The translations under genes were made by a program, and so were the position numbers. Of a stretch of 64,000 nt of DNA, positions 1 to 64,000 are shown in pieces. The number at the start of each line of letters is the position of its first letter. The stretch's first letter is position 1. The DNA is from Streptomyces sp. NBC_01241 (GTDB lineage: Bacteria; Actinomycetota; Actinomycetes; Streptomycetales; Streptomycetaceae), in assembly GCF_041435435.1 (NCBI RefSeq), contig NZ_CP108495.1, positions 1 through 64,000 of the forward strand. Reading direction: 5' to 3'. A model generated the notes under the pieces. It saw only the letters and a list, made by a program, of their open reading frames with translations, was not told where the DNA came from and ran no database searches.

Positions 1-221
1 ACGGCTCCGACGTGTTCATGGTCGTCACGTTCCAGGAGGGGGAGGAGACCGCAACGGTCGCCGCCGCCCGAGCCTGGGCCGCCGCGAACGGCATTGCCGA
101 GGAGCCGCGCGGCGAGGAGATCGTGAGCGCGAACCTGATCTTCACCGACCCGGCCGACCGCCCCGCATGGGGCGAGCGCCGCCCGGTCGACCGGCCGACT
201 TTCTTCTACGACGCGGCCTGA
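1..221 (+). CDS. Hypothetical protein, 5' end outside the window
   Basis: The reading frame is open from base 3 to the TGA at 219-221, so the true start probably lies upstream. An internal GTG at 12 could start a 69-residue product but has no good ribosome-binding site in view. The visible residues form a short alpha/beta-like tail ending FFYDAA. The family is not recognised. A terminator-like hairpin and a type I leader cassette follow directly. Confidence 0.6.
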   Translation, partial: GSDVFMVVTFQEGEETATVAAARAWAAANGIAEEPRGEEIVSANLIFTDPADRPAWGERRPVDRPTFFYDAA

Positions 222-249
222 CGAAACGCGAGGCGGGGGCCTGAAAATA

Positions 250-353
250 CCTGGTCAGGCCCCCTTCCCCGCTTTCAAATCAGGCCCAACACTGGTAATA
301 TTGAGCTTGTTGGAAGGGGGTGGCACCCCGACCGACACCACCACTCGAAACCC
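250..353 (+). promoter_or_regulatory. Type I leader cassette, copy a
   Basis: A small hairpin, CCTG-GT-CAGG (250-259), is followed by a promoter-like TAATAT at 296-301 inside the conserved block CTGGTAATATTGAGCTTG. Next come GGAAGGGG and a stem GGGG/CCCC (316-319 with 326-329) closing the hexaloop GTGGCA. The copy ends at CTCGAAACCC (344-353). The -35 region is poor (TTTCAA at 273-278, 17 bp from the -10). The following gene starts 20 bp downstream. One of seven long copies; see the findings. Confidence 0.7.
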
Positions 354-373
354 GGAAACCGCAGGAGGACACC

Positions 374-721
374 ATGTCCCGCACCGACCACCACCGCCGT
401 CCCCGCCCGGTCCGCAAGGGCAACCCCACCCGCGTCCTCGGGGTCAACGACCAGGCCGCCGCCCGCGCCGGAATCCTGACGACGGCCGTACGGCTCGACG
501 ACGGGAACCCGCAGTACAGCCGGAGCGCGAGCGTGTGGGCGACCAAGCCCGGCACGCGGAAGGCGTACCAGACCGCCACCCACCGGGCGGACCGCGCCGC
601 CGTTCGCGCGGCACTGTCCACCGCCGCGTACCGCCGCGACCCGGCCCGCCGCCAGGCCCTCCGCATGGAGCGCGCCCTTACCCCGGTCACGCGCCGCCGC
701 GTGGACTGGGACATGAGCTGA
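374..721 (+). CDS. Small basic hypothetical protein (115 aa)
   Basis: The ATG at 374 follows GCAGGAGGACACC, a strong ribosome-binding site at normal spacing. An in-frame upstream extension back to the leader loop GTG at 320 is therefore unlikely. The protein is very basic (N-terminal SRTDHHRRPRPVRKGN) and rich in Arg and Ala, with a helical C-terminal half ending VDWDMS. It could bind nucleic acid through charge, but no domain is recognised. It is the first gene behind leader cassette a and is followed 8 bp later by a compact type II hairpin. Confidence 0.6.
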   Translation: MSRTDHHRRPRPVRKGNPTRVLGVNDQAAARAGILTTAVRLDDGNPQYSRSASVWATKPGTRKAYQTATHRADRAAVRAALSTAAYRRDPARRQALRMERALTPVTRRRVDWDMS

Positions 722-729
722 CACCCCGG

Positions 730-772
730 CCGGGGCGGCGGATGGCACCGCCGCCCCGGCCCCTCGAAACCC
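730..772 (+). promoter_or_regulatory. Type II intergenic hairpin element, copy a
   Basis: A 12-bp perfect GC stem (730-741 with 748-759) closes the hexaloop ATGGCA, followed by CTCGAAACCC at 763-772. It starts 8 bp after one stop codon and ends 27 bp before the next start. There is no T-run, so it is not a standard intrinsic terminator. Confidence 0.7.
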
Positions 773-799
773 GCCCGTTCAGCCAGAGAGAGGCCCCCG

Positions 800-1255
800 A
801 TGACCAACGCGACCGCCACCCCCACCATTCACGTCCGCGCAGTCGCCACGACGCCGCTGTACGGGGCCACCTGCGACCGGTGCCCCTCATGGGCCGGGAA
901 GGTCACGGACGACCGCGACGCCCACATGTGGGACGTACGGATGCACGCGGCGACGCACCCGGACCCGACCGCCGGAGCCGTGTGGACGCCCGGCAGCGTC
1001 GCGCCCCGCCCCGCGACGCGCGGCCAAGAGGTCGGAGAGGTGCCGATCTACCGCGTGGTCTGCGACGAGTGCCCGCGATACGCGGGAGGCGGAGGCACCG
1101 ACCGCGACCGGGTGACCGCGTACGCCGAGCTGCACCGGGACGTGCACACGGCCTACCAGCGGATGCGCGCCGAGTTCTTCAGCTCTCAGGCCATTGCCGC
1201 CCACCGGGCCGCCGTCCAGGCCGACCCCGGCCGGTGGGCCCACCGCACGTGGTGA
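800..1255 (+). CDS. Tandem CxxC...HxxxH zinc-finger-like protein (151 aa)
   Basis: Two copies of one metal-site pattern are visible: Cys25-x2-Cys28 with His49-x3-His53, and Cys88-x2-Cys91 with His112-x3-His116. The spacer between the second Cys and the first His is exactly 20 residues in both. This duplicated C2H2-like arrangement suggests two zinc-binding modules in tandem, probably contacting DNA, RNA or protein. The ATG follows GAGAGAGG at about 7 bp. It belongs to the leader-element gene set. No named family is recognised, and zinc binding is an inference from spacing. Confidence 0.6.
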   Translation: MTNATATPTIHVRAVATTPLYGATCDRCPSWAGKVTDDRDAHMWDVRMHAATHPDPTAGAVWTPGSVAPRPATRGQEVGEVPIYRVVCDECPRYAGGGGTDRDRVTAYAELHRDVHTAYQRMRAEFFSSQAIAAHRAAVQADPGRWAHRTW

Positions 1256-1278
1256 GCGCGGCGGCCGCCGCCGAGCGG

Positions 1279-1453
1279 TAACCGGCGGCGGCCGCGCCGA
1301 CCACTCCCCGACCGACCCCGCCGCGCGCCTGTCCGTCCGCCAGCCGGCCGCCGGGCGACGGCCGCACGTCTTCAGCGCCCCCCGGCGCGCATCCCGCACT
1401 CGGTACCTCTCGGGCCGCGCCCGCGGAACACCCTCTTCACGACAAGGAACCCG
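1279..1453 (+). repeat. Diverged leader block shared with 10626-10825
   Basis: This intergenic stretch shares ordered short blocks with the one at 10626-10825: GGTAACCGGCG, GGCCGCGCCGAC, CCGCCGCGCGCCTG, CGACGGCCGCAC, GGCGCGCA and a final ACGACAAGGA at the ribosome-binding site. The sequence between blocks has diverged. It looks like a third leader family that lacks the CTCGAAACCC box. Confidence 0.45.
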
Positions 1454-2002
1454 ATGAACACCACCATGCCCGAAGCCAGTTCCACCAGCCTGCGCATGGC
1501 CGTCGAGGCCGCCCGCGCGGCCGCCAAGGCCGCCGCGCACACCGCCGCCCTGATCCTGATCGAGGCGGACGGCGGCCGGGGCAGCATCCACGACGGCTCG
1601 CACGAGCAGCACGGCGATACCTGGTGCGTGGTCAGGTCCGCGCACTTCACCGCGCACATCCTGTCCGAGTCGCACGGCGACCGCGCGCACGTCACGCTGA
1701 CCGGCATCACCCCGGCCGCCTACGAGCAGATGCGGACATGGGCCGAGGACCGCGACGACTGCCGCCACGATCACGGCTGCGTCTGCCTTGACGACCCGTG
1801 GCCCACACTCGCCTTCCTCTCCGAGACCACCGAGGAATGCCGGATCGACTACCGCCGCGCCGACGAGGACGAACGCGGCAGCGCCCGCCTGGCGTTCAAC
1901 CGCATCACCGTCACGCTCTTCTACGAGCCGGTGGCCGTGGTGGACACTCTGCTCCGCATCGCCCGATCCACTCCGGCGGCTGACCCGGAAACGTCCAGGT
2001 GA
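1454..2002 (+). CDS. Hypothetical protein with His/Cys-rich segment (182 aa)
   Basis: The ATG is preceded by ACAAGGAACCCG, an acceptable ribosome-binding site. The N-terminal third is an alanine-rich helix, MRMAVEAARAAAKAAAH-like in composition. A central cluster, DDCRHDHGCVC, gives three cysteines and two histidines within eleven residues and may bind a metal. The C-terminal half alternates predicted strands and ends RSTPAADPETSR. No family is recognised. Leader cassette b begins immediately downstream. Confidence 0.6.
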   Translation: MNTTMPEASSTSLRMAVEAARAAAKAAAHTAALILIEADGGRGSIHDGSHEQHGDTWCVVRSAHFTAHILSESHGDRAHVTLTGITPAAYEQMRTWAEDRDDCRHDHGCVCLDDPWPTLAFLSETTEECRIDYRRADEDERGSARLAFNRITVTLFYEPVAVVDTLLRIARSTPAADPETSR

Positions 2003-2017
2003 GACGCCCTTTCCGGC

Positions 2018-2098
2018 TTCCGAATCAGGCTCAATACTGGTAATATTGAGCTTGTTGGAAGGGGGTGGCACCCCGACCGGCACCACCACTCGAAACCC
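2018..2098 (+). promoter_or_regulatory. Type I leader cassette, copy b
   Basis: TAATAT at 2041-2046 is nested in an inverted repeat, GCTCAATA...TATTGAGC, with a 7-nt loop. GGAAGGGGGTGGCACCCC then forms the hexaloop stem, and CTCGAAACCC lies at 2089-2098. The gene at 2114 starts 15 bp further on after GGAGGA. The core is almost identical to copies a, c, d and e. Confidence 0.7.
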
Positions 2099-2113
2099 AC
2101 GCTGGAGGACCCC

Positions 2114-2554
2114 ATGGGCCGAACTATGACCGCTGCCGAGCGCGCTGCCCGAGACGCACTGAAGCCGTACGTGAAGGCCGGGCAGATGCGGCAGAGCGAA
2201 GTGAACAAGACCATGCGGGACGGGCTGCCGATCATCGAGCGGGTCATCCGGACCGAGCTTCAGCGGCACGAGTTCGGGAGCACCTTCTACTACGGGACGA
2301 AGGTGACCCGGGCCCGCAACGAGTACGAGGCCGCCACGACCGCGACCGCGCGGCACATGAAGCGGGCGAGGCTCGCCACGGCGGAGGTAACGGCAGCGGT
2401 CTACAAGGCCGTGCGCGCCGAGTACAAGACCGCCGAGGAGATCGAGCGGGAGGACCGCGAGGCCCCCCTCATGGCCGCCGCTCTGGATGTGGTCAAGGAG
2501 GAGGCCGAGCAGGCCGCCACCTCCACCCCGCAGGCACCGCCCGCCGCCGCCTGA
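2114..2554 (+). CDS. Helical hypothetical protein (146 aa)
   Basis: The ATG follows GCTGGAGGACCCC with good spacing. The protein is almost wholly helical and charged, with a coiled-coil-like stretch over about residues 75-130 (ATARHMKRARLATAEV and onward) and a Pro/Ala tail. It has no transmembrane segment or cysteines. The family is unrecognised. Its position directly behind leader cassette b places it in the same presumed regulon as the neighbouring small genes. Confidence 0.6.
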   Translation: MGRTMTAAERAARDALKPYVKAGQMRQSEVNKTMRDGLPIIERVIRTELQRHEFGSTFYYGTKVTRARNEYEAATTATARHMKRARLATAEVTAAVYKAVRAEYKTAEEIEREDREAPLMAAALDVVKEEAEQAATSTPQAPPAAA

Positions 2555-2676
2555 CGAGCGACCCGGCCGCAGCGCCCCGGCACCCCGCCGGGACGCTGCG
2601 GCCCCGCTCGGAACTGACCATCGCGGAGCGCGACCGCGCCGACAGGCCCCAGGCCCCCGGCGCGGCCGCGCCCCAC

Positions 2677-2764
2677 GGTGGTCACTGACCACCACGGGCG
2701 ACGAACCGTCGCCCGTGGCCGGCACCGTGCGCCGCCACATCCCAGCACCACCTACAGGTGGTGC
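2677..2764 (+). promoter_or_regulatory. Three consecutive hairpins in the leader of the 2787 gene
   Basis: Three perfect inverted repeats follow one another: GGTGGTCA/TGACCACC (2677-2693), CCACGGGCGACG/CGTCGCCCGTGG (2692-2718) and GCACCACCT/AGGTGGTGC (2745-2764). The first two share bases 2692-2693. The last ends 22 bp before the start codon. This replaces the CTCGAAACCC-type leader found at neighbouring genes and may be an attenuator. Confidence 0.5.
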
Positions 2765-2786
2765 CCCACCCTGCGAGAGGAACCCC

Positions 2787-3329
2787 ATGACCGACCTGAC
2801 CAAGCTGCCCCACACCGGGCTTCACGTCCCCCACGGCCGCTACACCCTCGCCGACTTCCAGCAGATGACGACGCCCTGCGGTATCGCCTACAACGCCACC
2901 GTCCACGAGGGGAAGCGCTGCGTGGGCGTCATCGAGAATCAGGGCAACGGCGGAGGCACCTGGTTCCGCCCGGCCACCGCCGCCGACCACCGGGCCGTCC
3001 ACGAGTTCGCCGCCGCCTGCCGCATGGACGGGGAACCGCTGTCCGAGGAGGAGGTACTGGACCACCTCATCACCGAGCACGAGACCGCCCAGGAAGTCGC
3101 GAAGTGCGCGCGTCGGCGCGCAAGCCTCATCCGCGGATTCGAGGAGGACGGGTTGCCCGCCGTCACCATCGCCATCGGCAGCCCGCCGGTCTGGCTCGAC
3201 CGCGCCGACTCTCCGTTCCTGCCCCGGCTCGCCCGCGACCTGAAGGCCAGCGACCCCGACGTAGCTGTCTGGGAATTCTGGACCGGCGACCAGTGGAAGC
3301 CGCTCAACCTCCCCGCCGTCACCGACTGA
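2787..3329 (+). CDS. Hypothetical protein (180 aa)
   Basis: The start at 2787 is chosen because GAGAGGAACCCC precedes it. The open frame extends further upstream only through the hairpin leader. The protein begins MTDLTKLPHTGLHVPHGRYT and contains a GNGGGTWF segment, an acidic helix (EEEVLDHLITEHETAQEV) and a Trp-rich C-terminus (VWEFWTGDQWKPLNL). It looks soluble and globular. The family is not recognised. It is followed by a hairpin with a T-run and leader cassette c. Confidence 0.6.
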   Translation: MTDLTKLPHTGLHVPHGRYTLADFQQMTTPCGIAYNATVHEGKRCVGVIENQGNGGGTWFRPATAADHRAVHEFAAACRMDGEPLSEEEVLDHLITEHETAQEVAKCARRRASLIRGFEEDGLPAVTIAIGSPPVWLDRADSPFLPRLARDLKASDPDVAVWEFWTGDQWKPLNLPAVTD

Positions 3330-3333
3330 AAAC

Positions 3334-3437
3334 CCCTGCTCAGGGCCCCTTTTTGCTAGGCGATCAGGTCCAAGGCTGGTAATATTGAGCTTGTTGGAAG
3401 GGGGTGGCGCCCCGACCAACGCCACCACTCGAAACCC
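3334..3437 (+). promoter_or_regulatory. Terminator plus type I leader cassette, copy c
   Basis: CCCTG-CT-CAGGG (3334-3345) followed by CCCCTTTTT looks like a small intrinsic terminator for the upstream gene. TAATAT lies at 3380-3385, then GGAAGGGGGTGGCGCCCC with hexaloop GTGGCG, the only copy with G at the last loop base. CTCGAAACCC is at 3428-3437. In this copy GGTGGCG can alternatively pair with CGCCACC over 7 bp. Confidence 0.7.
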
Positions 3438-3454
3438 GAACCGGAAGGCATCTG

Positions 3455-3625
3455 ATGCCTGCATACATCGACGACCTCGAAGAGCCCTGCGACGACTGCG
3501 GCGCGGACGAAGGGGAGCCCTGCGACCCCGAGTGCGAGCACTACGACGAGGAGCTCCACGGCGGGTACACCCGCGAGATCGAAGCCCCCTCGCAGTACGA
3601 GGAGCCCGTCCCGCCCGGCTGGTAG
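3455..3625 (+). CDS. Small acidic four-cysteine protein (56 aa)
   Basis: The ATG at 3455 follows CCGGAAGGCATCTG. The only clear feature is Cys12-x2-Cys15-x7-Cys23-x3-Cys27 followed by His29, a compact zinc-ribbon-like site within PCDDCGADEGEPCDPECEH. The CxxCGA..GEPC pattern resembles short zinc fingers seen in actinophage and plasmid proteins. The rest is strongly acidic and Tyr/Pro-rich. Metal binding is inferred and the function is unknown. Confidence 0.6.
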   Translation: MPAYIDDLEEPCDDCGADEGEPCDPECEHYDEELHGGYTREIEAPSQYEEPVPPGW

Positions 3626-3638
3626 AAGACGGCCCCCA

Positions 3639-3682
3639 CCGGGGCGGCGGATGGCACCGCCGCCCCGGCCCCCTCGAAACCC
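3639..3682 (+). promoter_or_regulatory. Type II intergenic hairpin element, copy b
   Basis: A 12-bp stem (3639-3650 with 3657-3668) closes hexaloop ATGGCA, with CTCGAAACCC at 3673-3682. The broken gene at 3699 starts 17 bp later after GGAGGAACC. Confidence 0.7.
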
Positions 3683-3698
3683 ACACCACGGAGGAACC

Positions 3699-4287
3699 GT
3701 GAAGTTCACGCTGGTCCACATCTTCCCCAACGGCACCGAGAAGCCCGTATCCGTGCCGATGCCCACGGTCGGCAAGGCCGCAGCCCTGGCCGCCCAGTCG
3801 CTCCTCGACAACCGGCGCGCGACCAAAGGGCGAAGCGCAGTCGTTCGCGGACTACCTGGCGACCCACATGCACGTCGGCAAGACCCTGACGCACTGGCCG
3901 TCCCGGTACGCCGCCCGCATCGAGTGCGCCGAGACGATCGCGGAGCCCGATCCGAGCTCGCTCCGCCTCACCAAGCCCCAGAAGCGCACTTACCTCGGTG
4001 TCGAGGCGGAGACCTGGGAAGTCCGCACCGGCGGCCCTCTCTCCCTGCGGACGATCTACCTCCGGTGGACCGCTGACGATCGGCACTGGGTCACCGAAGA
4101 CCCGGTCATGCTCGAAAACGGGAGCTTCTTCACCGGTGGCGGCCCGCAGCCGCACAAGGCCGGAGACCTCTCCGCCTGGACCATGCGAGGAGACGGCCGC
4201 AGGGGCTCCTCCTGCCACATCCTCGTTCCGGATCGACAGCTTCCCCAGGACGCCCCCACGGACCGGCTCCTTCTGCCCGCCAGGTAA
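3699..4287 (+). pseudogene. Hypothetical protein gene split by a +1 frame change
   Basis: Translation from GTG 3699 (ribosome-binding site GGAGGAACC) gives KFTLVHIFPNGTEKPVSV and is sensible up to about codon 42. From 3826 the sensible frame is the next one, KGEAQSFADYLATHMHVG, which runs to the stop at 4287. The junction is an AAA run at 3825-3827 carrying one surplus base. Joined, the product would be about 195 residues with a Trp-containing C-terminal half (LRWTADDRHWVTEDPVML). It may be a real pseudogene, a sequencing insertion or, less likely, recoding. The family is not recognised. Confidence 0.6.
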
Positions 4288-4350
4288 CCGGCGGGCAAAC
4301 CCCGGCGGCCCGCCGGAAGAGACCCCCTGACCGAAGTCCGGTCCGCCCTG

Positions 4351-4395
4351 CCGGGGCGGCGGTTGGCACCGCCGCCCCGGCCCCGCTCGAAACCC
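4351..4395 (+). promoter_or_regulatory. Type II intergenic hairpin element, copy c
   Basis: A 12-bp stem (4351-4362 with 4369-4380) closes hexaloop TTGGCA, with CTCGAAACCC at 4386-4395, 23 bp before the TTG start at 4419. Confidence 0.7.
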
Positions 4396-4418
4396 GCACC
4401 CGACGAGAGGAACACTCC

Positions 4419-5216
4419 TTGACCACAACGACCACGACCACCACGCCCACCCCGAAGCGCTACGAGCTCGGCACGCGCGACGCCAGCGGCCGCTACCCCG
4501 TCACCGTCGGCGGCCGCCCCGCCGGTGACATCCACCGCTTCCACGGAGAGTGGTACGCCCGGCCCCAGGGTCACGCCGAGGAGAGCCGCCACGACGACAA
4601 GGACGCCGCCGCCTCGCACCTGGTCGACCTGGTCGACTCCGGCGCCATCGACCCCGCGGCCGCCCCGGCCAAGGCCCCGGCCGCCGGGGTGCAGGGCATC
4701 GTCCCGTGGCTGTCCCCGCGCCTGAAGCCGACCCGGCGCAACGTCCTGAGCGCGGGCATCGCGCTCGCCCGCGTCGCCGAACTCGCCTGGCTGCCGGAGG
4801 ACGAGGACGGCAACGCCACCGGCTACCCGGGATCTGACAACCCGTGGGAGCTGAAGTGCCGGTTGGACGGGAAGGTCGTCGTCCGCTGGTGGTCGCACCT
4901 GCGCGGCCGCAACGGCGACAACACCCCCCGGCCGGTGTACCGGCACGAGGGGTGCATCGACTTCGAGGACCAGGCCGGGAAGGTCGCCGCCCTGGTGGGC
5001 GAGCCCCCCACCAGTTGCCCCTGCCGGGAGATCAACCACCCGACCACGGCTGAGGACATCGAGAAGCTGCTGGAGCGCGCCGAGCGCGCCCGCAAGGCCG
5101 ACGACGTCGAGACCCTGCGGCCGCTGCTGACGCAGCTGCTCGGACCCTGCCCCGCCAGCAGCGCCCGCGCCGAGTCCATGAAGACCTTCCTGCCCAAGCC
5201 CAAGTCCAAGAACTGA
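4419..5216 (+). CDS. Hypothetical protein (265 aa)
   Basis: A TTG start is chosen because GAGAGGAAC lies about 7 bp upstream and the frame opens there. After a threonine-rich N-terminus, residues about 15-60 look like a small strand-rich domain (YELGTRDASGRYPVTVGGRP). A linker of Ala/Pro follows, then a domain with VVVRWWSHLRGRNG and a CPCREINHP motif near residue 200. The C-terminal helix ends KTFLPKPKSKN. No named family is recognised. The two cysteines and the Trp pairs are the most distinctive marks. Confidence 0.6.
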   Translation: MTTTTTTTTPTPKRYELGTRDASGRYPVTVGGRPAGDIHRFHGEWYARPQGHAEESRHDDKDAAASHLVDLVDSGAIDPAAAPAKAPAAGVQGIVPWLSPRLKPTRRNVLSAGIALARVAELAWLPEDEDGNATGYPGSDNPWELKCRLDGKVVVRWWSHLRGRNGDNTPRPVYRHEGCIDFEDQAGKVAALVGEPPTSCPCREINHPTTAEDIEKLLERAERARKADDVETLRPLLTQLLGPCPASSARAESMKTFLPKPKSKN

Positions 5217-5229
5217 CCGACCCCGACCA

Positions 5230-5260
5230 GGTGGGGCGGCGGCCGCGCCGCCGCCCCACC
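5230..5260 (+). terminator. Strong intergenic hairpin without CTCGAAACCC
   Basis: A 14-bp perfect stem (GGTGGGGCGGCGGC with its complement) has loop CGC, starts 13 bp after a stop codon and ends 21 bp before the next ATG. It resembles the type II stems but lacks the NTGGCA loop and the CTCGAAACCC tail. It also has no T-run, so termination is only one possibility. Confidence 0.4.
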
Positions 5261-5281
5261 GCCCCAACGGAGAGGAGCGCG

Positions 5282-5713
5282 ATGCCGCGCGTCACCCGCC
5301 AGCACACCGTCGCCCACCACCTGGTCCAGGGCGGCCTTATTGACCTGAAGCTCACCGAGGCCGCGCAGAAGAAGGACCGCCCCGGCCTCTACCGCGATGA
5401 CGGGTTTTCCGTCCGCAGCTACCACGCGCCGGACGGCACCCTGCTCACGGTGGCCGGCGCCTACGGGCCGGACTGGGTCATGACCCGGGCCGAGATCCGC
5501 AACCGGCTCGAACAGCCCTACATCCGGTACACCGTCACCGACGACGCCCCCGGCCTGGCCGACCACGAGCAGCTCGTCCGCTGGGCCACCGGCGAGGAAC
5601 TCCAGGCCCGCAAGCGGACCGCGGCCGCGCGCCAGGCCCCGCTCGTCGCCCAACTGCGCCGCCAGCAGAACGAACAGGACGCCCAGGACGCCGGACAGTC
5701 GGCCCTGTTCTGA
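5282..5713 (+). CDS. Hypothetical protein ending in a beta-clamp-like motif (143 aa)
   Basis: The ATG at 5282 follows GGAGAGGAGCGCG. The body is a compact alpha/beta protein (LYRDDGFSVRSYHAPDGTLL, YGPDWVMTRAEIRNRL), and the last 40 residues form a polar helix. The extreme C-terminus is QSALF, matching the Q-x-x-L-F pentapeptide by which many bacterial proteins bind the DNA polymerase III sliding clamp. Two other products here (12104 and 13751) end the same way. Clamp binding is an inference. No enzymatic family is recognised. Confidence 0.6.
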   Translation: MPRVTRQHTVAHHLVQGGLIDLKLTEAAQKKDRPGLYRDDGFSVRSYHAPDGTLLTVAGAYGPDWVMTRAEIRNRLEQPYIRYTVTDDAPGLADHEQLVRWATGEELQARKRTAAARQAPLVAQLRRQQNEQDAQDAGQSALF

Positions 5714-5809
5714 CCCCCCGGGCCGGGCTCGCGCCACACCCGGCGCAGGTCCGGCCCCTCCGCTCCCAGCGCCGGCGCCGGAGCCCTGCGCCCGAGGAAT
5801 GGCCACAGC

Positions 5810-5920
5810 TAAAACGCCTGCTCAAGGGCCCCATTCCGCTAGACGATCAGGTTCAAGACTGGTAATATTGAGTGTGTTGGAAGGGGGTGGCACCCCGACC
5901 AACGCCACCACTCGAAACCC
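5810..5920 (+). promoter_or_regulatory. Type I leader cassette, copy d
   Basis: The upstream block AAAACGCCTGCTCAAGGGCC matches that of copy c. TAATAT is at 5863-5868, followed by GGAAGGGGGTGGCACCCC and CTCGAAACCC at 5911-5920. The DUF3560 gene starts 23 bp downstream. Confidence 0.7.
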
Positions 5921-5943
5921 GTACGAACGAAAGGCAATACCCC

Positions 5944-7341
5944 GTGACTGAAACCCCTGAGAAGGGCGTCATCACCATCACCCACACCCGGGCGGAGGGC
6001 ACGATTCTCACCGGCTCCAGCAAGGGTGACGGCATCTTCGAGATCGTCCGCGATCACAACTTCTGGTTCTCCCGGAACGTGGACGGCCTGTTCCTCAAGC
6101 GCTCCCGCGACAGGGAGGGCCAGACCTGGCGGATCAACGCGGCGGCCGAAGCTCTCCGGGCGGCTGGCCATGAGGTGACCGTCGAAATCGACGAGGACAC
6201 CCGGCGGTCCTTCGCCGAGGCCGAGGCCGACCGCGAGGAACGCGCAGCGGAGAGGGCCGACCGGTTCGGCGGCCGCGCGGGCCGGGCCGCCGCCTCGGCG
6301 GACGCTCGGCGAGCGGCCGCCGATCAGCTCTCGAAGCGGTTCGAGTTCGGGCAGCCGATCCTGGTCGGTCACCACAGCGAGGGCCGCGCCCGCCGCGATG
6401 CCGCCCGGATCGACGCGAACATGAGGGCTTCGTTCGAGGACCGGGACCGTGCGGGGTACTGGTCGAACCGGGCCCAGGCATCGGAGAGCTACACCCAGCA
6501 CCGCAATGACCCGTACCGCACACTGCGGCGCCTGGAGAAGCTGCGCGCCGACCTGCGCGCCCAGGAGCGGCACCTTGCGGCCGCGACCGCAGCGGGCCGG
6601 GACGGGGCCCGGCACGCCCGGCTCATCGAGGAGATGACCGAGGAGATCACCCACTGGGAGGACGTCGTCGAGAAGGCCAAGGCCGAAGGCGTGAAGGTCT
6701 GGGGCCCGGAAGACTTCACCGCAGGCGACTTCGTCCGGACCGGCGGCTCCTGGCACGAGGTGATCCGCGTCAACCCCAAGACGCTGTCGATCGCGTGGAA
6801 CCTGCGACTCGCCCCGAAGCAGGTCATGACGCGGGAGGACGCCACCGTGCCCGGCTACCGCCTCGGCACCTTCACCGTGGACTACACGACCGTACGGGGC
6901 CGTTGCCCCGGTGAGGTGATGCGCGCTTTCCTCGCCGACGGGAAGGTCCCCGGCACCAAGACCGCGCACGAGGCTTCCGAGAAGCTGCCGGCGGGCGCGG
7001 TCCGGGCGGCCGAGGCCGCGAAGTCGAAGGCGAAGAAGCGCAGCGACCCGAAGATTCCCAAGCGTGTCAGGGTCGAGTGCGCCCCGGACCGCACCGCGGC
7101 CACCCTGACGTTCCTGACCGGGCGCAGCCAGCCGCACAAGGACTTCGAGCCGGTGACCCTCACGCCCCCGGAGGGCGAGAAGTTCACTGAGACCATCTGG
7201 GCGAACACGCTGCGGACCGCGGCGGCCGAGTACCTGGCCGAGCGCGGTTTCCGGTTCCGAGAGGCGGGGTGGAGCGGCGAGTCGATCCAGGGTGCCAGCC
7301 GAGCTATTGAGGAGATCCCGGCGGCCGGAGCCCGCGCCTGA
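5944..7341 (+). CDS. DUF3560 domain-containing protein (465 aa)
   Basis: The GTG at 5944 follows CGAAAGGCAATACCCC. The open frame extends upstream only through the leader. Residues about 70-200 carry the DUF3560 signature: a charged helix, ADREERAAERADRFGG, then RFEFGQPILVGHHSEGRARRD and RDRAGYWSNRA. Proteins with this domain are common on actinobacterial plasmids and phages, but their biochemical role is unknown. The remainder holds a long coiled-coil-like helix (YRTLRRLEKLRADLRAQE) and a C-terminal strand-rich part. The last 50 bp overlap the next frame. Confidence 0.75.
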   Translation: MTETPEKGVITITHTRAEGTILTGSSKGDGIFEIVRDHNFWFSRNVDGLFLKRSRDREGQTWRINAAAEALRAAGHEVTVEIDEDTRRSFAEAEADREERAAERADRFGGRAGRAAASADARRAAADQLSKRFEFGQPILVGHHSEGRARRDAARIDANMRASFEDRDRAGYWSNRAQASESYTQHRNDPYRTLRRLEKLRADLRAQERHLAAATAAGRDGARHARLIEEMTEEITHWEDVVEKAKAEGVKVWGPEDFTAGDFVRTGGSWHEVIRVNPKTLSIAWNLRLAPKQVMTREDATVPGYRLGTFTVDYTTVRGRCPGEVMRAFLADGKVPGTKTAHEASEKLPAGAVRAAEAAKSKAKKRSDPKIPKRVRVECAPDRTAATLTFLTGRSQPHKDFEPVTLTPPEGEKFTETIWANTLRTAAAEYLAERGFRFREAGWSGESIQGASRAIEEIPAAGARA

Positions 7342-7819
7342 AGCGGTCGAGGACAAGAAGCGAGCTGAGCAGGCCCCGGCCGTCGAAGGGCAGTCCGTCC
7401 CGGCGGAGACGTGCCCCATGTGTCACTCCGGCCAGTGGAACCCGCAGGCGCGCGTTTGCGGGCACTGCCACCACAACCCGGCGGCGACGCCGACGCCCGC
7501 GCCGGCCCCCGCTGCGGGAGTGCAGGACTGGCAGGAGGGCATGGCCATGGTGTTCATCGTCTCGAAGAACACCCGACGGGCCCGTAAGCGGGCCCTGTGG
7601 GCGATGACCCGGCGAGAGGCGCAAGCCGTGTGCGGCGACTCCCGTACGTCGGGCCGCTCGTACATGCTCACCTGGTCCGACCGCCCCGGCGACGAGGGGA
7701 CCGACTGGGAATGGGTGCCGGACAACGGCAGCCTTGACCCGGTCCTCGAAGACCTGGGCATCACCCCGCGCCGCGAGTGGACCGCCGCCCGGGAGGCCGT
7801 GGCCGCCGCCACGGCGTAG
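7292..7819 (+). CDS. Zinc-ribbon protein (up to 175 aa)
   Basis: The frame overlaps the end of the DUF3560 gene, and the start is uncertain: GTG 7292 and TTG 7307 are both possible and neither has a clear ribosome-binding site. A zinc ribbon is visible, CPMC-x11-CGHC, after an acidic linker. A Pro/Ala linker leads to a second domain containing WQEGMAMVFIVSKNTRRARKRALWAMTRREAQAVCGD and ending in a short helix. The second domain is unrecognised. Translational coupling to the DUF3560 gene is likely. Confidence 0.55.
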   Translation: MPAELLRRSRRPEPAPEAVEDKKRAEQAPAVEGQSVPAETCPMCHSGQWNPQARVCGHCHHNPAATPTPAPAPAAGVQDWQEGMAMVFIVSKNTRRARKRALWAMTRREAQAVCGDSRTSGRSYMLTWSDRPGDEGTDWEWVPDNGSLDPVLEDLGITPRREWTAAREAVAAATA

Positions 7820-7828
7820 CCGGTACAG

Positions 7829-7866
7829 CCGGGGCCCGACCGCCGAGACCGGCGGCCGGGCCCCGG
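7829..7866 (+). terminator. Hairpin after the zinc-ribbon gene
   Basis: An imperfect long inverted repeat (GGGGCCCGACCGCCG with CGGCGGCCGGGCCCC, one mismatch) lies 10 bp after the stop. It has no T-run, as is usual for Streptomyces terminators. Confidence 0.5.
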
Positions 7867-7900
7867 CAAACCCGTGCAGACCAGCGACCCCCCACCCTTG

Positions 7901-7978
7901 GGAATCAGGGTTAAAGCTGGTATTATTAAATCTGTTGGAAGGGGGTGGCACCCCGACCGGCACCACCACTCGAAACCC
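7901..7978 (+). promoter_or_regulatory. Type I leader cassette, copy e
   Basis: TATTAT lies at 7921-7926. The flanking pair is TTAA-N11-TTAA where copies b and d have TCAA-N11-TTGA, a change that keeps pairing. GGAAGGGGGTGGCACCCC follows, with CTCGAAACCC at 7969-7978. Confidence 0.7.
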
Positions 7979-7996
7979 GTCACCGGAGGCATATCC

Positions 7997-8134
7997 GTGA
8001 GCACCTCAGCCGAGCAGACGACCGCACGCCCCGCCGGCATCGCCCAGCGCTTCGCCGATGTCGTGATCAACCTGGTCCGCTTCCTCGGCCCCGACCCGTC
8101 CGCCATCGTCCGCAAGGGCCGCCCGCAGAACTGA
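7997..8134 (+). CDS. Very small hypothetical protein (45 aa)
   Basis: The GTG at 7997 follows CACCGGAGGCATATCC. The peptide (STSAEQTTARPAGIAQRF and onward) has an amphipathic helix, IAQRFADVVINLVRFLG, and a basic tail, RKGRPQN. It sits between a type I cassette and a type II hairpin and so is arranged like the neighbouring genes. No family is recognised. The helix could associate with membranes. Confidence 0.5.
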   Translation: MSTSAEQTTARPAGIAQRFADVVINLVRFLGPDPSAIVRKGRPQN

Positions 8135-8146
8135 CCCACTCACCCC

Positions 8147-8191
8147 CGGGGCGGCGGATGGCACCGCCGCCCCGGCCCAGCTCGAAACCCG
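8147..8191 (+). promoter_or_regulatory. Type II intergenic hairpin element, copy d
   Basis: A 12-bp stem (8147-8158 with 8165-8176) closes hexaloop ATGGCA, with CTCGAAACCC at 8182-8191, 21 bp before the next start. Confidence 0.7.
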
Positions 8192-8211
8192 ACCCCGAAC
8201 GAAGGGAACCC

Positions 8212-8478
8212 GTGCTCACCCTCGACCACCAGACCGCCGCCGCGATCTTCGCCGCCGCAGCCGCCAGCCCGAACTGGCTGCGTACCAACCTCGGCCAGCA
8301 GGTCCGCGTGTCCCACGGCAGTGACGCCTACTACGTCGAGATCGACCCCAGCGGCCGCTACTTCGCGCAGATCACCGCGTGGGAGGGCTACGGCGGCACC
8401 GAGGACGTCCGAGGCGCCAACGCCACCCACGACCAGCACCGGGCCCTAGTCGCCCAGGCGAACACCCACGCACCGTAG
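8212..8478 (+). CDS. Small hypothetical protein (88 aa)
   Basis: The GTG at 8212 follows GAAGGGAACCC. The protein has an alanine-rich N-terminal helix, then a strand-rich core (GQQVRVSHGSDAYYVEIDPSG) and the segment YFAQITAWEGYGGTEDVRG. It ends in a helix with HDQHRALVAQANTHAP. It looks like a complete small globular domain. No family is recognised. Confidence 0.55.
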   Translation: MLTLDHQTAAAIFAAAAASPNWLRTNLGQQVRVSHGSDAYYVEIDPSGRYFAQITAWEGYGGTEDVRGANATHDQHRALVAQANTHAP

Positions 8479-8487
8479 ACCGCCCCG

Positions 8488-8532
8488 CCGGGGCGGCGGA
8501 TGGCACCGCCGCCCCGGCCCCACTCGAAACCC
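8488..8532 (+). promoter_or_regulatory. Type II intergenic hairpin element, copy e
   Basis: A 12-bp stem (8488-8499 with 8506-8517) closes hexaloop ATGGCA, with CTCGAAACCC at 8523-8532. Confidence 0.7.
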
Positions 8533-8560
8533 GTCCCGAAACGAGGAGGACCCACAACCC

Positions 8561-9481
8561 ATGACCCACCCTGCTCCGTACACCTTCGACCCCAGCAACC
8601 TGACCCAGGCCGTGGACGAGGCCCGCGACCGGGTCCACCGCGCCGAGGCGCGTATGGCCCGCGTCGCCTGCGCGCTCATCGCCGCATCGGTCCGCGACAT
8701 CCTCACCGACTACGACCCCGACCCCGCCGCACCGTTCGACGCCGCGACCTTCCGGCTCACGGTGAACCAGCACCAGCGGGTGATCACCGATGGCACCTAC
8801 TGGACCGCGTCCGGCGAGGAACGCCGCATCACCGACCACCTCGACCTCTTCGGCCTGGCCGAGTGGACCACCGAACTCGACCACTACAACCGCGCAGTGT
8901 GGGAGCCCCTGTGCCAGCACGAGGGCAAGGAAGGCGACTCGACGCACTACCGGCTCGACCTCGCCCAGGCCGCCGTCCTCCCCGCCGAGATCCAGAACAG
9001 CGCCCGGGTCACCGAGATCCGTGACCGACTGGCCGCGTCGACCCGCGGGCCCTGGTCCAGCGAGGAGTTCGTCTACAACCGCGACGGCGGACTCGTCAGC
9101 GCCGGTGACCCCGACGCCGTGCACACCGACTTCGTCGTCTCGGACGCCGACGACATCCGGGTGGCCGAGATCGCCGTCAACCACGACGGACCCGAGGACA
9201 CGGAGACCCCCGAGGAGGACATCGCCGCCACCCGGGCCAACGCCGACCTGATCGCCCGCGCCCCCGAGGACCTGGCGTTCCTGGTCGCCTACCTGGCCCA
9301 CGTCTGCGGAGGCGAGGACGCCGAGGCCGCCCACCTGCGCGGGTACTGCGGCCACTGCGGCACCGCCCTCTACACCTCCGCCCTGGAGCAGACCCCGGCA
9401 CCGCTGGACAGCACCGAGTGCCTCAGCCGCCGCCTGCCCGGCGGCCGCACCCTCCAGCTCCAGCACGTCCTGCGCACCTGA
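8561..9481 (+). CDS. Hypothetical phage/plasmid-type protein (306 aa)
   Basis: The ATG at 8561 follows CGAGGAGGACCCACAACCC. The first half is helical with YWTASGEERRITDHLDLFGLAEWTTELDHYNR. The second half has the pattern RDRLAASTRGPW...NRDGGLVSAGD, then ATRANADLIARAPEDLAFLVAYLA, which resembles small phage-encoded proteins of the Ea22 type. Near the C-terminus is CGHC, with a third cysteine upstream. The resemblance is to a pattern only and no activity is known. Confidence 0.55.
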   Translation: MTHPAPYTFDPSNLTQAVDEARDRVHRAEARMARVACALIAASVRDILTDYDPDPAAPFDAATFRLTVNQHQRVITDGTYWTASGEERRITDHLDLFGLAEWTTELDHYNRAVWEPLCQHEGKEGDSTHYRLDLAQAAVLPAEIQNSARVTEIRDRLAASTRGPWSSEEFVYNRDGGLVSAGDPDAVHTDFVVSDADDIRVAEIAVNHDGPEDTETPEEDIAATRANADLIARAPEDLAFLVAYLAHVCGGEDAEAAHLRGYCGHCGTALYTSALEQTPAPLDSTECLSRRLPGGRTLQLQHVLRT

Positions 9482-9487
9482 CCCGCA

Positions 9488-9533
9488 CCGGGGGCGGCGG
9501 TTGGCACCGCCGCCCCCGGCCCGCTCGAACCCC
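9488..9533 (+). promoter_or_regulatory. Type II intergenic hairpin element, copy f
   Basis: The stem is 13 bp here, extended by one G:C pair on both sides (GGGGG with CCCCC), around hexaloop TTGGCA. The tail is CTCGAACCCC (9524-9533), the most diverged compact copy. Confidence 0.65.
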
Positions 9534-9552
9534 GACCGCACGAGGAGGAACC

Positions 9553-9993
9553 GTGCCCGGCACCCGCTACGCGCCCGACAGCGTCCTGATCCCCACCACC
9601 CCCGGGGCCCTCCTGGAGTGGGCCGCCGCGCACATCGCGCGCGTGGGGATCTACCAGAGCCGACACAGCCTGTTCTCCGGCCCCGGCCGACTCATCAACC
9701 GGCGGTGCTCCGTCGGCGGCGCCGTCGACATCGCCGCCGGCCGCGACCGCATGACCCCCGACCGCACGTACGACATGGACGCCATCGGCGCCGTCCTCGA
9801 AGAGGCGTACCGCGTCCTGGCCGACCACCTGAACGGTGCCCCCGTCCAGACCCCCGAGGGTGCCGACCCGAAGAAGTGGCGCCGGGTGATCGTCCACCAG
9901 TGGAGCCTGGCCCCCCACCGCACCGCACAGGAGGCGGCCGCCGCGCTGCGCGAGGCGGCCGAGTTCGCCGACGCCGCGCACCGTCTCTTCTGA
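9553..9993 (+). CDS. Hypothetical protein, possibly DUF6197-like (146 aa)
   Basis: The GTG at 9553 follows GAGGAGGAACC. The segment LLEWAAAHIARVGIYQSRH, then NRRCSVGGAVDIAAGRD, resembles the small Streptomyces DUF6197 proteins (helix, then a C-S-V/L-G-A pattern), though this is from memory of the pattern only. The C-terminal half is helical (TAQEAAAALREAAEFADAAH). It ends HRLF, which lacks the Gln needed for a clamp motif. Confidence 0.5.
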   Translation: MPGTRYAPDSVLIPTTPGALLEWAAAHIARVGIYQSRHSLFSGPGRLINRRCSVGGAVDIAAGRDRMTPDRTYDMDAIGAVLEEAYRVLADHLNGAPVQTPEGADPKKWRRVIVHQWSLAPHRTAQEAAAALREAAEFADAAHRLF

Positions 9994-10003
9994 ACGCCCC
10001 CTG

Positions 10004-10049
10004 CCCGGGGCGGCGGTTGGCACCGCCGCCCCGGGCTCTCTCGAAACCC
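10004..10049 (+). promoter_or_regulatory. Type II intergenic hairpin element, copy g
   Basis: A 13-bp stem (10004-10016 with 10023-10035) closes hexaloop TTGGCA, with CTCGAAACCC at 10040-10049, 25 bp before the start at 10075. Confidence 0.7.
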
Positions 10050-10074
10050 GAACCCACCCGAGGAGATCCCGACC

Positions 10075-10630
10075 GTGCACGCCAGCACCCTTTCCGCCGC
10101 CGACCTGCCCCAGCCCCGTGCCGAGGCCCGCGAGGACCTCGCGCCGCCCGCCGTCGGCCGCCCCGTGGTGGTCATCCCGTGCAGCGCCGGTAAAAGGCCC
10201 CTGCCCGACGGGGTCGACGAGCTCCCTGCCGCTCAGCTCTACACAGGCCCGTACTTCGCGAAATGCCTCGCGGCCGCCCACGCCATTCCTGGCGGATGGG
10301 TCGTCATCGTCAGCGCCGAGTACGGGCTGATCACTCCGGACACCCCGATCCGCCCGTACGAGAAGCGGCTGGACCCGCGGGCCGTCGCCCACGACAAGCA
10401 CCGCGCCCAAGGCAGCCGCCATGGGCCGGGCCCTGCTGCACGCGCCCGAGGTGATCGCGCTCGCCGGCAGGGACTACGCCAACGCCGCGGCGGCCGTCTG
10501 GCCCCATCTTCTGCGCCCCCTTGCCGGGGCCGGCATCGGCACCCAGCTCCAGCGGCTCACCCGCATCGCCGTGGCCCGCGACCCGCGGGCCGCCGCCCTG
10601 GCCTACGCCGCCCAGGCCGCCGGGCGGTAA
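10075..10630 (+). pseudogene. DUF6884-like protein gene with a +1 frame change
   Basis: From GTG 10075 (ribosome-binding site CGAGGAGATCCC) the first 111 codons match the DUF6884 pattern: VVVIPCSAGKRPL, then AAQLYTGPYFAKCLAAA, then VVIVSAEYGLITPDTPIRPYEKRL. The sensible continuation, KAAAMGRALLHAPEVIALAG...YAAQAAGR, is in the next frame from 10409. One surplus C in the CCC at 10406-10408 explains the break. The intact product would be about 184 residues. DUF6884 proteins have a nucleotide-processing-like fold but no firm function. A sequencing error is a serious alternative to true decay. Confidence 0.65.
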
Positions 10631-10825
10631 CCGGCGCGGCCGCGCCGACACCTGCGAGGTCGCTTCCCGCCGCGCGCCTGCCCGATGGGGATCGCGCCGC
10701 CAGCGACGGCCGCACCCGAAGTCCCTCAACCCGGCGCGCAGCAATCCCTCCCCGCGCCGTCGTCCGCCAGCGGAGCAAGGGGCCGCCCACGCAACCAACT
10801 GAACCTCTACGACAAGGACCGATCG
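10626..10825 (+). repeat. Diverged leader block shared with 1279-1453
   Basis: It carries the same ordered short blocks as 1279-1453, from GGTAACCGGCG through GGCCGCGCCGAC, CCGCCGCGCGCCTG, CGACGGCCGCAC and GGCGCGCA to ACGACAAGGA before the start. Blocks are separated by unrelated filler, so this is a pair of homologous but diverged leaders. Confidence 0.45.
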
Positions 10826-12104
10826 ATGACCGAGACCGAGGCGGGGGGAGCCGACCCCGCAGACCTGCCTTCGGGTCGCCCGCGAGGCGGCCGAACTCGC
10901 TGTTGCTGCGGCCGACGAGGCGATGAACGCCGTGTGCCGCAGCCGCTCCGGCAATGCCGCCCGCCTGGAGCAGGTCATGCACGTGACGCACCGGGAGGCC
11001 AGAGAGGCCGAGGGATACGCCGCGCGGGCACAGCAGTGGGCGGCCGACCCGGAGATGCCGGACAGCGCGCTGAACTACTGCGCCCGCGGCGCCGTCGACC
11101 ATGCCGTGCGAGCCCAGGCCGCGGCCGGGGTCGAGGTGACGGCCGCCGCGCTGCGGACCGCGCTGGAGCGCAAGCTCACGCCCCAGGAGCACGCCGAGCG
11201 GGAGAGCCAGCGGCGCCGCGAGGAGGCGGAGCAGGAGGCGGCCGAGCGGGCCGCCACCGGCATGGACAGCGAGAACCGCCACCTGGCCGCGACGAACGTC
11301 TACCTCGCCCAGGGCATCGTGCCCGCGCTCGGTTGGACCGCCGGGCACGTGCGGGTGCTGGAGGCCGCGGAGACCGGCCGCCTGTACTGGCTCGACGGGA
11401 AGGCCCGGAAGGCTGCCGAGCACGGAGTGTGGAGCGGCGGACGCCGGATCAGCCGGGAGCGGGCGCAGGACCTGCGCGCCGCCGGCTTCCTTGTCGCCGT
11501 CGACGCAGCCGACGGCGTCAGCGTGCTCGCGCTCACCCCGATGGGCCAGGTCGCGCTGGAGCTCGCACGGCTGTGCCCGGCGGGCCTGCACGAGAGCGAC
11601 AAGGCGGCGTACGAGGCCCGCTACGCCCGTGTCGCGAAGCGGTACAAGCGCATGGACGACAAGAAGGCCGCCGCCCGCCGCCTCCCGGCACTGGCCGGCG
11701 GCACTGTGTGCCGCTACCGGCGCCCGGTGACGCTCGTCGAGCAGGAGGCCCGCGCCGTACGCGAGGCTGCCGAGCAGTGGGAGGACGAGGGCGGCTACTG
11801 CCCCGGCGTCGAGACGCCCCGACCGGCACCCGGTGCCCACACGGCACCCGCCCGCGCAGCCGCAGTCACCGCGAACCTTCCCGCGCAGGCACCGCAGGGC
11901 CAAGCCCTGCGGTGGCCGTTCGCCTCGGACGCCGACCGCAAGCCGCAGGCGCAGAACGCCGCCGGAGTTTCGCCAGCGCGGGACGAAGCCACTTCAGCGC
12001 AGCCGCGTTCCAGAGGCCGCCAGCGGACCAGAGTGACGGCAGGCGCCGCCCCTCGACGTACGCGCGGAGCGAGTGCCGGCTGGGGGCAGGAGACCTTGTT
12101 CTGA
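10826..12104 (+). CDS. Hypothetical protein ending in a beta-clamp-like motif (393 aa from 10923)
   Basis: The frame open to 12104 has its first ATG at 10923, but the coding pattern continues upstream (LRVAREAAELAVAAADEAMN). The best start, ATG 10826 after ACAAGGACCGATCG, lies in another frame. One surplus G in the GGGGGG at 10843-10848 would account for this. The protein has an N-terminal helical region, a coiled-coil-like stretch (EHAERESQRRREEAEQEAAE) and a probable winged-helix middle (VRVLEAAETGRLYWLDG, SRERAQDLRAAGFLV). A disordered basic tail ends GQETLF, and QETLF fits the sliding-clamp-binding pattern. It is probably a DNA-associated protein, but the family is not recognised. Confidence 0.55.
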
Positions 12105-12193
12105 CCTGGAACGGACCCAGGACCCGGGGCGCCTACTTCGGGCGCGCAGCATTCTCCTCGGCACCCGACTTCCCACGCATGGCCCAAGTACGG

Positions 12194-12256
12194 TATTTTT
12201 TTCAATGTTGGCTAGGGTGGCACCTGGCCGGCACCACCTGCTGCACCTCGAAACCC
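12194..12256 (+). promoter_or_regulatory. Type I leader cassette, diverged copy f
   Basis: TATTTT at 12194-12199 takes the -10 position. The stem is now CTAGG with CCTGG (12212-12216 with 12223-12227) around hexaloop GTGGCA, and CTCGAAACCC lies at 12247-12256. The stem bases differ from all other copies while pairing is kept, with one G-T wobble. The gene at 12280 follows. Confidence 0.65.
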
Positions 12257-12279
12257 TTACCTACAGGAGCACCACACTC

Positions 12280-13086
12280 ATGATTCCCAACGGCGTCACC
12301 CCTGCCGACGACCAGATCGCGGCCGACATCTTCGGCGTCAGCGTCGGCTACTGGCAGGACACCAAGCACTGGGAGGAGATCCGCGGCCTGAAGCTCCTCA
12401 ACCGCGAGGGCAGCCGCCGGCGCCTCTACTCCAAGGAGCAGCTGCTGGCCGCGCGCACGGAGGAGGAGCGGGCCAAGGCCGTCAACGAGCAGCCGCGGTA
12501 CGACCTCCCCCCGGTGCCGACCGAGGAGCACCCCGGCGACCTGCTCGACCTGGAGGAGTCCCTCTACGCACTCCCCGAGGACAAGCGCGTCACGCTGCCC
12601 ACATGGAAGGGCTACCGCTACGGCACCAAGACGCGCCTCCCTGACCCCGACTTCAACCTCGGTGGCAAGGAGGTGGACGGCGAGGTCGTCGGCGGAGAGG
12701 ACTTCTGGCGCCGGCAGACCATCCTCGACTGGGCTGCCGACCGCCGCGGTCGCGGCAACCCCAAGGGACGTCCGGCCGGCCGGAAGGAATCGCAGTCCCG
12801 CCCGCCGAACCCGCAGGCCGAGGAGCGCAAGGAGCGGGCCCGCCAGCTGCTCGTCGAGCACCCCACCACCCTCACCGCGAAGATGCTTGGCGAGGACCTC
12901 GGAGTGCACCCGGTCCACGCCGAGCGACTCCTGCGGGCCGCTCGTCTGGACAAGGTCATCAGTCTGCTGAAGACCAACCCGGACCTGACCGCCGAGGACG
13001 TCCAGCGAGAGACTGGTCTGCACGTCACCTCGCACGCCCGCAAGCTGCTCGACGAGGCCCGCCAGGCCGGCACCGACGCGCAGTGA
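12280..13086 (+). CDS. Putative DNA-binding protein with HTH-like ends (268 aa)
   Basis: The ATG at 12280 follows CTACAGGAGCACCACACTC. Residues about 10-55 resemble a MerR-type or excisionase winged helix (DDQIAADIFGVSVGYWQDTKHW, RRRLYSKEQLLAA). The centre is Pro-rich with a TLPTWKGYRYGTKTRLPDPDF segment. Residues about 195-265 contain two helix-turn-helix-like units (TAKMLGEDLGVHPVHAERLLRAA and TAEDVQRETGLHVTSHARKLL). A role in regulation or plasmid maintenance near the transfer origin is plausible but unproven. Confidence 0.6.
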   Translation: MIPNGVTPADDQIAADIFGVSVGYWQDTKHWEEIRGLKLLNREGSRRRLYSKEQLLAARTEEERAKAVNEQPRYDLPPVPTEEHPGDLLDLEESLYALPEDKRVTLPTWKGYRYGTKTRLPDPDFNLGGKEVDGEVVGGEDFWRRQTILDWAADRRGRGNPKGRPAGRKESQSRPPNPQAEERKERARQLLVEHPTTLTAKMLGEDLGVHPVHAERLLRAARLDKVISLLKTNPDLTAEDVQRETGLHVTSHARKLLDEARQAGTDAQ

Positions 13087-13151
13087 ACCCCGCCCGTCCA
13101 GCCCTGGCAGGATGAAGATCGCCGGAGCGGGACGAGCGGGGGAGCGGCAGC

Positions 13152-13751
13152 GTGAGCAGGGACACCGAGCGAGCACTGGACTACGTCGCCGAACGCAGCA
13201 TCCTTGTGCCGCACGGGTGTCGGCTGTGGACCAGGAGCCTTACCACGGACGGCTACGCGAAGGCAGTCGTCACCGAGGCCGGACGCGAACGGACCGTACG
13301 GGTGCACCGGTGGCTGATGGAGCAGGTGCACGGCCCGCTTCCCGCACGCGCGATCACCGCGCATAGCTGCAACGAATCGCTGTGCGTCCACATCGACCAC
13401 CTGTCGAGCGCGACGCAGCGCACGAACATGAGGCAGATGGCCGACCAGGGCCGTGCGGCCGGCCGGGCTCACCTCGGCTACGCCGACACCCGCGGCTCCC
13501 TGGGGCGAGCACAGGCCCTCCAGGCCGCACTCCGCGAGGGGCTCGACCTGGACGCGCTGGCCGCCGCGATGCTGGAGGGCGAAGCACGTCCGCTCGTCCG
13601 CAAAGCACTGGCCGGAGGGTACGACGCGGAGGCGTACCTTGCCGCCGTTCGTGCGTCCGACCCGAGTGCCGCGATGGTCCCGCTCTTCTCTGCGGACCAC
13701 AGCGTCGCCGCTCCGGACGTGGAGGACGACGGACAGATGTCGTTGTTCTGA
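13152..13751 (+). CDS. HNH-family endonuclease with C-terminal clamp motif (199 aa)
   Basis: The N-terminal 100 residues match the HNH_3 type of free-standing homing endonuclease: GCRLWTRSLTTDGYAKAVV, VHRWLMEQVHGPLP, AHSCNESLCVHIDHL and an Asn in ATQRTNM. The expected HxxC...C..H...HL ligands and the final Asn are present, so the nuclease looks intact. The C-terminus is QMSLF, very close to the consensus clamp-binding peptide QL(S/D)LF, which could tether it to the replication fork. The GTG start follows GGGGGAGCGGCAGC. A long perfect inverted repeat follows. Confidence 0.75.
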   Translation: MSRDTERALDYVAERSILVPHGCRLWTRSLTTDGYAKAVVTEAGRERTVRVHRWLMEQVHGPLPARAITAHSCNESLCVHIDHLSSATQRTNMRQMADQGRAAGRAHLGYADTRGSLGRAQALQAALREGLDLDALAAAMLEGEARPLVRKALAGGYDAEAYLAAVRASDPSAAMVPLFSADHSVAAPDVEDDGQMSLF

Positions 13752-13766
13752 CCGGTCCGCACGTGC

Positions 13767-13826
13767 AACGCGTAGGGCCCCGGCCCGGGATGGAAAACCA
13801 TCCCGGGCCGGGGCCCTACGCGTTGG
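13767..13826. terminator. Bidirectional terminator, 28-bp perfect inverted repeat
   Basis: Two 28-nt arms (13767-13794 and 13799-13826) are perfectly complementary around an AAAA loop. It lies between the convergent genes ending at 13751 and 13834, as expected for a shared terminator. Confidence 0.9.
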
Positions 13827-13833
13827 TGCGTCC

Positions 13834-14427
13834 TCAGCCCGCCGACCCTGGCGGAAGGGTCGCGTCCCGGAGGTTCTCCGGTGAGCCTTCCTGAGCCGGC
13901 ACCGCAGGCGATCCACCAGGAGGCGGGAAGTCGTACGACTCCGCTGCCGCGGCCGTCTCTGTCGAGGGGGCCGCAGCGTCTGGCTCGTCGGCGGACGGCG
14001 CTGACGGAGCGGCCGCATCGCCCGTCGTCGCGGGGGCGGCGGCCGTCGCGGTGACGTCGTCGGCGGGATTCTCGGCGAGCGCTGCCACCGTCTGCTCGAA
14101 CGACCTCTTCGCCGCACGGACCTGACCGACCGACATGCCCAGCCGCTCGGAAGCCTCCTGGGCGTGAATCTCCGTGTCGAGCATCTCCACCACGAGCGCG
14201 TCGAGCCTCTGCCGCTTCTCGCCCAGTTGACTATCCCGCTCCTCACGGAGCTTGGCGACGCGGCGCTCAGTCTCCTCGTCGAAGTCGTCGATCTCTTCCA
14301 GAATCAGGATCGCTGACTCGGCGATGCGAAGACGCTCGGCCTCCAGCTCCCGGAACCGCGCCGCCTTCTCCCGCGCGGCCTCCCTCGCCAGCACTGCCTT
14401 CGACCTGCGTTGCGGCTTCTGCGTCAT
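13834..14427 (-). CDS. Coiled-coil protein with HTH-like segment, next to candidate oriT (197 aa)
   Basis: The ATG at 14427 is preceded by GGAGG at 11 bp; a GTG at 14439 is also possible. Residues about 5-95 are a charged coiled coil (REAAREKAARFRELEAERLR, RVAKLREERDSQLGEKRQRL). SERLGMSVGQVRAAKRSF then resembles a helix-turn-helix. The last 80 residues are a disordered Ala/Pro/Asp tail. It is transcribed away from the relaxase across the inverted-repeat region, so a relaxosome accessory role is possible, but this is inferred from position only. Confidence 0.6.
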   Translation of the reverse strand: MTQKPQRRSKAVLAREAAREKAARFRELEAERLRIAESAILILEEIDDFDEETERRVAKLREERDSQLGEKRQRLDALVVEMLDTEIHAQEASERLGMSVGQVRAAKRSFEQTVAALAENPADDVTATAAAPATTGDAAAPSAPSADEPDAAAPSTETAAAAESYDFPPPGGSPAVPAQEGSPENLRDATLPPGSAG

Positions 14428-15295
14428 GTGCTGCTGCACCTCCGTGTCGTGTGACTGCTCGGCTCATTCTGCCTGCCGCGGTCCGCCTTCCCATGGCCGC
14501 CCACTCAGGCGCCCCCGCGTGGCGGAGCCGAGAGCCTTTCCTGGGCGATGCGGCCGAAGATGCACCCGCACCGCCGATGACGGGACAAGTGGATGCCGGA
14601 ACGTCAGCGGGCCCAAGCCTCCACGGCACCGCATGTGTCCGTGCGCCAATCCTGGCGGAAGGGTGCACGCCGCGCCGCAGGCGCGAGGTGCTCTGTCGCG
14701 CCGGCCGCGCGAGCCAGCCCGGTGCAGCGGGCCGTGCGGCACCACGGCCCGTGACGATACGGGGCGGTGATGCGGGGGAGTGCACGCGCCGCCGCACCGG
14801 CTCCGCCGGTGCGGCGGCGCCGGGGTGCGGCGGCCGGGTGCACCGGCGACGCTGGAAGTACCGCATGTGAAGGAGGGCGGGCCAATGCGGAGCAACTGCA
14901 CCGCGGCCGCACCGACATCGTCGGTGCGGCCGCATCCACCTGCACGGAGCGAGCGCATGGGCCCGCACGTCGGTAGTGCACCTACGACGCACCGCCGCGA
15001 GAGCCACGAGCGGCAAAGCGCTGCGGGAGCGATACGCCACGTCGTCTCGGCTCAGCACCTGACGCGTCCACAGGTGACGCTCCAGGTACGCCTTTCCACA
15101 GCCATGTCCGGAGGACCTGACTATGGAAAGCCGCCAGACGAAGTCTGTGACCGTCCTGCTCTTTCAGCACGTCGCCGTCCAGCCTCACCGTGATCGTCGC
15201 AAGCTCCTCCACGTCTCGTCTGAACGCGCAACGCGCTTCAAGATCATTACGGTCACACCTCTTGCATTATGAATGTCCCAGGTAAGATCCACCGC
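14428..15295. other. Non-coding region with inverted repeats, candidate oriT
   Basis: No credible gene is seen in 868 bp. Two perfect hairpins stand out: a 16-bp stem with loop TCC at 14786-14820 and a 14-bp stem with loop ATC at 14903-14933. They share the arm core CCGCACCG. Further GCACCG-type motifs are scattered over 14560-14990. MobF plasmids usually carry oriT directly beside the relaxase gene, which begins here at 15296. The nic site itself could not be recognised. Confidence 0.5.
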
Positions 15296-15298
15296 ATG
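15262..15298 (+). promoter_or_regulatory. Promoter-like site for a leaderless relaxase mRNA
   Basis: TAAGAT at 15283-15288 fits the actinobacterial -10 pattern TANNNT and lies exactly 7 bp before the ATG at 15296. No good ribosome-binding site precedes that ATG. This is the layout of leaderless Streptomyces transcripts. The -35 (TTGCAT, 15262-15267) is only 15 bp away and weak. Confidence 0.4.
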
Positions 15299-18200
15299 AT
15301 GACCGTCCACAAGCTCAGCGCTGGGGACGGGTATGCCTACTACATCAGCGAAACCGTGAGCGCCGACCAGCAGCGCGAACGGGGTCAAGAGCTGGGCGAT
15401 TACTACACCGCCAGCGGCAATCCGCCCGGCCTCTGGATGGGCTCCGGCATCGAGGCGCTGGGCGTCTCAGGCAACGTCAGCGAAGCGCAGATGAAGGCCC
15501 TTTACGGTGAGGGCCTCCACCCGGATGCGGACCGCATCATCGCCGAGCGCATCGCCGCCGGAGACACGAGGAAGCAGGCGATGCGGGCCGCGAAGCTGGG
15601 CCGCAAGTACATGACGTTCGTCGAGAAGGACACCCCGTTCGGGCGCAAGCTCAACGAGGAACTGGAGACCTTCGAGCGGCTGCACCACCGGGAGCCGAAC
15701 GCGAAGGAGCGGGCGGAGCTCCGCGGTAAGGCCGGGGCCGTGCACTTCCGTTCCGAGCACGGGCGCAGCCCTGCATCGAAGGAGGAACTGGGCCGGTTCA
15801 TCAAGGAGCAGGAGAGCGGCAAGCAGCGCAATGCGGTCGCCGGATACGACCTGGTTTTCAGTGCACCGAAGTCCGTCAGCGTCCTCTGGGGACTCGGAGA
15901 TGACGGCGTGCGCAAGCTGGTCGAGCAGGCCCACGTGCAGGCCCTCACCGAGACCCTGGAGTGGCTGGAGCAGAAGGCCGCGATGACCCGCACGGGCACC
16001 AACGGCATCGCCCAGGAGGACATCGCCGGCGGGCTCATCGCGACGCGGTTCCGGCACTACAGCAACCGCCTCGGACAGGCCATGCTCCACGACCACCTCG
16101 TGGTCAGTAACAAGGTTCAGGGGCGTGACGGCAAGTGGCGGGCCCTGGACGGACAACTGCTGTTCATGCAGGGCGTGGCCGCCAGCGAGCTCTACAACCA
16201 GCGCGTCGTCGAGGGCGTGTGCGAGCGTCTCGGCCTGCGCGCCGAAGCCCGCGAAGTGACACCCGGAAAGCGTCCCGTCATGGAGATCGCAGGTATCGGC
16301 CTGGACCTGATGGAAGCTCACTCCGGCCGGGCCATCTCCATCAAGGAGCGCACCGCCGAGCTGGTCGAGGAGTACCGCGAGCGGCACGGCTACGAGCCGT
16401 CGTCCAAGGCCCTGCTCGCCATCACACAGCAGGCAACACTGGACACGAGGCCGGACAAGGAAGCGGCCAAGCCGCTGTCCGACCTCCGCGACGACTGGCG
16501 CCAGCAGGCCATCGAAGCGTTCGGCTCCGCACGGATCGACGGCCTGCTCGAAACCGCCCGAGCGGCGGCCGCCCAGGCCCGGCCCAGTGCCGATGCCGTG
16601 CCGCATCTCGACATCGAAAAGGCCGCGCGGGAGGTCCTGGAAACCGTCTCCGACCACCGCAGCGTGTGGGGTCGCAGGCAGGTGCTCGCCGAGGCCCGAC
16701 GCTGGGTTCTCCAGGCCACCACAGGCGCCGCACCCGGCGGTGATCTGGCCGACCGGATCACGGACCGGGTCCTGGGAACCCAGAGCATCGACATCACCCC
16801 GCCGGACCTGAACCCGACGTTCGCGCCGCTCACCCGGGACGACGGCAGCAGCATCTACCGGCGCCGCGAGAGCGAGCTCTACACGAGCGCCGCAGTCCTC
16901 GCGGCCGAGGACCGGATCGTCGCAGCCGCCCGCACACGAGTGATTCCCGCCGTGTCCAGCGAGGTGTACGCGGCGGTCGAAGCGGCATACCAGGAAGCCA
17001 ACCCGAACCGCCGCCTGGACGCCGGACAGCGCGCCCTCGCCCGGACCTTCGCGACGTCCGAGCTTCTCGTCGCGGCAGGCATCGGACCCGCCGGCGCGGG
17101 CAAGACGACCGCCATGAAGGTGGCCGCCGACGCGGTACGCGCCAGCGGCGGCCGCGTCATCGGCATGGGCCCCTCGGCCCGCGCCGCCGCAGAGCTTTCC
17201 GCCGGTCTGGAGGCGCCCGCATTCGTGGTGCACGACTGGCTCGGTGCACGCGAGCGCGCCCAGGCGGGCAAGCGCATCGGACCCGAATACGCCCTCGGCT
17301 CCGGAGACGTCATCATCGTCGACGAGGCGGGCATGGCGGGCAGCAAGCGTCTGGCCGCCGTCATCGCGGAAGCCGAACGTGCGGGCGCGCTCGTGCGCCT
17401 GATCGGTGACCCCTTCCAGCTCTCCGCCGTGGAGAGTGGCGGCGCACTGCGCCTCCTGGCGAACACCACCGACGTGGTCGAGCTGGAGAGCGTGCACCGC
17501 TTCCGCACGCCCGGAGAAGCCGCCGCATCTCTGACCCTGCGCAACGGGGAGCCCGACACCGCTTGGACCTGGTACCTGGACAACAGCCGTGTTGTAGCCG
17601 GCACCCGGGAACAGATGATCCACCAGATTTTCGCGGACTGGCAGGGCGACGTCGAGGCCGGTCGAACCGCCCTGATGATGGCCGACGACAACGCCAGTGT
17701 CGCCGAGCTGAACGCGCTCGCCCAGGCATACCGGATGGGCGCCGGACAGCTCGACACGAGCCGCGCCGTGGCCGTCCGCGAGGGTGTCGAAGCCCACCGC
17801 GGCGACCTTGTCGTCACCAGGAAGAACGCCCGCACCAACCTGCTCAGGAGCGGGAAGGACTTCGTCAAGAACGGTGATCAGTGGATGATCACCAGAGTCC
17901 TGGACAACGGGGATGTCGAGGTCCGCCACACCGACCACGGCGGGCGCACCGTGCTGCCCGCCGACTACGTCGGCAAGTACGTCGAGCTGGGCTACGCGAG
18001 CACCGGCCACCGCGGCCAAGGCGCCACCGTCGACACCGGCAGCGGCCTCCTCACCCGCCGCACCGCCCGTGAGTCGGCGTACGTCCAGACCACCCGGGGA
18101 CGCCAGGAGAACCGCCTCTACATCGTGCTCGACGAGGGCATGACGATGCGCGACGTGCTCGACACCATCGCCCGCAACAGCCAGGCGTCCGTGTCCGCCA

Positions 18201-21004
18201 CCGAGGCCATTCGCGCCGAGCAGGACCGTGCTTGGGGCATCGGCCAGCTGTCCGCCGAGTACACCGACGTGCACGCCCGCGCCCTGTCCCTGCGCTACCA
18301 GAGCATGGCCCGCAACGTCCTCGGGTTCGGGGCCGAGTCGATCATTGCTGAGGACGCCTGGCCCGCTGTCGAGCGCGCGCTGCGCGACGCCGAGCGGGCC
18401 GGATTCGCGCCCGAACGCATCCTCTCCACGGCCTTCTACGAGCGGGATTTCGCGGACGCCGAGGACAACGCCGCCGTACTGAGCTGGCGCATCGACAACC
18501 ACGTGGCGGAGGCCCGCGACACCCTGCGCCGCCTGGAGGAGCAGGGCGTCAGCCGCCCGCTGAAGGACCTCACCGACGCGCAGCTGGACAGCCTCGCGGA
18601 GCGCGCCGGTGAACGCCGTACCCAGGCCCTGGACGAGCTGCACCGCGCAGACGCCCGGGTAGACAGCCAGCCCCGCCCGGTCGTCGTCGACGGCCTGCCG
18701 GCTCCGGCCTGGCCCGGCCGGGAGCACGGCGATCTCACCCGCACGCAGCTCTCCCAAGCCATCGCCCAGGCGCGTCGTGACGGGCGGATGGCTGGCCGGG
18801 AAGGCGACCGGGAGGAGGCCCGTGCGGCAGCCCTTCGACTGGGTGCGCTGAAGGACGAGCAGCGCCTTCGCTCCTCAATGGACTGGCGCGACCGCGCCCG
18901 CGAGGAGTGGCAGCGCGAGCCCGGCGTCGGTCACGCGCACACCGCCGGCATGGACGGCGAGACCGTCGCCGCCGAAATGCGGACCAACCTTCATGCCCAG
19001 GACGAGGCACACCAGAAGCTGGACCGCGCCCAGGTCGTCGACCAGCGCGTACAGGCCGAACAGCGCCTGCGCCGACTCCTGCCCGACGGCCCCGCGCCGA
19101 CCCCGGACAACACCGGGCCGCTGCCGGAGTGGCTGACCCCGCGCGAAGTCGAGCGCGACCAGCACACCCCCATGGCCTGGCTGGAGCACCTGGACGCCCG
19201 CCGCCAGGTCATCGACGCCCGCCTGGCGCAGACCGGCCAGGCCCTGGCCGCCGATCCGCCCGCATGGGCCAAGGCCCTGGGACCGGTCCCGTCGCCCGGC
19301 ACCGAACTGCGTGAGCAGTGGGAGAGGACCGCCGCTCTCGCGGACGCGTGGAGGACTCAGCGTCAGCTGCGCGACTCCGAGAACGGCATCGGAGGCCAGC
19401 CCGTCGGCGGCCGGGACGCGGACGCCTGGCAGGTCCTTCACGACCAGGTCGCCGAGGTCGGACGCCGGGCCCGTGCTACCGAGGCCGCCGCCCGCCGAGG
19501 CGAAGCACTCGCCGACACCTGGACCGCCCCGGACACCACCACTGCCCGGGACACGAGCCCTGCGCCTGCGCCCGTCGCGGTCGTTGAGGAAAGCATCGAG
19601 TCGACGGAGAACGTCATGGAGGAAGGGGAGGACCTGGCCCTCGCGCCCGAGCCGGAACAGGCAGTCCAGCCGGAGGCCGTACAAGCCCGTGAGGACGAGC
19701 AGCTCCCCGAGCCTGCCGCCGAGGTGGACCGCGAGGACGTCGCCGAGGCAGTGGTCGAGCCTGCCGTCGACGAAGCACAGGCCGTTGAGGACGAGCCTGT
19801 TGAGGCGACTCGTGAGGACGAGCAGCTCCCCGAGCCTGCCGCCGAGGTGGACCGCGAGGACGTCGCCGAGGCAGCGGTCGAGCCTGCCGTCGACGAAACA
19901 CAGGCCGTTGAGGACGAGCAGCTCCCCGAGCCTGCCGTCGAGGACGAACTGGTCGAGTCGGCCGACGACGTCGAGATGCCCGCGACCGCCGAGAGGGCCG
20001 AGGAGGCAGAGCCCGCGCGGCCCGAGGACACGCACGCCGAACCGCCGGCGCCGGAACTCACCGCTCCCGAGGAAGAGCCTCAGCACGTCGCCCCCGCGTC
20101 CGACGCGGAGGAGATCCGTGCCGACGACGACCAGGCAACCACCGAGGACCCCCAGCGCAGGGACGAGGAGGACCAGGAGGAAGCAGCCCCGGCCGTCGCC
20201 GCATGGGAGACGCGACCGTACGGCACCCTGTCCGACTCCTCGCTCTCCGAGGCCCTGGCCCAGACCGTCGAGGCTGCGGAAGCCGCCCAGGAACAGGCCG
20301 CCGCTCAAGAGGCACGCGCCGCGGAGCTCCTCGCCGCCATCGCACCCGGTGGCCCGGTGGAGCAGAACGTCAACGAGCGCGCCGAACGCGTCCAGGCCAT
20401 CCAGGACCTGCGGGCGGCAGCGGGCCGTCTGGAACAGCTGAGCCGCCAGGCGGAGCAGCAGCGCGACCAGATGCGCGGCATCGAGGCCCGGCTGGAGGAG
20501 AAGAACCGGCTGGGCAGGCCCGCAGTGCGCGGCGACGAGCGGCAGCAGATGGAGACGAGCCTCAGCCAGCTGCGTACTGCGTCCGCGGACACGAACACCG
20601 AGATCGAGAACACCCGCCGCCAGGAGGAGGACAGCCGCCGGACAGCGGGCAACCCGGCCGAGCACGACAGGGTCCTGGCCGACTGGGAGAAGGCGGGAGG
20701 ATCGCGGGAGGCGGTGCTGGAACGCACGGCGGCCGCGCGCCAGCGCCGCGCGGAGAACGCACTCGCGGAAGCCGGCACGGCCCGGAACCGCGTGGGCCAG
20801 CTCGACGGTGCCGCCGCGCAGCTCCGACAGGAGATGAACCTGCGCGACGGCCAGCCGTACACGCAGCGCGTCGCCGAGGACGCCCAGCGCATCCAGGTAC
20901 AGCAGCAGGCCATGGCCGCCGAGCAGCAGCGTCAGCAACAGCAGCAGGGACCGCAGATGCCGGGGCCGGACCAGGGGCCGAGCCGGGGCACCCCAAAGGC
21001 GTAG
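15296..21004 (+). CDS. traI-like: MobF relaxase-helicase, TrwC/TraI family (1902 aa)
   Basis: It would nick one strand at oriT, bind its 5' end covalently and unwind the plasmid for transfer. The TrwC relaxase domain spans about residues 1-330. Candidate catalytic tyrosines are Tyr13, Tyr15-16 and Tyr36-37, and the metal-binding histidines lie in RFRHYSN and LHDHLVVSN (His254, His265, His267). The helicase part has Walker A GPAGAGKTT near residue 600, Walker B IIVDEAGMAG near 672, then GDPFQLSAV and the C-terminal motif GYASTGHRGQGATVD. Residues about 1250-1600 are an acidic, repeat-containing linker, followed by a coiled-coil tail rich in Gln. ATG 15296 is preferred over 15269 because homologues start near MTVHKL. 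Confidence 0.93.
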   Translation: MMTVHKLSAGDGYAYYISETVSADQQRERGQELGDYYTASGNPPGLWMGSGIEALGVSGNVSEAQMKALYGEGLHPDADRIIAERIAAGDTRKQAMRAAKLGRKYMTFVEKDTPFGRKLNEELETFERLHHREPNAKERAELRGKAGAVHFRSEHGRSPASKEELGRFIKEQESGKQRNAVAGYDLVFSAPKSVSVLWGLGDDGVRKLVEQAHVQALTETLEWLEQKAAMTRTGTNGIAQEDIAGGLIATRFRHYSNRLGQAMLHDHLVVSNKVQGRDGKWRALDGQLLFMQGVAASELYNQRVVEGVCERLGLRAEAREVTPGKRPVMEIAGIGLDLMEAHSGRAISIKERTAELVEEYRERHGYEPSSKALLAITQQATLDTRPDKEAAKPLSDLRDDWRQQAIEAFGSARIDGLLETARAAAAQARPSADAVPHLDIEKAAREVLETVSDHRSVWGRRQVLAEARRWVLQATTGAAPGGDLADRITDRVLGTQSIDITPPDLNPTFAPLTRDDGSSIYRRRESELYTSAAVLAAEDRIVAAARTRVIPAVSSEVYAAVEAAYQEANPNRRLDAGQRALARTFATSELLVAAGIGPAGAGKTTAMKVAADAVRASGGRVIGMGPSARAAAELSAGLEAPAFVVHDWLGARERAQAGKRIGPEYALGSGDVIIVDEAGMAGSKRLAAVIAEAERAGALVRLIGDPFQLSAVESGGALRLLANTTDVVELESVHRFRTPGEAAASLTLRNGEPDTAWTWYLDNSRVVAGTREQMIHQIFADWQGDVEAGRTALMMADDNASVAELNALAQAYRMGAGQLDTSRAVAVREGVEAHRGDLVVTRKNARTNLLRSGKDFVKNGDQWMITRVLDNGDVEVRHTDHGGRTVLPADYVGKYVELGYASTGHRGQGATVDTGSGLLTRRTARESAYVQTTRGRQENRLYIVLDEGMTMRDVLDTIARNSQASVSATEAIRAEQDRAWGIGQLSAEYTDVHARALSLRYQSMARNVLGFGAESIIAEDAWPAVERALRDAERAGFAPERILSTAFYERDFADAEDNAAVLSWRIDNHVAEARDTLRRLEEQGVSRPLKDLTDAQLDSLAERAGERRTQALDELHRADARVDSQPRPVVVDGLPAPAWPGREHGDLTRTQLSQAIAQARRDGRMAGREGDREEARAAALRLGALKDEQRLRSSMDWRDRAREEWQREPGVGHAHTAGMDGETVAAEMRTNLHAQDEAHQKLDRAQVVDQRVQAEQRLRRLLPDGPAPTPDNTGPLPEWLTPREVERDQHTPMAWLEHLDARRQVIDARLAQTGQALAADPPAWAKALGPVPSPGTELREQWERTAALADAWRTQRQLRDSENGIGGQPVGGRDADAWQVLHDQVAEVGRRARATEAAARRGEALADTWTAPDTTTARDTSPAPAPVAVVEESIESTENVMEEGEDLALAPEPEQAVQPEAVQAREDEQLPEPAAEVDREDVAEAVVEPAVDEAQAVEDEPVEATREDEQLPEPAAEVDREDVAEAAVEPAVDETQAVEDEQLPEPAVEDELVESADDVEMPATAERAEEAEPARPEDTHAEPPAPELTAPEEEPQHVAPASDAEEIRADDDQATTEDPQRRDEEDQEEAAPAVAAWETRPYGTLSDSSLSEALAQTVEAAEAAQEQAAAQEARAAELLAAIAPGGPVEQNVNERAERVQAIQDLRAAAGRLEQLSRQAEQQRDQMRGIEARLEEKNRLGRPAVRGDERQQMETSLSQLRTASADTNTEIENTRRQEEDSRRTAGNPAEHDRVLADWEKAGGSREAVLERTAAARQRRAENALAEAGTARNRVGQLDGAAAQLRQEMNLRDGQPYTQRVAEDAQRIQVQQQAMAAEQQRQQQQQGPQMPGPDQGPSRGTPKA
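19688..19933 (+). repeat. 123-bp tandem repeat inside the relaxase gene
   Basis: Two nearly identical 123-bp units (41 residues) begin at 19688 and 19811, with a partial third unit entering 96 bp later. They encode acidic Glu/Pro/Val text such as EDEQLPEPAAEVDREDVAEA. The frame is preserved, so copy-number change would only alter linker length. Confidence 0.85.
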
Positions 21005-21008
21005 CCGG

Positions 21009-21055
21009 ACGTAGAGCGGCGCCCCACCGAACTTCGGTGGGGCGCCGCTCTACGT
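21009..21055. terminator. Bidirectional terminator between relaxase and transfer operon
   Basis: Two 23-nt perfectly complementary arms flank a single C (21009-21031 and 21033-21055). The relaxase stop is at 21004 and the convergent DUF4913 gene ends at 21069. Confidence 0.9.
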
Positions 21056-21068
21056 GGCGAGGAGCCGA

Positions 21069-21614
21069 TCAGCCCTGCGCCTTGGCCGCCTCCGCAGCCC
21101 GTGCGGCCGCCACCATCCGGGACACCTCCGCCTGCGCCGGGTGGTGGGCCGGGGCCGCGAGGAACTCGGGGTCGCCGTCCATCCACTGCTCCAGGAGCTC
21201 GCCGTCCGGCTTGGGGCGCGGCGGCGGGTCCTGGTGAGTGCTGTTGGCCTGGCAGCCGGGGCTACCCAGGTGCGGGGTGAGCGAGTGGAGCGAGGTGAGC
21301 CACTCGATCTCGGCCCGGGTGGAAATCTTGGCCGGGTCGCCCGCGTACGTACGGACCCACCCCAGGAACAGAGCAGTCAGGTGCTCGATGATGTCCTCGT
21401 GCAGATGCCAGCACTTCGGCATCTTGGAGTGCAGCTTGGGGTGGGCCGTCAGCAGCCAGTCGACCCAGCCGGTCAGCTCCAGCAGCCGCGCCTCCCGCTC
21501 TGCCGGTTCCATCGCCCGCCACACCCAGCGGGTGATCGGCTCCGGCTTACTCTCCTCGCCGTTCACGGCACTCGGAGCCGGGGCCGGCGCCGCCACGGCG
21601 GTGGGATCAGACAT
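21069..21614 (-). CDS. DUF4913 domain-containing protein (181 aa)
   Basis: The DUF4913 core is clear at about residues 45-120: WVDWLLTAHPKLHSKMPKCWHLHEDIIEHLTALFLGWVRTYA, including the diagnostic CWHLH. The family is typical of actinobacterial conjugative elements and has no known activity. It lacks transmembrane segments. Its ATG overlaps the end of the coupling-protein gene by 8 bp, making it the last gene of the transfer operon. An Ala-rich helix forms the C-terminus. Confidence 0.8.
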   Translation of the reverse strand: MSDPTAVAAPAPAPSAVNGEESKPEPITRWVWRAMEPAEREARLLELTGWVDWLLTAHPKLHSKMPKCWHLHEDIIEHLTALFLGWVRTYAGDPAKISTRAEIEWLTSLHSLTPHLGSPGCQANSTHQDPPPRPKPDGELLEQWMDGDPEFLAAPAHHPAQAEVSRMVAAARAAEAAKAQG

Positions 21615-23307
21615 CGGACGCCTCCAGAGCAGTCGGGACCGACTTCGTCAGCGACGGCCCGGGAACGGGCCGCGCCAGCCACTTCAGCAGGTCCTCGTCG
21701 CGCCAGGTGAGCCGCATGTTCACCTTCACCGGCGGGAGGTTGCTGTACTGCGCGATGGCCGTGAACTTGGGCAGCTGCATCAGCTCGTGGATCGGGGCCA
21801 GGTCCGTCTCGACCTGGGTGGTCGACGAGGAGCTCTGTCCGCGGCCCGTCGACTTCGTGGTGCGCTCCACGTACGTACGGCCGTAGATGCCGGAGAAGTG
21901 GCGCAGGGTCTCGGGGTCGCCGCAGCCCGGGAGCAGCATCCGCAGCCCCGAAGCGCTGAGCACGGTGTTGGCGGCGTCGTGCCCGAACCGGGTCCGCAGC
22001 TGCGACAGGTCGTGCCAGACGGTCAGCACGGTAATGCCCATGCCCCGGCCCGTGGTGAGGACGCCGGGCAGCTGCGGGTAGCGCAGCATGTTGCCGGCCT
22101 CGTCGACGAGCACGCCGAGACCGGGGGAGAGGGGGACGCCGGTCTGAAGGTAGCGCTGCTCGGCTCCGTGGATGATCGACGCGATGATGGCGGTCAGCAG
22201 CGGCGCGTACCGCTCGGCGTCCGAAGGGGCGGCGACCAGGCAGACGGTGGCGTTCTTGTCGAGCAGCTGCTCCACCGTGAAGTCAGTGCCGGACGCGGTG
22301 GCGCGCACCTCCTCGTCTCGGTACACCGAGGCGATGACGTTCAGGGTGAACTGGATGCTGCCGATTCCGTCGTCATGGAGCGTGACCCAGGGCCGGGAGT
22401 AGTCCAGAGCGACCTCGGGGTACTGCGGTTCGAGGACGGCCTTGACGTGCTCGACTGCGTCCTTGCCGAGGGCAAGCCACTCCCGGAAGGAGTTGATGCC
22501 GCCGCCGGTGATGTTGGCGGCGAGCAGCAGCCCCTTGAGGATGCCGCGGGCCTGGTCGATCCAGGGGGCGGCGCGCTTGTCGTGGCCGGAGGTGGACGCG
22601 TTGGCGAGCCACTCCGCCATCCGGTCCGCTGACTTGGGGTCCTTGGCGTAGTCGACGGGGGACCACCGGGCGGTCTTGCGGCCGGGGATTCCGGCCGGGG
22701 CGACGACGTACACCGGCCCCAGGTGCCGACGGCTCTCGTAGATCACATCGAGGTCCGCGGCCTTGACGGTGGTCACGACCAGCGGTCCCCGCCACTCGGC
22801 CGCGTTGCCGAGGACCAGGCCGGTCGTCTTCGTGGAGCCCGGGACACCGAAGACGGTTGCGCTGATGTTGGGCTCCGCGGCGAGGATCTTCTTCGTGAGC
22901 TGCCCCCGCCCGGCCGTGATCTGGTCCGGCCGGTTGGCCGGGTCGGGGTCGACGGCGAGTTCCTTCTCCGTCTTCACCCCGCCCCACTGGGCGCCACCGA
23001 GGTTCTTCTTGCCGCCGAAGGTCCGCAGCAGGAGAGCCACGACGACGATCAGGAGGACCAGGAAGACGGCGACCACGAGCCAGAACGCCCAGGTGGGCGG
23101 AGCCGGTTCGTAGACCGATCCGGGCCCCTGGCTGACGGTCAGCAGGATGGTCTCGGGCAGGCTCTTGGACGACGTCGCCCACCCGTTGCCCGTCACCAGC
23201 CCTGCCACCGGCGCGGCCGCGAGCACGATCGCGCTGGCACCGATGAGGAACCCGGCGCCGATGGCGGCCAGGAGCGTGCTGTCGTCCATGCTCTTGTCGC
23301 TAGCCAC
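21607..23307 (-). CDS. VirD4/TraG-type coupling protein (566 aa)
   Basis: The coupling ATPase delivers the relaxase-bound strand to the secretion channel. Two N-terminal membrane segments are visible (about 10-37 and 73-95). The nucleotide site is GVPGSTKTT at residues 154-162, a departure from the usual GxxGxGKT. Walker B is GVLVDEAGNM near residue 398, and TVWHDLSQLRTRFG then fits the TraM-recognition region of the family. The GTG start directly abuts the VirB4 stop. The C-terminus is longer than the ATPase core and contains a Ser/Thr-rich segment. Confidence 0.88.
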   Translation of the reverse strand: MASDKSMDDSTLLAAIGAGFLIGASAIVLAAAPVAGLVTGNGWATSSKSLPETILLTVSQGPGSVYEPAPPTWAFWLVVAVFLVLLIVVVALLLRTFGGKKNLGGAQWGGVKTEKELAVDPDPANRPDQITAGRGQLTKKILAAEPNISATVFGVPGSTKTTGLVLGNAAEWRGPLVVTTVKAADLDVIYESRRHLGPVYVVAPAGIPGRKTARWSPVDYAKDPKSADRMAEWLANASTSGHDKRAAPWIDQARGILKGLLLAANITGGGINSFREWLALGKDAVEHVKAVLEPQYPEVALDYSRPWVTLHDDGIGSIQFTLNVIASVYRDEEVRATASGTDFTVEQLLDKNATVCLVAAPSDAERYAPLLTAIIASIIHGAEQRYLQTGVPLSPGLGVLVDEAGNMLRYPQLPGVLTTGRGMGITVLTVWHDLSQLRTRFGHDAANTVLSASGLRMLLPGCGDPETLRHFSGIYGRTYVERTTKSTGRGQSSSSTTQVETDLAPIHELMQLPKFTAIAQYSNLPPVKVNMRLTWRDEDLLKWLARPVPGPSLTKSVPTALEASDV

Positions 23308-24858
23308 TCAGACCACCATCCGCTCGTCCGTCTCGAACAGGGCCTTCTCGGTGTGGGACAGCATCAGCTGGACCGCGTGACTGCCGCCGCCGCGGCCGAC
23401 TTTCCACAGGGCGCGGCCGCGCTGGCCGGCGCCCCAGCTTCCGATCAGCTCGCACTCGGCATCAGTCAGGCCGATCGCCTCGCGCGTGATCTGTAGCGGC
23501 TTGGTGTCCTGGGCCAGCTGGATACGGGTCTCGCAGGACGCAATCAGGTCCTTGGCGATGGCCACTGCTTCCGAGCCGGCCGCGCCCACGGACTCGAAGT
23601 CCGAGAGGCGGTGCGTGGCCAGCAGCTGGATGGTGCCGGTTGCGCGGGACAGGCGAAGATCCGCGTCGATCTTGCGGACCATCGCGGCGCCACCGGAACG
23701 CATCTGCCGCCACAGCTCATCGCGCACGACAATCCACGGACGCTCGCCGGGCCGGTCGATCGCGGACTGCGCCCAGGAGGAGACACAGGTCAGGACCATC
23801 GCCACGGTCTCATCGCCGTACTGCTCCAGCGCGCTGATGTCGACGCTCTGGATCGGGGCGTCCCAGTCCAGGCCGATCGAGGTCTGCTCGTCGAACAGAC
23901 CGCCCAGGTGACCGGTGATCATCCCGCCGAGCGCGGACCGCAGGGACGCCATGTGCTCCCGGGCGAGCTGAATGTCGTCGTCCCGGACGCGGAGCTCACG
24001 CGCCATGGCCTCGCTCGGGTCCCGGAGCTTCGCGTAGACCAGAGGGAGAGTCGGCACGCTCATGTTGCTCTGCCCGTACAGCTCACCGGTGACCTCCCGG
24101 ACCGCGACGTCCAGGCACTCCTCCTCCTGTGGGCGAAGGTTCCGCTTCAGCTGAAGTTCCAGGAGCGCCTTCAGCAGGGTCAGCCGCCTGCGGTGAATCT
24201 CCTGGAGGCGGGCCTGGAGAACGGCCCGGTCCTTGATGTTCTCCAGGTCGTAGCCCAACGGACCCGCGTCCAGCGGGTTGAGGCGGCCCGGCAGGCCGGG
24301 GCCGAGCCGAACCGGCTCGACCCCGAGGTGCTCACACAACCCCTGATACTCGCCCTTGACGTCCCCGGCGATCAGCGTCCGGTGGCCCAGCGCCATCAGC
24401 CGGAAGCAGAGCGACTTGATATGCGCCGACTTCCCCGAGCCCGGGATTCCGGTGATCATCACGTTGGGGTTGGTGACGAGCCCCTCCTTGACCCAGGCGG
24501 CCGGGTGCGCCGAAAACGCCTGCATCGTGAGGGTGTTCCACCCCATGTACACGCCGATCGGCGGAAGGCTCGCCGCGTGCAGGAACGGGTAGATCCCGCT
24601 GGCCCGCTCGGTGTCGGCCCGGAAGACCTCCGCCTTCGCGAGCGAGGCGGCCCGGCCCGAGAAGGGCATGGCCCAGCCCTTCCGGGGAGCGATCCGCATG
24701 GCGGCTTCGGGACTCTCCAGCAGACGCGACCGGCGCAGCTCGCGCGCGGAGAGCTGCCGGGGGATCGGCACGCCCTCCATCTCGTCGAGGAAGTCCCCCA
24801 GACGGGACGCCTTCAGTTTCGTGTCGCCGCCGTCACCACGGCGGAAGGGGAAGCTCAT
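23308..24858 (-). CDS. VirB4-type ATPase (516 aa)
   Basis: This is the ATPase that powers assembly of the type IV channel. Walker A is GIPGSGKS at residues 137-144, followed by DVKGEYQGL. The Walker B region is RPWIVVRDELWRQM, and ATHRLSDFESVGAAGSEA resembles the C-terminal VirB4 motif. The N-terminal VirB4 part is missing and appears to be supplied by the separate upstream gene, a split usual in Streptomyces. The ATG overlaps the upstream stop as TGATG. Earlier in-frame starts would run through that gene. Confidence 0.88.
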   Translation of the reverse strand: MSFPFRRGDGGDTKLKASRLGDFLDEMEGVPIPRQLSARELRRSRLLESPEAAMRIAPRKGWAMPFSGRAASLAKAEVFRADTERASGIYPFLHAASLPPIGVYMGWNTLTMQAFSAHPAAWVKEGLVTNPNVMITGIPGSGKSAHIKSLCFRLMALGHRTLIAGDVKGEYQGLCEHLGVEPVRLGPGLPGRLNPLDAGPLGYDLENIKDRAVLQARLQEIHRRRLTLLKALLELQLKRNLRPQEEECLDVAVREVTGELYGQSNMSVPTLPLVYAKLRDPSEAMARELRVRDDDIQLAREHMASLRSALGGMITGHLGGLFDEQTSIGLDWDAPIQSVDISALEQYGDETVAMVLTCVSSWAQSAIDRPGERPWIVVRDELWRQMRSGGAAMVRKIDADLRLSRATGTIQLLATHRLSDFESVGAAGSEAVAIAKDLIASCETRIQLAQDTKPLQITREAIGLTDAECELIGSWGAGQRGRALWKVGRGGGSHAVQLMLSHTEKALFETDERMVV

Positions 24859-26384
24859 CAGATGCCCACCCGTCGGTCGGGCAGGCCCTGGCCGAGCGGC
24901 AGGGCGGCGACGGTGAACGCGTCGTCCTGGGCGCCCCACACGCGCCGGATTTCCAGGCCCGCGGACGAGGCATCCGCCTGGAGTTCGGCGCACGCCGTTT
25001 CCAGCTGCTCCAGGTCGGTGACCGTGACGGCGATCAGCGCCGTAAGGCGGAGGACACCGTGGCCGCTGGCGCGGGCGATGTCCTGGGAGCGCGCGGTCAT
25101 CGCCTCGCGCCGCTCGTCCTCGCTTTCCGCCCGGCCGGTCTTCGCCCGCAGCTTCCTTGCCGCGTCCCGCTTGGTCTTCTCGCGAGCCAGTTCCTGCCGC
25201 GCCTTCACGGGGCCGATCGGCTCGTAGACCAGGGTCAGCGAGCGCCGCGCGTTGCTGCGGGGGCGAAGCAGTGGCTGGAGGAAGGTGGCATAGACCTCGG
25301 ACTGCGGGAACCCGCGGACCTGGTAGCTGACGGTCCATGCGCCGTCGTGCCGGTAGAGGCCCCAGACGGTTTCCGTCGCGGCCGGGCCCGCGAGCTCCGG
25401 GTCGACGCCCTTCGCGGCACCGTCCCATGTCGGGTCGTCCGCCGCGGTGTTGCGGGCGGACAGTGCCAGCTGTGCCTCGGGGTCAAAGGCCGTGCGGATC
25501 GTCTGGGCGACGCCGCGGGGCGGGAGCCATTCGACAACCTGGAGACCGGCGCTCGACAGAGAACCCGCCATCGCGTTGATCTCGCGGACGAGGACGGCGG
25601 CCGCGCCGATCTGGCCGCCGCCGGCGCCCTTGACGGCGAGCCGCGCGCGCGGAGCCGACAGGGTGATGGAGAGGTAGGTCTCGCGGATTGTGGCGGCCGG
25701 ACCCGCCCCTTCCATCAGCTCGTCGAGCGCCTGGACGGCGACGGCCGGCGCGTCCGGCGAGGTGTGCCGTTCAGTCCACGAGCGCAGCGCCGCCCCGTCG
25801 TCGGGGAGGCTGCGCTGGTGGACGGAGATGCGGGTGATTGCCCCGTCCTCCTTGCACTGGGAGCGCAGGAAGGCAGCCCAGCCCTTGACGCGGATGTTCT
25901 GACGCTCCGTGTCGATCAGGGCGAGGCCCGGGAAGGTGACTCTGCAAACGGCCGTGTACGTGTTGTCGACCGGGTTGTGCATGATCCCGATCTGGCCGCC
26001 GAGCCCGTCGGATGCCTCCAGCAGGTGCAGCCGGGCGAGCCGGCCCGGCAGGTCCATCGGCTGGCTGCCGTCCTTGGTCCGCGGGGCGAAGGCCCCGGAG
26101 AAGAAGAGGTTGCGGTTTGTTGCCACTGCGATCTGATGCCTTACTGCGAGGATGATCCATTCGTCTGCCGACAGGCCGAGTACGCGGCCGTACGCGAGCA
26201 AGAGCAGTACGGCGGCCATGGGCAGGGCGAGGAACGCCGAGCCCCACGAGCGTGTGTAGATGGGGATGAGCGCGATGACTGCGGAGGACGCGACCAGGGC
26301 GAACCCCAGGCCGCTCAGGTCCCCCATGAAGCCGGAGCGTTCCGACTGCCATCCGCCGTAGAGAGCCGGTTCGGTGTTGGACAC
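24858..26384 (-). CDS. SCO6880-family transfer protein, VirB3/VirB4 N-terminal-like (508 aa)
   Basis: Two membrane segments near the N-terminus (about 23-40 and 48-68) resemble VirB3. The long soluble part (ADEWIILAVRHQIAVATNRNLFFSGAF and onward) corresponds to the SCO6880 family that precedes the ATPase half of VirB4 in Streptomyces. It has no Walker motif. A GTG start is used. The gene is 6 bp from the upstream VirB6-like gene and overlaps the VirB4 gene by one base, so the two halves are probably made in equal amounts. Confidence 0.8.
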   Translation of the reverse strand: MSNTEPALYGGWQSERSGFMGDLSGLGFALVASSAVIALIPIYTRSWGSAFLALPMAAVLLLLAYGRVLGLSADEWIILAVRHQIAVATNRNLFFSGAFAPRTKDGSQPMDLPGRLARLHLLEASDGLGGQIGIMHNPVDNTYTAVCRVTFPGLALIDTERQNIRVKGWAAFLRSQCKEDGAITRISVHQRSLPDDGAALRSWTERHTSPDAPAVAVQALDELMEGAGPAATIRETYLSITLSAPRARLAVKGAGGGQIGAAAVLVREINAMAGSLSSAGLQVVEWLPPRGVAQTIRTAFDPEAQLALSARNTAADDPTWDGAAKGVDPELAGPAATETVWGLYRHDGAWTVSYQVRGFPQSEVYATFLQPLLRPRSNARRSLTLVYEPIGPVKARQELAREKTKRDAARKLRAKTGRAESEDERREAMTARSQDIARASGHGVLRLTALIAVTVTDLEQLETACAELQADASSAGLEIRRVWGAQDDAFTVAALPLGQGLPDRRVGI

Positions 26385-26390
26385 AGGGCA

Positions 26391-28253
26391 TCAGCTCCCG
26401 TCGGTTGAGGTGGGCGGAGGCGTAGCCGAGACCCCGCGGTTCCCGGAGTCCGGCGGCCGGGGCGGTGGCGGTGCAGGCGTCTCCTGGGGGACCGGCTGCA
26501 TGGCCGGCTCCGCCGGAGCCGAGGCTGCCGCGGGCGGAGAGCTTTCGCCGCCCCGGGGCGGGACGACGACGTGGCGGCCGCCCTGCGCGGGTGTGCCGAG
26601 GCCAGCGTTGGCCGCCGCGTTCTGGAACGACGACTCGGCCATGTCCTTGCCCATGGCCGCGACCTGGAGCCCGACCCCGGCGACACCGGCGGCCTTGCCC
26701 ATGAAGCTGCCGCCCTTGGTGCCCTTCATTGCCTTGGACCAGAAGCCGCCGCCGCCCCCTCCGCCGTCGGAGGAGGTGGAGTTCTCGCCTTCGAGCGCCT
26801 TGGTGTAGTTGGCACCGCCGCCGGAGGTACCCGCTCCGCTGGGCGAGGGCTGGTTGCCGCCGAACATGGAGCTGACAGAGCTTCCGACGCTGCTGATCAT
26901 TCCGGAGGCCGTGCTGTTCCCGTCCCCGTTGCTGGTGATCACGATGAACTTCGCCAGCACCGGCCAGCTGGTGCCGGCCACGATGAAGATGATCAGGCCG
27001 ACGATCACGTTGCGCACGCCCTCGGCGGTCGACATCGCGGCGAACCCGATGCTGAAGACGATGACGATCGTCGGCTTCATCAAGATCAGCGCGATGATCG
27101 CGTTCCTTGTCTTCGGCCACCAGTCCTTCGTGGAGTCGGACATGGAACCAGCAAGAGCGATCGGGGTCATCGTCAGAAGGATCATGATTCCGGCCTGGCG
27201 GATCAGCATCTCGATCCACAGCGCGCCGATGGCCAGGATGCACAGGATCGAGACCACGATCACGAAGCCCACCGCGGTCGGGGCGATGCCGCTACCGGTG
27301 ATCAGCGCGCCACCCGCCGCCGTGGCGCCACCGCCGCCGACGAGACCGGCGAAGAGCGTACCGAGCTGCTTCTCCATCGCCTTGGACGCGTCGCCGCCTG
27401 GGCTTCCGCTGTCGAACGTGTAGTTGATCAACGCCGTCGACAGAGTGTCGGACCAGTTCAGGGCTACCTGCGTGGCGAAGATGTAGACGCCGAGGATGAC
27501 CCCGTATTTCGCCAGGCCGACAACGGCGGTGACCAGCGGCCCACCCGACTGGGAGATCGCCAGCTTCGAGAACTGCACCAACAGCATGAAGGTCGCGATG
27601 ATCAGCGATAGTCCGGTGGTGATACCCAGCACCGGACCGATGCCGGTCTTCGACAGGTCGATGGTGCTGATCTCGTTGAAGGCTTCGGCGAACTGCTTCA
27701 ACAACCACACCACCGAATGCCCGAGCATCGAGGCAGCCTCTTCGAGGGCGTTTGCCGCCATCTCGGAAATCTTGCCCGCCACCCAGTCCAGCGGCGTCTT
27801 GGCTGGCGGCGGGTACTTGTAGGCGGCTTCCGTGTTGCACTGCTGGAAGGGCTTTTTATCCGTCTTGACGCACTTGACTAGATACTCGTGGTATTTCTCG
27901 TAATTGGGTGCGTTCTTGTCGGCCTTCTTCTCCCACCGTTTCAACTCGTTGAGCTCGAAGGCGCGGGCGTCCTCCGGATCAGTCGATCCTTCGCCGATGC
28001 AGACCGTCATGCCCGCGGGGAAGTCCTCACAGTCCACGGGCGCCCGGCAGTTCAGCCGGTCTTTCTCGTTCGCTGCGTCCATGTCGCAGTATTCGCCGGT
28101 CTGCTTGTTGATGCCGATCCGCTCACCGTGGCTCAGCTCCTTCGGATACGGGTCCGGAGGCTTGGCGCCGGCGAGGGCTATTGACGTCCCCGAGTTCAGC
28201 ACGATCAGGACCGCGGCCAGCAGAGTGACCAGCCGCGCGAGCTGCCTAGCCAT
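26391..28253 (-). CDS. VirB6/TrbL-like channel protein (620 aa)
   Basis: An N-terminal signal sequence (about 1-29, MARQLARLVTLLAAVLIVL) precedes a Cys-containing extracellular part. At least six hydrophobic segments follow between about residues 210 and 440 (GITTGLSLIIATFMLLVQF, VGFVIVVSILCILAIGALW, IIVFSIGFAAM-like and NVIVGLIIFIVAGTSW). The C-terminal 170 residues are Gly/Ser/Pro-rich and probably cytoplasmic. This layout fits the polytopic inner-membrane channel component. The ATG overlaps the upstream stop by 8 bp. Confidence 0.82.
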   Translation of the reverse strand: MARQLARLVTLLAAVLIVLNSGTSIALAGAKPPDPYPKELSHGERIGINKQTGEYCDMDAANEKDRLNCRAPVDCEDFPAGMTVCIGEGSTDPEDARAFELNELKRWEKKADKNAPNYEKYHEYLVKCVKTDKKPFQQCNTEAAYKYPPPAKTPLDWVAGKISEMAANALEEAASMLGHSVVWLLKQFAEAFNEISTIDLSKTGIGPVLGITTGLSLIIATFMLLVQFSKLAISQSGGPLVTAVVGLAKYGVILGVYIFATQVALNWSDTLSTALINYTFDSGSPGGDASKAMEKQLGTLFAGLVGGGGATAAGGALITGSGIAPTAVGFVIVVSILCILAIGALWIEMLIRQAGIMILLTMTPIALAGSMSDSTKDWWPKTRNAIIALILMKPTIVIVFSIGFAAMSTAEGVRNVIVGLIIFIVAGTSWPVLAKFIVITSNGDGNSTASGMISSVGSSVSSMFGGNQPSPSGAGTSGGGANYTKALEGENSTSSDGGGGGGGFWSKAMKGTKGGSFMGKAAGVAGVGLQVAAMGKDMAESSFQNAAANAGLGTPAQGGRHVVVPPRGGESSPPAAASAPAEPAMQPVPQETPAPPPPRPPDSGNRGVSATPPPTSTDGS

Positions 28254-29016
28254 CGGCCACCACCCTCCACCCGTCCGCCCATGCGTACTTGCTGGCCGGG
28301 TCGTAGGTGTGGGGGCCCTTCACCTTGGCCGTGTACTGCGGGTCGGTGGTGACCTTCCAGTCGTTGTCCTCCCACTTCAGGACCAGGTTGGTGACCTCGT
28401 CCTTCAGGGGGTTCGCGTCGGCGCCCTTGTCGCGGATGGTGGCATAGCGGTCGAAGACCATCCACACGTTGATGACGTCCCCGCTGGTGTCGAGCGAGCG
28501 CGCGAGGGCGGCCTTCACGTTGGTGCTGAAGGTGATGCCGTCGGGGGTGCCGCCGGACGGCGGCAGGCCGACGCCCTCGCGGACCTTGCGGACCTCGGTG
28601 ACGCCCTGGTCGATGGTGCCGGGGGAGTCCTTGGCGGCGATGGCCGTCCACTGCTTCCGCGCGATCACGTCGTCCAGGAGGTCGAGGTCCTCCCAGTAGG
28701 AGATACCGGCCGACGTCGCGCCGAGCGAGGAGTGCTCGAAGCCCGTGCCGATCCCTTCGGCGTCCGACTTCGGCTTGAGCCGCGGAATGCTGGGCGCGTT
28801 GGCCGGGGTGAACTCCTTGGTGGCCGGCGGCGCCGAGGAGCTACTGCTCGATGACGCGCTGGGCGACGCCTTCGCGTCCTGCTTGAGGTCATCGTCGTCG
28901 GCGTTGAGCGTCATGACGCCGAGGACCCCGCCAGCGGCGAGAGTGGCCACGACCGCGGCCCCCATGAGGATGAGGCGTAGTCGGGCCTTGCGGGCCTTGC
29001 TGTCGAACTCGGCCAC
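28246..29016 (-). CDS. VirB8-like membrane-anchored transfer protein (256 aa)
   Basis: One membrane helix (about 14-36, LRLILMGAAVVATLAAGGVLGVM) is followed by a Ser-rich linker and a soluble domain of about 170 residues with an NTF2-like strand pattern (VINVWMVFDRYATIRD, NLVLKWEDNDWKVTTDP). Single-pass proteins of this shape and position are VirB8-type assembly factors. The GTG at 29016 is chosen because it follows GGGGAAGTA and overlaps the upstream stop by one base. Confidence 0.75.
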   Translation of the reverse strand: MAEFDSKARKARLRLILMGAAVVATLAAGGVLGVMTLNADDDDLKQDAKASPSASSSSSSSAPPATKEFTPANAPSIPRLKPKSDAEGIGTGFEHSSLGATSAGISYWEDLDLLDDVIARKQWTAIAAKDSPGTIDQGVTEVRKVREGVGLPPSGGTPDGITFSTNVKAALARSLDTSGDVINVWMVFDRYATIRDKGADANPLKDEVTNLVLKWEDNDWKVTTDPQYTAKVKGPHTYDPASKYAWADGWRVVADG

Positions 29017-29342
29017 TACTTCCCCTGCGTCATCGAGTAGAAGCCCCACACGAGGCCGGACGTGACGCCGATGCCGATACCGGCGATGAGCGACCACACG
29101 ATGGCGGACTTGCCCCGCGAGGCGAGCTGTGCGCGCTCGGAGTTGTGCCCGATCGCCACGCAGGCCCAGCCGGTGAGACCGCCCAGCACCGCCAGGGAGA
29201 GGCCGACACCCGCCGTCCAGCCGAGGATTTTTCCCGTCGGGTTCTGGAGCGTCCCGGGCAAGGACGGGGTGAAGCCCGGGATGACCGGTGCGTCAGCGGC
29301 GAGCGTGACGAGTTCGTGGGTGGTCTGGAGCATCTGGCTCAT
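29016..29342 (-). CDS. DUF6112/VirB2-like small membrane protein (108 aa)
   Basis: Two hydrophobic helices (about 39-62, ILGWTAGVGLSLAVLGGLTGWACVA, and 83-104) flank a short polar loop, HNSERAQLASRGK. This matches the small two-helix proteins that precede the SCO6880-type genes in Streptomyces transfer loci and resembles VirB2 pilin-like subunits. No cleavable signal peptide is evident. The ATG overlaps the preceding stop by 4 bp (ATGA). Confidence 0.7.
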   Translation of the reverse strand: MSQMLQTTHELVTLAADAPVIPGFTPSLPGTLQNPTGKILGWTAGVGLSLAVLGGLTGWACVAIGHNSERAQLASRGKSAIVWSLIAGIGIGVTSGLVWGFYSMTQGK

Positions 29343-30259
29343 GATGTGAGGACCCCTTCAGAAGCAGGTTGGGCAGGTCGAACAGAAACGGAATTGGTGG
29401 ATAGACCGGCCGGAACGGCGGCCGGAGGCAGCGGATCGCCCCATGTGCGGTACGCCGACGCGAGGATCGCCGCCACCAGGGCGGCGCCCGCTTCCGCCGT
29501 ACGGCGGCCCAGGCGGTTGGCCTGGGCCATCCCGTGATTGCGGATATGCGGGTCGAACGGCACGGTGACCACGGCCGACACCTGGGACTGGAGCATCGTC
29601 GCGGCCGCCTTCACCGCCGCAGGAAGACGCCCCTCGCCCGATGTAGTCAGAGCCACGACCATGCGCTGAAGCGGCAGCCCCTCGGCGGATGCGGCCTTGA
29701 CGGCGGTCTGGAGCGCGGCCACCCCCGGCCCGGTCGTCGGTGCGCACAGCACGGGGACCGAGAAGGGCAACGAGCACCAGGCGGCCGTCAGGCCGGGCAG
29801 GCGCTGAGTGCGCGCGGTGACGATGTCGTGAGCTATCGGGTGGGTGGTGTCGGCCACGGCTGTCTGCCAACCGCCCCCAGCCGCCAGCTGGTACCAGGCC
29901 GCCGGCTCGGCAGGCAGGTCCAGAGCGCCGTGGTTCCACTCCCGATGATCGGTGAGTACGGCCCACTCGCCACCCGGCCCGATCGAGCGCGAGGCGGCCG
30001 CAGCCACCTGAGCACGGGTGAACGGCTGGTCCGGAGGCACGGACGCCAGACCCGAGCCAGGCGTGTCGGGCCAGGACGGCCACGGCGACGTGAGGCGTGG
30101 AGCTGTGTCCAGCACGACGCTGGTTCCCAGAGTGGTCAGTGAACAGGCCAGCAGGCCCGCGATAGTTGAGCGGCCACTTCCGCCACCCGCACCCAACACC
30201 GGTACAACCAAACGGCTTTGGACGGGCAACGTCACGGCCGTCTGTGATTTCTTAGCCAA
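29339..30259 (-). CDS. ParA/MinD-like ATPase heading the transfer operon (306 aa)
   Basis: Near the N-terminus the P-loop reads GAGGGSGRSTIAG, with Arg where Lys is usual, and is followed by VVLDTAPRLTSPWPSWPD in place of the Walker A' region. VPVLCAPTTGPGVAALQTAVKAA and RMVVALTTSGEGRLP follow the MinD fold. It has no membrane anchor. VirC1-like ATPases of this type help recruit the relaxosome to the channel. The TTG at 30259 is preferred because GGGGGAGCG precedes it, although spacing is tight; TTG 30277 is an alternative. Confidence 0.65.
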   Translation of the reverse strand: MAKKSQTAVTLPVQSRLVVPVLGAGGGSGRSTIAGLLACSLTTLGTSVVLDTAPRLTSPWPSWPDTPGSGLASVPPDQPFTRAQVAAAASRSIGPGGEWAVLTDHREWNHGALDLPAEPAAWYQLAAGGGWQTAVADTTHPIAHDIVTARTQRLPGLTAAWCSLPFSVPVLCAPTTGPGVAALQTAVKAASAEGLPLQRMVVALTTSGEGRLPAAVKAAATMLQSQVSAVVTVPFDPHIRNHGMAQANRLGRRTAEAGAALVAAILASAYRTWGDPLPPAAVPAGLSTNSVSVRPAQPASEGVLTS

Positions 30260-30626
30260 CGCTCCCCCGCATTGCAACTGTAACCACCACGGCGGTCACT
30301 GGATGTGAACACGTGTCCGGAAGTCTATGCCGGGCAAGCGCAACACTAGTGATGCCCTTGAGGCGGACTGCGCGTCAATTCCTTTATGTGGCACGGCACT
30401 TGTTGCCATTTATGATCTTTAACTGTCTTTTGCCCGGATCTGTTGCGCCTCGTGAGGGTGATCCCTCGGCCACCCGTCTTACTTGCTTTGGGGGTGGAAA
30501 TGCGATGTGGCAGGGTGACGTTGACGCCGCCGCGGGGGGTTCTGCTGAACGGGCGACGCGCTGACGGGTCCGGGCTTCCCTCGCGACGGCACCGAACGGC
30601 GCACGGCGTAGGCAAGGGGGAGTGGC
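30260..30626. other. Divergent intergenic region, AT-rich for this genome
   Basis: This 367-bp stretch separates the transfer operon from the cell-wall hydrolase gene. Bases 30340-30440 are unusually A/T-rich (TTATGTGGCACGG, CATTTATGATCTTTAACTG). TATGAT at about 30412-30417 is a possible -10 for the rightward gene, without a convincing -35. It probably carries the divergent promoters of both units. No gene or clear operator is seen. Confidence 0.4.
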
Positions 30627-31694
30627 TTGGAGGCCAAACGGGGGATCGCGCTGCTGGCTGCGGCTTTCGTCGTCAGCCCGCTGGCACTGGGGCTCGGCAT
30701 CATCCTTCTCATCGCGGCATCCGACGATGACGACGGCGGTGGCGGCGGCGGTGACTTCGGCCTGGCCGGCGGCGCGCTGCGCGTGGGGCCGGGCTATGTG
30801 CCCGCCAAGTACGCGGCGCTCATCGAGAAGGCCGCGGCGGACTGCGACCAGGGCCTGCCTGCGGGAATCCTGGCCGCCCAGATTAAGGCCGAGTCGAATT
30901 TCAATCCCAAGGCCCAGTCCAAGGATGCTAACGGGAATCCGATCGCGAACGGAATAGCACAGTTCATTCCAGGCACCTGGGAGTCGTCGGGAATCGACGG
31001 AAACGGCGACGGAAAGAAAGACGTGTGGGACCCCGAGGACGCCATTCCGTCCCAGGGCAAGATGATGTGCGAGCTCCTGAAGACCGCTAAGAAACATCCG
31101 GAGTACAACGGTTCCCCGATAGAGCTCGCCTTGGCCGGATATAACGCGGGATGGGGCCGGGTGCAGCAATACAAGGGAGTCCCGCCCGAATCCTTCGCGG
31201 ACGGGCAGACCTACAACTACGTCAATTTCATCATGGCGGAACAGTCCAAGCTGACCGCCCCGGACACATCCGGGGACCCCGAGATGTCAGGGGAATGGAC
31301 GAAGCCTGTCAATGCCCCGCTGGGGACGCCTTACCACCAGTCCGGCGGCATGTGGTCCAGCGGCTACCACACAGGAATCGACTTCGTCGCCGGCATCGGA
31401 ACGCCGATAAGGGCGGCCGGGCCCGGGAAAGTCGTCTCGGCCTCCCGAGTCAACGCTTACGGACGGCAGGTGATCATCCGTCACGCCGACGGCATGTACA
31501 CCCAGTACGCCCACATGTCGCAGCTGAAGGTCTCGGCCGGAGACACCGTCAAGGGCGGCCAGGTCATCGGCCTGTCGGGCGCCGACGGCAACGTGAGCGG
31601 GCCGCACCTCCACTTCGAGGTACGCACCAGTCCCGACTACGGAACGGACATCGCCCCGCTGCCTTACCTGCGCAAGAAGGGCGTGAACCTCTAG
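30627..31694 (+). CDS. Bifunctional lytic transglycosylase / M23 peptidase (355 aa)
   Basis: It probably opens peptidoglycan for the transfer channel. One N-terminal membrane helix (about 8-30) and a Gly/Asp linker precede a lytic transglycosylase domain (ILAAQIKAESNFNPKAQS with catalytic Glu, ANGIAQFIPGTW, ALAGYNAGWGRV). A LytM/M23 domain follows, with GYHTGIDFVAG and PHLHFEVRT supplying the zinc ligands H..D and HxH. Both active sites look complete. The TTG start follows AAGGGGGAGTGGC. It is transcribed divergently from the transfer operon. Confidence 0.9.
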   Translation: MEAKRGIALLAAAFVVSPLALGLGIILLIAASDDDDGGGGGGDFGLAGGALRVGPGYVPAKYAALIEKAAADCDQGLPAGILAAQIKAESNFNPKAQSKDANGNPIANGIAQFIPGTWESSGIDGNGDGKKDVWDPEDAIPSQGKMMCELLKTAKKHPEYNGSPIELALAGYNAGWGRVQQYKGVPPESFADGQTYNYVNFIMAEQSKLTAPDTSGDPEMSGEWTKPVNAPLGTPYHQSGGMWSSGYHTGIDFVAGIGTPIRAAGPGKVVSASRVNAYGRQVIIRHADGMYTQYAHMSQLKVSAGDTVKGGQVIGLSGADGNVSGPHLHFEVRTSPDYGTDIAPLPYLRKKGVNL

Positions 31695-31754
31695 CCCGCC
31701 GGCACCATCCGCGAGCGCGCAGCAGACCAAGCACCTACCCCCCGAGGAACCGCC

Positions 31755-32489
31755 GTGCACGACGAACACCAGCAGCTCCGGCCGTGGGGCACCGTCACGC
31801 CCGACTTCTGGGAGAGGGGACAGGCCCCGGCTTCCGGCACCGTCGCGAACCACCCCGTACGCCCCGCGGAGGCCGCCGTGCCTCAGCAGGCCGCCCCCTC
31901 GGCCGAACAAGCCCAGCGACCCCCCGCAGTCCTGACGAAGCCCGTGGTCGCGGAGGGCGCTAAGCCCGAGGCTGCACCGGCAGTCGTTCCCGCCTCGGCG
32001 CAGCAGGCCGCTGTGTCGTCCTCTGCTCCGACCGACGGGCCGCCAGCGGCCTACCAGGACCGCATCAACTCCGTCGTCGCCGCCTTCAGTCGTCCCGACG
32101 ACCGCGAGGGTCTGGCTGCCGCAGTCGTCGAGGCCGAGAAGCTCGACCAGGAGTTCACCGCGCAGTACGGGCAACAGCACGCCCACACCATCCGCATCCG
32201 CGAGATCCGCGGTTGGCTCGCCCTTCTGGTGGGGCAGCCAGCCGTAGCCGCCCGCTGGTATCTGCACACCACCGGGCTCCAGATCGCCCTGCACGGTGCG
32301 ACCCACGCGGACACCGAGGGCTCCGTACGACGCGCCGTCCACACCTGGCAGCAGGTCAAGGACCCGGCTGAAGTGGTGCAGATCGGTGCCGATCTGGCCA
32401 AGGTCGTGGCCGCTGTCCTCGGTGGCGACACCGACGCCGTCCGCTTCATCCAGGCCCGGGTCGCCCGCTACCAGCAGCCGCCGCAGTAG
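31755..32489 (+). CDS. Hypothetical protein with TPR-like C-terminal half (244 aa)
   Basis: The GTG follows CCCCGAGGAACCGCC. The first 100 residues are a disordered Pro/Ala/Gln linker. The rest is all helical, with AAAVVEAEKLDQEFTAQYGQQHAHTIRIREIRGWLALLVGQPAVAARWY resembling a tetratricopeptide array of the kind seen in Streptomyces regulatory and plasmid proteins. It follows the hydrolase by 60 bp and may be co-transcribed with it. No enzymatic motif is visible. Confidence 0.6.
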   Translation: MHDEHQQLRPWGTVTPDFWERGQAPASGTVANHPVRPAEAAVPQQAAPSAEQAQRPPAVLTKPVVAEGAKPEAAPAVVPASAQQAAVSSSAPTDGPPAAYQDRINSVVAAFSRPDDREGLAAAVVEAEKLDQEFTAQYGQQHAHTIRIREIRGWLALLVGQPAVAARWYLHTTGLQIALHGATHADTEGSVRRAVHTWQQVKDPAEVVQIGADLAKVVAAVLGGDTDAVRFIQARVARYQQPPQ

Positions 32490-32502
32490 CCAGCCCCCTC
32501 CC

Positions 32503-32535
32503 ACGAGAGCCCCCGGCCCAGCCGGGGGCTCTCGT
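32503..32535 (+). terminator. Terminator after the hydrolase operon
   Basis: A 15-bp perfect stem (32503-32517 with 32521-32535) has loop CCA and lies 14 bp after the stop. Confidence 0.85.
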
Positions 32536-32585
32536 GCGTCCTGGCCGGAACCCGCCAGTCTCAACCGCCTGTCGATCCAAGCCGC

Positions 32586-32640
32586 TTGACGTTTGTCGGG
32601 GTTCCCCGCCAAACTCTGAGTTGTCGGGGAACCCCGACAA
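32586..32640 (+). promoter_or_regulatory. Promoter with tandem inverted-repeat operators
   Basis: TTGACG (32586-32591) and CAAACT (32610-32615) form a promoter with an 18-bp spacer. Operator 1, TTTGTCGGGG-TT-CCCCGCCAAA (32592-32613), fills the spacer. Operator 2, TTGTCGGGG-AA-CCCCGACAA (32621-32640), covers the start of transcription. Their centres are 28 bp apart. Autoregulation by the HTH protein encoded just downstream is the simplest reading. Confidence 0.7.
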
Positions 32641-32658
32641 GGATTGCGGAGGGTATCT

Positions 32659-33360
32659 GTGACCACCACCTACAGCCCCAACTACAAGGGCACGCAGTGG
32701 AAGATCGCGCAGGTCGAGCTGGACCCGGAAACCGGGACTCCCGCGAGGACCGTGCAGGAGCCGAACGAGCTCGCCGGCCCCACCGTCTACTGGCCTGACG
32801 GCACCACGTCCTACGTCCTCCACTTCAAGGGGGGCCACATCAGTTGGACCGTCGCCGACGAGGCCGACACCGCACTGCGGGCCCTTGAGGCCCTGCGCAG
32901 CGGAGAGGAGATCACCCCGGGCGCGCTCCGGGCGTACCTCCGCGACGTGCGGCGGCTGGAGACACGCATGACCGCCTTGAAGGAGGAGCTGCTGCTGTTC
33001 GCCCGCGAGACCGGGCCGACCGGCCGGGCCCGGCTCCCCTTCCGGGACCTCGGCGAGGAGCTGGGACAGCACCACAGCACGGTGGGCGAACGGCACCAGC
33101 GCATCCTCGACGGCGACACCGCCCAGTGGCGCGGCTGGCTGACCCAGCACACGGAGCGCGCGGCCCTGTACGCCAACGGCGGCGAGCTTCCCCGCACGCC
33201 TCAGCCCCAGCGCGAGCACGAGACCGGTGTCTACGACAGCCAGGAGGAGCCGGGGAAGGTGCTGGCCCGCTGCCACTGCGGATGGTCCGGCCCCGCCGGC
33301 TCCAACACCGTGACCGCCTCGCGGCAGGGGAAGGCCCATGAGGACGATCCGAACGCGTGA
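32659..33360 (+). CDS. Putative HTH regulator (233 aa)
   Basis: The GTG at 32659 follows GCGGAGGGTATCT. The N-terminal 90 residues form a strand-rich domain (YKGTQWKIAQVELDPETG, GGHISWTVADEA). Residues about 110-155 hold LPFRDLGEELGQHHSTVGERHQRI, a probable helix-turn-helix. A C-terminal CHCGWSGPAGS patch follows, with only two close cysteines. Its promoter carries two matching operators, so it is likely its own repressor. The family name is not recognised. Confidence 0.6.
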   Translation: MTTTYSPNYKGTQWKIAQVELDPETGTPARTVQEPNELAGPTVYWPDGTTSYVLHFKGGHISWTVADEADTALRALEALRSGEEITPGALRAYLRDVRRLETRMTALKEELLLFARETGPTGRARLPFRDLGEELGQHHSTVGERHQRILDGDTAQWRGWLTQHTERAALYANGGELPRTPQPQREHETGVYDSQEEPGKVLARCHCGWSGPAGSNTVTASRQGKAHEDDPNA

Positions 33361-33442
33361 ACCCCGAGGCTGCCGACTGCTTGGAGGCGTCGCGGCCGCC
33401 CCGGGGGCCCTCAGTCCCGCAACAACGAAACGAGGAACACCC

Positions 33443-34060
33443 ATGATGACCGACCGTCCCGCCCCCGCGCAGGCCCTGGCGTTAACCGGCGCTCTCCTGG
33501 CGACCTGGGACGCACTGCACCCTCTGTTCGACCAGTGGTTCCAGGACAGTAGGGACGCGGCCAATAAGGGCGCCTGCGGGCAGCACCTGGTCTACCGGGA
33601 CGGCACGCCCGTCGGTGAGGAAGCCGAGGGGGACGACCGCGCGGGCCAGCCCACCATGACCGCCACCCGCCTGGGCTGGGTTAGCGCAGCACGGCACGTG
33701 GCCAGCTACTCCGCGGGCCAGCTGACGGGGACGGTCCTCCTCACCCGCGGGCTCGGCTACCGCGTACCCGCCTCGGCGCTGGTCGTCGGTGCGGGGATCA
33801 ACGCTCTCACCCACCTGGTGATCGACAAGCGCCAGCCGCTGCTCTGGCTGGCAGCCAGGGCGGGGAAGGGCGGATACGTCGACCACTGCACCGTCGTGCG
33901 GCGCCTCGATGAGGACGGCGCGGCCCGAGCGGAGGAGTCGGGCCCCGGGACCGCGCTTTTCGAGCTCGATCAGGCTCTCCACCGCGCCATCGGCGCCCTC
34001 GCCGCCGTCACCACGACCTGGCTGACCATCCGCTCGCTGAAGAAGGGACGTACTCGATGA
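33443..34060 (+). CDS. Hypothetical membrane-associated protein (205 aa)
   Basis: The ATG at 33443 follows ACGAGGAACACCC. Moderately hydrophobic helices are visible at about 10-28 (AQALALTGALLATWDAL), 75-110 and a C-terminal one (AIGALAAVTTTWLTIRSL). A conserved-looking ALTHLVIDKRQPLLWLA segment lies in the middle. It resembles Streptomyces plasmid-encoded membrane proteins of unknown role. The end overlaps the next gene by 4 bp. Confidence 0.55.
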   Translation: MMTDRPAPAQALALTGALLATWDALHPLFDQWFQDSRDAANKGACGQHLVYRDGTPVGEEAEGDDRAGQPTMTATRLGWVSAARHVASYSAGQLTGTVLLTRGLGYRVPASALVVGAGINALTHLVIDKRQPLLWLAARAGKGGYVDHCTVVRRLDEDGAARAEESGPGTALFELDQALHRAIGALAAVTTTWLTIRSLKKGRTR

Positions 34061-34410
34061 CCGAGGACCTGTGGAGCCTTCTGCGCTCGACGTGCGAGGT
34101 GCAGCGCATGGGTGACGAACTCCGCGTCAGCGACGCCGCCGGCACCACCACGCCCGAGCAGGAACGGGAGTACCGGCTGTGCCGCGCCGCGCTCGCCCAG
34201 CGCCACCTCGCGGCCGCCGGCACCACCGGCAGCGACCTCCAGGAGGCGCGCGAGGATGCCGAGTTGACCGCGAGCCTGCTGTGGAAGCACGACGCTCTGC
34301 ATGGCAGTCACCGCGGCCCGCTCCCGGCGACGCATCCGGGCTGGAAGGCGTCCAACCTCGGCGACTACGTCGGCCAGGAGGCCGACGCGGCGGGCCTGAA
34401 TCCCTGCTGA
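34057..34410 (+). CDS. Hypothetical protein (117 aa)
   Basis: The ATG overlaps the upstream stop (ATGA), so translation is probably coupled. The protein is soluble and mostly helical (TPEQEREYRLCRAALAQRHLAAAG, DLQEAREDAELTASLLWKHDAL) and ends in LGDYVGQEADAAGLNPC. No family is recognised. It is the last gene of the three-gene unit that begins with the regulator at 32659. Confidence 0.55.
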   Translation: MTEDLWSLLRSTCEVQRMGDELRVSDAAGTTTPEQEREYRLCRAALAQRHLAAAGTTGSDLQEAREDAELTASLLWKHDALHGSHRGPLPATHPGWKASNLGDYVGQEADAAGLNPC

Positions 34411-34426
34411 CCGGCTTCCCGTACGC

Positions 34427-34458
34427 AGAACGCCCCCGCCGGTCGGCGGGGGCGTTCT
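34427..34458. terminator. Bidirectional terminator
   Basis: A 14-bp perfect stem with loop GGTC lies between convergent genes ending at 34410 and 34470. Confidence 0.85.
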
Positions 34459-34469
34459 CGTTGTGCTGA

Positions 34470-34889
34470 CTACGCCTGGGGGGACACCAGTCCCCGGGCC
34501 GGATAGGGGTCATGGACCTCGTGGAGCGGCCGCACATTTCCGGTGGGGGTTATCGGGATGCTCGCCCCGTGCATCCACCGGTAGAGCTCCTCCCCGCGGT
34601 GCAGCCCGTAGACGTACCGGACCTTGCTGCCGTCCGGGAGCGGGCTGTTCAACAGGCTCAACAGGTAGGTGATGAGTTCTCCCCCGCGTTCGGCGTTGAC
34701 CGTGGCGGCCTCGTGCCACGGCTCCTCGTCGCCGTCGATCTGGAGCATGATCCGCGCAGGCTCGCCGTGCTCGACATCGGTCCGCTTCTCGCCGTTCGGT
34801 GGTCCCCACAGGTCGACCGCAACGATGCGATCCGCTCGTACAAGGCGATCCGTGGACGTGCGGACCCAGGTGTTCACCATTGCCGACAT
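34470..34889 (-). CDS. Hypothetical protein (139 aa)
   Basis: The ATG at 34889 follows a GGGGAGTGAGGCAGC stretch. The product looks like one alpha/beta domain: ADRIVAVDLWGPPNGEKRTDV, ARIMLQIDGDEEPWHEAATVNA and GGELITYLLSLLNS. A bacterial PH-like or small immunity-like fold is possible, but no family is recognised. A 192-bp region without genes lies between its start and the hairpin at 35081. Confidence 0.5.
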   Translation of the reverse strand: MSAMVNTWVRTSTDRLVRADRIVAVDLWGPPNGEKRTDVEHGEPARIMLQIDGDEEPWHEAATVNAERGGELITYLLSLLNSPLPDGSKVRYVYGLHRGEELYRWMHGASIPITPTGNVRPLHEVHDPYPARGLVSPQA

Positions 34890-35080
34890 GCTGCCTCACT
34901 CCCCGCGTGCACCGAACAACCGGGCAATCGCACCCACTTGGGAACGACAGCCCAGAGTGGCGCGATCTATCCCACACCACTGTCTGTTTTCTATCACTGG
35001 GTAAAGACACCGGTCCTGCGGGTTTCTTCCTGGGATGGCTTACTGACCTCGTCCATCGCGGGGGAGACGCGTGGAAACGG

Positions 35081-35117
35081 CGGCGGCCCGGCAGGAGGAT
35101 CTCCTGCCGGGCCGCCG
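35081..35117 (-). terminator. Terminator of the XRE/DUF397 pair
   Basis: A 17-bp perfect stem (35081-35097 with 35101-35117) has loop GAT, 14 bp beyond the stop of the DUF397 gene. Confidence 0.85.
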
Positions 35118-35131
35118 CGAGCGGATGGTGC

Positions 35132-35359
35132 TCAGGGGGACGGCTCGTCCAGCTCTGTCGCGAAGGCGACGAAGTTCGTCCAGGCGGCACGGTCGAACTC
35201 GAAGGTGCCACCGTCGGGGTTCTTGGAATCCCGTACCGCCATCTTGCCGGCGGGGCCGGTGGCCAGGCGTCGGGCCTGGACGCACTGGCCACCCTGGTTG
35301 TCGCTGTAGCTGGAGGTGAACCAGTCTCCGGTCTGCGGGCCGTCGTCCCGGTGGGCCAT
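35132..35359 (-). CDS. DUF397 domain-containing protein (75 aa)
   Basis: The whole protein is the DUF397 domain: WFTSSYSDNQGGQCVQARRL, VAVRDSKNPD-like MAVRDSKNPDGG and FEFDRAAWTNFVAFA. These small actinomycete proteins are encoded next to XRE/DUF5753 regulators (WhiJ/BldB-type systems) and are thought to act with them. The ATG is one base past the upstream stop region and follows AAGGAG. The pair forms a two-gene operon. Confidence 0.92.
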   Translation of the reverse strand: MAHRDDGPQTGDWFTSSYSDNQGGQCVQARRLATGPAGKMAVRDSKNPDGGTFEFDRAAWTNFVAFATELDEPSP

Positions 35360-35360
35360 G

Positions 35361-36242
35361 TCAGAACTCCTTGATTGCCTTGTGGATCATGCTCACGGAC
35401 TCCGTGTGTCCTGGAGCGGCCGCTTGCAGGTCGGTGAAACTCTCGTCGTATCGGTCGGTGTCGGCGGGCCTGCGCAGAACCCAGGCGTCGGCGCGGTTCT
35501 CCAGGTAGACGATCGGCGGGAACGGGGAGCGGTCACCGAAGCGCAGGATGGTGAAGGCCCCGTTCATGCCGGGGTGCGCGCCGAGGTCGAAGGGGACGAC
35601 CTGGATGCGGACGTTGGGCAGGGAGGTCGCGAGTTCGGCGATGTGGCCCAGCTGCTCGCGCATCACCTCGGCGTTGCCGACGCGTCGCTTCAGCACGGAC
35701 TCGTTGATGATCGCGGTGAGCCTGAGTGGGGAGTCGTCGCGGTGCAGGGCTTCCTGACGCGTCATCCGTACGGCTACGAGCTTGTCGATCTCGGCAGGGC
35801 TGAGCTCCTGTGTCGGGAGCGGCAGGGCCCTTACGTACGCCTCAGTCTGGAGCAGGCCCGGGATGAACTCGTTCTCGTAGTTGTGCACCGCGGCGGCAAC
35901 GGCCTCCTGGCCCAGGTACGCCTTGAAGCCGGGGCTGATGACCGGGGCCAGCTCGCGCTTCTGCCACCAGTCCTTTTTCGTCTTGGTGACGGTGGCGTAG
36001 CCGACCAGGGTGTCGCGGTGCTCGGTGTCCGCCCCGTAGATGTCGCACAGCGCCATGACGTCCGCCGGCTCCACGATGCCGTTCTCGGCAGCTTCGAGCC
36101 GGTTGATCTTCGACGGGCTGACCACCAGGCGCTTTGCCACCGCCGCCGCGGTCAGTCCCGCCGCCTCCCGCAGGCCCCGCAGCTCGATCGCCAGCTGGAG
36201 ACGGCACAACGCAGGTGCTGCCGACCCTGCTTCTTCACTCAT
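35361..36242 (-). CDS. XRE-family regulator with DUF5753 domain (293 aa)
   Basis: The HTH lies at about residues 18-70 (LRGLREAAGLTAAAVAKRLVVSPSKINRLE). The C-terminal DUF5753/Scr1-type domain includes VHNYENEFIPGLLQTEAYVRALP, VAVRMTRQEAL and LPNVRIQVVPFDLGAHPGM. The ATG at 36242 follows GAAGGGACGCGAG. With the downstream DUF397 gene it forms the common Streptomyces regulator pair that controls development and secondary metabolism. Palindromic sites lie in its upstream region. Confidence 0.92.
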   Translation of the reverse strand: MSEEAGSAAPALCRLQLAIELRGLREAAGLTAAAVAKRLVVSPSKINRLEAAENGIVEPADVMALCDIYGADTEHRDTLVGYATVTKTKKDWWQKRELAPVISPGFKAYLGQEAVAAAVHNYENEFIPGLLQTEAYVRALPLPTQELSPAEIDKLVAVRMTRQEALHRDDSPLRLTAIINESVLKRRVGNAEVMREQLGHIAELATSLPNVRIQVVPFDLGAHPGMNGAFTILRFGDRSPFPPIVYLENRADAWVLRRPADTDRYDESFTDLQAAAPGHTESVSMIHKAIKEF

Positions 36243-36322
36243 CTCGCGTCCCTTCGTCGAGCAAGGGCCAGTGTGTCGGTCGCCCTTCTGCCACGGCAAG
36301 AAATCTTCTGCACCGGCGCGAT

Positions 36323-36406
36323 GAATTCTGCCAGTCCGTGAACATCTGTCAGGACCGCCTCCATGTACGGGTGTTCGAGCGTCAATGCTCCGCGCAGAAT
36401 TCTGCG
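36323..36406. promoter_or_regulatory. Candidate operator sites upstream of the XRE gene
   Basis: A perfect 14-bp palindrome, CGCAGAATTCTGCG, lies at 36393-36406. Its half, GAATTCTGC, recurs at 36323-36331. The sites are 75 bp apart in the divergent region between 36242 and 36537. Binding by the XRE protein is inferred. Confidence 0.45.
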
Positions 36407-36536
36407 GGAAGGGTATTCACGGTATCGAATCTGGTGGCATCCTGGGTCGGGTCACCACAGAACGCGCTCGCCCCGCGACTCCAAGTGATCTTGACCCCGG
36501 GGCTGCCGCGTACGTACCGACCGGGAGGGAACCCGG

Positions 36537-36755
36537 ATGTCGAAGCCCAGCCAGGTCGCCGAGGGGCGACGGTTCGAGATTCCCGTCAGCCACGAGCTCT
36601 TACGCCAGCTCCAAGGCGCGCTGTGCATCAGGTGCGGAATCCAGGGCGGTCAACTCTTCCCTGACGGACGTGCGTTCACCGTCTCCCCGGGCGACCGCGA
36701 CCCCATCGCGTGGGACGTGCGTGCGCACGCGAAGTGCGTCGGGGCTACCCGGTGA
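36537..36755 (+). CDS. Small hypothetical protein (72 aa)
   Basis: The ATG follows GGGAGGGAACCCGG. The product contains CIRCGIQGGQLFPDGRAFTV and a C-terminal HAKCVG, so three cysteines could form a partial metal site. It is the first gene of an overlapping run that leads to the anti-sigma-like ATPase. No family is recognised. Confidence 0.55.
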   Translation: MSKPSQVAEGRRFEIPVSHELLRQLQGALCIRCGIQGGQLFPDGRAFTVSPGDRDPIAWDVRAHAKCVGATR

Positions 36756-37198
36756 CCGCCTCGGACATCGGCCGGGCGTGCTGCCTCGGCGCCCTCAGCG
36801 CGCGACTCCCCGCCGGCCTGCTGGGCGACGCCGTGGCCATACCGGCCTCTCTCGGCGACAGCGTGCTCCACACGCTCGATGCCCTCTACCCCCAGCTGCG
36901 GCCCGCCGTCCTGCATGAGCTGCCCCGGGCGCGTACCTACCTCTTCACCGAGCCCGGACAGGGGGGTGTCTGGGGTGAGGACGTCTGGACGCTCGACGCC
37001 GGAACCTGGCTCGCCACCCCCCACCAGCTGAACGGCTCCTGCGGAGACCTGAAGGTCTGGCGCCACCGGCCGGAGTCCGGGGGCCGCGTGCTCCCCGTCA
37101 CCGACCTGCGCCGAGCGATGCGCCTGGCCGCCCCCGCCCTTCGGTGGCGCGCTACCGGGACGCCCGTCCAGCACAGCAATCCCGGAGGCACCCCGTGA
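36752..37198 (+). CDS. Hypothetical protein (148 aa)
   Basis: The GTG at 36752 overlaps the upstream TGA by 4 bp. An earlier in-frame start would lie within the preceding gene. The product has SVLHTLDALYPQLRPAVLHELPRARTYLFTEPG, then WTLDAGTWLATPHQLNGSCG and KVWRHRPESGG. It looks like a soluble alpha/beta protein of unknown family that often precedes ATP-binding proteins in Streptomyces. The end overlaps the ATPase start by 4 bp. Confidence 0.55.
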   Translation: MTASDIGRACCLGALSARLPAGLLGDAVAIPASLGDSVLHTLDALYPQLRPAVLHELPRARTYLFTEPGQGGVWGEDVWTLDAGTWLATPHQLNGSCGDLKVWRHRPESGGRVLPVTDLRRAMRLAAPALRWRATGTPVQHSNPGGTP

Positions 37199-37632
37199 CG
37201 CCAGTATCTGCATCCGCCGCGAACGGCCCCGACAGCAGGGTGTACGTGTTCGACCGCGCCCCCACCGTGCCCGCCCTCGCCCGGCGTCGGGTCCGCGCCG
37301 CCCTCACCGATTGGCAGGTCTCCCCGGAGGACATCGACACGGCGGAACAGGTGATTGCCGAGATCGCTACGAACGCGATCGAGCACACCGAGTCCCGCCG
37401 TATCCGTCTGGAGGTCGAGCGTCACCCCGACGAGATCCAGGTCGCCGTACGCGACAGCGGCCCCCGGCCGCAGACCTCCCTCGCCGCGCGGACCAACGCC
37501 AACGCCGCCCTCGAAGAGGGCGGCCGCGGCTTGCTCCTGGTCCACGCGCTCGCGGCGCGGTGGGGCGCTGACCCCACTCCGGGAAACGGGCTGCGGGTCT
37601 GGGCCGCCATCCGGCCGGGAGCCCCGGAGTGA
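37195..37632 (+). CDS. Anti-sigma-factor-like ATP-binding protein, HATPase_c_2 (145 aa)
   Basis: The RsbW-like GHKL fold is visible: the N-box helix AEQVIAEIATNAIEHTES, G1 box VAVRDSGPRP and G2-like EEGGRGLLLVHALAARWG. Such small histidine-kinase-like proteins in Streptomyces bind ATP and may regulate sigma or anti-sigma partners. None is encoded next to it. The GTG start overlaps the preceding stop and follows CCGGAGGCACCCC. Confidence 0.85.
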   Translation: MTPVSASAANGPDSRVYVFDRAPTVPALARRRVRAALTDWQVSPEDIDTAEQVIAEIATNAIEHTESRRIRLEVERHPDEIQVAVRDSGPRPQTSLAARTNANAALEEGGRGLLLVHALAARWGADPTPGNGLRVWAAIRPGAPE

Positions 37633-37700
37633 CCACCCCGCTCGCCGCCGGTGGCGGACGCCGCCGCCCCCTTCACCTCCTCCACTCACGGGAGTTGTTA

Positions 37701-38111
37701 ATGTCCCGCCCGCTCATGCCCGCGCCCCCCACCCACGTTCGGCGGACGCCGGGCCCGCCGGTCGACCTGCTCGCCCGCGTGGCCCAGCGCCTCCGGGAGG
37801 TGAAGCCGCTGGACGAGATCCTGGACGACATCGGCGACGTGCTCGGGAACCAGGCGCCACCGGCCGCCGAATGCGAGGACCTCGACCAGCGGCTGCGAGC
37901 CGACCTCATCAGGCTCACCCGGATCGCCCTGGCCGCGAGGGACGAGGACCCCGAGGTGTCCGCCCTGCTCCAGCGCACTGACCGGCTGCTGGCCGAGGAC
38001 GTGCCAGCCGACTACCAGCTGACGCTCGGGTCTCTGCGCCGGATGGCCAGCACGGCCAACGACCTCCTGGAGCGGCTCACGGAGACCGGCAGCATAAAGG
38101 AGGTCGCGTGA
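37701..38111 (+). CDS. DUF6415-like protein (136 aa)
   Basis: The ATG at 37701 follows ACGGGAGTTGTTA. A GTG at 37629 overlapping the upstream stop is an alternative. The helical core LDEILDDIGDVLGNQAPPAAECEDLDQRLRADLIRLTRIALAA resembles the DUF6415 group often found near Streptomyces natural-product or regulatory genes, judged by pattern only. Its role is unknown. The stop overlaps the next GTG. Confidence 0.6.
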   Translation: MSRPLMPAPPTHVRRTPGPPVDLLARVAQRLREVKPLDEILDDIGDVLGNQAPPAAECEDLDQRLRADLIRLTRIALAARDEDPEVSALLQRTDRLLAEDVPADYQLTLGSLRRMASTANDLLERLTETGSIKEVA

Positions 38112-38779
38112 ACACCCCGCGCCAACTCACCTGGAACGGATGGCACGTCCCCTTCATCGCCCCCTGGAGCCGCGAGACCCCCCGGGCCGGCACAATCGTC
38201 CGGGCCCCCCAGGGGACCGGGATTGCCTACGCCGACGAACTCGCTGCCGCCGACCGCAGGAACGGCACCCTGTGGGTCCGCTTCCCGGCTCTTCGCGGAG
38301 CCGGGAAACCCAACCTGGCCGGGGTCCACCCGCTGCGCCAACGGCAGGCGATGAGTCACCTGCTGTGCCAGGTCTGCGCGAAGTCGACGTACGACGACGC
38401 GTTCAGCCGCCGGGGCGGTCGGCACCTCTTCCTCGTGCGAGCCGATAAGGGGCAAGCGATCCGCGAGGGCGAGACAACCGCGACACCGCCCATCTGCGAC
38501 CCCTGCGCCACCGAGTCCGTCCGCGCCTGCCCCGAACTGCGCAAGGGGTATACGGCCGCCCTCGTCGAGCGCCCCCAGCCCTGGGGCGTGGCCGGCACCC
38601 TCTACGACCCGCGCACGCTCAGGCCGATGCCCGCGCCGAACACCCGCGACGGCCTCACCTTCGTGAGCTACGAAGACCCCCAACTCCCCTGGACCCTCGC
38701 GGCCCGCGACGTCGTGACGCTCCTCGGCTGCACCACCGTCGACCTCGACCGCCTGCTGGCCCACGGCGCCACCGCCTAG
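38108..38779 (+). CDS. Hypothetical protein with two CxxC pairs (223 aa)
   Basis: The GTG at 38108 overlaps the preceding TGA. The pairs CQVC and CDPC are separated by a loop with RRGGRHLFLVRADKG, suggesting a zinc-stabilised domain. The N-terminus has WHVPFIAPWSRETPRAGTIV and the C-terminus a TLLGCTTVDLDRLL helix. Homologues commonly follow DUF6415-like genes, but no function is known. Confidence 0.55.
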   Translation: MNTPRQLTWNGWHVPFIAPWSRETPRAGTIVRAPQGTGIAYADELAAADRRNGTLWVRFPALRGAGKPNLAGVHPLRQRQAMSHLLCQVCAKSTYDDAFSRRGGRHLFLVRADKGQAIREGETTATPPICDPCATESVRACPELRKGYTAALVERPQPWGVAGTLYDPRTLRPMPAPNTRDGLTFVSYEDPQLPWTLAARDVVTLLGCTTVDLDRLLAHGATA

Positions 38780-38818
38780 GACTTCCCGCACCCGAACCCC
38801 TCAAGGAGAGGCACCCTC

Positions 38819-39730
38819 ATGTCGGAGACCACCGCGCATCCCGCTGTTGCTCAGTTCGGCATCCCGCGCCAGTCGACCGCGCCGGTCGAAGGCCGAGCCG
38901 AGGCCGAGCAGGTCGCGGGTACCCCCGCCAGGTGGGAACTGAAGAAGGACCGCGGCAGCACGACCGTGTGGAAGGTGACCGGCCCGACGGGGCAGTGGGC
39001 CCTGAAGATCGGCCGCAGCGAGGACGCGGCCGTCGTCGCCCGGGAAGCCGAGGTTCTCCGGCACATCGCCACCGTGCCCACGACGTCGTACGGTGCGCGT
39101 TCCAAGAGCGGCAGGACCTCCGACAGTGCATGGCAGCTCACGCCCTGGCTGGCCGGTCCGTCGACCTGGGATGCCTTCCGTACGGTCCGGGACGGCAGCG
39201 TGGACCGGTCGCAGGCCCTCGCGGCCGCCGTGGACCTGGCGGCCGCGGTCAGTGCACTGCACCAGAGCGGATGGGTGCACGGTGACGTCCAGCCCCACCA
39301 CGCCATCCACGCCCAGGGCGGCGTGCGGCTGATCGGCTGCTCCTGGGCCTGGCACCTGAAGCTCCCGCCCTCCTACGCCTCCCACAGTGGGCTGCTGCAC
39401 CTCATGTCCCCCGAGCTGATCCGCCGCGTGGAATCCGAGCAGAGGCCGATCGCCCCCAGCCAGCCGGACGAGACCTATGCCTTGGCCGCCGGCCTGTGGT
39501 GGGCGGCCACCAACTCGTGGCCGCTGGACTACACCCATCTGGGGATCGACCCGGCGACGTTCACGGCGAAGGGGCTTCGTGAGGTCCTCGTACGCCGGTG
39601 GCCTCCGCTCGGACGGATCTCCGCGTGGCCGCAGCTGGAGGAAGTCCTGCGGTCCGTGCTCACTGCGCGGCCGAGTGAGCGGCCCTCGGCGCTGCACCTG
39701 GCTCAGTGGCTTCGGTCCTTGCCGTCGTAG
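38819..39730 (+). CDS. Protein-kinase-like fold, possibly inactive (303 aa)
   Basis: The ATG follows TCAAGGAGAGGCACCCTC. Kinase landmarks are a glycine-poor loop, then WALKIGRSE with the ATP-binding Lys, AREAEVLRHIA with the partner Glu, and the catalytic loop WVHGDVQPHHAI with Asp. The DFG position reads IGCSWA, so the Mg-binding Asp appears to be lost. ETYALAAGLWWAATNSWPLDY corresponds to the later lobe. It may be a pseudokinase or an atypical phosphotransferase. A hairpin terminator follows. Confidence 0.65.
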   Translation: MSETTAHPAVAQFGIPRQSTAPVEGRAEAEQVAGTPARWELKKDRGSTTVWKVTGPTGQWALKIGRSEDAAVVAREAEVLRHIATVPTTSYGARSKSGRTSDSAWQLTPWLAGPSTWDAFRTVRDGSVDRSQALAAAVDLAAAVSALHQSGWVHGDVQPHHAIHAQGGVRLIGCSWAWHLKLPPSYASHSGLLHLMSPELIRRVESEQRPIAPSQPDETYALAAGLWWAATNSWPLDYTHLGIDPATFTAKGLREVLVRRWPPLGRISAWPQLEEVLRSVLTARPSERPSALHLAQWLRSLPS

Positions 39731-39747
39731 CCGTACACATCACCGCG

Positions 39748-39790
39748 CACGACTGAGGGGCCCGATGATTCGTCGGGCCCCTCAGTCGTG
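39748..39790. terminator. Bidirectional terminator
   Basis: An 18-bp perfect stem (39748-39765 with 39773-39790) has loop TGATTCG, between convergent genes ending at 39730 and 39804. Confidence 0.9.
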
Positions 39791-39803
39791 CCGAACCACA
39801 CCC

Positions 39804-41264
39804 CTACGCCAGCGCGGCCTCCTTCGCCGCCTCGCTCGCGTCAGCCGATCGCTGCTGCCCGATGGTGAGCTCTTCGTCCTCCTGGCGCTCCCGGGGAGCG
39901 TCCGGGTCGAGCGCCTGGGCTTCCGCGGCGTGGTGCTGCGGCGCGGGCTCCGGAGCCGCGGCGGCCGCCGCGCGGCGAGCTCGTTCGGTCTCTGCCTCCG
40001 TCGCCGCACGTCGCAGCTCCGGCAGTAGCTGCTTGACGGCGGTACGCACCGCACCCGCCTTCATGAGGCCCTCCTGCTTTCCGTCGCCGTCGAGACCCAG
40101 CCCCGCGGCCTGGCCCAGCGCCATGTTGGCCCGGTAGGCCGCGCCGTTGGCCACCTGGGCGTTGGTGTCCAGCACTCTCAGGTCACCGGCGTGAATCTGT
40201 GCCACCAGGGCGTCCCGGAGCTGATCCTTCTTCGGCTTGCTGCTGGAAGCACCCAACGGCTGAACCGGCTCTGGCTGGACGGGGGCGGCGGCCGGGGAAG
40301 GCGCGGGTACCGGTGCCGGGGGGCCTATCGGACCGGCAGCTGCCCCGCTCGGTTCCGCTGCGACCGGGGCGGCGGAGGCGATCGGCACATGCCGGGCCGG
40401 AGCGGGACCGGGCTCTCGCGGTGCTTGGGGAGCGGGCACCGGGCGGGGCGTTTCCCTCGGAACAGGCCGGGGCTCTGCTCGCGGCGTTGTCTCCTCCTCG
40501 TCCGGCTCCGCGCCCGATGCTGTGACCGGTGCAGGGAGCGGAGTGCGGGAGCCGGGGGCGCGGACGTACTGCAAGGTGTCGTGCAGGTCCTTGCGCCACT
40601 GCTTCCACATCTCCCGGGGGTAGCCGATGAAGGGCACCCACAGCAGCAGGCTGTAGCCCCGCTCCGCGTTCTTCTTTTTCTTCTTCGGGTACTTCCCCAG
40701 GACCAGCTGCTCGACCTTCTTGAGCAGGGACTCCAGGAAGATGGCGTACACCAGGGGCGGGATGACCGCGACGAGCCGGCCGCCGAGGGTGGGCGACTCC
40801 CCCGGGGCGTGGGGGGTGTGCAGCAGGTTCATCACGGCCGAGGCCACGATGAACCCGACCAGGTAGAAGCGGGTCAGCTGGCTGGACCGGGCGGTCAGCG
40901 CCTCGAACAGCCGCAGCAGCGATAGGCCGAGCGCACCGGCGTCCAGCAGCAGCGCGAAGCCCGTTGCTGCGGTCCACGAGCCTCCATTGCGGTCGAAGGC
41001 GTACGCCTTCTGTGCGCCGAAGGACAGCCAGGCCGCGATGCCCGCGATGCAGAAGATGATGATGAAGGAGACCGAGAGGCTGATGACGGCGAGGCGACGG
41101 CGCCAGGTCTTGCGCCGCTCCTCCGCCAGCTTCTCGCGGTCCTCCGCGGACAGCTTGTCCTGCTCGCGCGTACGGCGGGAGCGGAGTACCAGGGCCACGA
41201 TGCCGAAGACACAGAGCGCCGCGAAGCCGATGCCGGCAGGCAGCAGGAACTTCTCGTCCATCAT
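39804..41264 (-). CDS. SpdB-like membrane protein, DUF2637 type (486 aa)
   Basis: Four to five membrane segments lie in the first 190 residues (LLPAGIGFAALCVFGIVALVL, LSVSFIIIFCIAGIAAWL, FALLLDAGALGLSLLRLF, FYLVGFIVASAVMNLL, VAVIPPLVYAIFL). A basic KYPKKKKKN patch, a long Pro-rich linker and an Ala/Glu-rich C-terminus follow. This matches DUF2637/Spd-type proteins of Streptomyces plasmids, linked to intramycelial spread. The ATG pair at 41264 leaves a short gap to a leaderless divergent parA. Confidence 0.7.
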   Translation of the reverse strand: MMDEKFLLPAGIGFAALCVFGIVALVLRSRRTREQDKLSAEDREKLAEERRKTWRRRLAVISLSVSFIIIFCIAGIAAWLSFGAQKAYAFDRNGGSWTAATGFALLLDAGALGLSLLRLFEALTARSSQLTRFYLVGFIVASAVMNLLHTPHAPGESPTLGGRLVAVIPPLVYAIFLESLLKKVEQLVLGKYPKKKKKNAERGYSLLLWVPFIGYPREMWKQWRKDLHDTLQYVRAPGSRTPLPAPVTASGAEPDEEETTPRAEPRPVPRETPRPVPAPQAPREPGPAPARHVPIASAAPVAAEPSGAAAGPIGPPAPVPAPSPAAAPVQPEPVQPLGASSSKPKKDQLRDALVAQIHAGDLRVLDTNAQVANGAAYRANMALGQAAGLGLDGDGKQEGLMKAGAVRTAVKQLLPELRRAATEAETERARRAAAAAAPEPAPQHHAAEAQALDPDAPRERQEDEELTIGQQRSADASEAAKEAALA

Positions 41265-41562
41265 CCTCGGGAACCCTTCTCCCTGTTCGCGGCCGGGGCC
41301 TCGGGCGGGATGGGCCTGCGGCTGATGTCCGCCGCCTGGTGACGCATGGACACTCCGATCATCGGTTTCTGGGGCTCGGGCTCCATAACCCTAGGGCGCG
41401 ACACCCACAGCCCCTGATACCGCAGCATCCTCCTCCAGCTCCGCAGTCCCGGCGGCTTCTTTTCGGTCCGTCCGTCACACGGATGCGGGACCAAAGAAGT
41501 CGGTTTGGGTGCTGGTCGTACAAAAACCGGCGTCTAGCCCTTCCCGGGCAGTCCTGCCTCGG

Positions 41563-41578
41563 TACCCTCCGGGCCATG
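41563..41578 (+). promoter_or_regulatory. Leaderless promoter-like site for parA
   Basis: TACCCT (41563-41568, pattern TANNNT) lies exactly 7 bp before the ATG at 41576, and no ribosome-binding site is present. The layout matches that at 15283 and at the 50076 gene. Confidence 0.4.
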
Positions 41579-42274
41579 GACTGGACGATGAAGAACCCCC
41601 TCCCAGCCGAGGGACGAACAGTTGGGTTCGTGGGCAAGGGCGGGGGCTCCAAGTCGACGTCCCTGATCCACTGCCTGCGCTACTGGGGCGTGATGGGCAT
41701 CCCTGCTGTGGGACATGATGCCGACGACTCCGACAAGAAGGCCGACGGCTCCTTGAAGGCGTGGGCCAACATGCTGCCGGTCACGGGCCCAGGACTCGGC
41801 TCTCCCGTCTACGGAGTGCCTGACGCGCCCTCGCTGGCAGCCGAGGTGAACCGCCTGCGGTCGCCCCACGGCATCTCGGCGATTGACACCAAGGCGTGGG
41901 AGAACGACCCGGCCAATCTCCACTATGCGACGATCCGGACCTCCGATTTGCTGGTCCTGGCGCTCTACCCCAGCGGGATGGAGACCTATCGCGGCGGTTC
42001 GATCCTCGGGGCCATGGACACGGTCGAAGGGATGACGGGGCACCGGCCGCGGCTGGTGTGTCTCCTGACCCGGTTCAACCCTCGTTCCAGCTCCGTCGAC
42101 GAAGTCCGTAACGAGCTCGAAGCGGACGGACTGCCTGTGCTCAAGGCCCAGATCCCCGCCTCCGAGGACAAGCGCACCGGCCTTGCTCACAGCTTCGGGA
42201 AGATGCCCCGCCTCAAGGCCGACTCCCCTCTTCATCAACTCGCCAAGGAACTCGTCTTGGAGCTCGCCAAATGA
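41576..42274 (+). CDS. parA: ParA-type partition ATPase (232 aa)
   Basis: The deviant Walker A motif KGGGSKSTSL lies at residues 21-30, with GHDADDSDKK as the A' region and AIDTKAWENDPANL in the position of Walker B. The protein is of the short ParA type without an N-terminal DNA-binding domain. It overlaps the next gene by 4 bp, as is typical for parAB. It would position plasmid copies for segregation. The Thr after Lys-Ser is retained, so ATP binding is expected. Confidence 0.85.
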   Translation: MDWTMKNPLPAEGRTVGFVGKGGGSKSTSLIHCLRYWGVMGIPAVGHDADDSDKKADGSLKAWANMLPVTGPGLGSPVYGVPDAPSLAAEVNRLRSPHGISAIDTKAWENDPANLHYATIRTSDLLVLALYPSGMETYRGGSILGAMDTVEGMTGHRPRLVCLLTRFNPRSSSVDEVRNELEADGLPVLKAQIPASEDKRTGLAHSFGKMPRLKADSPLHQLAKELVLELAK

Positions 42275-43173
42275 CAGCTCGTCCCAGCATGACCCGCAGC
42301 CCTCTGCGGGACGCCGCCGCCAAGGAGCCGGTGAAGGTCCCTGGCTTGGATGCCAACCGCTTCACCGGAACCAACGTCATCAACCCCGCTGTGGCCATCA
42401 AGGGGTCTCCGCAGGAGCGGCTCGCGCAGGTCACCGCTTTGCTGAAGGAGGCCAAGGAGAACGGCGAGGAGGCCGTCGCCGACATCAAGGCCGTCGGCGC
42501 GGTCAACAAGGGGCTCCTCCTGGCCTACGCCAAGGAAGAGGACCTGTGGCAGCACTCGGGGCACGCGAAGTTCGAGGAGTGGGGCGCCGAGGTCCTGGAG
42601 ATCAGCACGAAGTACGTGCACCGTCTGGTCCGAGAGGCTGCCGCCCTGGCCAAGGTGGTGGCCCTGAACGATCAGTGTAAAAAAGTGCACCGCATCAGCC
42701 GCCCCTCCCATGCGGTCGTCATCGCGGCGGTCATCGACCAGTACGGCGACGAGGCGGCCTTGAAGGTGATTCCCAAGGCTCACGAACTCGCGGCGCAGCA
42801 GAACCGGACCCGCCCCACGGCCGCCCTCTTCGAGCAGGCGGCCAAGGAGCTCGGCTACCCCGTCAAGCTCATCAGCGACGACACCGACGACAGCCCCGCC
42901 GCTCTCGTCGCGCCTACGGCCGTCGTGCGGACCCAGCACACCCTGGGGCGCTTCACCACCGCGCTTGGCGGCGTCAGGGAGAAGCACATCGCGGCCATGT
43001 CCCGAAGTGACGTCGACGCCATCCGCGTCCAGGCGGAGGCCGCTCGCGCGCAGCTCGACCAGTACCTCGGCATCATCGACAAGGTGTATCCGAAGAAGGC
43101 CATCCCCAGCTCTCGCGCGGAGACGGGCGGTGCGGAGCAGCCCGAGGAGGTCCAGGACCAGGCCGTGGCCTGA
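42271..43173 (+). CDS. ParB-like partition partner (300 aa)
   Basis: The ATG overlaps the parA stop (ATGA). The protein starts with a basic segment (TARPSMTRSPLRDAAAKEP), then has helices with HTH-like character (QHSGHAKFEEWGAEVLEISTKYVHRLVREAAAL). The middle and C-terminus are helical (TLGRFTTALGGVREKHIAAM). It lacks an obvious ParB nuclease-fold signature, so it may be a centromere-binding protein of a less common type. The assignment rests mainly on its coupling to parA. Confidence 0.65.
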   Translation: MTARPSMTRSPLRDAAAKEPVKVPGLDANRFTGTNVINPAVAIKGSPQERLAQVTALLKEAKENGEEAVADIKAVGAVNKGLLLAYAKEEDLWQHSGHAKFEEWGAEVLEISTKYVHRLVREAAALAKVVALNDQCKKVHRISRPSHAVVIAAVIDQYGDEAALKVIPKAHELAAQQNRTRPTAALFEQAAKELGYPVKLISDDTDDSPAALVAPTAVVRTQHTLGRFTTALGGVREKHIAAMSRSDVDAIRVQAEAARAQLDQYLGIIDKVYPKKAIPSSRAETGGAEQPEEVQDQAVA

Positions 43174-43182
43174 CCGGCCCGC

Positions 43183-43227
43183 AGCATGACGAAGGCCCCC
43201 GCCGCTGGCGGGGGCCTTCGTCATGCT
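43183..43227. terminator. Terminator after parAB
   Basis: A 21-bp perfect stem (43183-43203 with 43207-43227) has loop GCT. It also faces the minus-strand toxin-antitoxin unit. Confidence 0.9.
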
Positions 43228-43230
43228 GGG

Positions 43231-43419
43231 CTAAGCGGAAAGGCGTGGGGACCCGCACGCCACGGGACCAGTGGTCAGTGCGCAAACAGCCGCAGGGGAG
43301 ACCGAGGTGACTGTCGGAGTGATGAGGGCGGTCAACTTCGCGGTGTACCCGTCGGGGGTGATCCCGGTCGACTTCGCAGTGCGCGGTTCCGACGGGTTCG
43401 ATTCGCGGTCGATCGTCAC
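43231..43419 (-). CDS. Possible third ORF of the VapBC-like operon (62 aa)
   Basis: The GTG at 43419 overlaps the toxin stop (GTGA) and the frame runs to 43231, just before the parAB terminator. The peptide is Thr/Ser/Pro-rich with AKLTALITPTVTSVSPAAVCALTTG, weakly hydrophobic. Overlap coupling is the only support. It could be a non-coding gap. Confidence 0.35.
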   Translation of the reverse strand: MTIDRESNPSEPRTAKSTGITPDGYTAKLTALITPTVTSVSPAAVCALTTGPVACGSPRLSA

Positions 43420-43808
43420 GGCAGGTCCTCCAGCTCGATGTCCGGGTACAGCGCACGGAGCCGGTCGGGCTCCCCTGTGATCACCGGCCACTGCCTGGCG
43501 GCCGCCAGGTACGCGACGTGCCCGGCCGCGGTGCCGGCTTCGCTGTCGATGTTCGAGCGCAGGAGGCCCGCCCCGCGAGCGTCCGCCTCGTCCAGCGCCG
43601 CGACGGTCAGGAGGGGGAACTGGATGATGGCCGACAGGGCGTGCGCTGCATCCGGCTTCAGGTCGGCGTACGCGTCCGACAGGGCGGTGGAAGGGACGAG
43701 GAGCGGGATCACGCGCTGGTGCGCGACCGACAGCAGGGCCTGCATGTAGAGACTCCCCCGAGCGGCGGCCGTCAGCGCCGTGGTGTCGAGGATGCGGCCG
43801 CCGATCAC
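43416..43808 (-). CDS. VapC-like PIN-domain toxin (130 aa)
   Basis: A PIN fold is suggested by the N-terminal acidic residue in GGRILDTTALTAAA, a central ALDEADARGAGLL and the C-terminal GHVAYLAAARQWPVITGEPDRLRALYP, equivalent to the usual T(A/G)-x-D-x-x-L segment. Such proteins are Mg-dependent RNases held in check by a cognate antitoxin. The start overlaps the antitoxin stop by 4 bp. Confidence 0.75.
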   Translation of the reverse strand: MIGGRILDTTALTAAARGSLYMQALLSVAHQRVIPLLVPSTALSDAYADLKPDAAHALSAIIQFPLLTVAALDEADARGAGLLRSNIDSEAGTAAGHVAYLAAARQWPVITGEPDRLRALYPDIELEDLP

Positions 43809-44077
43809 GCGGCGCTGCTCTGCCCGGCGCTGGTGCTGACGCCGAGAGCCTTCGCCGCCCAGTCCAGGTGTTCAGCGGTGGGGCGCTCGCCGGGGAAGAG
43901 TCGTGCGAGTACGGCGTCCACCTCGGCAGCCTCCTGCTCGCGCTGGAGCAGAGACGTGATGTGCCCCGACACGCTGCTGATCTGTCCCGCGGCCTCCCGC
44001 TCCTTGAGCTGGTCGAGGACCTCCTGCGGAATCGTGATCGCCGTCTTCGCCTTGGGCGGGTTCTTCGAATCGGTCAT
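43805..44077 (-). CDS. Ribbon-helix-helix-type antitoxin (90 aa)
   Basis: After an N-terminal basic strand (PPKAKTAITIPQEVLDQLKEREAAG) the segment ISSVSGHITSLLQREQEAAEVDA completes an RHH-like DNA-binding unit. The acidic C-terminal tail probably covers the toxin. The ATG at 44077 is chosen so that the protein starts just before the RHH strand. A longer frame to 44143 would overlap the neighbouring promoter. A direct repeat, GGTATGAC, on its coding strand spans the start. Confidence 0.75.
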   Translation of the reverse strand: MTDSKNPPKAKTAITIPQEVLDQLKEREAAGQISSVSGHITSLLQREQEAAEVDAVLARLFPGERPTAEHLDWAAKALGVSTSAGQSSAA

Positions 44078-44128
44078 ACCTGAGTCATACCACTCCGTGA
44101 CGCGCGAGGGGAGAGGTTCGCGGAACTC

Positions 44129-44185
44129 GTTGGCTGGAGCCAACAGGACTCGATACGCTCAGCTGTGCCGTTGGCTACAACCAAC
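44129..44185 (+). promoter_or_regulatory. Promoter with tandem GTTGGCT-type operators
   Basis: Two 16-bp inverted repeats, GTTGGCTGGAGCCAAC (44129-44144) and GTTGGCTACAACCAAC (44170-44185), have starts 41 bp apart. TTGGCT (-35, inside the first) and TACGCT (-10, 44154-44159) give an 18-bp spacer between them. The arrangement suggests autorepression of the HTH gene at 44200. Confidence 0.7.
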
Positions 44186-44199
44186 AAGAGGGGTTCCCG

Positions 44200-44616
44200 T
44201 TGACGACGTACGACGTCGACATGTTCGCCGCCGAAGTCGAGCACCTCGCGCGGCAGGCCGACCAGGTCCAGGGCGCCGATCGCGTCGAGCTCCTGGCCCG
44301 CGCGGCCAGCCGCGCCATAGACCCCCTGCGCCGCATCGAGCTGCTGATGCTCGTTGCGGACGCCGCGGGCCGCGCCGCTCACGAAGCCGCCGGGGCCGCC
44401 CGGCAGGGTGTGGGCAGACCGGAGAGCGCCCCGGTCACCTACGAGCAGATCGGTGCGGCGGCTGGCCTGTCCCGTGATGTCGTCCACCGGCAGCACACGC
44501 ACGGAGCCGCCCTGTCGTGGCCGGCCGCGCGGCGCGGAGTGAACAACGGGCGGACCGGCTCCAGCCGGAAGGCGTCACCAGTCACGACGGAAGCAGAAGG
44601 AGAGACGACCGTATGA
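44200..44616 (+). CDS. Small HTH regulator (138 aa)
   Basis: The TTG start follows AACAAGAGGGGTTCCCG. Residues 1-70 are helical (VEHLARQADQVQGADRVELLARAAS). VTYEQIGAAAGLSRDVVHRQHTHGAAL at about 78-104 is a helix-turn-helix. The tail is basic. Two operators in its own promoter fit an autoregulator. The stop overlaps a small membrane-protein gene. Confidence 0.65.
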   Translation: MTTYDVDMFAAEVEHLARQADQVQGADRVELLARAASRAIDPLRRIELLMLVADAAGRAAHEAAGAARQGVGRPESAPVTYEQIGAAAGLSRDVVHRQHTHGAALSWPAARRGVNNGRTGSSRKASPVTTEAEGETTV

Positions 44617-44765
44617 ACGAGGACGAGATCGCGCGAGGGGTGGCACGTGGGCTTCAGGCGCACGAACAGCGCCGTGCGGAAGGGCAGGCCCGTTCCCTGC
44701 TCGCCGGCCTGGCCATCCTGGCGGCGGTGGCCGTCACCTTCATCCTGGTGGTGACGTACGGATGA
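44613..44765 (+). CDS. Small single-pass membrane protein (50 aa)
   Basis: The ATG overlaps the regulator stop (ATGA) and follows AAGGAGAGACGACC. The protein has a polar helix (MNEDEIARGVARGLQAHEQRRA) and one C-terminal membrane segment, LLAGLAILAAVAVTFILVV. It overlaps the next gene by 4 bp. Function unknown. Confidence 0.6.
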   Translation: MNEDEIARGVARGLQAHEQRRAEGQARSLLAGLAILAAVAVTFILVVTYG

Positions 44766-44968
44766 CCGCAGGCTTCGAGGTGCACCTCTTCCAAATCAAC
44801 GGCCAACCCGACCCGACCGCCTGTTCCTGCCCCCGAGCCGCGTGCGGAGGCTTCACCAAGCTGCTCGACGAGTGCAGCACGCACCGTCCGCGATCCGGAG
44901 ACGCTCCGATCATGGGCTTCAAGCAGGCCGCCCGGTGCTGCCCTTCGGAGCAGTCCGCCACGGCGTAA
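44762..44968 (+). CDS. Small Cys-rich protein (68 aa)
   Basis: The ATG overlaps the upstream stop. Six cysteines occur, in CSCPRAACGGF, DECSTH and RCCPSEQ, suggesting a metal site or disulfides. It is the last gene of the regulator unit, followed by a strong terminator. No family is recognised. Confidence 0.55.
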   Translation: MTAGFEVHLFQINGQPDPTACSCPRAACGGFTKLLDECSTHRPRSGDAPIMGFKQAARCCPSEQSATA

Positions 44969-44978
44969 GGGCACACGG

Positions 44979-45018
44979 CGCGAAGGCCCGGACCGATCAC
45001 TCGGTCCGGGCCTTCGCG
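44979..45018. terminator. Bidirectional terminator
   Basis: An 18-bp perfect stem (44979-44996 with 45001-45018) has loop TCAC, between convergent genes. Confidence 0.9.
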
Positions 45019-45037
45019 TTTCCGGCAGGCGGGGAGA

Positions 45038-45865
45038 TCAGCCGTCCGCGTCGAGGTCCACCAGCCCGGCCGCCGCGTCCAGGACGCTGGTCGCCTGCTC
45101 CGTGGTCGCTGGGGCTTGTCCCGTCCTCTTCCCGTAGGCCCGTGCCTCGCGCGCGACACCGCGCACGTACACCAGGAGGTTGGCGCGCTCGGAGGCGCTG
45201 CGGCGGTCGTCCACGGCTTCGGCGAGCTGCTCCCACCAGAACCCGTCATCGTCGGGGTCCGCGGGGATCTCTCCGGACTCGTGGTGCTTCAGCAGGGCCC
45301 GCGCGACTGCGTCCAGCTCTGCGTAGCGCGCTTCTCCGGCAGCGATGAACTGAGCCTCGGCGATGCGGGCCTCCATGGCCCGCCGGTCGATGAGGTGCGC
45401 GACCTGTGGCTGTCGCCGGTCGCCGGGGCGGCCGTGGACGGCTACGTACAGCCGCTTGCGGAGGTTCATCGCACTGCCAGGGTTCGGCTCCCCGAGCCGG
45501 TCCAGATACCGGAGGGCGAGGGCCATCTCCTTCCAGGAGACGCCGCCGGCGCGGGCGTCGTCGATCGCGGAGAGCTGGAAGGGGTCAGCGACGAGACGCA
45601 GCCACTCGGCCAGCTGCATCCTCAGCACCGCCGCCTTCCGGTACGTCTCCCCTTTGAGCTGGCTGGCGTGCTCCTGGGCGAACTGAAGCACGCCGAACAG
45701 CTCATGGTCGCCGGGCCAGCGCTCCAGATACGGCTTGTCCTTGCCGGTCTCGTGGTGCAGCTCGTACAGCCGCGCGGCCAGCACGAGGGGCTGCTCATCG
45801 GGAGCCTGCCGTACGGGGCGCGTTTCGCGGGCGGTCGGCGGCGGAGTCCTGCGGGGGCGTCGCAT
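45038..45865 (-). CDS. Hypothetical helical protein (275 aa)
   Basis: The ATG at 45865 is the best placed start, because the longer frame to 46186 overlaps the upstream gene with low-complexity text. The protein is soluble and helical (PLVLAARLYELHHETGKDKPYLERWPG, KGETYRKAAVLRMQLAEWLRLVAD). A helix-turn-helix-like stretch, GVSWKEMALALRYLDRLGEPNP, and RRAMEARIAEAQFIAAGEARYAELDA follow. It may be regulatory, but no family is recognised. Confidence 0.55.
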   Translation of the reverse strand: MRRPRRTPPPTARETRPVRQAPDEQPLVLAARLYELHHETGKDKPYLERWPGDHELFGVLQFAQEHASQLKGETYRKAAVLRMQLAEWLRLVADPFQLSAIDDARAGGVSWKEMALALRYLDRLGEPNPGSAMNLRKRLYVAVHGRPGDRRQPQVAHLIDRRAMEARIAEAQFIAAGEARYAELDAVARALLKHHESGEIPADPDDDGFWWEQLAEAVDDRRSASERANLLVYVRGVAREARAYGKRTGQAPATTEQATSVLDAAAGLVDLDADG

Positions 45866-45884
45866 CGTCGTCTCGTGTCCCGGA

Positions 45885-46766
45885 TCAGAGGTGCTTGGGC
45901 GCGAGGGCCAGGCGGTGGCTGTTCTCCAGCGCGGCAACGGCCTGCGGGGGGACGACGAGGATTCCGTCGAGAAGCTTGCGGGCCTTCGCGTACGCACTCC
46001 GTCGCTCGTGCTCGCTGCCGGAACCGTTGTCCAGCGCCGTGGCGAGGAGCTTGCGGGCCTGCTCGGCCGCGCTCCGCTCGATAGGGGGGAGCTGGCGCAG
46101 ACCGGTACGGCGGGCGTGGTCGTCCGCCGCCTGCCATGCGGTCCGCAGTGCGGCGACGGCCTGCTGATAGCGGTCGAGGTCGTCACCGAGCCGGGCGTCG
46201 TCCGCCATGGCGAGAGCCTGAACCAGGGTGGCCGTCTCGGGCACGCTCACGTCGCTCAGCGACGGCCGGTCCAGCCACTCCAGGACGTCGCCGAGGTAGT
46301 CCCCGTACGCGGCGGCCACCGTGTCGTGTGAGCGCTCCAGGGCCTGCCGCCGGCGCCGCTTCGTGATGCGACGACGCCGTACGCTCCAGACTCCCCAACC
46401 GGCCAGCGCCGCCACCGCCAGGCCGCCGAGGGCCAGACCGCCCCACATCAGCACGTCGGCCAGGCCGCTGTCGCCGCCGGACTCGACAGGCTTCGGATCG
46501 CGGGAGGGCCCGCGGTCCGTCCCGCCGGTCAGGAGGGGGAGGACCGCGCTCAAGACGCCGCATCCGATGCTGAGGGCGGCACCCCGGAGGATCAGGCCCC
46601 CGGCGTTGCGGGCCATGTAGGAGTTCTCGGACTGCCGCGCCAGGGCGACGCCGACGCAACCGGCCGCGGCCGTGAGCACCCCGGCGCCCACCCCGAGCCA
46701 GAGCCCCCATTCGAGCCAGGCCGTGATGGTGTCGGTGACTCCGAGGAGATCCTTACTGGCGCGCAC
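45885..46766 (-). CDS. Hypothetical membrane protein (293 aa)
   Basis: The GTG start follows CGGAGGACATACGC. Three membrane helices lie in the first 130 residues (WGLWLGVGAGVLTAAAGCVGVAL, GLILRGAALSIGCGVLSAVLPLL, VLMWGGLALGGLAVAALAGWGVW). A strongly basic patch (RRRRITKRRRRQ) and a soluble helical domain of about 150 residues follow. The family is not recognised. It lies 19 bp upstream of the gene ending at 45038, probably in one operon. Confidence 0.6.
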   Translation of the reverse strand: MRASKDLLGVTDTITAWLEWGLWLGVGAGVLTAAAGCVGVALARQSENSYMARNAGGLILRGAALSIGCGVLSAVLPLLTGGTDRGPSRDPKPVESGGDSGLADVLMWGGLALGGLAVAALAGWGVWSVRRRRITKRRRRQALERSHDTVAAAYGDYLGDVLEWLDRPSLSDVSVPETATLVQALAMADDARLGDDLDRYQQAVAALRTAWQAADDHARRTGLRQLPPIERSAAEQARKLLATALDNGSGSEHERRSAYAKARKLLDGILVVPPQAVAALENSHRLALAPKHL

Positions 46767-47110
46767 GCGTATGTCCTCCGGGTTGGGTTGGCGACGGGCT
46801 TGTCCCGCGCACCATGGTTCTCCTGAAAAGCTGCTCTGACCTGCGTGTTCTTGGATTGGTGCGCCCGCCTGTGGGGTGGTCGCAGTCCGTAGCGTACCGC
46901 CTCCAGCGCGTTTTTTTCCTACTAGGAAATAGCATGTACATGACGAATAAGTCGATCATTGGGTCCCGCGCATAACCGGAATTATGCGTGGCCTTAGCGA
47001 TCTTGAAAATGGGCGCTGGTACGTCGCCGAGGTCGAGGGGGCAGCCCGATCCGGCCCCTCAATGTCGACGGCCCTGCCATGCTTGATGCTCACCGCGAAG
47101 GGAGTCGGTC
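46767..47110. other. Non-coding region with palindromes, AT-rich
   Basis: In 344 bp no gene is supported. Bases 46911-46995 are AT-rich and hold three palindromes: TTTCCTA-C-TAGGAAA (46915-46929) after a T-run, CATGTACATG (46933-46942) and CGCATAA-CCGGAA-TTATGCG (46969-46988). They probably act as operators or promoter elements for the divergent genes at 46766 and 47111. Confidence 0.45.
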
Positions 47111-47356
47111 GTGACCGGCGAGTCCGATAGCCCCGTCCTCACGATCCGAATGCGTTGGATGTTCGGCTGGGAGCAGCACCGGCCGGGTGGCTGCCGCTGC
47201 CTGTGCCGCATGTTCCACAACATCCCCGGTACCGGCGTCTGTCTCGCTGCTGCCGAGCCGGGACTGCTCATCCGAGTGGTGACCGCCACCCAGTCCGATG
47301 GGCCGCTGACCGTCTGCCGCGACTGCTACACGGCGCTGGCGCCGCTCGCGGACTGA
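47111..47356 (+). CDS. DUF6372-like Cys-rich protein (81 aa)
   Basis: The GTG follows GAAGGGAGTCGGTC. The characteristic segment MFGWEQHRPGGCRCLCRMFHNIPGTGVC is followed by GPLTVCRDCYTALAP. The arrangement of CxCxC...C and CxxC suggests a zinc site and resembles the Streptomyces DUF6372 group from memory of its pattern. The stop overlaps the next ATG by one base. Confidence 0.65.
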   Translation: MTGESDSPVLTIRMRWMFGWEQHRPGGCRCLCRMFHNIPGTGVCLAAAEPGLLIRVVTATQSDGPLTVCRDCYTALAPLAD

Positions 47357-47580
47357 TGCCCACCCTCTGGCGGACCGTGCTGGCCGCACTCACCGATCCC
47401 GCCGCCGCCGACCGCGACCAGGTCCTCGCGCTCGGCGCCGCCGACCTCGCGCTCAACCAGGACTCCGCCGCGAGCTCCGGCGACGTGCAGGACATCGCCC
47501 TCGCAGAGTTCGGCATCGCCCTTGACCCGCGCACTGCAACGGCCGCGCTCACTGCCCGCCGGGCGTACCGCTCCGGCTGA
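47356..47580 (+). CDS. Small hypothetical protein (74 aa)
   Basis: The ATG overlaps the upstream stop (TGATG), implying coupled translation. The protein is helical (LWRTVLAALTDPAAADRDQVLALGAADLAL) and ends LTARRAYRSG. No family is recognised. Confidence 0.55.
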   Translation: MPTLWRTVLAALTDPAAADRDQVLALGAADLALNQDSAASSGDVQDIALAEFGIALDPRTATAALTARRAYRSG

Positions 47581-47582
47581 CC

Positions 47583-47604
47583 CCGGTGTAAAAATTCACA
47601 CCGG
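47583..47604 (+). terminator. Weak hairpin after the two small genes
   Basis: A 7-bp stem, CCGGTGT/ACACCGG, has an 8-nt A-rich loop and starts 3 bp after the stop. It may terminate the unit. Confidence 0.4.
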
Positions 47605-47630
47605 TCGTGTCGAGAAGGCAGCCCCGCGAC

Positions 47631-47852
47631 CTACCGGGTGGGCTCCCATGTCTCCGGGCCGGCGCCCCGCCACTCAACGAACCCCGGGTCGGTCAGGTCC
47701 ACGTCCTCCGCTTCCTCCATCCCCGCCGCGGCGAGGAAGGCCCGGATATCCGAGGGGCGGTGCGCTACACCGATCGCGACGCCGTCGTAGCGGACTCGGC
47801 GCCAGCCGTTCTCATCAGGCGGATACACGACCAGCTTCGCGGCGGGGGTCAT
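47631..47852 (-). CDS. Small hypothetical protein (73 aa)
   Basis: The ATG at 47852 directly abuts GGGGGG. The longer frame to 47921 is low-complexity. The product is a compact alpha/beta domain: KLVVYPPDENGWRRVRYDGVAIGVAHRPSDIRAFLAAAG, then DPGFVEWRGAGPETW. The family is not recognised. Confidence 0.5.
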   Translation of the reverse strand: MTPAAKLVVYPPDENGWRRVRYDGVAIGVAHRPSDIRAFLAAAGMEEAEDVDLTDPGFVEWRGAGPETWEPTR

Positions 47853-47923
47853 CCCCCCAGGCTCAGCCCTGTCCCTGCTCTCCGCACCTCGCGCCGCCCG
47901 ACCGGGTGGCTGTCCGCTCACGC

Positions 47924-47960
47924 GAAAGGACCCGTACCGGAAGCCGGTACGGGGTCCTTC
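47924..47960. terminator. Hairpin between minus-strand genes
   Basis: A stem of about 15 bp with one bulged base (GAAAGGACCC...GGGTCCTTC) has loop AAG. It lies just beyond the stop at 47983. Confidence 0.7.
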
Positions 47961-47982
47961 AGCTGTGGCCGTCAGCGGCAGA

Positions 47983-48684
47983 TCAGTCGACGCCGGGCAC
48001 GGCTACGGGGTTGTCGCCCAGGTAGCCGAGGCGGGCGTCGACGTTGGCCTCCGCCGTCCGCATCCGCTTTGTGTGGGGCCGCTCGGAGATCCGGCCGTTC
48101 TTGGTGACGCAGTGCTCGCCCGATCCGACGTGGCAGGTCTCGCACTCCAGCGCCAGGACCTCGACGTCGACCGCCGCGTCCCGCTCGCGCCGCCGCCGGG
48201 CCTGTGCCGCCTTAGATTCCCAGATCACCCGCATCCCCCTCATGGCCTCCGGGTACGTGGTCGTCTCCGCTCCCGGCATCCGGGCCCCGTGGGCGAGGTG
48301 GATCAGCTGTCGCGCGGAGGGCACGACGGCGGGCCCGCCGAAGTCCTCGCGGTCCGTGCCGCGCGCCGCGGCCCCCCATGGATCGCCGACGCCGGAGAAC
48401 TTCGTGGCGAGCGGGACATCGCCCTCGACGATCCTGGCGAGCTTGCCGGCCTCGTCGCTGATCTCGCGCAGTTGCCCGGCCTTCGAGCGCAGCGTGTCGA
48501 TCATCGGCTCCAGTTCGACCGGGGTGGCGGGCGTCTCGGCCGCGAAAGCGACCTGCCGCAGCCGCAGCTCGATCGCGGCGAGCTCCACCGCGATCTCGTC
48601 GAGCGTGATGTTGCGGCCCTCCATGAGGTGGGCGACGTCGGACTCCGCAGCGGTCTCGTGCGCGGTGTCGTTGTGGTTCAGCAA
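47983..48684 (-). CDS. Hypothetical protein with C-terminal phage-type zinc finger (233 aa)
   Basis: The TTG start follows ATTGGAGAAGAC. The N-terminal half is a helical coiled-coil region (LDEIAVELAAIELRLRQVAFAAE, MIDTLRSKAGQLREISDEAGKLARIVEG). The C-terminus has CETCHVGSGEHCVTKNGRISERPHTKRM, the CxxC-x7-C...H pattern of short zinc fingers in actinophage proteins. It is preceded on its own strand by a type I leader element, the only one outside the left arm, so it probably belongs to the same regulon. Confidence 0.6.
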   Translation of the reverse strand: MLNHNDTAHETAAESDVAHLMEGRNITLDEIAVELAAIELRLRQVAFAAETPATPVELEPMIDTLRSKAGQLREISDEAGKLARIVEGDVPLATKFSGVGDPWGAAARGTDREDFGGPAVVPSARQLIHLAHGARMPGAETTTYPEAMRGMRVIWESKAAQARRRRERDAAVDVEVLALECETCHVGSGEHCVTKNGRISERPHTKRMRTAEANVDARLGYLGDNPVAVPGVD

Positions 48685-48720
48685 GTCTTCTCCAATTCGG
48701 GGGATGAGCCCCCTGGTACG

Positions 48721-48800
48721 AGATTTCGAGTGGTGGAGCCGGTCGGAGTGCCATCCCCTTCCAGCAAGGAAAACAATACCACCTTTGGGGCTTCTCGGTT
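48721..48800 (-). promoter_or_regulatory. Type I leader cassette, diverged copy g on the minus strand
   Basis: Read on the minus strand: TATTGT (48778-48773) as -10, then TTGCTGGAAGGGG. A stem GGGG/CTCC (one G-T pair) closes hexaloop ATGGCA (48754-48749), and the tail is CTCGAAATCT (48730-48721). The gene starting at 48684 follows. Confidence 0.65.
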
Positions 48801-48838
48801 GCGGTTCTGGGGTGATGGGGGAGTTGAGTGAGAGCGCA

Positions 48839-48872
48839 ATGGCGGACGGGCCCGGCGCGGGCCGTCCGCCAT
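48839..48872 (-). terminator. Terminator after the 48904 gene
   Basis: A stem of about 15 bp with one bulged G (ATGGCGGACGG...CCGTCCGCCAT plus an inner GCCCG/CGGGC) lies 31 bp beyond the minus-strand stop at 48904. Confidence 0.7.
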
Positions 48873-48903
48873 GCGTGATGTCGGGGTGCGCTGTTCGTAC
48901 GGT

Positions 48904-50076
48904 TCAGGCCCCTTCGAAGGTCTCGCCGTCCAGCTCCGAGCCGTCCGGCTCGTGCTGGAGCACGCTCGTGCCGTCTGCGGAGATGTCGATGTAGTCAGGC
49001 CGTTCCCGGCGGCGGGGGAGGAACTTGTCCAGCCAGCCCCTCGGCTCGACGTCGGCCGGGTACATGTCCACGGCCGCCAGGACGTCGAGCTGCTCCTTGG
49101 AGAGCAGTTCCGCCCAGTCCGACGGATAGATGGCGCTGCACCACAGCTGAAGCTCGCCCTGTTCGATCACGACGCTGAAGGGGCTGTTCCGCACGCCGGG
49201 CCGGTAGCGGATGCGGTCCTGCAACCCCGTGGCGGTGTCCCGGTTGAGATAGACCCGGGCGACGCGAGGACCTGCCACCCAGGGGTACGTCTCCGGCTTC
49301 GTCAGGATCTCGTCGACCCACGTGCGGAGCCCGAGAGGGTCGCCGACGGGGGCGGTCCGGCCGACGGGGGTCCAGGGGCGGCCGCGACGCAGGCGCGCGA
49401 CGAGGTGCCCGTCGGTGTACTCCAGGCTCCCCCCGCAGTGGTGCAGGCTCTCCTCGCTCGTCCGGACGACGCCCTGCTCGATGTCGAACTCGATGAACCG
49501 GTAGTGCAGGACCTCGCGAGCGACCTCCTCACGCCAACCGAGTTCTTGCAGCAGCCGGAAGCTGTTGCTTGGCCCCGTGCCGCCGTACCCGGCCAGGCAC
49601 TCCTCCACCCCCAGCAGCTCGCCCTCCGCGTTGCGCAGCAGCATGTTCGGCGCCGCGATCCGCGTGCCGTCGGCGAACGCTTTCGGGTGCCGGCCGGACT
49701 CCAGCAGGATGTCGGTCTCGGTGAAGGCCGCGGTCGCGCCCGTGACGTGACCGAAGGCGCCGCTCTTGACGTACCGCGCGGCCTCGGAGGCGGAGAGGAC
49801 CGGGATCAGGCGCGTCGGGTCCACCGGGTAGGCGTCCCTCCCCGCCCGCTCGATCATGCTCTTGATCACCGGGTGGGTGACCCCCAACTCCCGGGCCAGC
49901 GTGCGCCGGCTGGCCTCGGCCTTGGCCTCCTTGTGGGACTGGGCGAACTCATCGAGCCCGGCGACATCGCGGTCCCGCTGTCGCTCCGCAGCGTGCAGCT
50001 CCCGCTTGAGGGTCTGCACCTGGCGGTGGCTGGTTCGGACATTGGTCAACCTACGGCTCAGCTCTCCCTTATCCAT
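48904..50076 (-). CDS. Hypothetical protein with HTH-like segment (390 aa)
   Basis: The ATG at 50076 is preceded by TACCTT plus 7 bp and no ribosome-binding site, suggesting a leaderless mRNA. The protein starts with a coiled coil (RQVQTLKRELHAAERQRDRDVAGL), then EASRRTLARELGVTHPVIKSMIERAG, a helix-turn-helix. The remaining 300 residues are a mixed domain with LLQELGWREEVAREVLHYRFIEFDIE and VYLNRDTATGLQDRIRYRPG. It may be a regulator of the adjacent biosynthetic region, but no family is recognised. Confidence 0.55.
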   Translation of the reverse strand: MDKGELSRRLTNVRTSHRQVQTLKRELHAAERQRDRDVAGLDEFAQSHKEAKAEASRRTLARELGVTHPVIKSMIERAGRDAYPVDPTRLIPVLSASEAARYVKSGAFGHVTGATAAFTETDILLESGRHPKAFADGTRIAAPNMLLRNAEGELLGVEECLAGYGGTGPSNSFRLLQELGWREEVAREVLHYRFIEFDIEQGVVRTSEESLHHCGGSLEYTDGHLVARLRRGRPWTPVGRTAPVGDPLGLRTWVDEILTKPETYPWVAGPRVARVYLNRDTATGLQDRIRYRPGVRNSPFSVVIEQGELQLWCSAIYPSDWAELLSKEQLDVLAAVDMYPADVEPRGWLDKFLPRRRERPDYIDISADGTSVLQHEPDGSELDGETFEGA

Positions 50077-50258
50077 GATCGGAAAGGTAAGCTCTCGATG
50101 AGTGGAAAGCAAGGTATCCATACATGGAAAGGCTTCGGAGATTGGGAGTGAGGCGCGTGCGCGGTTCTCGCGGTTCGGCGGCCCACGAGGAGCAGCGAAG
50201 CGTAGGTTGCGGAGGGCAGGATGACGCGCGTCCAGGACGGTGCACACAGGTGAGTGAG

Positions 50259-51245
50259 ATGGACTTCCAGCCGGTCGAGCGCTCTTCGGAAGAGTTTCAG
50301 CAGCCCCTGACAGCACGGGAGATCGAAGGGGTCTGTCGCCGGGCCTTCGGTCCCTCGGCCGTGGTGACCTCTGCGGTCGAGCTGGGCACGGGCATGTATA
50401 ACAACGTCTATCGCCTGACCCTGGCCGGGCAGCCCCAGCCTGTGATCCTGCGCGCCGCGCCACCGGAGAGCCGCCAGTTCCGCAGCGAACACCAGCTGAT
50501 GCGCAACGAGTACGCGAGCCAGCCCTGGCTGTCTGTGATCGCGCCGCTGATGCCGCAGGTGCTCGCCGCGGACTGGTCGCACGAGGTGATCACCCGGGAC
50601 TGGATGATCCAGACCCACCTGGAAGGCGTCCCGGCACCGGAGCACCTGGGGACGTACCCGCGTACCGCGTGGCCGACGTTCTTCCGGCAGATGGGAGCCG
50701 TCACCCGCTCCGTGCACGACGTGCGGGGCCCACACTTCGGGCCCGTCGGCGGACCGGGGCACGGGACGTGGAGCGAGGCCGTGATCACCTCGTTGGAGGA
50801 GATCGCCGCCGACCTGGACGGCGCCGGCCTGGACGCGGCCGACGTACGGAAGGTCGCCGCAGTGGCCGCGCACGACCGTGCCCTGCTCGACGAGGTCACC
50901 GAACCGAGGCTGCTGACCGGGGACCTGTGGACCGTCAACGCTCTGATGGACCCGGCAGCCCCGGAGCCGGTGATCACTGGGGTGCTGGACTTCGACCGGA
51001 CATGGTTCGGTGACCCGGCCGCTGACTGGACCATCCGCATGGCCACGGCCAAGGAGGACGAGCGGACCGCGTTCTGGGATTCCTACGGTGCGCCGGACCG
51101 ATCGCCCGCAGCGGTGTGGCGGGCACGGGTCTACGAGGCCCGGCACCTGGGCGCGATCCGCCTTGAGCGCCACCGGCTGGCCAAGGTGGACGCGGTCCGC
51201 GACAGCTACGGCGCGATGGCCGAGGTGCTCGCCGGCCTGACCTGA
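50259..51245 (+). CDS. Aminoglycoside phosphotransferase-family kinase (328 aa)
   Basis: The APH fold is shown by ELGTGMYNNVYRLTLAGQPQPVILRAAP in the N-lobe, the catalytic loop LLTGDLWTVNALMD (Asp, with the usual His replaced by Thr) and the metal-binding DFDRTWFGDPAADW. The start is ATG 50259 after CAGGTGAG; GTG 50250 is an alternative. The 3' end overlaps the convergent ATP-grasp gene by 40 bp. It could phosphorylate the cluster product for self-resistance or act as a tailoring kinase; both are inferences. Confidence 0.8.
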   Translation: MDFQPVERSSEEFQQPLTAREIEGVCRRAFGPSAVVTSAVELGTGMYNNVYRLTLAGQPQPVILRAAPPESRQFRSEHQLMRNEYASQPWLSVIAPLMPQVLAADWSHEVITRDWMIQTHLEGVPAPEHLGTYPRTAWPTFFRQMGAVTRSVHDVRGPHFGPVGGPGHGTWSEAVITSLEEIAADLDGAGLDAADVRKVAAVAAHDRALLDEVTEPRLLTGDLWTVNALMDPAAPEPVITGVLDFDRTWFGDPAADWTIRMATAKEDERTAFWDSYGAPDRSPAAVWRARVYEARHLGAIRLERHRLAKVDAVRDSYGAMAEVLAGLT

Positions 51246-52498
51246 CCGGTGTTCTCCGGAGCCGGTTCCACGTGGATACGGACCCGCCGCAGGAGAGCGT
51301 CGGCCCGCTCCTCGACCTCATCGGCATCAAGGCCGGTGACCACGAACGACCCCAGCCGGTGACCGTTGGCGCCCGGCTCGCGGACGAGGCCGCCGATTGC
51401 CGCACGCCAGCGGACGAACGGAACGCCCGGCCCCGTCCGCGGGAAGCCGTAGAGCGACGTCAGCCGCCCGGCGTGCGGACTGGTCACGAACCGCACGGCT
51501 GCATATCCGAGGGCGGAAGGGGCGAGCGCGGCCGGACGGCCGAGGGCGACATCGAGCAGCGCCGCCCACACATCGATGCCCAGGGCGTGCTGGATCAGGA
51601 GCCCGATCTGCCCGGCGCCGAGGCGGGCGCCGATCTCGATGACCATGCACCGCCCATCCCCACTGACGATGACCTCTGTGTGCGAGGCCCCGTGCCTGAT
51701 CCCAGCCGCGCGGATGGCCGCTTCCACCTCCCGGTACACGGCCGCCTGGATGGCCGGGGGTAGGGAGACGGGCAGGCTGTGGCCCGTCTCCACCCTCTTC
51801 GCGCCGCCGGTCACCTGCTTCCGGGTCACGGCGAGGTGCGTCGTGGCACCGCCCTGCGTGAAGGACTCGACGCTGTACTCCGTCCCGGCGGCGTACGCCT
51901 GGACCAGAAGGCCCGAGTCGCCACCGCTCCCATACATGCCCACTGACTCACGGGCGACATCGGCGGCCGCGCTCGCGCCGACCGCGTCGGTCACCACCGT
52001 GACGCCGGCGGAGCCCGCCCCGGACCGCGGCTTGACCACGCACGGGAAGCCGACCCGGGGGTCTGCCAGCGCCGCCCGCAGTTCAGCATCGCTTCGAACG
52101 AGGACCGTGTGCGGGGCGCGGACCCCGGCCGCCGTGAACGCCCCGGCCATGGCGGCCTTGTCCCGGGCCGCTCCTGCCCGGACCGGATCGTTGCCGGGCA
52201 CCCCCAACTCGGCGCATAGCCGCGCGGCGAGTTCGGTCAGGTACTCGTTCACGGTCAGCACCGCGCCGACACCGCGGCGGCGCGCGAACGCGGCGATTTC
52301 GTCGAGAGCCCGGCCGGGCCGGGCGAAGTCGGTGACGACCCGCCCGGCCAGCAGACCCTTCAACTCCGGCCTGTAGTCCGCGTACGCCGCGGCGGTGGTC
52401 GCGGCGTGGACCTGGTGCCCGCGGGCGGCGGCCGCCGTGGCGAGGAGACCCGCCTCGGGGCCGGCCGCGTCCAGCAACAGCACGCCCGGGAGGCTCAC
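51206..52498 (-). CDS. ATP-grasp ligase (430 aa)
   Basis: It is expected to join a carboxylate to an amine using ATP. A preATP-grasp Rossmann part (VLLLDAAGPEAGLLATAAAARGHQVH) leads to the ATP-grasp core: FPCVVKPRSGAGSAGVTVV (ATP-binding Lys), then MVIEIGARLGAGQIG with metal-binding Glu and Asn/Arg-type residues. The GTG at 52498 overlaps the amidinotransferase stop by 4 bp, so the two are coupled. It is the last gene of the pentapeptide operon and may add an amino acid or couple the guanidino group to the peptide. Confidence 0.88.
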   Translation of the reverse strand: MSLPGVLLLDAAGPEAGLLATAAAARGHQVHAATTAAAYADYRPELKGLLAGRVVTDFARPGRALDEIAAFARRRGVGAVLTVNEYLTELAARLCAELGVPGNDPVRAGAARDKAAMAGAFTAAGVRAPHTVLVRSDAELRAALADPRVGFPCVVKPRSGAGSAGVTVVTDAVGASAAADVARESVGMYGSGGDSGLLVQAYAAGTEYSVESFTQGGATTHLAVTRKQVTGGAKRVETGHSLPVSLPPAIQAAVYREVEAAIRAAGIRHGASHTEVIVSGDGRCMVIEIGARLGAGQIGLLIQHALGIDVWAALLDVALGRPAALAPSALGYAAVRFVTSPHAGRLTSLYGFPRTGPGVPFVRWRAAIGGLVREPGANGHRLGSFVVTGLDADEVEERADALLRRVRIHVEPAPENTGQVRPASTSAIAP

Positions 52499-53646
52499 GA
52501 CAGGTAGTCCTCGAAGCCGCCGGTGCGGCGGGTGTCCAGCGTGAAGCAGTGGAAGCCGCCCCCGAACAGGCGCCGGTGCCGGTGCCGTACGGGCACCACG
52601 TCGAAGCCCTCGGCCTCCAGCAGCTTGACCAGGCCGGTGCACTCCTCGTTGACCAACACCGTGTGCTCGTCGACGGAGAGCACGTTGAGGTCGATGTACG
52701 GACTGGTGAGGACCAGGTCCTCGTAGTCGTCGTACACCGGGAACGCGCCCGCGTCCGGCTCCGGCGGCACGAGGTAGCGCCACGAGCGCAGCGGCTCGGG
52801 CATCAGGTCCCGGATGCCGTCGTGGCGGGCCAGGAAGACCCCGGGCTTCAGGGCAAGCACCATGCTGTCGATGTGGTTGTCCGCCATCCGCCACACCCGG
52901 TGGACGCGGTACTCGTGGCCGAGATGCCTCTCCAGCCACTCGGCACCCCGGGTGTGGTTCTCCTGCGCGACGTTGACGACCAGGTCGCGGCCCAGCCGCA
53001 GCACCTGCGCGCCGTCCAGCATCATCTCCACACCGACGTCGTACGGGCTCGGCCGCGGGTCCTCGATGGCTTCCGTCGGCCCGCCCAGGGTGGTCGCGGT
53101 GTCCCGGGCATACGACAGGTCGAACGAGTTGTCGGTGAGGGTCGGGCGGGGCATCGTCGTCCACCGCGCACCCTCCTCCCAGTAGGCATTGAAGACGGGG
53201 GAGAGGAGCCGGGTCTCCAGGTAGCGGGAGCGGATCGCGGGCGGAGTCTCGATGATCTGGTTGCCGAGGATCAGCGTGTTGTCCCGGACGTTCAACGCCG
53301 GGGTCGGGGCAGCCTCCCACCCCAGGCCCGCGATGTTCTTCGCGTCCGGGGGAAGGGGCAGCGGCCGGTGCACGGCGACCCCGAGACCGGCGAGGACGTC
53401 CGCCAGGGCCTCCACGTCCTCGTGCAGCTCCTCGGCGTACCGCGCCTTGATGGCCCAGCTCTCCCGGTGGCCGGCCGCCGCCTTCGTCAGGCGCGGATAG
53501 GCCCAGTCCGACCGGAAGCCCTTCAGGTTCTCGTGGTGGAACAGCTCGAAACTGACGTCGCGGTCGTGCCCTACGTAGTTGGCGGCGGACCCGACGATGA
53601 CCTCCTGGAGCGGCGTGAAGTCGTCGTGACTGTTCAGGCGGGGCAT
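52495..53646 (-). CDS. Amidinotransferase, StrB1/glycine amidinotransferase family (383 aa)
   Basis: The enzyme would move an amidino group from arginine to an amine, making a guanidino group. Active-site features are the catalytic Cys367 in GGGFHCFTLDTRR, His258 in DNHIDSM and Asp211 in EMMLDGAQ, the usual Cys-His-Asp set. MPRLNSHDDFTPLQEVIVGSA matches the family N-terminus. ATG 53646 follows CGAGAGGAACGCCC. The substrate cannot be told from sequence; a modified amino acid for peptide capping is the likely one in this operon. Confidence 0.92.
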   Translation of the reverse strand: MPRLNSHDDFTPLQEVIVGSAANYVGHDRDVSFELFHHENLKGFRSDWAYPRLTKAAAGHRESWAIKARYAEELHEDVEALADVLAGLGVAVHRPLPLPPDAKNIAGLGWEAAPTPALNVRDNTLILGNQIIETPPAIRSRYLETRLLSPVFNAYWEEGARWTTMPRPTLTDNSFDLSYARDTATTLGGPTEAIEDPRPSPYDVGVEMMLDGAQVLRLGRDLVVNVAQENHTRGAEWLERHLGHEYRVHRVWRMADNHIDSMVLALKPGVFLARHDGIRDLMPEPLRSWRYLVPPEPDAGAFPVYDDYEDLVLTSPYIDLNVLSVDEHTVLVNEECTGLVKLLEAEGFDVVPVRHRHRRLFGGGFHCFTLDTRRTGGFEDYLS

Positions 53647-53675
53647 GGGCGTTCCTCTCGGGAGTGCGGTGCGGG

Positions 53676-54647
53676 TCAGGGGGTGCGGGGCGCTGCGGTC
53701 ACATGCCGGTCGGCAAGGGCGCGGCCGCGGCGGACCCGCAGGGTCAGGCCGGTGCCGTCCTTGTCCGGCTGGAGGGTGCGCTGCTCGCTCCAGCCGGAGA
53801 ACCGGAACTCGGTGCCATCGGCCGGGACGAGGGCGAAGGTGCGCCCGGCGATCGTCAGGGCGAGGACGCCGTCGGCGCGGTCGATGCGGGCGGGAATGAG
53901 GGAGCCGTCCAGCGGGGCGGGTGCGTCGAAGTCCGCGAACCCGGACGGCAGCAGCGCCTCGTACGGCAGTCCACCGGGCCATGCGGGGGCATCGGCCGGG
54001 CTCGTGTGGTTGAGCAGGATCTCGCCGTGGGTCAGCAGGTCCTGCCAGGAGTCGGGGAACCAGGCTGCGAGGTCGGCGGTGAGCAGGGCGTCGATCACGA
54101 CGTGGACCCGGGTCACCGTCTGGCTGGTGTTGCGCACCAGGTGCTCGCGGGAGAAGTCGCCGTACCAGCAGGTGCCCGGCTGCCAGCAGTGTTCGACGCC
54201 GTCCAGGACTAGGACGGCGCCCGGGTCGGTGACCACGGGGATGTGCAGGCGCACGATGCCCCGGTCCAGGCGGTACTTGGGGTCGCAGTGCGGGTTCGAG
54301 ACGGCTCCCGGCCCCAGCGCCATCAAGCGCACTGCGTTCAGCGGGGCGGGGACCGAGTCCAGGACCTCCGCGAGGTAGGGCAGGTGGTCGAGCCAGCGCG
54401 TCGCCTTGAACGGCTCCGGCCCGGGGCCGCCCGGGTCGGTGCGCTCCGGATCACCGCCGAGGCTGCGCAGGGGCAGGACCCGCCAGTCGATCGCGGCGGG
54501 CTGGCCGACCTGTCCGCCGAAGGTATGGGTGCGTTGCACGTTCCAGGTGTGGGCGGTGACGGCCGCGAGTTCGGCGGCCAGCCGTTCGGAGTCGAAGACG
54601 GGAAGGAGCTGGGCGGCCTCGGCGGCCGCCGTGAGCGAGGTGGTCAT
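53676..54647 (-). CDS. Aspartyl/asparaginyl beta-hydroxylase family protein (323 aa)
   Basis: An Fe(II)/2-oxoglutarate oxygenase of the AspH type: SNPHCDPKYRLDRGIVRLHIPVV holds His120 and the Arg/His strand, and REHLVRNTSQTVTRVHVVIDALL holds the second His and the Arg that binds 2-oxoglutarate. An added C-terminal domain of about 120 residues (ALLPSGFADFDAP and onward) is unrecognised. Asp4 of the MSYDH precursor is an attractive substrate, as is a free amino acid. The next gene start is 29 bp away. Confidence 0.85.
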   Translation of the reverse strand: MTTSLTAAAEAAQLLPVFDSERLAAELAAVTAHTWNVQRTHTFGGQVGQPAAIDWRVLPLRSLGGDPERTDPGGPGPEPFKATRWLDHLPYLAEVLDSVPAPLNAVRLMALGPGAVSNPHCDPKYRLDRGIVRLHIPVVTDPGAVLVLDGVEHCWQPGTCWYGDFSREHLVRNTSQTVTRVHVVIDALLTADLAAWFPDSWQDLLTHGEILLNHTSPADAPAWPGGLPYEALLPSGFADFDAPAPLDGSLIPARIDRADGVLALTIAGRTFALVPADGTEFRFSGWSEQRTLQPDKDGTGLTLRVRRGRALADRHVTAAPRTP

Positions 54648-54661
54648 GGGTGGACTCCTGG

Positions 54662-56068
54662 TCAGGAGGAGAAGGACACGGCGCCGGTGCCGATGTGCTG
54701 GCTGGCGTCGTAGGTGCCGGCGGGCACACTCGCGAACCGCGCGTCGAGCCGGTCGAAGGTGCCCGTGTAGCCCTCGGCGGGGTCGTAGGCGAGGCAGAAC
54801 ACGAACTGCACCGGCTCCCCGGGGCCCAGGGGGATGGCGGGCATCGAGACGATCACCCCGGTCCGGGTGGCCGGATCGTAGGCCAGGCCCAGCTCGTCGA
54901 GCGCGGCCAGGAAGGCGGTGAAGGAGGGCACCGACCAGGTGGGCGGGACGTGGTACTCGACCACCTGCCGGGCCGGGGCGGCAGTGACGTCGACGATGCC
55001 GTGGGCGATCGACTGGTAGATGTGCAAGGACCCGGAGACCTGGGCGTTGACCTCCGTGAACACCACGCTCCCGTCGGGCAGGACCAGGGCGTCCGCGCTC
55101 AGGTGCCCGCGGTAGCCGAACGCCCGGTACGCGTCGGCCAGCAGGGCCCCGCCTTCCAGCAACGCCGCTCGCGTCGGCTCCGTGACGCCGTCGAGCGGCA
55201 CGACCTGGTGGCTCAGGCGCCGCCCGACGTACAGCAGGCGCCCCGTCTCAGTGGCCCGGGTGCCGCCGTCAGAGGCGTAGTGCTCGGAGTACACCGCGTC
55301 GGCGCCGGGCGCGAACTCCTCGATGACGACCGGCCAGCGGTCTTCCCCGCTCGCCCACGGCCACCGCTCGGCCCAGTACGCGGCTATGCCGTCCGCGCCC
55401 GGGGCGAGGTGGTGCAGGTGCCGGGCACCGACGTGATCCACGGCCATCCCCGGGTCGCGTACGAGGAGCTGGTTGCCGACGCCGGCCCCGTTGTGGGCCT
55501 GCTTGACCACGACGGCCCCAGACGCGGAGTCCTTCAGCAACGCGCCGGTCGCTTCGGTCGCTTCGGCGAGGCTGCGGCAGATGCGGCCCGGCAGGATCGG
55601 CACCCCGGCCGCCGCCGCCACGGCCCGGAAATTCGCCTTGTTGTTCCCGATCTCCCCACCGCCCTGCCCGAAGAACGCCGCGCCCGGGAAGCGGTCGGAC
55701 AAGCCCAGGGCGTCGGCGAGCCGCGCCACGGCGGCCGAAGGCCACAGCGCGAACACCTCGCTCGCCGCCCCCGGCCCGGCCGGACCGAGCGCGGCCCGCA
55801 CCTGCTCCACGAACGCGGGCACGGTCAGGGAGGAGGGATCAAGTAGCCGGTCCCCCCAGGCGCCGGGCGGCGCGGTCAGCACGGTCACGTCCTCGCGCTT
55901 CACGCCGGTGTGGGTCAGGGCGTAGTCGACGAACTCCGCATCCGGCTCGCAGCACAGGATGAGCAGGTCACCCGGGCGAGCGAACCAGAGCAGTCGCTGG
56001 GTCCAGGCCCGCATGTCGTGGCGCTCGCGGATGGACGGATCAATGTGGTTGCCGATGAGGATGCGCAC
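54662..56068 (-). CDS. PreATP-grasp domain ligase, PGM1 type (468 aa)
   Basis: The N-terminus, RILIGNHIDPSIRERHDMRAWTQRLLWFARPGDLLILCCEPDAEFVDYALTHTGVKRE, fits the preATP-grasp family that includes PGM1, the pheganomycin ligase which joins a guanidino phenylglycine to ribosomal peptides. The ATP-grasp core has GNNKANFRAVAAAAGVPILPG, GAVVVKQAHNGAGVGNQLLV and VFTEVNAQVSGSLHIYQ. The GTG at 56068 follows CTGGAGTCCGCT. It would ligate a modified amino acid to the processed pentapeptide. Confidence 0.88.
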   Translation of the reverse strand: MRILIGNHIDPSIRERHDMRAWTQRLLWFARPGDLLILCCEPDAEFVDYALTHTGVKREDVTVLTAPPGAWGDRLLDPSSLTVPAFVEQVRAALGPAGPGAASEVFALWPSAAVARLADALGLSDRFPGAAFFGQGGGEIGNNKANFRAVAAAAGVPILPGRICRSLAEATEATGALLKDSASGAVVVKQAHNGAGVGNQLLVRDPGMAVDHVGARHLHHLAPGADGIAAYWAERWPWASGEDRWPVVIEEFAPGADAVYSEHYASDGGTRATETGRLLYVGRRLSHQVVPLDGVTEPTRAALLEGGALLADAYRAFGYRGHLSADALVLPDGSVVFTEVNAQVSGSLHIYQSIAHGIVDVTAAPARQVVEYHVPPTWSVPSFTAFLAALDELGLAYDPATRTGVIVSMPAIPLGPGEPVQFVFCLAYDPAEGYTGTFDRLDARFASVPAGTYDASQHIGTGAVSFSS

Positions 56069-56094
56069 AGCGGACTCCAGGAGGTGAGCGGAAG

Positions 56095-57264
56095 TCAGGG
56101 GAGGAGGAGAGCGGGCAGCGTGTCGAAGACCCGCATGGTCGCCGTGCGGCGCCGCACCCCGTCGCCAGCCGCGGCCAGCCGGGCGGGATGGTCGTTCAGC
56201 GCCGCGACCAGGGCGCGCAGCCCTGCCTGGGCAACGGTCGTTCCGATGCAGGCGTGCGGCCCCCATCCGTAGCCGAGATGAGGGTTCGGGGAACGGTCCA
56301 GCACCAGCTCGTTGGCCCGCACGAAGGCATCCGGATCGCGGTTGGCCGCCGCGAACAAGGGGACGACCTTCTGCCCCGCCTTGATGTCGACGCCGCCGAT
56401 CCGGCAGGGGTACACGGCCGTGCGGGTGGTGCCCTGCACCGGCCCGTCGAAGCGCACCAGCTCGTCCACGCCCGTGGCCAGCAGCGCCGGGTCCCGCATC
56501 TGTTCAAGGGCTCCGGGGTGGGCGAGGAGGGTGTGCACGGCGTTGCCGACGGCAGCCGCCATCGTGCTGTAGCCGCCCTGGAACATCACCCGTGCCGTGT
56601 TCTTCACGTACAGCCGACTCGGCGCATCGGAGTCGGGAGCCGCCGCCTTCCGCACCTGGGCCAGCAGGCCGGGCCGGGCCGAGGCCGTGAACCAGGAGTC
56701 GACCAGGTCGCTCAACTGCTGCCGGGCGATGCGGCCCGGCTCGACCAGCGCCGGGTTGAGGCCGCCGTCCATGCTCCGCATGATCGCGTCCGACACCGCG
56801 GCGAACTCCTCGTACGGCGGGGGCTCGACGCCGAGCAGGTCGGCCACGACTGCCACGGACAGCGGCACCGCAATCTCGGCCATCACATCGAACGTGCCGA
56901 CCCCGGCCAGCTGGTCGAGCCGTTCGCGCAGCAGCCGGCGGGCGCGGCTCTCGACACCGGTCAGGTCCTGGGCACGCAGCGCGGTCATGAACAGCGAGCG
57001 GACGTGGCTCTGCTGCGGGGGATCGAGCGTCTGCACGCTCAAGGACGGCTCCGGCACCGTGCCCCCGGTGCGCCGCGGGTCGCGGGCGAAAGACGCGTGG
57101 TCGCGCAGTACGCGCACGCTGTCCGCGTACCGGGTCAGCGCCCACGAGCCCATGCCTGTGTGCCAGAACACCGGCTGACGGTCGCGCAGTTCGGCCAGCA
57201 CCAGGTACGGGTCGCGCAGGATCTCCGCGGCCAAGGGGTCATAGCGGTCAGTCACGGACGGCAT
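56095..57264 (-). CDS. Cytochrome P450, likely Tyr-His cross-linking (389 aa)
   Basis: P450 marks are the heme-binding HLGYGWGPHACIG with Cys339 (Tyr replaces the usual Phe), ELVR (268-271) and an I-helix with MFQGGYST instead of AGxxT. The C-helix reads DPPQQSHVRSLF. ATG 57264 follows CTGGAGAGGACCCGCG. It lies 68 bp after the MSYDH gene. In biarylitide clusters the adjacent P450 forms the crosslink between Tyr3 and His5 of an MxYxH pentapeptide, and by analogy this is its expected reaction. Confidence 0.9.
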   Translation of the reverse strand: MPSVTDRYDPLAAEILRDPYLVLAELRDRQPVFWHTGMGSWALTRYADSVRVLRDHASFARDPRRTGGTVPEPSLSVQTLDPPQQSHVRSLFMTALRAQDLTGVESRARRLLRERLDQLAGVGTFDVMAEIAVPLSVAVVADLLGVEPPPYEEFAAVSDAIMRSMDGGLNPALVEPGRIARQQLSDLVDSWFTASARPGLLAQVRKAAAPDSDAPSRLYVKNTARVMFQGGYSTMAAAVGNAVHTLLAHPGALEQMRDPALLATGVDELVRFDGPVQGTTRTAVYPCRIGGVDIKAGQKVVPLFAAANRDPDAFVRANELVLDRSPNPHLGYGWGPHACIGTTVAQAGLRALVAALNDHPARLAAAGDGVRRRTATMRVFDTLPALLLP

Positions 57265-57332
57265 CGCGGGTCCTCTCCAGAGCGGGAGAGGCGGGCCCGC
57301 CGCAGCAGGCCCGCCCCGGGGGTTCCTCGGAA

Positions 57333-57350
57333 TCAGTGGTCGTACGACAT
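57333..57350 (-). CDS. bytA-like: Pentapeptide precursor MSYDH, biarylitide-type
   Basis: An 18-bp reading frame (ATG TCG TAC GAC CAC TGA on the minus strand) is preceded by GGGAGGGG at 5 bp, an excellent ribosome-binding site. The peptide fits MxYxH, the substrate form of biarylitide pentapeptides such as MRYYH, with Ser replacing Arg2. A P450 gene follows at 68 bp on the same strand, as in those clusters. In-frame codons extend upstream to 57521, so a longer precursor ending in MSYDH cannot be excluded, but the SD favours the five-residue form. Confidence 0.75.
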   Translation of the reverse strand: MSYDH

Positions 57351-57634
57351 GGCGACCCCTCCCTGTGCGTCGGTGGTGGTGGCGTCCGGCGGTGATGAAG
57401 GCTCCGGTCGGGCCCTCGCTCGCCAGGCGGGGGAGACGCAGCCCGGCGAGCGGGACAAGGCCGTAGGGAACGGATTCGTCGCCGCGCTCCGCCCGCTCAC
57501 GCGGGGTGCCGGGCGGAACACGACGAGTACAGCGGGCGCCAGCCCCGGGGCACAGAGGAAACCCCTATCCCCGCCCTATCCCCGGTCTTCTGGAACGGCT
57601 CTCCCGGGCGCGGAGAGGGTGGTGCAATGGGTGG
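57351..57634. promoter_or_regulatory. Divergent control region of the pentapeptide cluster
   Basis: The region lies between the minus-strand MSYDH gene and the plus-strand regulator. A tandem direct repeat, CCCTATCCCC (57563-57572 and 57574-57583, one base apart), is the most distinct element and may be the regulator's binding site. No confident -10/-35 pair was found. Confidence 0.4.
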
Positions 57635-58954
57635 GTGGACGACGAAATCCGCCACCCCCTCGCGCACGCCAGGAACGAGCGCGGATGGTCGCAGGAGGAG
57701 CTGGCCCGCCGTATCCGGCAGGCCGCCGCGCGTCGCGGCCTGCGCTCAGGAACCAGAGGATCGCGGGTCTCCAAATGGGAGACCGGCCGCGCCGAACCCG
57801 ACGAAGACGAGTCCCAGCCGCTCATCGCCGAGGTATTCGGCATCGACTACGCGGCCGTCGCTCATCTCGGCTGGCCCAACTGGCTCCCGGGCCAGGACAT
57901 GCCGCTGCCCTTGGGGCCGCACAACGCCGTTCCCTCACTCCGAGAGGCCCTGATGACCTCCCTGGACCGCCGGTCGTTCATCGCCTACACCAGCGGATCG
58001 CTGGCCGCTCTCGCCCACCAATGGGCCGTCACCGAGCCAAGCCGGTTTGCACGTTTCGCCGCCCCCAGTGAAGTCGATGCCGAGATGCTCGACTGGCTGG
58101 AGGGGACCGGGGCGGAGCTGATCCGCCTCGCCACCGAACGCAGGCGCCGAACCCGCCATCTGCTCGACGCGCACCTGAACACCGTCACCGAGTTCATCAG
58201 CGAGTCCCGCTACACCTCGGCCGCCGGGCAGCGGCTGCACACCCTGGCCGCTTCTCTCTCGCAGGCCATCGCCTGGCAGCACTTCGACGAACGCCGCCAC
58301 GCTTCCGCCGGCCGCTTCTGGCACGCCGCTCTCCACAACGCCCACACCGCCCATCAGCGCGACCTCGGCGCGGGCATCCTCTCCGACCTCGCGTACCAAC
58401 TGCTGTGGCTCAAGGACGCCCGCACCGCGGCGGCCATCCTCGAACACGCCATCCCCCGCACCCAACACCCTGCGGCACGGTCCCTCCTTCACCTGCGCCA
58501 GGCCCGCGCCCTCGCCGTCCTGGACGAGAACGGTCTGTGCCGCCGGGCCCTCACCGCCGCAGAGAAGGCCCTCGACACTCCTTCGTACGACCCGGCCCCT
58601 GCCTGGTGTTCCTGGATGTCACACGCGGACCTGGCCGCAGACAGCGGCCGCTGCCTCGCGGACCTTGGTCAGCACCGCCAAGCCCACCAACTCATGGACG
58701 AGGGCATTGCCCTGCTGCCCGTCACCCGCTCCAAGACCAGGTCCGTGTTCCTGACCTACCAGGCCGAGACCTACCTGCGGGACGGCGAACCCGACATCGC
58801 CGCCGAGACAGCCACACGCTCCCTCGACCTCGCCAGCCGCATCGATGCTCCCCGGTGCGTGACGATGATCCGGGACCTGGAGCCGGAGCTCTCGCGGTAC
58901 GCCCAGAGCCCCCCTGTCGCCGAGCTGCTCGAACGGCTCCGCGCTACCGGCTGA
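57635..58954 (+). CDS. XRE/TPR-type pathway regulator (439 aa)
   Basis: The N-terminal HTH lies at about residues 5-60 (LAHARNERGWSQEELARRIRQ, GSRVSKWETGRAEPDEDE). A conserved helix, SLDRRSFIAYTSGSLAALA, follows, then a C-terminal TPR array (ARALAVLDENGLCRRALTAAEKAL, QAETYLRDGEPDIAAETATRSLDLA). Such regulators control Streptomyces biosynthetic clusters. It is divergent from the pentapeptide operon. The GTG at 57635 is tentative; upstream in-frame text is not protein-like. Confidence 0.75.
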   Translation: MDDEIRHPLAHARNERGWSQEELARRIRQAAARRGLRSGTRGSRVSKWETGRAEPDEDESQPLIAEVFGIDYAAVAHLGWPNWLPGQDMPLPLGPHNAVPSLREALMTSLDRRSFIAYTSGSLAALAHQWAVTEPSRFARFAAPSEVDAEMLDWLEGTGAELIRLATERRRRTRHLLDAHLNTVTEFISESRYTSAAGQRLHTLAASLSQAIAWQHFDERRHASAGRFWHAALHNAHTAHQRDLGAGILSDLAYQLLWLKDARTAAAILEHAIPRTQHPAARSLLHLRQARALAVLDENGLCRRALTAAEKALDTPSYDPAPAWCSWMSHADLAADSGRCLADLGQHRQAHQLMDEGIALLPVTRSKTRSVFLTYQAETYLRDGEPDIAAETATRSLDLASRIDAPRCVTMIRDLEPELSRYAQSPPVAELLERLRATG

Positions 58955-58989
58955 GTGGAAGCCGGAGCCGAGGCCCTGCCGCCCCCTGC

Positions 58990-59032
58990 CTACCTGTACG
59001 TCCACGCCGGAGGTGCGAACCTCCGCAGGTAG
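58990..59032. other. Nested inverted repeats before the recombinase operon
   Basis: An outer pair, CTACCTG (58990-58996) and CAGGTAG (59026-59032), encloses an inner hairpin, GGAGGT-GCGA-ACCTCC (59009-59024). It may be a terminator for the regulator gene or a recombination site for the nearby recombinase. Sequence alone does not decide. Confidence 0.4.
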
Positions 59033-59061
59033 CTTTGGGGATCGAGAGCAAGGAGGGGCAC

Positions 59062-59385
59062 ATGACCGACGGGGAAACCGCCCTGAAGTTCCAGATGATC
59101 GTCCAGGACGAGGCAGCCCTGGACCGCGACCGCGCTCTGGTCGTCTTCCTCAAGGCCCGGATCGCCGAGCGGGCGAAGGCAGCGGGCGAGGAAGAGGAGC
59201 GTCTTCTGGCTGGGGTCCACCGGAGCCTGCTGGAGTTCGAGGAGAAGTTCGAGCACCCGCACCGCGACGACGACCGGCACAGCTTCTTCGCCGGGCAGAT
59301 GCAGGCTCTCGGCTGGTCACTTCGCTGTATCGCCTTCGCCGCGTTCTCCGGGCACCCGGACTTCCGGCAGGACTTCCGGCCGTGA
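59062..59385 (+). CDS. Small hypothetical protein coupled to recombinase (107 aa)
   Basis: The ATG follows AAGGAGGGGCAC, a near-ideal ribosome-binding site. The protein is helical and charged (DRALVVFLKARIAERAKAAGEEEERLL, LEFEEKFEHPHRDDDRHSFF) and ends GHPDFRQDFRP. The stop overlaps the recombinase ATG. It might be a recombination accessory factor, but no DNA-binding motif is visible. Confidence 0.55.
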   Translation: MTDGETALKFQMIVQDEAALDRDRALVVFLKARIAERAKAAGEEEERLLAGVHRSLLEFEEKFEHPHRDDDRHSFFAGQMQALGWSLRCIAFAAFSGHPDFRQDFRP

Positions 59386-60482
59386 TGCCCCGCCCGGAAG
59401 TCGCCCAGCGTCCTGCCGGCGACGTCATGCGGGCGCCGACCCGGGCGGAGGACGCCTTTGCCAAGATCCGCGAGGATCTCGGGCAGGTGGCCCCGCGCGA
59501 CCCGAAGGACCGCAAACTGGGACCGCGCCGCTACCGCATGGACATCCTGCGCGACATCTGCACGGCCGAGGCGTTCACCACCGTCATGAGCTGGCTCGCG
59601 TCCTCCACGATTCCCAGCATCAACACCAAGCGGAACTATGCCGACGACCTGCGGTTCTGGCATGGATTCGCCCAAGAGCTCGGGCACGATCGGTTCTACA
59701 TCGGGTGCATCACCCGCGGGGACGTGACGACCTGGCGGCTCAGCGAGGAGAAGCGAGAGCGAGCGAACCGCAGCATCGCCCGCCGCCTGTCCGCACTGTC
59801 CTCGCTGACGGCGTTCGCCGCCGAGGAGTCGCAGACCTACATCCCCAACCCGGTCACCCGCCACAACCGGCCGAAGATCGACCGGCACGACGAGACCACC
59901 GCCACCCCGATGCTGGAGGTCGACGAGTTCGCATCTCTCTTCGATTGGGCGGAGTGCCTGCGCGACGTCGTCGTGACGTCGCTCGTCTACACCTTCGCCG
60001 GCCGCGTCAGCGAATGGTGCGAGGCCGACGTCGCCGACTTCCGCGACGGCCGCAAGCCCGTGATCGACCTGACCCGCAAGGGCAACAAGGGCAGGCGGTG
60101 GGACGTCCCCCACATGCTCGCCGAGCTCTTGGTCCTCCTCATCGACGGCCGGACCAAGGGGCCGCTGCTCGTCGACTCCGAAGGCCGCCGCCTGGACCGC
60201 CACGACGTCGACCGCATCCTCACCCGGCTCGGGAAGCGGGCGGGAGTCCTCACCGGCCGCGACCTGACCCCGCACGTGCTGCGGGTCAGCCGCCTGACCC
60301 ACATGCATGACGATGCCACGCCGCTGGAGGAGATCCAGGAGTTCGCTGGACACGACGATCCAGCGACGACGCTTTCCTACATCCGCCGCCGTGGCGACCA
60401 GGAGCGCCGGGCCCGGCACGCGACCGCCGGTGTCGACAAGATCAGCAAGCAGCTGGGGCGCTGGCTCACCCTCGCGGCCTGA
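59385..60482 (+). CDS. Tyrosine recombinase/integrase (365 aa)
   Basis: The N-terminal SAM-like domain is TVMSWLASSTIPSINTKRNYADDLRFWHGFA. The catalytic domain has the full set: Arg in YTFAGRVSEWCEADV, Lys in LTRKGNKGRR, HxxR in TPHVLRVSRLTH, His in EFAGHDD and Tyr in TLSYIRRR. It should therefore be active. The ATG overlaps the preceding stop (TGATG). It may integrate or excise the element or the adjacent biosynthetic island, or resolve plasmid multimers. Confidence 0.9.
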   Translation: MPRPEVAQRPAGDVMRAPTRAEDAFAKIREDLGQVAPRDPKDRKLGPRRYRMDILRDICTAEAFTTVMSWLASSTIPSINTKRNYADDLRFWHGFAQELGHDRFYIGCITRGDVTTWRLSEEKRERANRSIARRLSALSSLTAFAAEESQTYIPNPVTRHNRPKIDRHDETTATPMLEVDEFASLFDWAECLRDVVVTSLVYTFAGRVSEWCEADVADFRDGRKPVIDLTRKGNKGRRWDVPHMLAELLVLLIDGRTKGPLLVDSEGRRLDRHDVDRILTRLGKRAGVLTGRDLTPHVLRVSRLTHMHDDATPLEEIQEFAGHDDPATTLSYIRRRGDQERRARHATAGVDKISKQLGRWLTLAA

Positions 60483-60618
60483 TGCTCTGGGGTCGCCTCA
60501 TGCGCCACACCAGCCTCAGTTTTGGTAAGTAGCGCCATGTAGCGCCGTCTTCTTTCGCCGCCGGCCTTATGGGGGAGCGGGCCGTCCGGCCCTCTCCCGC
60601 GAGGCAGGGGAGAAGACG

Positions 60619-61344
60619 ATGGTGGAGAAGAACGAGAACGCCGTGGACGCCGGGGCGGTCGTGGTGGGGCGGGCCCAGCGGCCCGGGACAGAACCGCCCT
60701 GCGCGGACGGGGCGGACGTGCAGCGGCGCGGCACGAAGGTGTGCGCCGCGGTGGTGGACGGTGCGGGCCACCACCCGGACGTGGTCAGGTACGCAGCGCT
60801 CGCCCCGGCTGTGATCACGCACATCGGGGCGGCGGCGGGCGGCCTGGCCGCGTTGATGACCGCCGGACAGATGGCCACGGCCTACGACCGGCCGCCGCAC
60901 GCGTCCGCGGTCTACGCCTGCATGGAGCCGGGCGAGGCGGTCAGCGTCCACTGGATCGGGGACTGCCGGGCGTACGGCTGGGACGGGGCCGCGCTCACCC
61001 AGTGGTCGACCGACCAGACGATGGGCCAGTGGCTGCGGATCAACGGCGGTTCGGCGGTAGAGCTGGACGCCGAACTGCATGACAACTGGTCCCGGCTCGG
61101 GTTGGCGCAGGCGTCCGCGGCGACGTGCCGACAGGTGCAAATCCCCGAGGAGGTGCGCCTGGTCCTGCTGGTGTCGGACGGGGTCTCGGACCAGGTGGAC
61201 GCGGAGACCTGGACGGCCCTGTGCCGCGCCCACCAGGATGCCCCGCAGGCCCTCGCGGACGCTCTGGTCGCCGCCGCGGAAGAGGACTGCGAGGGGTACC
61301 GCGACGACTGCACGGTGATCGTCCTGCTCCGTCCGGCCGCCTGA
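60619..61344 (+). CDS. PP2C-family phosphatase-like protein (241 aa)
   Basis: The PP2C metal-site motifs are KVCAAVVDGAGHH near the N-terminus, VHWIGDCRAYGWDG in the middle, RLVLLVSDGVSDQVD and the C-terminal GYRDDCTVIVLL. Acidic residues at each expected position are present, so a Ser/Thr phosphatase is likely. The ATG follows GGCAGGGGAGAAGACG. It lies alone behind an imperfect hairpin (about 60572-60598). The partner kinase is not evident, although a kinase-like protein is encoded at 38819. Confidence 0.8.
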   Translation: MVEKNENAVDAGAVVVGRAQRPGTEPPCADGADVQRRGTKVCAAVVDGAGHHPDVVRYAALAPAVITHIGAAAGGLAALMTAGQMATAYDRPPHASAVYACMEPGEAVSVHWIGDCRAYGWDGAALTQWSTDQTMGQWLRINGGSAVELDAELHDNWSRLGLAQASAATCRQVQIPEEVRLVLLVSDGVSDQVDAETWTALCRAHQDAPQALADALVAAAEEDCEGYRDDCTVIVLLRPAA

Positions 61345-61410
61345 TCGAGCCGCGCCGGACCTTCGTCGTCCGGCGGCCGGGCGGCGGGATGCCTCCGTAC
61401 GGGGGCCGCC

Positions 61411-61449
61411 CGTCTGCTCCCGGGGGTGCCCGCCCGCCGGGAGCAGACG
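61411..61449 (+). terminator. Hairpin after the phosphatase gene
   Basis: A 13-bp perfect stem, CGTCTGCTCCCGG (61411-61423) with its complement (61437-61449), encloses 13 nt. It ends 14 bp before the next start. Confidence 0.65.
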
Positions 61450-61463
61450 GGCATGGTGTTGCC

Positions 61464-61796
61464 ATGAGTGAGACTTCCTTCTCCCGGGAGACGGCGGAAG
61501 CCGTCGCCGAGGCGGTACGCCCGTGGCTGGACAAGGACGCCGGAGAGCCGCCGCCGGCCGCCGCTCTCGTCGCCGCGCTGCGGGCGGCCGAGGCCGAACA
61601 CGGCGGCCGCCAGCGGGATCTGTGGGGCCATGCGGCCGGGAACGCGGCCTGCGCGATGAGCTCCGGGGACGACCGCAGCGCCCGGTGGCTGTGGGCCACG
61701 GTCCTCGACTACGCCCGGCTGGCCGCAGCGCCGCAGGGGGCGGTTGTCCCTCGTTCGAGTGGAAGCCTGCACGCCGCTCAGGTCACCCTCGCGTGA
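61464..61796 (+). CDS. Small hypothetical protein (110 aa)
   Basis: The ATG lacks a clear ribosome-binding site. The helical product (FSRETAEAVAEAVRPWLDKDAG, AALVAALRAAEAEHGGRQRDLWGH) ends in a short low-complexity tail (VPRSSGSLHAAQVTLA). No family is recognised. It lies convergent to the membrane-protein gene at 61827. Confidence 0.5.
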   Translation: MSETSFSRETAEAVAEAVRPWLDKDAGEPPPAAALVAALRAAEAEHGGRQRDLWGHAAGNAACAMSSGDDRSARWLWATVLDYARLAAAPQGAVVPRSSGSLHAAQVTLA

Positions 61797-61826
61797 AGGT
61801 GCCGAGAGAACGGGGCCGCCGAACGC

Positions 61827-62426
61827 TCAGCGGCAGCCGTAGGAGCGAAGCAGGTCCCGGGATGCGTCGTCGGCCGGGGCCAGGGGGCGCGTGCCTCCGT
61901 TGACGGCGTGCTTCAGCTTGAGCGCCGGGTACTTGTACCCCTTCGGGGTGTCCTTCGGGGCCGGCCCGCCCGGCCAGACCTCCATGCGGTCGTCGCCCTT
62001 GGCCGCCCAGGTGATGACGCTGGCCCGGTCGTTGCCGTACGGCGTACCGGCCAAGCACTGACCCGGGCCGCCGAGTTCCGCGAGGTACCGGCTCCAGGCG
62101 CTCATGATGATGTGCGACGCGATGCTGTTCACGCCCCACACCGCGGCGAACGCCAGGACCAGCGAGATCATGGCGAGCTTCGGGGTCAGTGCGCGCTGCT
62201 GGAACTTGAGGAGGCGGAACAGGCCCCACCCGGCGGCGTAGCCGAAGGCGGCCGCGGCGCCCCACAGTGCGCCGGACAGCCACAGGTGATCGAACAGGAG
62301 CCGGGAGTGGGCGGTGACGGTGACGGCCGCCGCCGTGCAGCCGACGGCGCAGAGGGACGCGACGAAGGGCAGGCTGCTGTCCGGTGCCGGAGCGCCGAAG
62401 CGCGCCCTCACGGCCGGGTGTGTCAC
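61827..62426 (-). CDS. Hypothetical membrane protein (199 aa)
   Basis: The GTG follows CAGGAGGTAGACC. Three hydrophobic segments are visible (LPFVASLCAVGCTAAAVTVTA, WLSGALWGAAAAFGYAAGWGLF, LAMISLVLAFAAVWGVNSIA). A soluble tail follows with GPGQCLAGTPYGNDRASVITW and a final Cys (SYGCR). The family is not recognised. Confidence 0.6.
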   Translation of the reverse strand: MTHPAVRARFGAPAPDSSLPFVASLCAVGCTAAAVTVTAHSRLLFDHLWLSGALWGAAAAFGYAAGWGLFRLLKFQQRALTPKLAMISLVLAFAAVWGVNSIASHIIMSAWSRYLAELGGPGQCLAGTPYGNDRASVITWAAKGDDRMEVWPGGPAPKDTPKGYKYPALKLKHAVNGGTRPLAPADDASRDLLRSYGCR

Positions 62427-62491
62427 GGTCTACCTCCTGCGGCGGGTGTTCGTCCGGCAGCATCGCACGGGGCGCCGACACTCCAGCACCC

Positions 62492-62512
62492 GTGTCACCG
62501 AAAAGTTGACAC
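62492..62512. promoter_or_regulatory. Inverted repeat upstream of the membrane-protein gene
   Basis: GTGTCA (62492-62497) and TGACAC (62507-62512) are separated by an AT-rich 9-bp spacer. This is a possible operator. Confidence 0.3.
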
Positions 62513-62527
62513 TGCTAGCCGGTCGCT

Positions 62528-62953
62528 CTACGCCGCCCGCTTGATGCCCGCCAGGCGGGCCTTCATCTCCTCGCCGACGTCGGCCTCCTTCATCCAGGCC
62601 GTCAGGCGGTCGTGGTCTTCCGCCGGCAGCGAGCCCAGCTGAAGACCGGAGTAGAGCAGCCCGCTCATCAGGGTCGCCCGGACCGTCTCCGGTGAACACA
62701 TCGTCGTCAGGAGCCCCTGAAACATCAGGGCTGTTGCTTCGTCACCGGCGCCGGAGGCATCGACATACGCACGGAACAGCATCGACGCGCGCAGCTGGTC
62801 GGCTAGGACTTCCCGGTCCTCGGGGCTCGTCGCCGCCTCGGCCAGTAGGTGGTCCTCGATCTTCTTGGCCTGCTCCAGATCACCGGCCATGAGGGCATCG
62901 CGAAACGCCTTCACCTGCCGGGTCTCGAAGATGTCCGGCAACTGCATCGTCAC
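62528..62953 (-). CDS. Hypothetical protein (141 aa)
   Basis: The GTG at 62953 follows TGAGGGGATCGCAC; the longer frame runs into the divergent region. The product is soluble and helical: IFETRQVKAFRDALMAGDLEQAKKIEDHLLAEA, then LRASMLFRAYVDASGAGDEATALM and DHDRLTAWMKEADVGEEMKARLAG. A helical-repeat fold is likely. The family is not recognised. Confidence 0.55.
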   Translation of the reverse strand: MTMQLPDIFETRQVKAFRDALMAGDLEQAKKIEDHLLAEAATSPEDREVLADQLRASMLFRAYVDASGAGDEATALMFQGLLTTMCSPETVRATLMSGLLYSGLQLGSLPAEDHDRLTAWMKEADVGEEMKARLAGIKRAA

Positions 62954-63166
62954 GTGCGATCCCCTCATCGGTCGTCTCCGACGAGGGTAGGACGCAGCAC
63001 CTCCGCCGGGCCGGGGGATTGACTGGAAGCGGCCTGATCTGGTGTACGGGCGGCGGGGACCACCCGTGAGTGAAGAACGGGCAGACGAGCTGACGCCCGA
63101 TAGTGCAGAATGGCCAGCCGGCAGAGGGATAATTAACCTGGAATCGTAATCCCGGAGGAGGCCAGA

Positions 63167-64000
63167 GTGTCCATGAGCACTGACGAGGACCGCTATCCGG
63201 CGGTCGAAGAACTGCCCGCGCTGGTCCAGAAGGTGCTGGACGATCCGGACACCACCGACTCCGTCGCGGATCACGTCCGCTGGGTCCACCGCACCATCCG
63301 GAAGGCGCTGGAGCGGGAGGACTACAAGGAGCGGTACGGCACGTCACTGCGGGAGCTCCTCGGTCCCGGGGCCACCGCCTTGTGCGAGCTGACCGACGAC
63401 GGCGAGCTGCGCCTGCGGGGATACAAGAACAACCCCAAGGGCGTGACCACCTCGCAGCGGCGCAGGTCGAGCATCCTGCGCCGGCTGGCCCGCGAGGCCG
63501 GTGTCCCCAGCGGCGCCAAGTCCTACCCCAAGCCGCCCCGGAAGCCGACGATGCCCACCTGGGCCCGCAGCCAGCTGCACAACGGGCTGAAGGCGCAGGT
63601 CGAAAAGCAGCCCTCCGATCCCGGCCTCGCCCGGATGCTCGTCGTCGTCGGCCTGGTCCTGGACGCCGCCCCCCGCACCGGCGAACTCTGCACCTGCGGC
63701 ATCGTCGATCTCGCTCCCGATCTGTCCTGGGTGAAGATCATCCGCAACCCGCAGGCGGTCGCCTCGGACCTGCACCTCACCGAGGTCTGGCCGGTCTCGC
63801 CCATCACCCAGGCGGCGCTGGAGAACTGGCTGCCGATCAGGGCCCAGCTGATCGCGGGCCTGCAAGGCAGCAAGAACGCCCTGCTCGTCTCGCACGGTCA
63901 CGGCGCCTACCGGCGCGGCACCCCGCTGGGCAGGAAGGGGCTCATCGAGAGCTACGTCGCTCAGGTCGGGGAACTGAAGGGCGCGGTGACCGGCAGAGGC
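63167..64000 (+). CDS. Tyrosine recombinase-like protein, 3' end outside the window
   Basis: The GTG at 63167 follows CGGAGGAGGCCAGA, and the frame stays open for 278 codons to the window edge. The N-terminal part is helical with a basic region (RGYKNNPKGVTTSQRRRSSILRRLAREAG). LARMLVVVGLVLDAAPRTGELCTCGIVDL then matches the start of an integrase catalytic domain with its first Arg (R-x-G-E-L). The remaining catalytic residues would lie beyond the window. GATAAT at 63128-63133 may be its -10. Confidence 0.6.
   Translation, partial: MSMSTDEDRYPAVEELPALVQKVLDDPDTTDSVADHVRWVHRTIRKALEREDYKERYGTSLRELLGPGATALCELTDDGELRLRGYKNNPKGVTTSQRRRSSILRRLAREAGVPSGAKSYPKPPRKPTMPTWARSQLHNGLKAQVEKQPSDPGLARMLVVVGLVLDAAPRTGELCTCGIVDLAPDLSWVKIIRNPQAVASDLHLTEVWPVSPITQAALENWLPIRAQLIAGLQGSKNALLVSHGHGAYRRGTPLGRKGLIESYVAQVGELKGAVTGRG

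Follow-up and report, generated by a model that had tools for sequence, protein, structure and literature searches.

The closest described systems are the biarylitide clusters (bytA/bytO), with which the locus analysed here shares an 18-bp MxYxH gene beside a P450 of the RufO/P450Blt kind, an aspartate at position 4 and a homologue of the Pgm1 ligase. A study of July 2026 (PMC13417212) reported 277 biarylitide clusters, 47 of which combined a homologue of the Pgm1 ligase with Asp at position 4. We found no product of this Asp4/Pgm1 group reported in the accessible parts of the biarylitide literature, and the accessible main text of PMC13417212 contains no mention of MSYDH, of a phosphotransferase or of a hairpin. 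Compared with what that text gives for the group, the present locus differs in detail only, by adding the full gene order, a convergent APH kinase, a stem-loop and a glutamine in the I helix of the P450. A literature search for MSYDH returned one match, an unrelated abbreviation, and searches for MFYDH, MTYDH, MRYDH, MxYDH, MGYDH and MRYDHCL returned none.

The sav cluster of Saccharothrix variisporea (MRYVH) resembles the locus in its pentapeptide, P450, amidinotransferase and Asp/Asn beta-hydroxylase, but it has a valine at position 4 and was described with only two tailoring enzymes and without a ligase; its YVH product was reported at m/z 458 (PMC13417212). The mass that we calculated for plain cross-linked YVH is 416.19, and the published value is 42 above it. 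N-acetylation occurs in other biarylitides and explains this increment, while the mass expected with an amidino group is almost identical (the two additions differ by only 0.011). The YVH cluster has an amidinotransferase gene.

The tailoring genes of the locus point to another known system, the pheganomycin pathway, in which Pgm1 couples a small core peptide with a guanidino amino acid (PMC8939145). Homologues of the amidinotransferase and of the ATP-grasp ligase of this pathway are also encoded in thiovarsolin clusters, and deletion of these two genes left thiovarsolin production unaffected (PMC6511847).

The MSYDH gene

The window, that is, the whole stretch of DNA that was analysed, comprises the first 64,000 bases of contig C2. 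The full length of C2 is only 119,238 bases, which places the cluster on a plasmid-sized replicon. The features at the start of the predicted operon were as follows.

57356 to 57363, minus strand: putative purine-rich ribosome-binding site GGGAGGGG, read from the sequence; relatives have purine-rich runs at the same place
57333 to 57350, minus strand: predicted 18-bp precursor gene, MSYDH, supported by the sequence, by conservation and by a shuffle test
56095 to 57264, minus strand: cytochrome P450 (bytO homologue), predicted Tyr3-His5 cross-linker

The preliminary description had recognised an MSYDH frame on the minus strand, a ribosome site five bases before its ATG and a P450 gene 68 bp downstream on the same strand, and a second reading confirmed all of these. 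The minus strand from 57350 to 57333 reads ATG TCG TAC GAC CAC TGA (MSYDH and stop), GGGAGGGG at 57363-57356 is separated from the ATG by five bases, and the P450 gene begins with an ATG at 57264, 68 bp after the precursor stop codon. The pattern ATGNNNTAYNNNCAYTGA (ATG-NNN-Tyr-NNN-His-TGA) occurred a single time on the two strands of the 64-kb window and in none of 100 dinucleotide shuffles of it. When a GG ten bases before the ATG was added to the pattern, two occurrences were found in the whole genome of 8,979,200 bases. The second of these encodes MAYRH and lies on contig C1 (G000:C1:899036-899065, minus strand).

A longer precursor ending in MSYDH was considered and rejected: in related loci the frame upstream of the ATG was open for 6 to 196 codons (just 6 in L019 and L022) and its translation was unconserved. 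Since the upstream in-frame sequence is neither equally open nor conserved, the 18-bp gene most likely starts at the ATG at 57350. Genes of 18 bp slip past gene finders, so that copies are left unannotated.

Conservation of the pentapeptide

One scan of genome contigs with the P450 of the window yielded 22 loci with homologues of 58-88% identity. The test set beforehand was whether homologous P450 loci keep an MxYxH frame with a ribosome site, and they did so in 22 of 22 cases, each frame being MxYDH and lying upstream of the P450; no locus of at least 58% identity had retained the P450 and lost the pentapeptide. The variants were MSYDH (16 loci), MFYDH (four, one of them with a GTG start), MTYDH (one) and MRYDH (one), and the distance from the end of the frame to the first aligned codon of the P450 was 61-116 bases. 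No second frame of the form M-x-aromatic-x-aromatic/His was present in the 600 bases searched at each of the 22 loci. The claim that MSYDH is a new precursor variant must be given up: it is the pentapeptide of 16 of the 22 relatives, and the Asp4/Pgm1 group of 47 clusters has been published (PMC13417212).

The DNA around the pentapeptide gene has drifted while the 18-bp block has stayed similar. In 11 divergent loci the mean pairwise ungapped identity of this block was 0.90, as against 0.28-0.47 in five neighbouring 18-bp blocks, the highest of which (0.47) is the block that holds the ribosome site. Codons also varied within the gene, the relatives having one TAT codon for tyrosine, both TCG and TCC for serine, and one TAA stop. 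Residues 3 to 5 (Tyr-Asp-His) were fixed, and residue 2 was S, F, T, R or G. The MSYDH gene is now backed by comparison between loci and not only by eye.

The search was widened to 392 Streptomyces genomes, 31 of which, including the strain's own, had a P450 match with an E of 1e-75 or lower. Among the 30 loci other than our own, which went down to about 39% identity, 27 had a candidate precursor of five or seven residues with a ribosome site; the stretch searched was about 4 kb per locus, or 14-15 kb for five of them. Nine of the 27 are MxYDH loci of the window's group, and seven of these nine look to have been counted already among the 22 records described above. The candidates in the other, more distant loci were MSYDH, MTYDH, MRYDHCL, MRYAY, MRYIH, MRYIY, MRYLH and MKYWH. 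In L052, L056 and L057, the other three of the 30, no candidate was found in the 4-kb stretch. Of 396 genomes sampled evenly from the phylum, three had a P450 match, the strain's own among them.

Three properties that mark a biarylitide were found at the locus: a five-residue precursor of the MxYxH/MxYxY form encoded by an 18-bp gene, a tight coupling of this gene (68 bp) to a P450 of the biarylitide kind, and a pairing of P450 and precursor that is kept across species (22/22 loci, and 27/30 Streptomyces loci in the wider set). We consider it very probable that the MSYDH gene encodes the precursor peptide of a biarylitide-type RiPP cluster belonging to the Asp4/Pgm1 group, carried on the 119-kb plasmid-sized contig. 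The cluster fits the Asp4/Pgm1 group as described in the accessible text of PMC13417212, and that of our strain may be one of the 47 clusters counted there.

The P450 and the expected cross-link

The ten PDB sequences closest to the P450 (E 2e-77 to 4e-67) included RufO (8spp, 9duj) and P450Blt (8u2m), and the next PDB sequence was at 6e-40. RufO and P450Blt both act on MRYLH (PMC12186263). This kinship, together with the MxYDH frames of the 22 loci, supports the earlier reading of MSYDH as a biarylitide-type precursor.

The specificity of P450Blt is controlled by the I-helix residues A231, H234 and E238; His234 has been linked to C-N bond formation, and the double mutant A231V-H234L formed a C-C link on the reversed substrate His-Leu-Tyr (PMC10929621). 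Alignment through RufO placed Val, Gln and Ser at the positions of A231, H234 and E238 in the P450 of the window, and the glutamine (Q229) was kept in 25 of 25 relatives. With Gln in place of the His234 of P450Blt, a C-C link between Tyr and His is to be expected, so that the predicted cross-link is most likely of this type; the prediction draws on a single residue and a single engineered enzyme, assayed with a reversed substrate.

RufO, the P450 of the rufomycin pathway, also acts on a ribosomal pentapeptide (PMC12186263) and is among the closest solved relatives of our P450, which raises the alternative that the latter nitrates Tyr3 and that MSYDH is a carrier for nitrotyrosine. However, RufO nitrates with NO supplied by a nitric oxide synthase, and a search of the whole genome of our strain for this enzyme (PF02898) gave 0 matches, while the control search was positive in 2 of 14 named genomes. 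The absence of the synthase makes nitration unlikely and led us to reject this route. The I-helix motif also differs (FQGGYST, as against FHAGFEV in RufO), and no NRPS was found among the eight ORFs scanned. Nitration is, in our estimation, the least credible of the readings considered, with hardly any probability left to it.

Stem-loop downstream of the precursor gene

The spacer between the precursor gene and the P450 gene contained a further element.

57288 to 57317, minus strand: 13-bp GC-rich stem-loop directly 3' of the precursor gene, without a T-run

The hairpin (57317-57288) had a folding energy of -31.5 kcal/mol and a z of -5.2, and the whole 68-base spacer had a z of -2.5. A stem finder identified a stem, 9-18 bp long, in all of 23 loci, at each of which at most 4 of 200 shuffles were as good. 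The stem score of the 75 bases after the precursor stop was at least 30 in 25/26 loci; in the control, made on the 75 bases after the stops of other genes, this score was reached for the P450 in 3/26, for the ligase in 0/26, for the hydroxylase in 0/22 and for the amidinotransferase in 0/26. Comparison of stem arms showed a pairing of 0.99 for arms of the same locus and of 0.55 for arms of different loci; the stem is thus preserved although the sequence that forms it varies. Between positions 51000 and 59000 of the window, no Rfam match to the stem-loop was obtained up to E 0.1, and a consensus scan of 57200-57700 detected no intrinsic terminator with a T-run. The myxarylin paper (PMC8708641) lists a supplementary figure that shows a secondary structure predicted for the bytA-bytO spacer next to a transcription terminator, so the idea of a stem-loop here is not wholly new.

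Stems also follow the MRYIH, MRYIY, MRYAY and MRYLH precursors and the MNYNH precursor of Bacillus, and no more than 1 of 200 shuffles equalled each of them. The shuffle test on 18 loci, which left out L036 and L047, gave at most 1 of 200 shuffles as good in 13 loci, four of which belong to the window's own group, and 28-86 of 200 in the other five, all MKYWH. The stem-loop as a mark of every biarylitide gene is unsupported, only one of six MKYWH loci passing the shuffle test. Should it hold as a marker in most groups, it would allow such genes to be located in raw DNA by a second feature in addition to the P450.

The stem-loop begins 11-28 bases past the first base of the precursor stop codon in 26 loci, and the frame lies just upstream of the P450 in 22. 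Such an arrangement could also be that of a regulatory leader peptide, MSYDH being no substrate and its translation near the stem-loop tuning transcription of the P450 operon by attenuation. The frame, however, has no run of regulatory codons, and its Tyr-Asp-His is fixed while residue 2 varies. The frame and its stem-loop are located downstream of the P450 in L043/L062, L066 and L029, where no attenuation is possible; the stem thus goes with the precursor gene. Related pentapeptides, moreover, are proven P450 substrates (PMC12186263, PMC12951456). We regard a leader peptide as very improbable and retain the precursor reading.

Tailoring genes

The other genes of the locus were the following.

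54662 to 56068, minus strand: Pgm1-type ATP-grasp peptide ligase (PreAtp-grasp + PGM1_C), GTG start
53676 to 54647, minus strand: oxygenase of the aspartyl/asparaginyl beta-hydroxylase family
52495 to 53649, minus strand: amidinotransferase of the StrB1/AGAT type
51206 to 52483, minus strand: ATP-grasp ligase of the L-amino-acid-ligase type (ATP-grasp_4, LAL_C2), start approximate
50124 to 51245, plus strand: convergent APH-family phosphotransferase, true start probably near 50250
57506 to 58954, plus strand: divergent ORF of an NsdA-family regulator, true start probably near 57636

From the precursor gene onwards, the order is P450, Pgm1-type ligase, beta-hydroxylase, amidinotransferase, second ATP-grasp and convergent APH-type kinase. 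The P450, the Pgm1-type ligase, the amidinotransferase, the second ATP-grasp and the kinase were matched in 22 of 22 loci (in L010 the kinase match covers its last third only, and the gene breaks in L026 are runs of N), and the regulator was absent from some related loci. The beta-hydroxylase was found in 20 of the 22 loci and is missing from L020 and L022; it is therefore not needed in every pathway. Its action on Asp4 as a fixed rule is weakened, L020 and L022 keeping Asp4 without it and the sav cluster having it with Val4.

The best PDB match of the Pgm1-type ligase was Pgm1 itself (3wvq, E 4e-76), and the protein matched PF18604 and PF18105. The amidinotransferase matched StrB1 and AGAT, and its aligned Cys368, His259 and Asp222 were kept in 25/25 relatives, as was the heme Cys of the P450 (25/25); the aligned His pair of the hydroxylase was kept in the 23/23 relatives that have the gene. 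We take all of these to be catalytic positions. The ligase and the amidinotransferase are what the locus has in common with the pheganomycin pathway. It differs from that pathway in its core, which is a five-residue biarylitide precursor, and in its building blocks, as no phenylglycine-type building-block gene was recognised by Pfam among the eight ORFs around the cluster, two of which matched no family.

An extra gene was present between the last ATP-grasp gene and the kinase gene in 11 of the 22 loci, and the window has none. This slot holds a SAM methyltransferase in six loci and another protein family in five, five of the 11 having been assigned with Pfam and the rest by eye. Two members of the latter family were scanned (L009:14110-15114 and L018:14017-14988, with counterparts in L019, L020 and L022) and had no Pfam match.

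The Pgm1-type ligase was also searched for in the 392 Streptomyces genomes and matched at 22 places in 21 of them, the strain's own included. In the stretches of 3.4-4.4 kb around these places, 11 had a precursor candidate (all MxYDH, our own among them) and 11 had none. Two of the latter, L080 and L081, are in genomes whose MRYDHCL lies outside the stretch. Among the other nine, eight ligases are just 36-42% identical and L089 is a 138-residue match at 74%; the eight low identities indicate a ligase family that is wider than the biarylitide clusters. The seven-residue MRYDHCL was encoded in L064 and L065, about 126 bases before the P450, with a ribosome site and a stem-loop, and genes for a Pgm1-type ligase, an ATP-grasp enzyme and an amidinotransferase of 27% identity lie in the same clusters. 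The predicted MRYDHCL is the pentapeptide lengthened by a tail of Cys-Leu.

Proposed pathway

In the pathway that we propose, the 18-bp gene would be translated to MSYDH, as its conservation suggests, and the P450 would join the side chains of Tyr3 and His5, most likely carbon to carbon. Met-Ser would then be removed by a host peptidase. The amidinotransferase would use arginine to form a guanidino group, the acceptor most likely being a small carboxylic acid, and the Pgm1-type ligase would couple the resulting guanidino acid to the freed amine of Tyr, in the manner of Pgm1 in pheganomycin. A further unit may be added by the second ATP-grasp enzyme, and the hydroxylase and the APH-family kinase may decorate or silence the product, the kinase serving either to protect the producer or to phosphorylate the product. 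The stem-loop probably raises the precursor mRNA over the enzyme mRNA, by partial termination or by protection of the 3' end. The capping chemistry, which is argued from analogy, is put forward tentatively, as a possibility that falls a little short of probable. For the candidate products, [M+H]+ values of 432.1514 (cross-linked YDH), 448.1463 (its hydroxylated form), 474.1619 (N-acetyl), 474.1732 (amidino) and 531.1946 (guanidinoacetyl) were calculated, the acetyl and amidino forms being 0.0112 apart.

Comparison with the sav cluster, which gave only cross-linked YVH (PMC13417212), suggests a simpler outcome, namely a plain and perhaps N-acetylated YDH biarylitide, the other enzymes serving a separate small-molecule pathway. 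This would also suit L062 and L066, two MSYDH loci with more distant P450s in which no Pgm1-type ligase or amidinotransferase was found within 14-15 kb. The tailoring genes, however, stand in one order beside the precursor in 22 loci, the hydroxylase excepted in two, and the published association of Pgm1 homologues is with Asp4 precursors (PMC13417212). We judge the plain product to be unlikely, if less so than a leader peptide.

A fuller and more novel reading has two parts, taken jointly. One is that the product may be a hybrid of the biarylitide and pheganomycin types, with a cyclic Tyr-Asp-His scaffold to which two ATP-grasp ligases add a guanidino building block after translation, and with the kinase as a guard. 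The other is that the 18-bp genes of most groups looked at may each have their own stem-loop, which would set the ratio of precursor to enzyme. To this combination we would give somewhat less than an even chance. The complete and repeatedly conserved gene set, together with the expected type of cross-link, gives a defined route to the first product of the group.

Other observations

The same cluster was found on three plasmid records of other Streptomyces. The plasmid of S. xanthii has an annotated tyrosine-type recombinase, located a few kb upstream of the cluster. In the window, the ORF at 59013-60482 (plus strand), beyond the divergent regulator, looks by eye like a tyrosine recombinase/integrase.

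On a plasmid of Bacillus arachidis (NZ_CP127373.1, L029:8213), MNYNH is encoded downstream of a P450 of about 41% identity, with a good ribosome site and a 13-bp stem-loop. The neighbouring genes include two ATP-grasp genes, a PLP enzyme and a gene of the formylglycine-generating-enzyme family.

Elsewhere in the genome of our strain, two P450 matches with the same scores and opposite orientation were located on contig C1 (G000:C1 37396-38325 and 8818638-8819567). They lie almost equidistant from the two ends of this contig of 8,856,951 bases, as expected of the long terminal inverted repeats of a linear chromosome.
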